IMG/VR virus record: IMGVR_UViG_3300013126_000254
Location: 1 to 23,290 of that record
Strand: one strand, 5' to 3'
Length of the DNA: 23,290 bases
Source of the DNA: a virus
Part shown: positions 1-23,290 of the stretch, piece after piece
Layout of the letters: each line of letters begins with the position of its first letter
How positions within the stretch are numbered: the first letter of the stretch is position 1
Made by a program: the position numbers and the translations under genes
The notes under the pieces: generated by a model
What the model was told of the DNA's origin: nothing
Database searches by the model: none
What the model saw: only the letters and a program-made list of their open reading frames with translations

Positions 1-39
1 ATGGAGCTGGCCATTGAAATCATTGAGGGGCAGGCATGA
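1..39 (+). CDS. C-terminal end of an upstream gene (partial)
   Basis: The window opens inside a frame that encodes 12 residues (MELAIEIIEGQA) and stops at TGA 37-39. This stop overlaps the ATG of the next gene in an ATGA arrangement, which is typical of translationally coupled phage genes. The first codon happens to be ATG, but a 12-residue gene is unlikely, so this is probably the tail of a longer gene lying to the left. Nothing can be said about its function. The GAGGGG in its last codons serves as ribosome binding site for the following gene. Confidence 0.45.
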   Translation: MELAIEIIEGQA

Positions 40-599
40 ACAAGCAACGTCAGGCGCTGGAATTGGCGCTGAAGGCTATCGAAAGTGGTGGCGCTGTGGA
101 AGACATGATGGCTGCTGAAAAAGCCATCGAAGAAGCATTGGCCGAACGAGAACTGTTGCTTGATGAGCGTGCAAGCAGTCAAGCGTGTCACGTTGCGTGG
201 AAGCAATGCGCCAACACTATTGATAAATTTGATGGTGACCCTTACGGCGCATTTACGATGGGTTTCCATGCGGGAATACAGGCGTCAATTAACGCGAAGC
301 ACCCACCAGCGAAACCGGCAGCGTACCTTGATTTGAGTAATAACATTGCATATTCGATGCGCGAGTTATCTAACGAAGATGCGTATGATACAGACGCAAT
401 GGTGCCGCTTTACCTGTCACCACCCATCCGCAAGCCGATGACAGACCATTTGCGTGACGCTACGAAAATGCCACAGCCACTGACGGAACCAGAATTGAAC
501 GCTATTGAGCCTACATGGCCGAATGGATGGGATTACGATGATGTTCTGGAGTTCGTCAGAACGATCGAACGGGCGCATGGGATTAGAGGTGATGAATGA
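36..599 (+). CDS. Phage hypothetical protein, 187 aa
   Basis: I do not recognise a function. The ATG at 36 follows GAGGGG at a good distance and overlaps the upstream stop. The N-terminal 45 residues are helical and charged (QALELALKAIESGG, then AEKAIEEALAERELL). A middle region around 90-125 has the pattern PAAYLDL...MVPLYLSPP, a beta-type segment that I associate with accessory proteins of many phages, often ending in VPLY(T/L). The C-terminal 40 residues (LTEPELNAIEP, then DDVLEFVRTIERAHGI) form another helical unit found at the end of several unrelated early phage proteins. It therefore looks like a modular soluble early protein. It overlaps the methyltransferase start by 8 bases, so the two are probably co-translated. 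There are no membrane segments and no catalytic motif that I can see. Confidence 0.8.
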   Translation: MNKQRQALELALKAIESGGAVEDMMAAEKAIEEALAERELLLDERASSQACHVAWKQCANTIDKFDGDPYGAFTMGFHAGIQASINAKHPPAKPAAYLDLSNNIAYSMRELSNEDAYDTDAMVPLYLSPPIRKPMTDHLRDATKMPQPLTEPELNAIEPTWPNGWDYDDVLEFVRTIERAHGIRGDE

Positions 600-1323
600 G
601 TTGGCATTATTTGCAGGAGGGGGAGGCAGCGTGTTGGCCGGCAAACTCCTTGGCTGGCGCACCTGTTGTGCTGTTGAAATTGATGCCGGAGCCCGTCAGA
701 TCCTATTGGACAGAATGCGAGACGGAATCCTTGAACCATTCCCAATTTGGAATGACGTCAGCACATTCGATGGCAATCCATGGAGAGGGAGCATTGACGT
801 CATCACAGGAGGATTCCCATGTCAGGACGTCAGTATTGCGGGGGGGGGGGCAGGATTGGACGGCGCAAAATCAGGACTCTGGATGGAAATGGCCAGGATC
901 ATTCGCGAGGTTCGACCATCATTCGTGTTCGTGGAAAACTCGCCAATGCTCACTGCTAGAGGACTCGGACGAGTACTCGCAGACTTGGCCGGAATGGGGT
1001 TTGATGCAAGGTGGGGAGTGTTTTATGCGTCCACAGTGGGAGCAGCGCACCATCGAGCCAGACTTTACTTGGTTGCTTACACCGACAGCGCAAAGTTGGA
1101 AAGCATGGACGTTCCGCAATCCATTGGCATTGATCCGAAAGAATCACGCAGACGGCAACTTGCAAGAGCAGTTAATGCGGCTTTACCAGCGAATGACTAC
1201 ACCGCGATGCCAAGAAATCCTGATGATGTGGCCAGAGGGATGGACGGACTCAAAGCCACTGGAAATGGCTGGGTTCCAGCAGTGGCTGCACGAGCATGGA
1301 ACATGTTGAGGATCATGAAATAA
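592..1323 (+). CDS. C5 cytosine-specific DNA methyltransferase
   Basis: This enzyme transfers a methyl group from S-adenosylmethionine to carbon 5 of cytosine in DNA. The conserved motifs occur in the expected order in 243 residues. Motif I (SAM binding) is FAGGGG at residues 7-12. Motif IV is GGFPCQD with the catalytic Cys77. Motif VI is FVENSP at 112-117. A motif VIII-like RARLYLVA lies at 155-162, and a motif IX/X-like GLKATGNGWVPAVAA at 219-233. The region between motifs VIII and IX, where target recognition normally lies, is short. I chose ATG 592 because homologues start a few residues before motif I. ATG 577 is in frame but has no better ribosome site. No restriction endonuclease lies beside it, so it is probably a solitary phage enzyme, perhaps for evading host restriction. 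An 11-G run encodes residues 83-87. A second frame (596-1309) overlaps almost all of it. Confidence 0.93.
   Translation: MNELALFAGGGGSVLAGKLLGWRTCCAVEIDAGARQILLDRMRDGILEPFPIWNDVSTFDGNPWRGSIDVITGGFPCQDVSIAGGGAGLDGAKSGLWMEMARIIREVRPSFVFVENSPMLTARGLGRVLADLAGMGFDARWGVFYASTVGAAHHRARLYLVAYTDSAKLESMDVPQSIGIDPKESRRRQLARAVNAALPANDYTAMPRNPDDVARGMDGLKATGNGWVPAVAARAWNMLRIMK
596..1309 (+). CDS. Overlapping +1-frame ORF inside the methyltransferase gene, 237 aa
   Basis: An uninterrupted second frame covers nearly the whole methyltransferase gene. Its ATG (596) lies 4 bases after the methyltransferase ATG (ATGAATGA), and an AGAGG at 585-589 is at 6 bases from it, better than the 2 bases to ATG 592. The product is Trp-rich and polar. 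It carries blocks I recall from ORFs annotated next to or over phage C5 methyltransferases: SHVRTS (74-79), GSFARFD (101-107), CSWKTRQCSLLED (111-123), YSQTWPEWG (127-135), LTPTAQ (161-166) and WPEGWTDSKPLEMAGFQQW (212-230). The recall is from memory and unchecked. The last block overlies the conserved GLKATGNGWVPAVAA of the methyltransferase, so both frames look constrained. Function is unknown; an accessory partner of the methyltransferase is an inference. It could instead be a by-product of strong conservation in the other frame. Confidence 0.5.
   Translation: MSWHYLQEGEAACWPANSLAGAPVVLLKLMPEPVRSYWTECETESLNHSQFGMTSAHSMAIHGEGALTSSQEDSHVRTSVLRGGGQDWTAQNQDSGWKWPGSFARFDHHSCSWKTRQCSLLEDSDEYSQTWPEWGLMQGGECFMRPQWEQRTIEPDFTWLLTPTAQSWKAWTFRNPLALIRKNHADGNLQEQLMRLYQRMTTPRCQEILMMWPEGWTDSKPLEMAGFQQWLHEHGTC
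840..850 (+). repeat. G11 homopolymer inside the methyltransferase gene
   Basis: Eleven consecutive G bases lie directly after the codons for the catalytic PCQDVSI segment. In the methyltransferase frame they encode Ala-Gly-Gly-Gly-Ala (residues 83-87), in register with the AGxGAGxDG pattern of this family, so the present length gives the intact enzyme. Loss of one G would join the methyltransferase N-terminus to the C-terminus of the overlapping frame. Gain of one G would join the overlapping frame's N-terminus to the methyltransferase C-terminus. Such runs are classic slippage sites in phase-variable modification genes. Confidence 0.95.
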
Positions 1324-1505
1324 AAAACGGAGCACCACTAAACGATGACCGAGTGAAAGCGCAGTTTGAGGGGAGAAAGTGGTATCACGGCAAACCATGC
1401 AAAAATTGTCAGACAACAGAAAAGTACGTTGAAAACTACCTGTGCCGCGAGTGTGCAAAACGCAAAGCACGCGAACGGGCACAAGCCAAAAGGATCGCAA
1501 AATGA
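1296..1505 (+). CDS. Small zinc-ribbon-like protein, 69 aa
   Basis: The product has two CxxC pairs, Cys35/Cys38 (CKNC) and Cys50/Cys53 (CREC), separated by 11 residues. This is the spacing of a small treble-clef or zinc-ribbon knuckle. The C-terminus is a basic Lys/Arg-rich helix (AKRKARERAQAKRIAK), suggesting nucleic-acid contact. The gene overlaps the methyltransferase end by 28 bases and has no clear ribosome site, so it may depend on coupled translation. GTG 1353 is an in-frame alternative that would keep the whole zinc-binding part. Its stop overlaps the next start (ATGA). The exact role is unknown; DNA- or RNA-binding regulator is an inference from the metal-binding pattern and charge. 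Confidence 0.75.
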   Translation: MEHVEDHEIKNGAPLNDDRVKAQFEGRKWYHGKPCKNCQTTEKYVENYLCRECAKRKARERAQAKRIAK

Positions 1506-1750
1506 GTAAAGTTCTGAAAGAAGTCACGGCCACCATTGGTCAATACCAAAACGCCCAAGGTCAAACAAAATATCGCTATCAGCGCATCGGATCTGTCATC
1601 GAGACCAAAAACGGCCCAATGCTCAAACTCGATGTGGTGCCGTTGAAGGAAGGTGGCTGGGACGGCTGGGCATACCTGAACGATCCACGCCCGAAGGATG
1701 ACATGCCGGGCAAGGCAGCGCCATTCCATGATGATGAGGTGCCCTTCTAA
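1502..1750 (+). CDS. Small protein with SSB-like acidic C-terminal tip, 82 aa
   Basis: The ATG at 1502 overlaps the preceding stop (ATGA). An earlier in-frame start at 1442 would lie inside the upstream gene and adds a non-conserved-looking stretch, so I reject it. The first 60 residues look like a small beta-barrel: ATIGQYQNAQGQTKYRYQRI followed by GSVIETKNGPMLKLDVVPL and WDGWAYL. The chain then becomes polar and ends in FHDDEVPF, which closely resembles the DDDIPF-type tip of single-stranded DNA-binding proteins that recruits repair and replication partners. Small phage proteins of this shape are usually annotated as hypothetical. I infer a mini-SSB or an SSB-tip mimic. The barrel assignment comes from the residue pattern only and has not been checked against a structure. 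Confidence 0.8.
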   Translation: MSKVLKEVTATIGQYQNAQGQTKYRYQRIGSVIETKNGPMLKLDVVPLKEGGWDGWAYLNDPRPKDDMPGKAAPFHDDEVPF

Positions 1751-1884
1751 TGCTGCGCCCCATCCGTGATAGGGTCATCGTGGAGCCCATAAAAGCCGCT
1801 GAGACCATCTACATCGCTGGGGAGCCACAGGGAGTGGTGCATGGCAAGATCGTCGCTCACGGCCCCGGCAGACGGAATAGGTGA
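1750..1884 (+). CDS. Truncated GroES-like (Cpn10) mini-protein, 44 aa
   Basis: This ORF starts at the A of the preceding TAA stop (TAATG), which supports coupled translation. The sequence begins MLRPIRDRVIVEPIK, an excellent match to the first strand of co-chaperonin GroES (RPLxDRVxVxxxx). It ends in GKIVAHGPG, matching the GxVxAVGPG strand. Between them lies ETIYIAGEPQGVVH in place of the GGI-containing mobile loop that touches GroEL. The protein stops at TGA 1882, where a full Cpn10 would continue for another 50 or so residues. It is therefore a half-length relic or a minimal derivative. Without the mobile loop it is unlikely to act as a normal co-chaperonin. A role in modulating host GroEL for capsid folding would be speculation. 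Confidence 0.7.
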   Translation: MLRPIRDRVIVEPIKAAETIYIAGEPQGVVHGKIVAHGPGRRNR

Positions 1885-1887
1885 GTC

Positions 1888-2049
1888 ATGAACGAATTAA
1901 TCAACAAAGCCTGGCGCGTCATCAATAGCTGCCAGACGCCCCGGCAGGCGCGTGGCGCTATGATCTATCTCGACTTGCTGGAGGACAGATATCCTGACCT
2001 CGATGTCAGTCCGTTGCGCCGGGAGCTGAGGGTGCTCTTTGAGATATGA
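1888..2049 (+). CDS. Hypothetical small helical protein, 53 aa
   Basis: The ATG at 1888 follows AGGTGAG, which also holds the stop of the GroES-like gene. The product is a short, mostly helical, soluble protein (NELINKAWRVINSCQTP, then MIYLDLLEDRYPDL and LRRELRVLFEI). The spacing of hydrophobic residues suggests two or three amphipathic helices. I do not recognise a function. Its stop overlaps the start of the next small gene (ATGA), so it belongs to the same chain of coupled genes. Confidence 0.65.
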   Translation: MNELINKAWRVINSCQTPRQARGAMIYLDLLEDRYPDLDVSPLRRELRVLFEI

Positions 2050-2135
2050 CCGACACCGATCTAATGGCAGGGCTGTTACTTTTCACCTGCACCACAGCCG
2101 CAATTGCATGGATTTTCTGGCGTCATGAGAAATGA
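2046..2135 (+). CDS. Tiny single-span membrane protein, 29 aa
   Basis: This ORF starts in an ATGA overlap with the previous stop and encodes 29 residues: an acidic start (MTDTD), one hydrophobic helix of about 20 residues (LMAGLLLFTCTTAAIAWIFW), and a basic end (RHEK). This is the shape of a small bitopic membrane peptide with a cytoplasmic C-terminus. It is the last gene before the terminator of the rightward operon. The function is unknown. Small phage membrane peptides can act in superinfection exclusion or lysis control, but nothing here decides it. The start overlap and clean hydrophobic profile argue for a real gene despite the small size. Confidence 0.5.
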   Translation: MTDTDLMAGLLLFTCTTAAIAWIFWRHEK

Positions 2136-2175
2136 TGCCTATACTGCAATCTCCCTTGACGGGGAACTCAGCATT

Positions 2176-2204
2176 AGGCCGGACTCATCATCCGGCCTTT
2201 TTTT
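2176..2204 (+). terminator. Intrinsic terminator of the rightward operon
   Basis: AGGCCGGA (2176-2183) pairs perfectly with TCCGGCCT (2191-2198) over a 7-base loop and is followed by a run of seven T (2198-2204). This is a textbook rho-independent terminator for plus-strand transcription. Read on the minus strand the same hairpin lacks a U run. The T run overlaps the stop codon of the convergent endolysin gene (2203-2205). Confidence 0.92.
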
Positions 2205-2679
2205 ATGCGTCCAGCAGTGACGCGATGCGCCTTGCCCATCCCTTGCCGAAGGCGTCCCAGGTCTTGAGGTCGGTCATAAACTGGAGCCGCTGGCCCAGCA
2301 TCCTGCGGCACAGCAGATGCCCGTCAGTGAGCGCTATGGCCTGCAAGGTTTGCGGGCCGAGCAGACCATCATCCTTAACCCTCGCGGCCCGCTGGAGCCA
2401 TTTTGTGGCCTGCAACACGCCACTGTTTACGGCAGCATCAAACACCGGATACCGCACTGCTGGCGGCAACTCATCGCACTTGGCCGCCTGCCAGAAACGC
2501 TTGCGGTAGATTGCCTTGGCGACATCCACCGGCATGGACTTCATGGGGCCGTTGTAGCCGTTCTGACGGGCCACAGCGACGGTCACTCCCCACATCGTCT
2601 CGTTACCTGGATCTGATGGGTGATTGGAGTAACTGCCTTCCACGCCTAATAAATGCGTAAAGGCCGTGTCAAAGTCCAT
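2203..2679 (-). CDS. Endolysin, GH108-type N-acetylmuramidase
   Basis: The enzyme cleaves peptidoglycan at the end of infection. The N-terminus shows the glycoside hydrolase family 108 signature: EGSYSNHPSDPG with the likely catalytic Glu14, then ETMWGVT. A C-terminal part from about residue 60 (FWQAAKCDELPPAVRYPVFD, then GLLGPQTLQAIA) matches the peptidoglycan-binding domain that usually follows it. At 158 residues it is close to the usual length of this family. There is no signal peptide or anchor, so it should need a holin to reach the wall, and one lies directly upstream. Its ATG overlaps the holin stop (TGATG), implying coupled translation. Its stop lies in the convergent terminator. Confidence 0.93.
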   Translation of the reverse strand: MDFDTAFTHLLGVEGSYSNHPSDPGNETMWGVTVAVARQNGYNGPMKSMPVDVAKAIYRKRFWQAAKCDELPPAVRYPVFDAAVNSGVLQATKWLQRAARVKDDGLLGPQTLQAIALTDGHLLCRRMLGQRLQFMTDLKTWDAFGKGWARRIASLLDA

Positions 2680-2855
2680 CAGCGTTTCCGGTCAGGCGCC
2701 ACAACGCCCACGCCACCAGCCAGTGCCAGCCCCACGCAGATGATGGCCTCGCTCATCGCCGGGGCAATCGGCACGCCAGCTGCCGTCAACAGCAGAATGA
2801 TGCCGCGCCAGGTGGACGGTTCTTTCAGCCTTTCAATGACGTATTCACGGTTCAT
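2679..2855 (-). CDS. Holin, 58 aa
   Basis: This short gene encodes two hydrophobic segments: about residues 16-30 (WRGIILLLTAAGVPI) and 36-53 (EAIICVGLALAGGVGVV). They are joined by a short PAMSE turn and end in a charged tail (APDRKR). The pattern STWRGII-LLTAAGVPI-P-MSEAII is typical of small two-span phage holins next to GH108 endolysins. It would form the membrane lesion that releases the endolysin. It overlaps the upstream 77-residue gene (ATGA) and the downstream endolysin (TGATG), forming a compact lysis cassette. The assignment rests on topology, size and neighbours. Confidence 0.85.
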   Translation of the reverse strand: MNREYVIERLKEPSTWRGIILLLTAAGVPIAPAMSEAIICVGLALAGGVGVVAPDRKR

Positions 2856-3085
2856 TTCAACAACTCCCTGATCGACACGTTACCCAGCACCGCCGCCGTG
2901 GCAATGACGCCGACGATCCAAAACACTTTTTGCACCACCGACTTGCCCACGTTAGCGTAAATGTCGGTGGTCATCTTCTGGACTGCCAGTTCGGCCGCAC
3001 GCTGGGCGATCAGTTCAATCTGATCATCCGTAAGGCTGGGCCTCGATCTGCGATCCGGCCCGGTGTAGAGCGTTTCCTCGTCCAC
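2852..3085 (-). CDS. Small single-span membrane protein of the lysis cassette, 77 aa
   Basis: The N-terminal 50 residues are hydrophilic (GPDRRSRPSLTDDQIELIAQ, then RAAELAVQKM) and probably helical. One hydrophobic helix follows at about 52-70 (VFWIVGVIATAAVLGNV), with a short SIRELLK tail. Similar proteins with an xDRR motif and a C-terminal membrane span are common beside phage holins and are annotated as holin-like or unknown. It overlaps the holin gene by 4 bases. It could be a second holin, an antiholin that tunes timing, or an unrelated membrane protein. The topology is unlike an Rz-type spanin, whose membrane segment is N-terminal. Confidence 0.8.
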   Translation of the reverse strand: MDEETLYTGPDRRSRPSLTDDQIELIAQRAAELAVQKMTTDIYANVGKSVVQKVFWIVGVIATAAVLGNVSIRELLK

Positions 3086-3095
3086 GGCGATGCCC

Positions 3096-3299
3096 TTACT
3101 TTTTCTTGGCTTTCGCCTTCGCGCCCTTGGCGACTTTCGCCATGGACTCGTAGGCTTTCATTTCCATCTTTTCCTTTTTCATCTCGGCAGCATCTTCCAT
3201 CTTTTTCTTGCGTTCCTCGGCCTTGCTCTTGGCCTGGCGCGATGGAATGGCCACTGCGATCATGATGGACGGTGCGCCCTTCATCTTCTTGCCTTTCAT
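3096..3299 (-). CDS. Small Lys/Met-rich basic protein, 67 aa
   Basis: The likely start is ATG 3299, just after the stop of the 118-residue gene. A longer in-frame reading to 3416 would run far into that gene and encodes a non-protein-like stretch. The product begins MKGKKMKGAPSIMIAVAIPS and then becomes an extremely basic, low-complexity helix (KAEERKKKMEDAAEMKKEKM and AKGAKAKAKKK). The AKAKKK tail resembles histone-like or polycation tails, so nucleic-acid binding or DNA condensation is a reasonable inference. No family is recognised. It is one of four Lys-rich mini-proteins within the virion gene block. Confidence 0.7.
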   Translation of the reverse strand: MKGKKMKGAPSIMIAVAIPSRQAKSKAEERKKKMEDAAEMKKEKMEMKAYESMAKVAKGAKAKAKKK

Positions 3300-3300
3300 G

Positions 3301-3657
3301 TTAAATGCCCTCGCCTTGGACGATATAGACCGTGGACGCGCCAGCAGGAGCCAGCCCGGAGAAGAACGCATCAGCCGGGAAGCGCAGGACTTCAACAGCC
3401 CCAGCGACCAGCACAACCGTCTCGGACGGGTTGCCCGCTACAGCCGCGACAGCCTTGGTCTGTGCTTCGGTGGCCGTGTTGCCCCACGCCAGATGCACCG
3501 TGTTCGCACTGGCGTTGACGATGCGGTACTGGCCTTTGGCCTGCGCCTCGTACCGACCATAAACCGGCACTTGCACGCCAGCAGGAGCCGCAGCGGCCGC
3601 AGGGATGACGTAAGTCTCGCCCTGCGGGATAAATGGGATTTGTGAGTTAGTGGCCAT
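3301..3657 (-). CDS. Beta-rich hypothetical virion-type protein, 118 aa
   Basis: The ATG at 3657 follows GGAG at a suitable distance and lies downstream of a good promoter candidate. The protein is Ala/Val-rich with alternating hydrophobic residues suggesting beta strands: TYVIPAAAAAPAGVQVPVYG, QYRIVNASANTVHLAWG, then SETVVLVAGAVEVLRFPADA and ASTVYIVQGEGI. The pattern (R-I-V-N-x5-VHLAWG ... ADAFFSGL) looks like small structural or decoration proteins of phages, but I do not recognise a named family. It sits between tailspike B and the lysis cassette and is the first gene behind the promoter candidate, so it may be expressed strongly and late. Confidence 0.75.
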   Translation of the reverse strand: MATNSQIPFIPQGETYVIPAAAAAPAGVQVPVYGRYEAQAKGQYRIVNASANTVHLAWGNTATEAQTKAVAAVAGNPSETVVLVAGAVEVLRFPADAFFSGLAPAGASTVYIVQGEGI

Positions 3658-3700
3658 GTTTTTTCTCCATTTCCGGTTAACTGTGCCGGCCAGTTATCAA

Positions 3701-3728
3701 GTTATGCGCTCAGAAAACGCAGTGTCAA
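3701..3728 (-). promoter_or_regulatory. Sigma-70-type promoter candidate for the lysis end of the operon
   Basis: On the minus strand a perfect -35 box TTGACA (3728-3723) is followed after 16 bases by CATAAC (3706-3701), which matches the TATAAT consensus at four of six positions. Transcription would start near 3694, leaving a leader of about 37 bases before ATG 3657. It lies in the only sizeable non-coding gap in this part of the operon (3658-3736), which supports a regulatory role. Confidence 0.55.
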
Positions 3729-3736
3729 GATCAAGT

Positions 3737-5320
3737 TTAAGAAAGCGCTAAAGTTATGTTTTCCATATTTTGCATTTCAGCGGTAATGGTGTAGCACGTC
3801 GCATCGCCATATACAGGTGTCATATCAAGCGACCACACACCTCCAACACGATTTAATGCGAACGCTGGCCCAACAGTAGGCCCCCCGCTGTTCCCTGCCG
3901 CCACGTTATAAACAGTTGAAATGTTTTCACTAAACGTTATTGCAGCTTCTTGGTACACAGAAACAACAACTTCTGCCAAACCAACAGATGTAGGAAAAGC
4001 TCCATCGTAGTAAGAAATCAAAAACCTACACACTCCATATTCAACCCCAGAAACCAAAGCTGCCGTCAACGTAGCGATGGTAGAGCCAGCAGATAAAACG
4101 GATTTATTGATCTTTTCTTGGACTTGATTGTCTCTAACACGGCCTTGTGTGTAACGAAACACAGTGCCAGCGTCTAACGATTGTATGTATGGAGGAATGC
4201 TTTCATTACCTAAATATTGGCTACCACCAGCAAGACTCTTAAACGTATTTCCATTAAGTGGAAGTCTTGAGTTATTATTTATAACTTTTGATCCACCAAT
4301 TACCAGAATGTTGTATGTTGTTCCTGGGCTTGTGAGGTTAACAAACGTACAAGAATTTAATGTCAATACGCCTCCGTCTACGGTAATAAATGCCGTCGTT
4401 CCTGCATTTGCACCATAGACAAGAAAATTAGTGCAAGAATTTAGTGTAATTGTAGAGTTTCCACAATAAATAGCAGCATCGTTTTTAATTTGAACATTTT
4501 CATGTCCGCACCCATTGAAACTCAAAACGCTCACAAGCAAAAAATATGCTCTATCGCTTATGTTATCTGCGGCGCAAGCGTTAAAATTTGAGTATTGAAG
4601 TCCGTAGATTGAATAACCAATGTCGCAGTCTCGCATCCAACAGTTGCTTGCGTCCAACGCAGTTCCAGTTGCGTTGCCTGTTCCGTCATCAGCCCATTGC
4701 ATGCCGACTGTTGTGGACACCCATCCATAAGTTGGGCCGCCGCCAATGCCTTTTTGAGTTTTTGAATTGCAAATGAGCTTGTTAAATTGCGTTAACCAAG
4801 AATCGTAGGTAAAAAATCCAATCTGACATTGGTAGATGTATACGTTATCAATAGATAACTTTGTGGTTCTCGGAGCGTAAATTCCATAGTTGACCAAATA
4901 GCCGTCACTTTCTAACGTTATGTCAGATATTGAGCAAAGTTCGGTGTATTCATTATTTTCATGCCGCAAAATAATGATTGCATTTTGAACGTAGCTGTCT
5001 GTCACAGTACCGCCGCGAGAAGTATTGCTACCTACGCCAGCAGTGTTCGTGGTCTTAATAATTTTTGTGCCTGGATTCCCACCGATTGGCGTGTAGTCAA
5101 CATTTTTAACACCTTGACCAATAAGTTGAACACCAGAGTCCATATAAAGCGGAGAAGTAATTTTATAAGTGCCTGCTGGCAAATATACTTTTCCTGCTGA
5201 ATTTATGGCGGTCTGAATTGCTAAAGTGTCATCTGTAACACCGTCAGCAACAGCGCCATAATCGAGCACGTTAGCAATAGCGCCATTGATCATCGAGAAC
5301 GAAACTTTTGTCAGGCTCAT
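3737..5320 (-). CDS. Tailspike B, beta-helix receptor-binding protein
   Basis: The N-terminus ([20 protein letters not shown]) leads into [20 protein letters not shown] (about residues 20-39), the hallmark entry into a pectate-lyase-type right-handed beta-helix in phage tailspikes. Residues 40-370 are rich in Asn, Gly, Ser and Thr with repeated short strands, as expected for a beta-helix that binds or degrades surface polysaccharide. The last 130 residues form a separate beta-rich end domain, probably for trimerisation or binding. There is no head-binding domain here; that domain is encoded separately two genes upstream (5862-6353). So this spike probably attaches through the adaptor. AGAGG five bases before ATG 5320 supports the start. 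The gene is clearly richer in A and T than its neighbours, as is common for exchangeable spike genes. The catalytic activity and sugar target cannot be read from sequence. Confidence 0.88.
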
Positions 5321-5329
5321 TTTGACCTC

Positions 5330-5851
5330 TTAAACGTTGTATTCAATGAAACCATCAAGTTTATGCCCATCGCCGCCTGGGTAAGCGTTAGCATAAGTCA
5401 AAATATCAAACAATGTTGCTGTATTAAAACCAAGCGATTGAATCATGTAACCATTGACGCCGTTTTCTCGTCCGCAACCTGAGCCAAACCCACTGATTGC
5501 ATATGGAAGCCCACTAACACGCACAGATCCAGCGCCTGTGCCATTAGTTGTTATTTCAATTTGAAAATTAACAAACATCCGACGGCCAATACGGGTAAAC
5601 GTTCCTGATACAGGGCCCAGTAACGTAATACTCCCGCCGGTAGAGCTTACAGAAGGCGTCCAAGTCCCTTCCTCATACCAGTTCAGCAACTGGCTAGTCA
5701 TGCCAGCTTGCGGGGTGTTGGCGGTAAAGTTGATGCCTTTTGCCGCCGTCCCAATGACAAGGTTCCCTGTGGACAGCGTTACATCGCCTAGCAGTGTTAT
5801 TGGCGTTACGATCTGGCTGGCATTGATAGCGGAAGAAGTTGTTTTTAACAT
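5330..5851 (-). CDS. Tail fibre-type protein, 173 aa
   Basis: I start at ATG 5851 because GAGGA lies upstream at the end of the preceding gene. A start at 5878 is possible and adds nine residues encoded by that overlap. The N-terminal part (SAINASQIVTPITLLGDVTL, then LVIGTAAKGINF) resembles the repeated stalk region of short phage fibres. From residue 65 the pattern NWYEEGTWTPSVSSTGGSIT followed by GTFTRIGRRMFVNFQIEIT is the widespread beta-sandwich end domain of tail fibres and fibre-like proteins. It lies between the stand-alone adaptor and tailspike B, so it is probably part of the same host-recognition assembly, either as an intermediate linker or as a second short fibre. Its exact position in the virion is unknown. 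Confidence 0.8.
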   Translation of the reverse strand: MLKTTSSAINASQIVTPITLLGDVTLSTGNLVIGTAAKGINFTANTPQAGMTSQLLNWYEEGTWTPSVSSTGGSITLLGPVSGTFTRIGRRMFVNFQIEITTNGTGAGSVRVSGLPYAISGFGSGCGRENGVNGYMIQSLGFNTATLFDILTYANAYPGGDGHKLDGFIEYNV

Positions 5852-5861
5852 GACCTGATCC

Positions 5862-6353
5862 TCAGAATACGAACTCAATCACCGACGTGAATGGCGGTGC
5901 CTGTGAAAAGGTAACGGCGTTTACCGAAACGCTGTAAGTGTTCTTGTTTTGGTAAACGCCGTTGATGTGAATGGCTGATGGAGTAGACGAGACGTTGAAA
6001 ATGGTCTGCACGCCGTTTCCTGTGGCATTGGAAACAACTTCGCCTCCGCCACCGCTGTATGCGTTGTCATTCAGCGAGTTGTAGACCACGCTGCCATTCT
6101 TGTTCTGTACCTGGATCGAGTAGTCCGAATCAGCGTACAACCTCGCAGGCGAGCCAGCGCTGGAAGGAAAGCCGTTGATGGTGCGAATGGGCTGGTCGGC
6201 TGGCAGCGTCAGGGCCGCATCCCAATAGACCACGATAGGGTTGGTCAGCGGGTTGAGTCCAGCCGTACCGATCCAGATGTACCCATCCTCCAACGGCTGG
6301 CCGTCAGTGTCAGGAAAGACCGGGAATGGCGGGTTGATCGAGAGTGCTGACAT
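5862..6353 (-). CDS. Stand-alone tailspike head-binding/adaptor protein, 163 aa
   Basis: Residues 1-95 match the head-binding domain at the N-terminus of P22-type tailspikes: FPVFPDTDGQPLEDGYIWIG, NPIVVYWDAA, QPIRTINGFPSSAG, LYADSDYSIQV. The same elements occur at the start of tailspike A (13824-15650), so the two are paralogues. Here the domain is not followed by a beta-helix. After a Gly-rich linker (SGGGGE) comes a small domain of about 55 residues (GNGVQTIFNVSSTPSAIHIN, then TFSQAPPFTSVIEFVF). This is a fold often used by phages as a connector between tail and fibre. I infer that the protein docks on the tail and carries tailspike B and/or the 173-residue fibre. It lies directly after the gp16-like gene, the place where P22-like phages often keep spike genes. 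Confidence 0.85.
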   Translation of the reverse strand: MSALSINPPFPVFPDTDGQPLEDGYIWIGTAGLNPLTNPIVVYWDAALTLPADQPIRTINGFPSSAGSPARLYADSDYSIQVQNKNGSVVYNSLNDNAYSGGGGEVVSNATGNGVQTIFNVSSTPSAIHINGVYQNKNTYSVSVNAVTFSQAPPFTSVIEFVF

Positions 6354-8351
6354 TTACCGGGTCTCCTGTTGTATCTCTTTGCCTGCCTGCTGCTCGATGG
6401 CAGCCAGCACACGTTTAGCCGCTGCGGCTTCTTCTGGTGAGCCTCTGACCGTCTGGGCCACCTTGGCAGCGGCGTTCCGAACTGGGGCAGACTCGTATAT
6501 TCTAGCCAATCCGCCAGCCGACATGGCAGCGGCAGCGCCCCCCAATCCACCAAGCTGCTCACCAAGCCATGCGGCTCCAGCGATTGGAACTAGTTGCACT
6601 CCTGTTTTGGGAGCAACGCCAGCCTCCCCGGCCCGCCGTGTTAATTGTAGTGTACGCACCAAGCCTTCGATGTTTTTTAAGTCCTCGCCTTTGAAAAACA
6701 CGCCGACAGATTTGCCATACCTTTCCAGTGAGTTGAGGAACCTTTCAGGACTGATGTTTTCAACGCCACCTGATTCCTCTGCCACTTTTGAAAGTATGCT
6801 GCTTCTTACTACGGCTCTTCCATCTGGCGTCAGGTTACGATACAGCGACCTGATTTCGCTTGGCTTTTTGCTGAAAATCAAACGATTAACAGCCTCTGAG
6901 TTGGCTTCGCCCTTTTTCAATACAGACTTGAGCGCGTCAACCTCAAGCTCTTTCGCTGTGTTTTCCAAGCGCTTGTTGGAAATCTTCCACTTGTCGAAGT
7001 CGCGGCGATCGCCTACTTCCTTGATGAACTCGCCCATATCACGGCGCACAGGGTCATAGATGGCCCGGAGAGCCTTTTCCCCGGCATCTCGCGCTGCCAA
7101 GCTCATCGGTCTGGCAGGGTCGTCTTTGAACACGTTGGCCAGCACGTCTTTGCGGTAGGCTTCCATCTGGAACAGGTCACGGCCTTGCAGGTCGGTTTTG
7201 ATTTTTTGCAGCTCGCGGATAGCCTCGTCTGCGCCTTCAGTACGACGCCTGCCAAGTGCCTCGATCTGGTCATCAATGGCCTGCATGGTGCGCGGCAATT
7301 GGACAGTGCCAGCCGGCGCAAGCCTTTCGATGACTTCATTTTTGACCGAAGAATATTTGTTGATATCTGCGCCACGCTTTGTCAGCAAGTCCTTCATGAT
7401 GTCATCGGGCTGTGCGGCAATGTCATTCATGCCGAACTCATCAAACATGCTACGGATAGCGTTAATGCGTTCTTGCTGTTGCGCTGCTCTTGCTTGGCCT
7501 GTTCCTAGCGGCGCTTGCTCTGAAAGAGCTTGCGCGACCTTTCCAGTGAACGTCCTCGGCGGTACCACGTCAGTGGTCATCACTCGCACACCACGGCGTT
7601 CAGCCTCGGCAATGTCTGCCGGCAATGTGCCGGCGGTTTGAGGACGAAGCCCCGCCGCCCTTGCGCCAGCAGTACCGCCAGCAATGCTTCCGGCAAGCTC
7701 GGCGGCCGTGGTCAAGCCTGGACCTGCGCCCATGGCCTCAGCGGCTTGACCAGCCAGCTCGCCAGTACCAGCCCCTGCCGCACCGCCAGCAATCTGCTGG
7801 ACGGGTTGCGCAGCCAACTGCTGGCCGACGGACTGGACGGTAGGCGTGCTTCCTGCGGCTTGCATGGCTCGACCAAGGCCAGCAAGGCCACCAGCACCCG
7901 CGCCACCAGCGGCCACCACTTGCAGGATCTTCTCGGCCTCACTGCGAGGCTGGGCAACGCCAACTCGTGTAAGAAGGTATTCCATCGCCTCGGTCGGCGT
8001 GGCGTAAGTGGTGCCGAAGGCTGAGTTGACGGCCTGCACCACAGGATCGCCCACCAGCGTGGCCATGCCGCCAATAGCGGCACCTGTAGCCGCGCCAGGT
8101 AACGCCCCAATGCCACCTACAGGCGCACCGGCCATAGCGCCCAGTGCGGCACCAGTGGCCACAGGCGCGGCACCTCTGGTGACAGCACCGAGAGCGCCCA
8201 TCATCGTGGTGTCTGGAGACTCAACGCTCTGCTGAATGGTTGATCTGATACGGTCGATCTCTTGAGACAGCACAGCAACGCCTTCAGTGTCGCCAGCAGC
8301 AGAGGCGGCATCACGCGCTGCCACGATTTCCTGCAAGGAATACTCAGCCAT
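6354..8351 (-). CDS. gp16-like DNA ejection (internal virion) protein, 665 aa
   Basis: By position (last of the gp7-gp20-gp16 trio) and length (P22 gp16 has 609 residues) this is the large ejection protein, which leaves the virion with the DNA and helps it cross the host envelope. The N-terminal third is made of Gly/Ala-rich hydrophobic stretches (for example GAALGAMAGAPVGGIGALPG, AAGGAGAGGLAGLG, AGSIAGGTAGARAAG), suited to insertion in a membrane. A middle region from about 230 begins LPADIAEAERRGVRVMTTDV, a pattern seen in large internal proteins of many podophages. It is followed by long charged helices to about 570. Another hydrophobic Gly/Ala segment lies near 586-620. Direct similarity to P22 gp16 is not obvious to me, so the role rests on context and composition. 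Its start overlaps the preceding stop (TAATG). Confidence 0.75.
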   Translation of the reverse strand: MAEYSLQEIVAARDAASAAGDTEGVAVLSQEIDRIRSTIQQSVESPDTTMMGALGAVTRGAAPVATGAALGAMAGAPVGGIGALPGAATGAAIGGMATLVGDPVVQAVNSAFGTTYATPTEAMEYLLTRVGVAQPRSEAEKILQVVAAGGAGAGGLAGLGRAMQAAGSTPTVQSVGQQLAAQPVQQIAGGAAGAGTGELAGQAAEAMGAGPGLTTAAELAGSIAGGTAGARAAGLRPQTAGTLPADIAEAERRGVRVMTTDVVPPRTFTGKVAQALSEQAPLGTGQARAAQQQERINAIRSMFDEFGMNDIAAQPDDIMKDLLTKRGADINKYSSVKNEVIERLAPAGTVQLPRTMQAIDDQIEALGRRRTEGADEAIRELQKIKTDLQGRDLFQMEAYRKDVLANVFKDDPARPMSLAARDAGEKALRAIYDPVRRDMGEFIKEVGDRRDFDKWKISNKRLENTAKELEVDALKSVLKKGEANSEAVNRLIFSKKPSEIRSLYRNLTPDGRAVVRSSILSKVAEESGGVENISPERFLNSLERYGKSVGVFFKGEDLKNIEGLVRTLQLTRRAGEAGVAPKTGVQLVPIAGAAWLGEQLGGLGGAAAAMSAGGLARIYESAPVRNAAAKVAQTVRGSPEEAAAAKRVLAAIEQQAGKEIQQETR

Positions 8352-9592
8352 TATGGGCTCCCTGCTTGAGTGCTATATTTTTGCATATAATTAGATGCTT
8401 TCGAGCCTGTTGGGAGTGTAACTACAGGATTAGTTCCGCCAGCGGTTGGTTGAGTTGGACGCTGTGGTTTCTCAACGCCGCCTGGCTGGTAGAACACATT
8501 GTCAAGGTTCAATCCGTAGGTTTCACTTATGCGCGTCAAACCAGAGCGCACTTGCTTTTCGCGTTCTGCTGCTGAGTCATAAAGTTTCTCAGCCTGCGAT
8601 GTATAAACTTTTACCTGCTCTGGGCTGAGTCTCCGACCTTCAAGCGCATTGTTGTATGCGTTTCTGATTTTGTCAGGAACGCCTTTTGCGTTTGCAACAG
8701 TAGCTTGCTCGCCTTCCATTACAGCGGAGCCAGGGTCGAGTAGTTTCATGAAGCTGAATATCAACGCCAAATCACCAGCGGCATCGTTTTGTGCGGATAT
8801 GATGTTTCTGTAATATCGGTCAGTGGTGAAGAAATCTTTTGTCTGCGTGTTGTATTCGGCTCTTAATTTGTCCTCTGCCTCTGCGCGCTTCTCAACAGGC
8901 ATGACGCCTCGCGCCAATTGCTCGGCTTCTGCTTTTGCGCGTTCAGCCTCTGCACCGGATTTTCTGGCAGCAGCGCGAGACGCTGCTGTAGATGCTTCCG
9001 CCTGTGCGATCTGTGCTTTGGTAAGACCGATTTCTTCGCCCAACTTTTTAACGGTGACTTCTACTTGTTCGCGCTCGGCTTTGGCTTTTGCGCGTGATTC
9101 AAACGCCTTGGTCGTCTCGTCCCAGCGTTTAGGATTGGTTCCAGCCACCCATAGACCGATGCCTGCCTGTGCGGCCTTTGGATCTTGATCTACTTTTGAG
9201 CGTATGCCTTCAATGACGCGCGTATCGCGGCCAGCGTTTTTTCCGGCCGCAATTTCTTCATCCATCATTGCTTTTGCAACATCAGTGTTGCCAGTTTCAA
9301 ACGCCGTGTATATGTCCATTCCTCTGGTATAAATGGACTCCTTTTCGGCTTCATCCATATCAGCACTTAGCTTCTGGATTTTTTCGGCCTTGTCAGGGTA
9401 TTTTGCCATCAGGTCATTGAACGAACGAAACCCTGGCTTGCTCAAAGTATCTTGCAAATCCCTTCTGAAATCATTGTCTCGCTTCGCTTCAAAAGCGCCG
9501 CCAATCGCTTCGCCCAGTGCTTCGCCGGCCTTGACGCTTTGAAGAAGATTCGGCCGTGGAATCATTGCCATGTAATTGTATGGTGCTGGCAT
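8351..9592 (-). CDS. gp20-like DNA ejection protein, 413 aa
   Basis: This protein lies between gp7-like and gp16-like genes and corresponds in position and roughly in length to P22 gp20 (471 residues), one of three proteins ejected ahead of the genome. It is almost entirely helical. Residues 165-255 form a long Ala/Glu/Lys-rich coiled coil (AKAKAEREQVEVTVKKLGEE, KAQIAQAEASTAASRAAARK). A more globular part follows, with FSFMKLLDPGSAVMEGEQAT and IRNAYNNALEGRRLSPEQ, a segment I associate with this class of phage internal proteins. The C-terminal 45 residues are Pro/Thr/Gly-rich and probably disordered. The ATG at 9592 has GGGAG nine bases upstream. There are no membrane segments. It probably acts with gp7-like and gp16-like proteins as a conduit. 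Confidence 0.78.
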   Translation of the reverse strand: MPAPYNYMAMIPRPNLLQSVKAGEALGEAIGGAFEAKRDNDFRRDLQDTLSKPGFRSFNDLMAKYPDKAEKIQKLSADMDEAEKESIYTRGMDIYTAFETGNTDVAKAMMDEEIAAGKNAGRDTRVIEGIRSKVDQDPKAAQAGIGLWVAGTNPKRWDETTKAFESRAKAKAEREQVEVTVKKLGEEIGLTKAQIAQAEASTAASRAAARKSGAEAERAKAEAEQLARGVMPVEKRAEAEDKLRAEYNTQTKDFFTTDRYYRNIISAQNDAAGDLALIFSFMKLLDPGSAVMEGEQATVANAKGVPDKIRNAYNNALEGRRLSPEQVKVYTSQAEKLYDSAAEREKQVRSGLTRISETYGLNLDNVFYQPGGVEKPQRPTQPTAGGTNPVVTLPTGSKASNYMQKYSTQAGSP

Positions 9593-9607
9593 CTGAAAGA
9601 CTCCCGC

Positions 9608-10345
9608 TTAAACCGACATAATGTTTTTGTAAGCCTTTGATCCGGCGGTAGCCAGCGACAGAATGTCACCGAACGTCTGACCAACCACGCCGCCCTGACC
9701 GAGTATGCCACCGGCACGCGCAGCGCCTTGCTCGCCAAGCAGGCCGGCGATGGCTGCACCAGATTCCAGTGCGCCAGCGCCTTGACGGGCTGCTGATGCT
9801 TGGCCCAGTTGCGCGATGTTAGTGGCTGTCTGCGATCCCAACTGTGTAAAGCCACCAAGGCGACCATACTGCTGATTGATCAAGTCGGAGAGCATCTGTG
9901 GCCGGAACTGGGCCAGTGCCTCTTGAATGTTGCCACCACGCAGGCCACCAGTGGCAGCAGCGCGTTGGAGCAGGGCGCGTTCCCCTTGTTCGACTTGCGC
10001 CTGGAACTCGGGGCTGGCCGACAGTTGGTTTATCGCCGCCCGTTGCGCCTCGGGGCCTCGCAGGCCCGCCAGCGCTTGTTGTGCTTCCAGCGCACCGACA
10101 CCAGCTTGCTCGTATGGTTGCAAGCGCCCCAACGCGCCGACGCCCGCTTCCTGAAACGGTGCCAACACTTCCATCATTCGGTCAAATTGGCGGCGCTGTT
10201 CTTCTATGCCAGCTTGAGCCGCGCCAGCTTGTACTTGTCCGGCCTTCTCAGCTGCTTCTCCGGCTTGAGTTGCCCCGGTGAGACTGCCAATGGTGCTACC
10301 GACAAAATTGCCGACCTTTTCAAATGCGTTGCTTATGCCGCCCAT
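9608..10345 (-). CDS. gp7-like DNA transfer protein, 245 aa
   Basis: The order gp14-gp7-gp20-gp16 and the size (P22 gp7 has 229 residues) point to the small ejection protein. The start region MGGISNAFEKVGNFVGSTIG is typical: Gly/Phe-rich, weakly hydrophobic and perhaps membrane-active. A helical middle follows with the near-repeat FQEAGVGALGRLQPYEQAGV, then the conserved block LSASPEFQAQVEQGERALLQ plus GLRGGNIQEALAQF, which is common in this family. I prefer ATG 10345, which has GGGAGG at 8 bases, to ATG 10360, where the ribosome site would touch the start. In either case the gene overlaps the end of the gp14-like gene. Gly/Ala-rich stretches near the C-terminus resemble those of the gp16-like protein. 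Confidence 0.82.
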   Translation of the reverse strand: MGGISNAFEKVGNFVGSTIGSLTGATQAGEAAEKAGQVQAGAAQAGIEEQRRQFDRMMEVLAPFQEAGVGALGRLQPYEQAGVGALEAQQALAGLRGPEAQRAAINQLSASPEFQAQVEQGERALLQRAAATGGLRGGNIQEALAQFRPQMLSDLINQQYGRLGGFTQLGSQTATNIAQLGQASAARQGAGALESGAAIAGLLGEQGAARAGGILGQGGVVGQTFGDILSLATAGSKAYKNIMSV

Positions 10346-10866
10346 GACTGAGCCTCCCATTCCTCGCGCAGCAGGCCCATAATCCAGACCCCTCGCGGTT
10401 GACCGTCTTTAATGTAAGCGTGACGCCGCACGCCCTCGTATGTAAAACCCATTTTCTCGCAGTGATTCCGCGCTGCCGGTATCCAGTCAGGGATGTAGCC
10501 GGTCAGGCGTCTGATCATCGGATTGGAGAAGCACCACGCCAGAAACGCAGCGCCCAGGGCCCGCGAGTGTCTGGTGGCCCGTTTCTTGAGCAGGACATGC
10601 ACGTCAAGCTCAATCTCGGATGCCTTGATGGCTAGATACAGACCAGCGAACTGCCCGTCCACCCAGGCGCTCAGGTAAGTGGCCGCAGGGCTGAAAACGG
10701 GATAGTGCTTGCGGTGATCATGGGCGATGCGTGCAACGAACGGGTCTGAATAGACCTCGACCAACTGCTCAGTGTTGGCACCTTCTGTGACGGCCACGGC
10801 GACGTTCTCCGGTATACGGGTGAGTCGCTGGCGGCTCAGTGTACTCAGCATGGTACAGTGTTGCAC
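10333..10866 (-). CDS. gp14-like protein with GNAT acetyltransferase fold, 177 aa
   Basis: It occupies the P22 gp14 position, between the needle region and gp7, and has nearly the same length (P22 gp14 has 172 residues). P22 gp14 is required for infectious heads and, as I recall, belongs to a family (DUF2824) related to acetyltransferases. The C-terminal half here fits a GNAT fold: IELDVHVLLKKRATRHSRAL, then IPDWIPAARNHCEKMGFTYE and GVRRHAYIKDGQPRGVWIMG. The AARNHCEKMGF block is the usual alpha-4 segment near acetyl-CoA. The classic R/QxxGxG/A acetyl-CoA loop is not clearly present, so enzymatic activity is doubtful. The start is GTG 10866, with a G-rich site (GGGGG) just upstream. ATG 10851 is an alternative with no ribosome site. 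Confidence 0.78.
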   Translation of the reverse strand: MQHCTMLSTLSRQRLTRIPENVAVAVTEGANTEQLVEVYSDPFVARIAHDHRKHYPVFSPAATYLSAWVDGQFAGLYLAIKASEIELDVHVLLKKRATRHSRALGAAFLAWCFSNPMIRRLTGYIPDWIPAARNHCEKMGFTYEGVRRHAYIKDGQPRGVWIMGLLREEWEAQSWAA

Positions 10867-10881
10867 ATAACCCCCACTTTG

Positions 10882-11214
10882 TCAGGTCACGATCCGCGCA
10901 CTAACCCGCGCTGTCAGGCCATTGGCCGCGCTGGCAATGGTCGAGATGAAGTCGCCCGGGTTGAGTACCTGCCCGATCATTTCAGGGCAGAGGTACGTCT
11001 CATCCGGCTGCACCGTCTTGGTGTCAATGATCAGGTTGTCATTGCCAGCGGTACCGCCAACGGTCACGAGGTTGACCGAGAACGTCCGGGCCACCGCGTC
11101 GTTATTGGTGACGGTGAACTTGTCCAGTATCGTCCGGGCGGCGGTGCTGGTGTATTGCGTGGTTTGAACGGTCTCAAGCTCCTTGGAGATGATGGCCTGC
11201 ACTGTTACTGTCAT
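10882..11214 (-). CDS. Conserved beta-rich virion protein, 110 aa
   Basis: This small protein has the pattern MTVTVQAI, TQYTSTAARTILDKFTVTNN, RTFSVNLVT, LIIDTKTVQPDETYLCPEMI, GQVLNPGDFIS and ARVSARIVT. It alternates strands in the style of an Ig-like or jelly-roll domain. Proteins with the sequence order YTxxx-TIIDKxTxTN...PGETYxCPEL-GxxLxxGDxIS are frequent among tail and fibre genes of short-tailed phages, always with unknown function. It overlaps the needle candidate by 4 bases (ATGA), suggesting it is made along with it and perhaps contacts it. No enzymatic motif or membrane segment is visible. Confidence 0.8.
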   Translation of the reverse strand: MTVTVQAIISKELETVQTTQYTSTAARTILDKFTVTNNDAVARTFSVNLVTVGGTAGNDNLIIDTKTVQPDETYLCPEMIGQVLNPGDFISTIASAANGLTARVSARIVT

Positions 11215-12083
11215 TGGACGCCCTCGATATTGTTGGCAACTGTCAGGATTATAGATGGTATGCCGGGATGCGGCGCGGCGGCTGGAACAGCAAGGATTTG
11301 AACAGCAAGGTCAGTAGCTGAATAGACCAGCTCCACATAGTCGCCGGCCTTGAGGTCAAAAAAGTAGTTCAAGGCCACAAAAATCTCAGCGTTGTTGCCT
11401 TGAATCCGCACCTGGCTTGCAGAATCTGGAACGTCCACGCCGTTCACGCTAAACCACAAATAAAACTCTTGTGCTGGAGACACGCCGGAATCAAGTTGCA
11501 GTGAGGTCTGGAAGTTGTAGACGCCTTCTGTGTCAACATAGACGCGACTGGTTATTACGCTGTCTATGTATACACCTTTGCTCAATTGGGTGGAGTTGAA
11601 CGTAATTAGCGTGGCCGTATTGATGACCAATGGCGATTGCGTAGTCGTATCGTAAAACGCGCCATACCGCGCCCGCTTGAACTCGCGTGGCGGCGGTGCC
11701 AGTGCCAGAAGCTCCAGAGACTGCGTGAGCGCGGATATGGCATCAAGCGCTTGCGTACCCTTGGCCTCGGCAATAGCGCAGCACAGCGCGGCATCCTGCG
11801 CCAACTGGGCGATGGCTTGCAGCGCCTGCGTGGCCCGATCCTCGGCAGCGCCGGCATTGATGGCCGCCGTCTGGACAATCTCGGCCAGCGACTGGAGCGC
11901 CTGAACAGCCTTGTTGTCGGCCTGCCCTGCCAGTATCGTCAGGTCATCAATGGTCGTCGGGGCCAGCGGCTCGACTGTCGCAAACAGATTCTCAAACGCC
12001 CGGATCATCTGATGGTCGGGCAGGAACTCCGCAAGTTGTTCGCGGGTCAGTTTGAGTGGTGGCGAATACTTTGAGCCGGCCAT
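11211..12083 (-). CDS. Tail needle or fibre candidate (gp26 position), coiled coil plus jelly-roll knob, 290 aa
   Basis: The gene follows gp10 and precedes gp14, exactly where P22 encodes the tail needle gp26, which plugs the portal channel. The N-terminus has LTREQLAEFLPDHQMIRAFE, a segment seen in several podophage tail proteins. Residues 54-128 are a helical region made of three 25-residue repeats (QALQSLAEI, QALQAIAQL, QALDAISAL), as expected for a trimeric stalk. After a Pro-rich hinge (LALAPPPREF) the C-terminal 150 residues look like a C1q/TNF-type jelly roll: YGAFYDTTTQ, TEGVYNFQTSLQLD, FYLWFSVNGVDVPDSASQVR, KAGDYVELVYS. Needles with such a knob exist in the Sf6 branch of P22-like phages. 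Sequence similarity to gp26 is not visible, so a short tail fibre is the alternative. Confidence 0.65.
   Translation of the reverse strand: MAGSKYSPPLKLTREQLAEFLPDHQMIRAFENLFATVEPLAPTTIDDLTILAGQADNKAVQALQSLAEIVQTAAINAGAAEDRATQALQAIAQLAQDAALCCAIAEAKGTQALDAISALTQSLELLALAPPPREFKRARYGAFYDTTTQSPLVINTATLITFNSTQLSKGVYIDSVITSRVYVDTEGVYNFQTSLQLDSGVSPAQEFYLWFSVNGVDVPDSASQVRIQGNNAEIFVALNYFFDLKAGDYVELVYSATDLAVQILAVPAAAPHPGIPSIILTVANNIEGVQ
11700..11924 (-). repeat. Three degenerate 75-bp units encoding a 25-residue repeat
   Basis: Within the needle candidate, residues 54-78, 79-103 and 104-128 align without gaps around QALQSLAEI, QALQAIAQL and QALDAISAL, which lie exactly 25 residues apart. At DNA level this is a 75-bp period. 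The copies have diverged, so this is an old duplication kept by structure rather than a recent tandem array. Such repeats lengthen coiled-coil stalks in steps. Confidence 0.75.
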
Positions 12084-13489
12084 CAGTACGCCAGCCCTTC
12101 GGCAGTCACTTCAAGGCGCAGGAAAGAGACGTGCGCGTCACTGTCTCCACGGAACCGTTGCATCCGCATATTCCGCATAGATCCCATGCGGAACCATACC
12201 AGTCGCTTGTTGGTCTGGCCGATGGTGCCGACGCGGATGCTCTGTTCTTGGCTCCAGGTCAGGCCATCGAGCGAGTAGCTGGTGGCGATGAACGGATCTT
12301 GACCCAGCGCCACGCGCCCCGGCAGGGCCACAAGCTCCATCTGATTGATGATGGTGCCGAGGCTGTTGTTGTAGATGATGATGGTGCCGAACTCCCAGCG
12401 CACCTTCTCGCCCCAGTGCGTGCCGATTGTGTCCACGGTCGTGCCGATGGTCGTGGAAGTCGGATCTTCGACGTTCCAGCGGTCATAGCACCAGACATAA
12501 TTCTGCGCCTTGAATCGGGCGATACCTTGAACGGCTGTTACCATCTTGAACCATATCGGCTGACCCAGTACCTCGGATGCCGCCGCATCAAACACCAGCG
12601 TCTGGTCGGGCAAGTGAAACATCAGATGCCGGTGCGCCCGATCATTGCGGGCTTCCAGCAGACAGCCGGCCAGCGTGGCCTCGCCGTATTGCAACAGGAT
12701 CTCGTCAATCTCCTGCGTACTGATCTTCTGCGTGTTGGCGTTCTGCGCCACATAGATGCCTGGCGCTTCGTTTCGACCACTGCCGACAAAGGCGATGGCA
12801 TCAAGGAAAACGCAACAGGTATGCGTGCCGATACTGCCCTTTTGGATCTGCGCACCGTCCACCGGCTGGAACGGAAACTGAAGTGTCGAGCCTACGTTTT
12901 CGAACACCTCGATGGTGTACCTGTTGATCGCGTTGGCTTCGTTGCGCAGCTTGATGATGGCGTTGATAGGATCAGGGTCAAGCTCGTTGGACGCATAGGC
13001 AAACGGCAGGACGTTCAACGGGTTCAAAATGTCAGTGACAATCAGGAACTGGCCGTCAGTCGTCATAAAATAGCCGTCAATCCAGATGACATCGAGGACG
13101 GTGCCGATGTTCGGGTCTGTCACCTGCGTGAGCGCAACGCCGTCCCAATAGAACAGATTGCCACCAGAGGCGATTGCGAGGCGGTCAAACGAGTAGACCA
13201 TGCTCACATAGCCTGTGCCGCCAACGTCGCCCAAAACGGAAACAGTGCCGTCCTGCGCGATCTTGACCAGCTTGGTTCCCATGACGCGGTACAGCTCATC
13301 ATTCCAGTTGATGCCACCACGGCCGATGCCTGGGCCAGCACCATAACTCACCAGCCCATCCGTCGGGCGCAGGAACTCCGTCGAGACGCCGGACTGCTTC
13401 GGCACCGGCATCATGTTGACCGGATAGCTCGTCCGAAGGTCGGGGCCGTTGTCACTGTAGATGCCGGATACAATCGGTATTTGGGGCAT
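12083..13489 (-). CDS. gp10-like packaged DNA stabilisation (tail hub) protein, 468 aa
   Basis: This matches the P22 gp10 family in length (472 residues), position and sequence style. The start IVSGIYSDNGPDLRTSYPVN followed by MMPVPKQSGVSTEFLRPTDG corresponds to the conserved opening in which gp10 proteins mention YPVNM and a K-x-SG-x-LR-x-x-G segment. Next come LYRVMGTKLVKIAQDG, GGTGYVSMVYS and IWIDGYFMTTDGQFLIVTDI. These repeated strand blocks suit the beta-propeller fold of gp10. In P22 gp10 binds below gp4 after packaging and, with the needle, seals the portal. Here the needle candidate follows with a 1-base overlap. In P22 gp4 is the direct upstream neighbour; here tailspike A and two small genes separate them. 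Confidence 0.92.
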   Translation of the reverse strand: MPQIPIVSGIYSDNGPDLRTSYPVNMMPVPKQSGVSTEFLRPTDGLVSYGAGPGIGRGGINWNDELYRVMGTKLVKIAQDGTVSVLGDVGGTGYVSMVYSFDRLAIASGGNLFYWDGVALTQVTDPNIGTVLDVIWIDGYFMTTDGQFLIVTDILNPLNVLPFAYASNELDPDPINAIIKLRNEANAINRYTIEVFENVGSTLQFPFQPVDGAQIQKGSIGTHTCCVFLDAIAFVGSGRNEAPGIYVAQNANTQKISTQEIDEILLQYGEATLAGCLLEARNDRAHRHLMFHLPDQTLVFDAAASEVLGQPIWFKMVTAVQGIARFKAQNYVWCYDRWNVEDPTSTTIGTTVDTIGTHWGEKVRWEFGTIIIYNNSLGTIINQMELVALPGRVALGQDPFIATSYSLDGLTWSQEQSIRVGTIGQTNKRLVWFRMGSMRNMRMQRFRGDSDAHVSFLRLEVTAEGLAY

Positions 13490-13492
13490 GGT

Positions 13493-13783
13493 TCACCATT
13501 TAACTTTATCAGCCCAGTACGCAGCGCTCATCTTGCCCTTGCTGATGTTCTTGGCGTGGCGTGCTTTGAATGACTCGCGCTTTTGCTTCATGCGCTCAGA
13601 CTCACCGGCTTTGGGTTTGCCTGCCGTCTCCGCGCCTTGCTCACCAAAACGAATCGTCTTGATCTTGTCGCCTTCTTTGGCGACCACGATATGAGACTTT
13701 TTCGGATGGCCAGGCGTGCGCTTCGGCTTGTTGTAGCCTGAAACGCCAGCGCGAGCGAGGCGCGAGTCTTTTTTGGCTGTCAT
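13493..13783 (-). CDS. Small basic protein, SFKARHAKNISKGKMSAAYW family, 96 aa
   Basis: The protein is strongly basic. A Lys-rich start (MTAKKDSRLARAGVSGYNKP) is followed by a motif region KRTPGHPKKSHIVVAKEG, KIKTIRFGEQG, and a highly characteristic end SFKARHAKNISKGKMSAAYW plus ADKVKW. I have seen this last block in small proteins of many phages, including short-tailed ones, where they are unannotated. The conservation of His, Lys and aromatic residues suggests a compact fold, perhaps a virion component or nucleic-acid binder. It lies between gp10-like and tailspike A genes, 3 bases before gp10. The 40-base gap on its other side (13784-13823) shows no clear promoter or terminator. Confidence 0.82.
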   Translation of the reverse strand: MTAKKDSRLARAGVSGYNKPKRTPGHPKKSHIVVAKEGDKIKTIRFGEQGAETAGKPKAGESERMKQKRESFKARHAKNISKGKMSAAYWADKVKW

Positions 13784-13823
13784 GGTTTATACTCTGTACC
13801 ACTTGGTTGTTGATGCTTGTTGA

Positions 13824-15650
13824 TTAGAGGTATTCGATCCAAGCGTCATATTCTCCACCCGCACCAGACGCAGCCCATGTGATCGTAATAACAAGGCTGG
13901 CTCCTGTCACTGTTACGCTAGCCACATTATCCCCTGGGGCAACAAATGTACTTGACTGCTGTGCAATTTGCACAATGGTTGCATTAGACACAAAAACCCC
14001 ATCCCAAATTGAGTGCCAAGCGCCGCCCGCAGAAGATTTAATTGTTAGTTTTCCTGCCTTTAATGATGGAACAGTAATTGTGCTAGTCCCGCCGCTTGCA
14101 GTTGTTCCTCTAAATCCTTGAATCACTGGATATAAGCGGTTAACTATCTGAAAAGGATATTCTATGGTGCTAAATACTGTAGACGCTGCCGTATTTGAAA
14201 CGAGATTTGCAGAGTTGTGGCCTGCGTCCAAAATAAAATTGTCTCGTATAGTCAAATACGATGCTGTTGTGCCAACTATAGAAATTATGTTGACAGTAGA
14301 CGAGCTTGCCTTAAAAGTATTGTCTTTGACGATAATATAAGAGACGTTGCCAGCTCCGGCCCCAAGCTGGACTCCTGCCGCCGTGAACAGTTCGACGCTG
14401 TTGTCAGACACTGTTACGCCTGTTGTGTCGCCGCTGATTGCAAATCCTGTTGCACAAGCACTCGCAATATTGCTTGTAAACCGCAAATTAGAAGGCGCTC
14501 CGTTTATTCTGTTAGAAGCGTATCCAGCTGTGCAGTTGTATGCCGAGTTTCCAGATACAATACAGTTTCTGGTAGTTTCAGGAAATATTCCTGTCAATCC
14601 AGAAATTACTGTATTTCCAGTAATGGCAATGTTTCCAGTGTCAGGGCTAACCGTTCCGTTTTCATTGTAAACATCAATACAGTTGTCTGCTGTTGTATCA
14701 ACAAGGTTGTCTGCAATAACTAAGTTGCCGCCACAGTGCGACACTTGAATGCCTATACCATTTGCGTTTTTAACAACGGTATTGTGTACCGAAACATCCG
14801 TAATAGTGCTTCCCGTAACGGCTGTTATTTGGATAGCTTGGCCGTTTGCGTTGATAGACGAAATTCCGTCTATTGTCACATTGCTGACGGCAATCAAATA
14901 AATATTGTTGCATTGCACGCTTGCGATTTGATTTGCTTTATTCCCATCAATAAACCCTGTGCCAGTAATTTTTACATTGCTGACGCCTACATCAAGCGTT
15001 CTTATGGCTCCGTAAAATGCGCCAACGCCGTATACGTTTGATTTTACTTTTAATGTTCCATCAATTTGCAAAACAACATTGTTTTTAAGAACAATTCCCG
15101 CAACGCCAACTGATATTCCAGCAACAGAAACCGCGCCAATAATATAAATTCCAGCGGGCACCACTACCTTTCCGCCGCCTGCTGAATTTACTGCATCAAT
15201 CGCCGCCTGTATCGCTATGGTGTCATCCGTCACCCCATCGCCAACCGCCCCAAAATCCTTAACGCTGACGGTATCCCGCAGCTTGCTTTCCACCGTCCGA
15301 GGCACAGCGCCAGCGCCGGCTTGCAAGAAGATGATGTCAGCAGCGTAGGCATCCTCGGCGTTGTAGAGCGCCACAGGGACGGTATCGGTGCCGTTTACGT
15401 TGGTTACTTTGATGGAGTAGTCCACCGCGTTGACGAACAGGCGCGAGCGCACGCCTGCGTTGCTGGGATAGCCGCCAATCGTGCGGATCGGCTGGGCAGC
15501 GACTTGCGTGGCCGCTGCGTCCCAGTAAGCGGTGATCGGATTGGCAACAGGATCGAGGCCAGCGGTGCCGATGTAGACGTAGCCGTTTTCCAGCGGCTTG
15601 CCGTCAACGTCGAGGAAGGAACTGATAGGGAATTGCGCTGTGTAAGCCAT
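13824..15650 (-). CDS. Tailspike A, head-binding domain plus beta-helix, 608 aa
   Basis: The first 100 residues are a P22-type head-binding domain: FPISSFLDVDGKPLENGYVY, IGTAGLDPVANPI, AYWDAA, QPIRTIGGYPSNAG, VDYSIKV. A short neck (DIIFLQAGAGAVPRTVESKL) leads to DFGAVGDGVTDDTIAIQAAI (about 132-151), the start of a pectate-lyase-type beta-helix. Residues 160-490 are short Asn/Val/Ile-rich coils typical of such helices. A beta-rich C-terminal domain of about 100 residues ends in DAWIEYL. P22 gp9 has 667 residues and the same architecture, so this spike should attach directly to the tail and bind or cut a surface polysaccharide. It is unusual that the gene lies between gp4 and gp10. The beta-helix part is markedly A+T-richer than the head-binding part, which suggests modular replacement. 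Confidence 0.92.
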   Translation of the reverse strand: MAYTAQFPISSFLDVDGKPLENGYVYIGTAGLDPVANPITAYWDAAATQVAAQPIRTIGGYPSNAGVRSRLFVNAVDYSIKVTNVNGTDTVPVALYNAEDAYAADIIFLQAGAGAVPRTVESKLRDTVSVKDFGAVGDGVTDDTIAIQAAIDAVNSAGGGKVVVPAGIYIIGAVSVAGISVGVAGIVLKNNVVLQIDGTLKVKSNVYGVGAFYGAIRTLDVGVSNVKITGTGFIDGNKANQIASVQCNNIYLIAVSNVTIDGISSINANGQAIQITAVTGSTITDVSVHNTVVKNANGIGIQVSHCGGNLVIADNLVDTTADNCIDVYNENGTVSPDTGNIAITGNTVISGLTGIFPETTRNCIVSGNSAYNCTAGYASNRINGAPSNLRFTSNIASACATGFAISGDTTGVTVSDNSVELFTAAGVQLGAGAGNVSYIIVKDNTFKASSSTVNIISIVGTTASYLTIRDNFILDAGHNSANLVSNTAASTVFSTIEYPFQIVNRLYPVIQGFRGTTASGGTSTITVPSLKAGKLTIKSSAGGAWHSIWDGVFVSNATIVQIAQQSSTFVAPGDNVASVTVTGASLVITITWAASGAGGEYDAWIEYL

Positions 15651-15662
15651 GATTCGATCCTC

Positions 15663-16118
15663 TTAACCGATGCGGTACCAGGAGTTTGACGCCTGATAGT
15701 ATCTGAATTTGACGAAGCCACCGGCCGCGATGCTGGTCACGGTGCCATAGATTTGCGCCGCGCCGTTGATGGCGATGGTCAGCGCGTTGATCTGCTGCGT
15801 GCTGGTGATCATGACATCGGTGCCGTCAGGCGTGGCCGTGTTGAGCGGCAGAGTCACGGTGCCGGTAGCAAGACCGCCAGCCGGTTGTATCAAGATCCAC
15901 TGCGCTTGCGATACGGGCGACGGGATGGCGTAGTTAAAGCCTGTCCCCGGCGTGATGAATGTGGTGGCCACCGTTGGCGCGGCGAAGGTCTGCTGGAAGT
16001 ATTGCAGCAACGCGCTGATCGGCAGGCGTCGAGCATCGCCGTTGTTGGGCGTGTAGATCGGCAACTGATCGCCAGCGCTAACCTGATTGAGTAATGGGAG
16101 CTGATTGATGTACGGCAT
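15663..16118 (-). CDS. Tail-associated structural protein, 151 aa
   Basis: The N-terminal 45 residues (MPYINQLPLLNQVSAGDQLP, IYTPNNGDARRLPISALLQY) are a motif widely found at the start of podophage tail or fibre proteins, where the NGDxRRxSxSALLxYF pattern is characteristic. The rest is beta-rich (ATTFITPGTGFNYAIPSP, QWILIQPAGGLATGTVTLPL, INGAAQIYGTVTSIAAGGFV) and ends in FRYYQASNSWYRIG, typical of short fibre end domains in which a repeated signal is compared with a noise-like baseline value. No catalytic motif is seen. It lies between gp4-like and tailspike A and may be a tail-hub or fibre accessory protein. The name is by resemblance only. Confidence 0.8.
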   Translation of the reverse strand: MPYINQLPLLNQVSAGDQLPIYTPNNGDARRLPISALLQYFQQTFAAPTVATTFITPGTGFNYAIPSPVSQAQWILIQPAGGLATGTVTLPLNTATPDGTDVMITSTQQINALTIAINGAAQIYGTVTSIAAGGFVKFRYYQASNSWYRIG

Positions 16119-16127
16119 GGCGCGGCC

Positions 16128-16610
16128 TCAGTTGTTGTATTGCAGCCAGCCATCGGGGCCAGCGTCCACCGGATCGACCGGACGTTGTACAAATGGCTGG
16201 TCGATGTTCCACGGCTTATTGCCTGCACCGACCGGCAGCGTATCGGGGAATTGTTGCTCAGGCGGCACAGCGGCGCGTGAGAGCAGCGTGTTATAGCCTT
16301 GGCGGGCTGTTGATTTAGTCTCGGCCATGACAGCGCGGCCGTAGCTGGGCGCGAGCTTGATCGCCAGATTGCAAATGATTGCCTCGTTGGCGCTGTCAGG
16401 CACCAGCGTCTGCTCGCTCAAGCTGGAATTCTGCGGGCTGCCTGGCAGTGGATAGCCGAGCCGGATGCCCTTGGCGTTCCACTCGGCCATCATGGCATCG
16501 AGGCGACGCATGGCGCTTTCAAGCTGTTGAGGTTGCAGGTCGAACGTGTACGACGCCAGACCGATTTCCTCGAAAGCCGCTTCGACGAATTGGCGCTTGG
16601 AATATCCCAT
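16128..16610 (-). CDS. gp4-like tail accessory factor (head completion), 160 aa
   Basis: P22 gp4 (166 residues) is the first protein added below the portal after DNA packaging and the platform for gp10. This gene has the same size, follows coat-region genes, and shows the family pattern: MGYSKRQFVEAAFEEIGLAS near the start, then LESAMRRLDAMMAEWNAKGI with the conserved Met-x-x-x-Trp and Gly-Ile, then PDSANEAIICNLAIKLAPSY. This order of an all-helical core (LA..EIG, RLD.M...W...G, A...NLA..LAP.YG) followed by an extended C-terminal arm matches gp4-like and related head-completion proteins. The last 40 residues are Pro-rich and extended (PVGAGNKPWNIDQPFVQRPV), as expected of an arm that wraps the portal. 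The gene directly abuts the 119-residue gene upstream. Confidence 0.9.
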   Translation of the reverse strand: MGYSKRQFVEAAFEEIGLASYTFDLQPQQLESAMRRLDAMMAEWNAKGIRLGYPLPGSPQNSSLSEQTLVPDSANEAIICNLAIKLAPSYGRAVMAETKSTARQGYNTLLSRAAVPPEQQFPDTLPVGAGNKPWNIDQPFVQRPVDPVDAGPDGWLQYNN

Positions 16611-16970
16611 TTAGCCCTCCAGCGCTTCGTTTACGCGCCTCAGCAGCAGTTTATCACCCGTCCGACCGTCGAACTTGATGCCCATCTCGCGGGCCTTTTC
16701 CTCAAGTTCTGCGCGTGTCGGCGGCGCGTTGTCCTCGGGTACAGTATCGACCACTGCTGGCTCTGGTTCAACAATGGCGGCCGCCTGTGGTGCTTCCTTC
16801 GGTGTGATGCCTTTGGACGCGGCCACAGCGGCCTCAAGCGTAGGATGCCAGCCCCGGTCGAGGCTGTTGGCCAGTGAGCGCTTATCAAACACCTCAAGCA
16901 CGCTATAGGTTGTCCCCGACTTCAAACGGATCTTGCCTGGTACTTTGTAGAGTGTATGTTTTGCGCCCAT
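16611..16970 (-). CDS. Head-region protein with C-terminal HeH/SAP-like domain, 119 aa
   Basis: The N-terminal 50 residues (KHTLYKVPGKIRLKSGTTYS, VLEVFDKRSLANSLDRGWHP) form an unknown small domain that I do not recognise. An acidic Ala/Pro/Glu-rich linker follows (about 60-83). Residues 84-119 (PTRAELEEKAREMGIKFDGR, TGDKLLLRRVNEALEG) match the small helix-extended-helix motif related to SAP and LEM domains. This motif is common in phage head genes and typically binds DNA or proteins. Its place before gp4 suggests a packaging or head-completion function. It abuts the gp4-like gene without any gap, so the two are probably co-translated. Confidence 0.8.
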   Translation of the reverse strand: MGAKHTLYKVPGKIRLKSGTTYSVLEVFDKRSLANSLDRGWHPTLEAAVAASKGITPKEAPQAAAIVEPEPAVVDTVPEDNAPPTRAELEEKAREMGIKFDGRTGDKLLLRRVNEALEG

Positions 16971-16972
16971 GG

Positions 16973-17170
16973 TTACATGCCTTTTTTGGTCTTGGTCATT
17001 TTCTTGGGAGCAGGCTTAGGAGCCTTGGAAGGCTTGCCGGCTTTCATTGCGGCCTCGCGGGCTACGTTGAGAGAGATGGCCACGGCCTGCTTTTTGGGCC
17101 GGCCAGCCTTTTCTTCCATCTTGATATTCTTGCCGATCGTGTCGCTGCTGTAGCCTTTCTTGAGTGGCAT
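16973..17170 (-). CDS. Small Lys-rich protein of the MPLKKGxS...GRPKKQAVAI type (DUF6496-like), 65 aa
   Basis: The start MPLKKGYSSDTIGKNIKMEE followed by KAGRPKKQAVAISLNVAREA is a near-diagnostic pattern (MPLKKGxSxxxIxxNIxxxxxxGRPxKQAVAxAL) of a small family abundant in phage genomes; I recall it as DUF6496 but cannot check the number. The C-terminal 25 residues are almost only Lys, Pro and Ala (GKPSKAPKPAPKKMTKTKKG), a disordered polycation tail. The function is unknown. DNA binding within the capsid or during packaging is an inference from charge and location. Its ATG overlaps the stop of the tiny upstream gene (TAATG). Confidence 0.85.
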   Translation of the reverse strand: MPLKKGYSSDTIGKNIKMEEKAGRPKKQAVAISLNVAREAAMKAGKPSKAPKPAPKKMTKTKKGM

Positions 17171-17253
17171 TACTTCATCCCCTTTTTCTTGCCGCCCTTG
17201 CCTTTAGGCTTGGACATTGCGGGCTTGGCGCTGCATGAACTGGACTTCTTCAT
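17170..17253 (-). CDS. Tiny basic peptide gene, 27 aa
   Basis: The ATG at 17253 is preceded by GGAG at about 9 bases. It encodes MKKSSSCSAKPAMSKPKGKG followed by GKKKGMK, with 10 Lys in 27 residues. Its TAA stop overlaps the ATG of the next Lys-rich gene (TAATG), so the two look coupled. It lies directly behind the terminator candidate that closes the coat-protein unit. It could be a real peptide or a leader that brings ribosomes to the following gene. No family is recognised. Confidence 0.55.
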   Translation of the reverse strand: MKKSSSCSAKPAMSKPKGKGGKKKGMK

Positions 17254-17274
17254 CGTTTACACTCCAAAAGGAAC

Positions 17275-17292
17275 GAGGGGCCGAAGCCCCCC
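17275..17292 (-). terminator. UUCG-capped hairpin behind the coat/decoration genes
   Basis: On the minus strand GGGGGGC (17292-17286) pairs with GCCCCTC (17281-17275), with one G-U pair, over a TTCG tetraloop. GTTCCTTTT follows. It lies 10 bases after the stop of the 201-residue gene. The GC-rich stem and very stable loop suggest a terminator, although the U run is short. It probably lets part of the transcripts end here, so that coat and the 201-residue protein are made in excess over downstream tail genes. Confidence 0.6.
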
Positions 17293-17302
17293 GCGCTTTG
17301 CA

Positions 17303-17908
17303 TCAGGCGATGCGGTAGGTCACGAACGTATCAGCCGCAGTCTTGCGAGTGCGGAAGATCGCAGACGTAGAAGCAGCAACAACGGCTGGGCCGCTGATGT
17401 TGTTACCAGAGGTTGCGTTCGTGATGGTCACGGTGTCGGCAGCGGCTACAGAGTTGTTGATCAGTACCCAGTCGAAGGACTCATCAACATTGAACTGCGA
17501 GGCATCGTCCATGTCTGCGCCATCGGGCAGCAGAACGGCGATAGTGGCACCAGTGGCCTGCGTCGTGGTGACGATGCCGCCCATGACCTGCGCCGTAGTG
17601 AGCGTGCCAGCAGCGTTCTGTGCAGCAGGTGCGCCCTGATAGGACACGCCAGACACCACAGGAGCCACGCCGATGCTGTACAACAGGTCGCTTGAGCCGG
17701 GGCTCAGAACCAGCGTTGCGCCGCTGGCGTAGGGGCCGAGGATCTCGTAGCCGCTGAACGCGGCTTCAAGGTCTTCCTGCACCGGGTAGTTGGGAAAACC
17801 AACCAGTTCGAACACTTGAGCCTGAGCCAGGCTGTAGAGCGCGATGGACTGGCCAGCGGTGAGGGTAACTTGAGCGCTACCGTTTGCGTATGCAATAGAG
17901 TTAGACAT
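17303..17908 (-). CDS. Beta-rich protein next to the coat gene, decoration-protein candidate, 201 aa
   Basis: The gene lies 22 bases after the coat gene with a very strong ribosome site (AAAGGAG, 8 bases before ATG 17908) and is followed by a terminator candidate, so it should be made in large amounts like coat. The protein is Ala/Thr/Val-rich, without Cys, and strand-forming: AQVTLTAGQSIALYSLAQAQ, VLSPGSSDLLYSIG, TIAVLLPDGADMDDASQFNV, DWVLINNSVAAADTVTITNA and AIFRTRKTAADTFVTYRIA. The last third follows a pattern common in small capsid-surface or fibre proteins of marine and freshwater podophages. I infer a decoration or head-surface protein from position and expression signals. Sequence alone does not prove it. 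Confidence 0.75.
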   Translation of the reverse strand: MSNSIAYANGSAQVTLTAGQSIALYSLAQAQVFELVGFPNYPVQEDLEAAFSGYEILGPYASGATLVLSPGSSDLLYSIGVAPVVSGVSYQGAPAAQNAAGTLTTAQVMGGIVTTTQATGATIAVLLPDGADMDDASQFNVDESFDWVLINNSVAAADTVTITNATSGNNISGPAVVAASTSAIFRTRKTAADTFVTYRIA

Positions 17909-17930
17909 TGCGATGACTCCTTTGTCCGAA

Positions 17931-19214
17931 TTACGGCTGGCCGAAGATCAGAATACCGGACATTTCGGGCTGCTTGTTCACAACGCCGAACAGAGTGTCG
18001 AGACGGTATTTGATGTTCATGTTGTTGATGTCGTAGAACTTCTGCATCACAAGCTCGATGCCCTGATCAGTGGTTCCGCGCATGACAGCCACGCCAGCGT
18101 CAGCAGGTACTGCATAACGGCCGGGCAGGATTTCAAGCGCATCGCGCTGCCAGAAAGGGTTGATCGTCGTGGCGTTGGCGTTGAGCCAGGTGATCGCAGC
18201 AGCAGCGTTAGGCGCAGTGACGACGACGTTCTGGTATTGCAGTTCTGCATCAGTTCCGCCTTGTGCGGAAACGATGGCAGGGCTGATAACCATCTGCGTG
18301 CCGTTCACAATGCTGATGACGCGGAACGTCTTGTCACGGCCAGTCGATTGCTTGGTGATGTGGTGTACAGCTTCCACGTCTTCGATGGTGAACGCGTCGC
18401 CCGCAGCGATGCCGACCGTGTTGTTGACGGTGACAGTCTGGAAACGGTTGTCCACGTTGGAGACTTCGCCGGTGACGGCAACGGAAGTCGCAGTCGGCAC
18501 CCAGAAGTTTCCAGCAGCAACCAGCGTGCTGATCGTGGTAACACCACCAGCAGCAGCGGCCAGACGGTTGGCGTAGTCCATCTTGAACGTCTCAAAGCCA
18601 GCAACCATACCGACGAAGCTGCGCTCGTAGGCGTTGTTCGACTTGTTGCCATTAAACGAACGTGCGCCAGTGCCTGCGCCGGTAGCGATGTTGCCAGCCA
18701 AACCGTTGTAATCACGGCTGGAGAGCGCGAGGCTACGGTCGAAGTTGGGTACACCTTGCTCATTCATCAGCGCGTCGGCTTGTGCTACGTCGTCGTAGTC
18801 GCCGGCGCCGCCAGTGATGGGGACAACCAGCGTGCCTTGAGCAGATGCAACGTTCAGCATGGCGACGTTGATGTCAGAGGCCAGCTTCTGCTTGGCGCTT
18901 TCGCCCAGGCGTTGCTCTTGCAGAGCATCGCGCAGCTCTTGCGCGTTCATGATCCACGGCACCGAACGGCTGAAGCCGATAGTGGCAGGAACAGACAGCT
19001 GCGTGTAGTCAACGAAGTTGGCCGTCATGTCAGTGCCAGAAAAGCTCTGGCTGATGTACGGCTGCGGACGCCAGATGACGTTGTTAGTGCGAGCCATCAT
19101 CGTCTGGTCGGTGTTGTAGGTGCTGACGTTCTTGCTCAAAACAAGAAGGTCGTTAAAACCTTCAAGGATATCTTCAAACGCTACGCGTTCTTCTTTGGAA
19201 AATGAGTTTGCCAT
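17931..19214 (-). CDS. Major capsid (coat) protein, P22 gp5 family
   Basis: At 427 residues it is almost the same size as P22 gp5 (430). The order of features fits that family: a helical start (ERVAFEDILEGFNDLLVLSK), TNNVIWRPQPYISQSFSGTD resembling the segment in which P22-type coats enter the HK97-like core, VDYTQLSVPATIGFSRSVPW, a helical spine region, and around residues 225-330 an inserted domain-like part (VAVTGEVSNVDNRFQTVTVN, AAGDAFTIEDVEAVHHITKQ). The end is NIKYRLDTLFGVVNKQPEMS plus GILIFGQ, the typical C-terminus. The ATG at 19214 has AGGAG nine bases upstream. The scaffold gene lies 23 bases upstream, as in P22. Confidence 0.94.
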   Translation of the reverse strand: MANSFSKEERVAFEDILEGFNDLLVLSKNVSTYNTDQTMMARTNNVIWRPQPYISQSFSGTDMTANFVDYTQLSVPATIGFSRSVPWIMNAQELRDALQEQRLGESAKQKLASDINVAMLNVASAQGTLVVPITGGAGDYDDVAQADALMNEQGVPNFDRSLALSSRDYNGLAGNIATGAGTGARSFNGNKSNNAYERSFVGMVAGFETFKMDYANRLAAAAGGVTTISTLVAAGNFWVPTATSVAVTGEVSNVDNRFQTVTVNNTVGIAAGDAFTIEDVEAVHHITKQSTGRDKTFRVISIVNGTQMVISPAIVSAQGGTDAELQYQNVVVTAPNAAAAITWLNANATTINPFWQRDALEILPGRYAVPADAGVAVMRGTTDQGIELVMQKFYDINNMNIKYRLDTLFGVVNKQPEMSGILIFGQP

Positions 19215-19237
19215 GGTGTGGCGCTCCTAAAATTGAT

Positions 19238-20077
19238 TCAGCGTTTTGCCTTCTGCTGGCGCTTGTAGGCCATGACTTTTGAAAAGTCACCCGTCCTTTC
19301 CGCGTCGGCTCGCAGGCGTTCAAGGGTTGAGTCCACAGCGCCGGACACTGGCCCGGTTCCCCGGACGGTTTTCTCTGGCGGCGTGGCCGCTTTACGGTTT
19401 TGTACTTTCAACTGCGTCTCCAGTTTTGCCACCGCAAATGCGAATTTCACAGGGTCTTGTATCGAGGCCAGTTCCTTCGCCTTGCTGGGATTTTTGCCGA
19501 GTGCGTATACGAGCAGCGCGGGGTTTTCAGCCCCTTGAAGCAAGACACCCTGTTGCGTGACGTTGAAAGTCTCCGAGACTTGCGCCTCAGCGTCTTCAAA
19601 GTCGCGCACCTTGAGTTCGCCACGAGCCTTGCCGTAGCTGTCAAGCTTCGCCTGCCAAGCGTTCTGTGCATCGAGTTCGGCGCGTCGTGCGCGGGCCTGG
19701 GCCTCATCCGCTTTCGCCTTTCTCTCAAACCATGACGCCAGCTCACTCTCGTACTTTTCAGCATCGTAGTCGTACTCCTCAAGGGTAGGCTTCTTGCCGA
19801 CAGCGATGGGCCTTTCGGCCGGTTGACTGACGGTCTTCAGCTTTTCCTCAAGCTCGCGCTTTTCGCGCTGCAACTGCCGGTGCTGTTTCCGCAACTCGCG
19901 CACCCATTCAGGCGCTTGAGCGTGTTCCTCTTGAGGCGGCGCTTCCTCACCGATCGTTACCATGACCTCATCTTCGTCTACCTCGGGCTGGCTGGCGGGA
20001 GCCTGTTCATCGCCTGTTTGCTCGGGTTGCTCAAGTTCTAAGTCTGGTACTTCGACCTCTGCCGTTTCTTCTAACAT
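19238..20077 (-). CDS. Scaffolding protein (P22 gp8-like), 279 aa
   Basis: It lies just before the coat gene, as P22 gp8 does (303 residues). The protein is highly charged and helical: an acidic disordered N-terminus (ETAEVEVPDLELEQPEQTGD), a coiled coil at about 60-85 (VRELRKQHRQLQREKRELEE), long helices to about 230, then a short basic C-terminus (DFSKVMAYKRQQKAKR). In P22 the basic C-terminal helix-turn-helix of the scaffold binds the coat protein, so the basic end here fits. The central block FNVTQQGVLLQGAENPALLV, YALGKNPSKAKELASIQDPV is a pattern shared by scaffolds of many podophages. GGGG lies five bases before ATG 20077. Confidence 0.88.
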   Translation of the reverse strand: MLEETAEVEVPDLELEQPEQTGDEQAPASQPEVDEDEVMVTIGEEAPPQEEHAQAPEWVRELRKQHRQLQREKRELEEKLKTVSQPAERPIAVGKKPTLEEYDYDAEKYESELASWFERKAKADEAQARARRAELDAQNAWQAKLDSYGKARGELKVRDFEDAEAQVSETFNVTQQGVLLQGAENPALLVYALGKNPSKAKELASIQDPVKFAFAVAKLETQLKVQNRKAATPPEKTVRGTGPVSGAVDSTLERLRADAERTGDFSKVMAYKRQQKAKR

Positions 20078-20186
20078 AATGACCCCATTGTACTCAGCCC
20101 AGAACGGCGGGCCGGATGCCGTGATTCCCAGCAGACTGGCGGCACTCGCCGCAGGAACAGTTTGTCAAGGTTGAAAGCAGTATAGT
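20078..20186. other. Intergenic leader before the scaffold gene
   Basis: This 109-base gap is the longest non-coding stretch in the minus-strand operon. On the minus strand it holds TTGACA (20168-20163) but no matching -10 box at the right distance. A short GC hairpin (GCGGC-GAGT-GCCGC) lies in the middle without a U run. A regulatory role is possible, but no site is convincing. Confidence 0.35.
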
Positions 20187-20669
20187 TCAGAATCGCATGA
20201 ACCGCGCCACCATTTGCGCCAGGAGCCTCAACTGGTCGTCGGTGAACTCTGGCATGCCCTGCCGGCCTTGCGCGCCCTGTGGCGGCTGTGCGCCGGCCTG
20301 AGCCACGGCATTCATGAAAGCCGGCTGTGGGCGTTGAGGTTGTAGCATGATCGCCTGTTCAGACGGGGCAGGAGCTGGTGCAGCGGCCGCGCCCTCTTGG
20401 AAGGCGGCTTGAGTCGCCATCCGTTTATCCTCTGGCCGCGCAGGCCCTTTGAAGCCGAGGCGGCTGGGCTGCTCAGATGACTGGATCAGCGGCGCAAGCT
20501 GACCGAGGCCACCGAAAAAGCCCAGTCGAGGGTTTGACGGCATGGGCCGAATGCCCCGGAACGGCTCCACAGGATTGATAGGCGAGCCGGTCATCGTCTT
20601 CTCGCCGTTGCCGTCATTGAGCTGGCTCATCAGCTTGCCGGTCAGGCGGTTAAAGTTGAACAGGGCCAT
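20187..20669 (-). CDS. Pro/Gln/Ala-rich low-complexity protein, 160 aa
   Basis: I do not recognise a function. The N-terminus (MALFNFNRLTGKLMSQLNDG) is followed by a Pro/Arg-containing segment (NPVEPFRGIRPMPSNPRLGF, FGGLGQLAPLIQSSEQ). Then comes a long Ala/Pro/Gln-rich disordered stretch (AAAAPAPAPSEQAIMLQPQR, AQAGAQPPQGAQGRQG). The C-terminus (FTDDQLRLLAQMVARFMRF) is an amphipathic helix that could act as a docking peptide. It lies between the metallopeptidase and scaffold genes, so a role in head assembly is likely, perhaps as a minor scaffold or portal-bound protein. It is separated from the metallopeptidase gene by one base, suggesting coupling. Confidence 0.75.
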   Translation of the reverse strand: MALFNFNRLTGKLMSQLNDGNGEKTMTGSPINPVEPFRGIRPMPSNPRLGFFGGLGQLAPLIQSSEQPSRLGFKGPARPEDKRMATQAAFQEGAAAAPAPAPSEQAIMLQPQRPQPAFMNAVAQAGAQPPQGAQGRQGMPEFTDDQLRLLAQMVARFMRF

Positions 20670-20670
20670 G

Positions 20671-21771
20671 TCATTTACCTTTGATTGTTATACTTTTTGG
20701 AATGTTCTCCCTGATTTTTTCATAATCAGGAACAATCAATTTTTTAATTGGAACATCATATGATTCTTCCGGAAACTTTGCCCGACGCTCTGCCGCCGTC
20801 ATTCCTTTGCGAGCTTCCGTTGCTCTAGCCTCAGCCTCTCCGGCAAGTTTCATGTACCAATCATTGGTAATCTTATCTTGTATTTTTTCTATTTCTTTTG
20901 GATCGTTTTTCTTTTTCTCTGGAAGTTTTTGAATTTTTGCATTTATTTTCTTTTGCAACTCCGGATCAAATAGCCCCATTCCAGGAGAGCCGCCGCGTGC
21001 AAAGCCCTCCCGTTGTTGAATGGCATGCTGGGCTTCATGTAGCGTTGCTGATTTTGCATATTCAGGATCAACAATTTCACCAGTTGTTCGCGAGTGACGC
21101 ATAGGAATTTCAATTCTTTCACGAGCAACTTTTGTTGGCTCAGCATATACGCCGCCTGAATTGCTTGTCATAACTGCCCGCATTGTCTGAAGATCAGGGT
21201 ATGCCTTGTACAATTCTTCATGTGAAAAGGCCTTTCCAAGTTCTGACGGGTACATTGATGATAGGTCTTGCAAATACTCCAATTCTTTTCCAGTTTGCTT
21301 GATCGACTTAGAATCAACATCAGAAATTTCTTGCCGCCACTTATTGTCTGGCCCGCGCCATGTTCCAGTTTCTGACCAAATGGTGCGAGGGTCAAAGCCC
21401 TCTGATTCCATTTTGGCGGCCTTAGCCGCAGCGTCTGCGTCCCATACTCTTGCAATCGGGCCGATAAACATCGCCCCCAGCTTGGCGGCGTCCATCGGAT
21501 CAGGAATGGCAACACCTGCCAAAAATTCAGCCACAGGATTGCGGGCACTGGATATCAGACCGGCTTCTTCCATCTGCCTGCCGATGTACTCTGAGCCGCC
21601 CACCACCTGCTCGGCCGGAACGTTGTAGCCAAACGGCCGCATGGCCATCGTGGTCAAATCAACAGGCGCACCAAGGACGCCGGCCACGCCACGGCTGAAC
21701 GTCTCGCCCAGGCCTCGGATGACATCCTCGCGGAACTTCGGATCTTTGGCGGCTTTGAGTAGGTCGGCCAT
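20671..21771 (-). CDS. Zincin-like metallopeptidase of the phage polyvalent-protein type, 366 aa
   Basis: Residues 245-249 are HEAQH, a zincin HExxH motif, in the context LHEAQHAIQQREGFARGGSP. About 60 residues later AGEAEARATEARKGM (310-324) supplies a conserved Glu as a plausible third zinc ligand. Before it, ETGTWRGPDNKWRQEISD (134-151) matches the TGWxxGxDGKWRxEI block that commonly precedes this peptidase in large phage and plasmid polyvalent proteins. The N-terminal 110 residues contain weakly hydrophobic helices (VAGVLGAPVDLTTMAMRPFG, EFLAGVAIPDPMDAAKLGAM) resembling parts of phage internal proteins. So the enzyme may be ejected with the DNA, or it may act in head maturation; the sequence does not decide. 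P22 has no gene here. The ATG directly follows the portal stop. The last 150 codons are visibly A+T-richer than neighbouring genes, suggesting separate origin of the catalytic half. Confidence 0.85.
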   Translation of the reverse strand: MADLLKAAKDPKFREDVIRGLGETFSRGVAGVLGAPVDLTTMAMRPFGYNVPAEQVVGGSEYIGRQMEEAGLISSARNPVAEFLAGVAIPDPMDAAKLGAMFIGPIARVWDADAAAKAAKMESEGFDPRTIWSETGTWRGPDNKWRQEISDVDSKSIKQTGKELEYLQDLSSMYPSELGKAFSHEELYKAYPDLQTMRAVMTSNSGGVYAEPTKVARERIEIPMRHSRTTGEIVDPEYAKSATLHEAQHAIQQREGFARGGSPGMGLFDPELQKKINAKIQKLPEKKKNDPKEIEKIQDKITNDWYMKLAGEAEARATEARKGMTAAERRAKFPEESYDVPIKKLIVPDYEKIRENIPKSITIKGK

Positions 21772-23290
21772 TTACAGCACCTCGGGCGGTCTGGTTGGCA
21801 GGGATACGGGCGGCTGCGTGGCCTGCTGGGCAGCCATTTGGCCGATGATCGCGGCGTTGGAGAGCGCCTGCTCGTTGGCGTCCATGTCCACCTTCGCCAG
21901 TGTCTCGATGGTCTTGGCGCGGATCAGCTCGGAGTCGGCCACCGTCCGGACAGTATCGGCGCGGGCGCGGGCAGCCTTGGCGATGGCTTCCTCGGCAGCG
22001 GCTTGCAGGAATACCGCGTTCGGGTCTTGCTGTTGCGCGGCCTGCATTTGCTCTTGCATGAGCGCCATGGCCTCATCTTGCGTGGGCTTGATCACGCCCA
22101 TCTTGAGCAGGCGATTGCGGAAAAAGTCTTTTACGTCGCTGATGCCCTCGCCTTCCATGTTCATGATCGCCATGGACTGCAATACCTGGTTGATCTCGGG
22201 ATCTTGCGTAATGCTGATCATGCCCATGAGCGCCCGCACCGTAGCCTGGCGCTTGCTGCTCGATGACGGCCCAACGTCCACGTTAACGTCGAAACTGGCT
22301 TTGCTCAGGTCGTTTTCCATTTCGACCTCGCCCTTTTCGGAGAGCATCGGCTTCATCAGTTCGACGGTATCGACTTCATCTTGAGCGCCGACCATCTTCA
22401 TCTTGCGGCCCTTCTCAACGTACACGTCGCGGGCCATTTCCAACCAGACCTCACCGCAACGCTTGACGGCCTTTGACCAGTTGCTGATGTAAATAAAGCT
22501 CTGCATGTCCACGCGCTGCTGGATCATCTCAACAGCCTTGCCGCTGATGTTGCTCACCAGCTTGTCAGCCTGTTGCTGGTTGCCCAGCACGTCCTGCATA
22601 TCCTTCTCGGTGACCGTAAGCAACGCTTCCATGGCTGGCGGCACAACGGGCGGCTTGGTGTAGCCGACAGGGCCGGTCGCAGCCTGGTTGCCGTTCTGGT
22701 CGGTCACAGGGTTGAGCAGCAGGTACGGGTAGTTGCGCAGGTTGTCCTCGCTCCACATCAACTGATGGCCGGCCACCTGCTCTGGCAGGAAGATCGGCTT
22801 CTCGATGCTGGAGAGCGCGGCGATCTCACCCAGTTTGCTACGCTGCATGTTCGCCAGACGCTGGGCGTCCTTGGCGAGGCGCACATGGCCCATGCATCTT
22901 TCTACGTTGTCGATGTACCAGCGTTTCCCGTAGGCCGGCACGATGGGAATGCACTTGCCGGCGATGTGGCCAAGATCCTCCAGGATGCGGGCGCCGTTCA
23001 TCAAGTATTTGCGCACCTTGCGGCGCTTGACCTTCTTCTGCCTGACCTCGATGCTGCCAATGGCCTCAAGCGTGCGCTCAAGCTCTGGATCGGACTCAAA
23101 GTCCAGTTCGCTGTATCTGTCCTCGGTACCGTCGAGGTTTTGATAGATTCGGATCGTCTCCTTCACATCCTCAACGCGGTAGTATTCTGCGATGTAGACC
23201 ACATCAGGCGTCAACCAGTCGAACTCGGTCTGATAAACCTCTTTCGGCCAGCTTGCCGGGTCGTCGCCCCATTCAGCCGCATAGGCTGCG
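21772..23290 (-). CDS. Portal protein, P22 gp1 family (N-terminus outside window)
   Basis: The frame is open to the window edge, so 505 C-terminal residues are visible; P22 portal has 725. The apparent ATG-like start at 23214 is a TTG inside the frame and not the real start: 25 further residues (ending WPKEVYQTEFDW) precede it. Family features are RKYLMNGARILEDLGHIAGK, CIPIVPAYGKRWYIDNVERC (wing region), HVRLAKDAQRLANMQRSKLG, IEKPIFLPEQVAGHQLMWSE and SNISGKAVEMIQQRVDMQSF. This order is characteristic of P22-type portals. A long helical, Gln/Ala-rich C-terminus (MQEQMQAAQQQDPNAVFLQA, then many Ala/Arg) corresponds to the barrel domain that reaches into the capsid. The portal forms the ring through which DNA is packaged and gp4 docks. 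Confidence 0.93.
   Translation of the reverse strand, partial: AAYAAEWGDDPASWPKEVYQTEFDWLTPDVVYIAEYYRVEDVKETIRIYQNLDGTEDRYSELDFESDPELERTLEAIGSIEVRQKKVKRRKVRKYLMNGARILEDLGHIAGKCIPIVPAYGKRWYIDNVERCMGHVRLAKDAQRLANMQRSKLGEIAALSSIEKPIFLPEQVAGHQLMWSEDNLRNYPYLLLNPVTDQNGNQAATGPVGYTKPPVVPPAMEALLTVTEKDMQDVLGNQQQADKLVSNISGKAVEMIQQRVDMQSFIYISNWSKAVKRCGEVWLEMARDVYVEKGRKMKMVGAQDEVDTVELMKPMLSEKGEVEMENDLSKASFDVNVDVGPSSSSKRQATVRALMGMISITQDPEINQVLQSMAIMNMEGEGISDVKDFFRNRLLKMGVIKPTQDEAMALMQEQMQAAQQQDPNAVFLQAAAEEAIAKAARARADTVRTVADSELIRAKTIETLAKVDMDANEQALSNAAIIGQMAAQQATQPPVSLPTRPPEVL

Follow-up and report, generated by a model that had tools for sequence, protein, structure and literature searches.

The window analysed here is a virus record of 23,290 bases, taken at its full length, whose minus strand carries phage portal, major head, head-closure and endolysin genes. 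Its plus strand carries a C5 cytosine methyltransferase frame (alpha), inside which lies a second open reading frame (beta) in the +1 frame, whose start lies 4 nt behind that of alpha and which spans almost the whole alpha frame; the remaining (third) frame across the methyltransferase gene is full of stops. The features of the locus are the following.

36..599, + strand: upstream gene of 187 aa with no family match; its TGA at 597-599 overlaps the beta start
585..599, + strand: joint start site, with the Shine-Dalgarno-like AGAGGT at 585-590, the alpha ATG at 592-594, the beta ATG at 596-598 and the upstream TGA at 597-599
592..1323, + strand: alpha, the C5 cytosine methyltransferase frame, ATG 592 to TAA 1323, 243 aa
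596..1309, + strand: beta, the +1-frame ORF, ATG 596 to TGA 1309, 237 aa; proposed recognition/motif-IX subunit
610-642 (motif I), 808-828 (PCQ motif IV), 934-945 (ENSP motif VI), 1054-1077 (motif VIII) and from 1261 (motif X), + strand: alpha motifs
840..850, + strand: 11-G tract in the Gly-rich loop that follows motif IV, read as Gly in either frame; possible slippage site
932..1021, + strand: conserved beta block SWKTRQCSLLEDSDEYSQTWPEWGLMQGGE, residues about 112-141, opposite alpha motifs VI-VIII
1064..1195, + strand: variable region of beta with LLTPTAQSWKAW; proposed, by inference, as the target-recognition region
1196..1261, + strand: motif IX-like segment of beta, TTPRCQEILMMWPEGWTDSKPL, residues 201-222; wobble entropy 0.24 of expectation

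Three frames meet at positions 592-599 (ATGAATGA), which hold the alpha ATG, the beta ATG and the TGA of the upstream gene. Translational coupling of beta to the upstream gene, inferred from the position of this TGA over the beta start, is possible, and the spacing of AGAGGT in the window sequence is better for the beta start than for the alpha start.

The alpha frame matches phrog_363 (E 2e-54) and PF00145 (E 5e-30), the latter over profile positions 4-182 of 324 only. P76 and C77 of the catalytic PCQ and E115 and N116 of ENxx are invariant, motifs I-VIII are present as a C5 methyltransferase requires, and motif X follows as GNGWVP at residues 224-229. An AF2 model of alpha (pLDDT 85) gave Foldseek matches to M.HaeIII and M.HhaI, with an E value of 6.5e-15 against 1dct. 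Neither a recognition domain nor motif IX was found in the same chain, with Pfam, PDB-profile and hhalign matches all stopping at motif VIII; between motifs VIII and X, alpha has a short segment of low AF2 confidence without a predicted fold.

Homologues were gathered in five scans, using the alpha sequence, the beta sequence, an alpha alignment in viral contigs, an alpha alignment in GTDB genomes, and a beta alignment. Stops were counted from alpha codon 3 to the GNGQVP motif, excluding the natural stop of beta. Not a single internal +1 stop was present in any of the 194 distinct full-length homologues (194/194), 122 of which (59 viral, 63 from bacterial genomes) had been chosen by alpha alone. 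Within-gene shuffling of synonymous codons gives an expectation of 3.5-4.4 +1 stops per gene, and among the 122 alpha-selected genes about 2 open +1 frames would be expected, against 122 observed. The +2 frame contains about 13 stops per gene. This null is conservative because codon usage already reflects the constraint; on calibration, the ratio of observed to expected +1 stops is 0.987 in 255 flanking ORFs, and five C5 methyltransferases from outside the family, used as controls, carry 7-14 such stops, close to expectation.

The start of beta is likewise conserved, being ATG in 155 and GTG in 7 of the non-redundant genes (162/162), and is directly preceded by a beta-frame stop in 146/162. 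The start codon is kept while alpha residue 2 varies (N, Y, D, R). The first codon of alpha is no start in 18 genes (TTA, CTT, CTA, CTC), with the nearest in-frame alpha start 9-66 nt upstream; in these genes the beta start is unmoved.

Each wobble base of alpha falls at the second position of a beta codon, so that changes synonymous in alpha nearly always alter beta. This base is frozen at N2 (AAT, 100%; beta Met1), N116 (AAC, 96%), A133 (GCC, 100%), G136 (GGG, 98%), R208 (A, 99%), V209, V213 and V217 (GTG, 98-99%; beta Trp), D211 and D218 (100%), A214 (99%) and A222 (96%). Relative to the genes' own codon usage, wobble entropy is 0.20 at codons 2-4, 0.75-0.87 over codons 5-98, 0.60-0.64 at codons 99-148 and 0.24 at codons 206-224. 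Among the 16 members of the clade around the window, conservation over residues 3-148 is higher in alpha than in beta. Between alpha residues 167 and 185 the same clade shows a beta identity of 0.905 versus 0.589 for alpha, and the fast position is the first codon position of alpha, which is the third of beta; the ranges over alpha residues 167-205 are 0.905-0.925 for beta and 0.589-0.792 for alpha. In these alignments, the constraint passes from alpha to beta at the variable region and motif IX stretch, and returns to alpha at motif X. A joint-permutation pair test, which preserves identity by design, was weakly positive (mean z 1.2), suggesting that, except at its start and in its C-terminal half, beta is constrained mainly to stay open.

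A conserved methyltransferase with favourable codon usage might open its +1 frame passively, with no second protein involved. Overlap with a conserved gene automatically conserves some +1 residues, and the weak result of the pair test fits such a passive origin as well; yet stops are absent from 194 genes for which the calibrated null expects about 4 each, wobble bases are 96-100% fixed at beta residues, beta exceeds alpha in conservation over alpha residues 167-205, and the beta start is present in 162/162. A passive shadow ORF was rejected on the stop counts, the wobble conservation and the calibrated null, and we leave it practically no probability. Dual coding at 592-1323 is, in the absence of expression data, almost certainly real, both frames being conserved coding sequence as far as comparison of sequences can establish. 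The initial annotation had proposed two proteins in overlapping frames at this position, and its ORF coordinates, the 237 codons of the +1 frame and the motif blocks it quoted all hold. It had also named two outcomes that would refute dual coding, namely frequent +1 stops in homologous genes and no excess conservation at synonymous sites; neither materialised, with the +1 frame open in 194/194 and wobble bases frozen at the residues conserved in beta.

The same switching of the constrained frame could also arise if the gene encoded a single chain through programmed frameshifting, with ribosomes leaving alpha for the +1 frame after motif VIII and returning before motif X, the +1 start remaining unused. 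The constrained frame does change in exactly that order along the gene, and some actinophage genes (L314, L315, L322) show (L)LPTP stretches in more than one frame. However, two shifts would be required, frameshifting needs neither the conserved beta start nor the openness of the first 100 beta codons, and in mycobacteriophage Rebeuca the +1 part is a separate gene. The conserved start that beta has of its own, read from sequence, favours independent initiation rather than frameshifting, which we consider very unlikely.

Beta matches phrog_1008 (E 6e-15), phrog_35493 and phrog_26627, families that PHROG labels 'DNA methyltransferase' or 'unknown function', leaving the overlap with the catalytic frame unmentioned for many members; phrog_1008 matches both beta-type ORFs and the part of single-chain enzymes from the variable region to motif X. 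Pfam and PDB sequence searches with beta returned nothing significant, none of the beta family members matched PF00145, and the N-terminal part of beta, opposite motifs I-IV, had no family match outside the beta group. In the block at 932..1021, T115, P132, W134, G135 and G140 are nearly invariant, and the wobble bases are frozen. Repeats of (L/W)PTP occur in frame between motifs VIII and IX in the relatives L314 and L316. The C-terminus of beta reads LNPxWxEWLMGWPxGWTDLKPL, and hhalign aligned beta residues 200-218 to the in-frame motif IX of other C5 methyltransferases (probability 91.8, E 7e-7), a short match of 19 columns, its partner being RLAAAFSEWMMGWPEGWVT, which stands directly before motif X in other phage C5 methyltransferases. 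A segment resembling motif IX is carried by beta and is lacking in alpha. AF2 of beta alone was poor (pLDDT 54.5) and gave no usable model, nor was any fold match found for it; this is compatible with a predicted folding of beta only together with alpha, without being evidence for it.

Since alpha lacks motif IX, beta has a motif IX-like segment and single-chain relatives carry the same motifs in frame, we read beta as very probably the recognition/motif-IX (beta) subunit of the same split C5 methyltransferase, its expression and activity being untested. Frame 0 would give alpha, with motifs I-VIII (AdoMet binding and the catalytic PCQ) and motif X, and the +1 frame, from its own ATG four bases after that of alpha, would give beta, with the variable target-recognition region and motif IX. 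Alpha and beta would presumably assemble into the equivalent of an ordinary one-chain enzyme, M.HhaI for example, each supplying one half, and this complex would methylate phage DNA, probably protecting it against host restriction. The production of both proteins, their binding to each other, a specificity set by beta and the anti-restriction role are all inferred. The comparative evidence bears out the genetic link between the +1 protein and the methyltransferase that the initial annotation had drawn; its description of a protein of unknown function keeps the tie to the methyltransferase but gives way on function, where the evidence points to a recognition/motif-IX subunit.

Beta could instead have a role of its own, as a regulator or an anti-restriction factor for instance, and simply happen to share its DNA with the methyltransferase gene. 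It is consistent with this that the N-terminal part lacks a family match outside the group and that no library gives beta a tested function, but the C-terminus of beta matches motif IX, the same motifs stand in frame within other phage methyltransferases, and L311 and L313, which are C5 enzymes with a standard in-frame motif IX, have no +1 ORF. An independent protein seems very unlikely to us, and the split enzyme remains the preferred reading.

There is precedent for a C5 enzyme of two subunits that places motif IX in a polypeptide of its own. In M.EcoHK31I (YGGCCR), a two-polypeptide C5 methyltransferase, the larger polypeptide holds motifs I-VIII and X and the smaller one motif IX, with the predicted TRD placed in alpha (PMC3404938). 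The window resembles it in that alpha has motifs I-VIII and X but not IX, while beta has motif IX, albeit by a short match. The assignment of the TRD to beta is an inference, and is at odds with its predicted place in the alpha of M.EcoHK31I. The beta of EcoHK31I is reportedly about 176 aa long, with its start inside alpha, and Lee, Kam and Shaw are said to have found in 1995 that it is encoded in an alternative frame inside alpha. If so, a further likeness is that beta lies within alpha in the +1 frame in the window and in the 194 homologues. In contrast, the 237-aa beta of the window begins only 4 nt behind the alpha start and covers almost the whole of alpha; also, EcoHK31I is part of a restriction system, whereas the pair described here is in a phage genome. 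M.AquI (CYCGRG) is likewise one enzyme formed by two polypeptides (PMC3404938), but there one chain is split once and the second subunit holds both IX and X, whereas in the window motif X is in alpha and motif IX in beta, so that the M.AquI type does not apply. In phage ShiLan, an HNH endonuclease lies out of frame in a methylase gene (PMC11855218), so that there too one phage methylase gene conceals a second protein in a different frame. The ShiLan protein is an inserted homing endonuclease, whereas beta lies over the catalytic motifs and is apparently part of the enzyme; no HNH family match for beta was found in Pfam, and beta covers conserved methyltransferase motifs with no insertion. A literature search on overlapping methyltransferase genes in phages returned nothing beyond mentions of M.EcoHK31I and the paper on the ShiLan HNH endonuclease, and no description of the prevalence, or of a near-complete overlap with starts four bases apart, was found in the literature searched.

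Besides viral contigs, genomes of Pseudomonadota, Chloroflexota, Spirochaetota, Verrucomicrobiota, Planctomycetota and others have the arrangement, as judged by record titles. Among the phage and plasmid matches examined, which were not exhaustive, beta was never seen without an overlapping or adjacent alpha. Relatives with other layouts were also found. In mycobacteriophages Shauna1 and Akhila, a single chain carries motif IX in frame together with the preceding LLPTP repeats, and in mycobacteriophage Rebeuca gp80 ends after motif VIII while gp79, in the +1 frame, has LPTP, IX and X, a layout like that of M.AquI. More distant phage relatives, from Porphyromonas (L307) and among the mycobacteriophages (L310, L318, L321), have N-terminal +1 stops and an internally started beta of roughly 170-190 aa. 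Their layout looks like that of EcoHK31I; the window clade differs in that beta reaches back to the alpha start.

In Gordonia phage CheeseTouch (L322:1209-2243), Streptomyces phage Raleigh (L315:922-2481) and Mycobacterium phage Shauna1 (L314:1489-2856), motifs IX and X are in frame 0, and the LPTP-repeat stretches and the SETLP/SETWP block are open in the +1 frame; the variable region thus seems to have moved between frames in the course of evolution. The +1 frame of Paenibacillus phage Norbert (L312:1495-2532) is open over the second half only, with WPTP repeats and LNPDWVECLMGFPIGWTDI, pointing to partial dual coding in a Firmicutes phage too. At L054:2995-4503, the +1 ORF has 502 codons and the methyltransferase frame stops after 207, reflecting either a much longer beta or an insertion.

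Annotation of these genes in GenBank is inconsistent, giving the beta frame in phage phPA-G, beta as 'DNA methyltransferase' in Bipolar, and alpha in others. The +1 product appears as 'hypothetical protein' or 'DNA methyltransferase' in PP083311.1 (23175-23903), NC_028823.1 (43797-44348), phrog_1008, phrog_35493 and phrog_26627, in places replacing the catalytic frame.

Apart from the 11-G tract at 840-850, no homopolymer in the window reaches a length of 8. Relative to the flanks, alpha/beta has a 13-fold higher density of G/C runs of at least 8. The offset of 840-850 is a hotspot, accounting for 17/31 G runs in relatives. Tracts of 9-14 G recur at this loop in the window and in L002-L005, L008-L011, L243, L247, L266, L269 and L305. 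Four contigs from the closest relatives (L008-L011) have a 9-G tract that fuses the N-terminus of alpha to the C-terminus of beta; its length breaks both frames, as does that of the 14-G tract in L266. Such changes in length may reflect phase variation, or sequencing or assembly error. A second recurrent G tract, of 9-11 G, lies at or near motif I (FAGGGGS) in L042 and L048 (offset about 24 from the alpha start) and in L104 (offset 45).

With very strong statistics, the arrangement is supported in hundreds of phage and prophage genomes, together with a likely function. We suggest, as a tentative proposal that may well not hold in full, that these genes form a phylum-spanning class of phage and prophage C5 methyltransferases in which the recognition/motif-IX subunit lies almost wholly inside the catalytic gene, with starts four bases apart; that they are among the largest and best conserved families of long same-strand overlaps in prokaryotes; and that the recurrent poly-G could, through slippage, switch the two subunits off together. 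Annotation software usually discards long same-strand overlaps in prokaryotic genomes. Cloning or recoding in a single frame might make many 'orphan' phage C5 methyltransferases appear inactive, since the second subunit does not survive recoding. The sharing of one sequence by two proteins could also be studied in this family, as a natural system in which the frame bearing the constraint changes along the gene.
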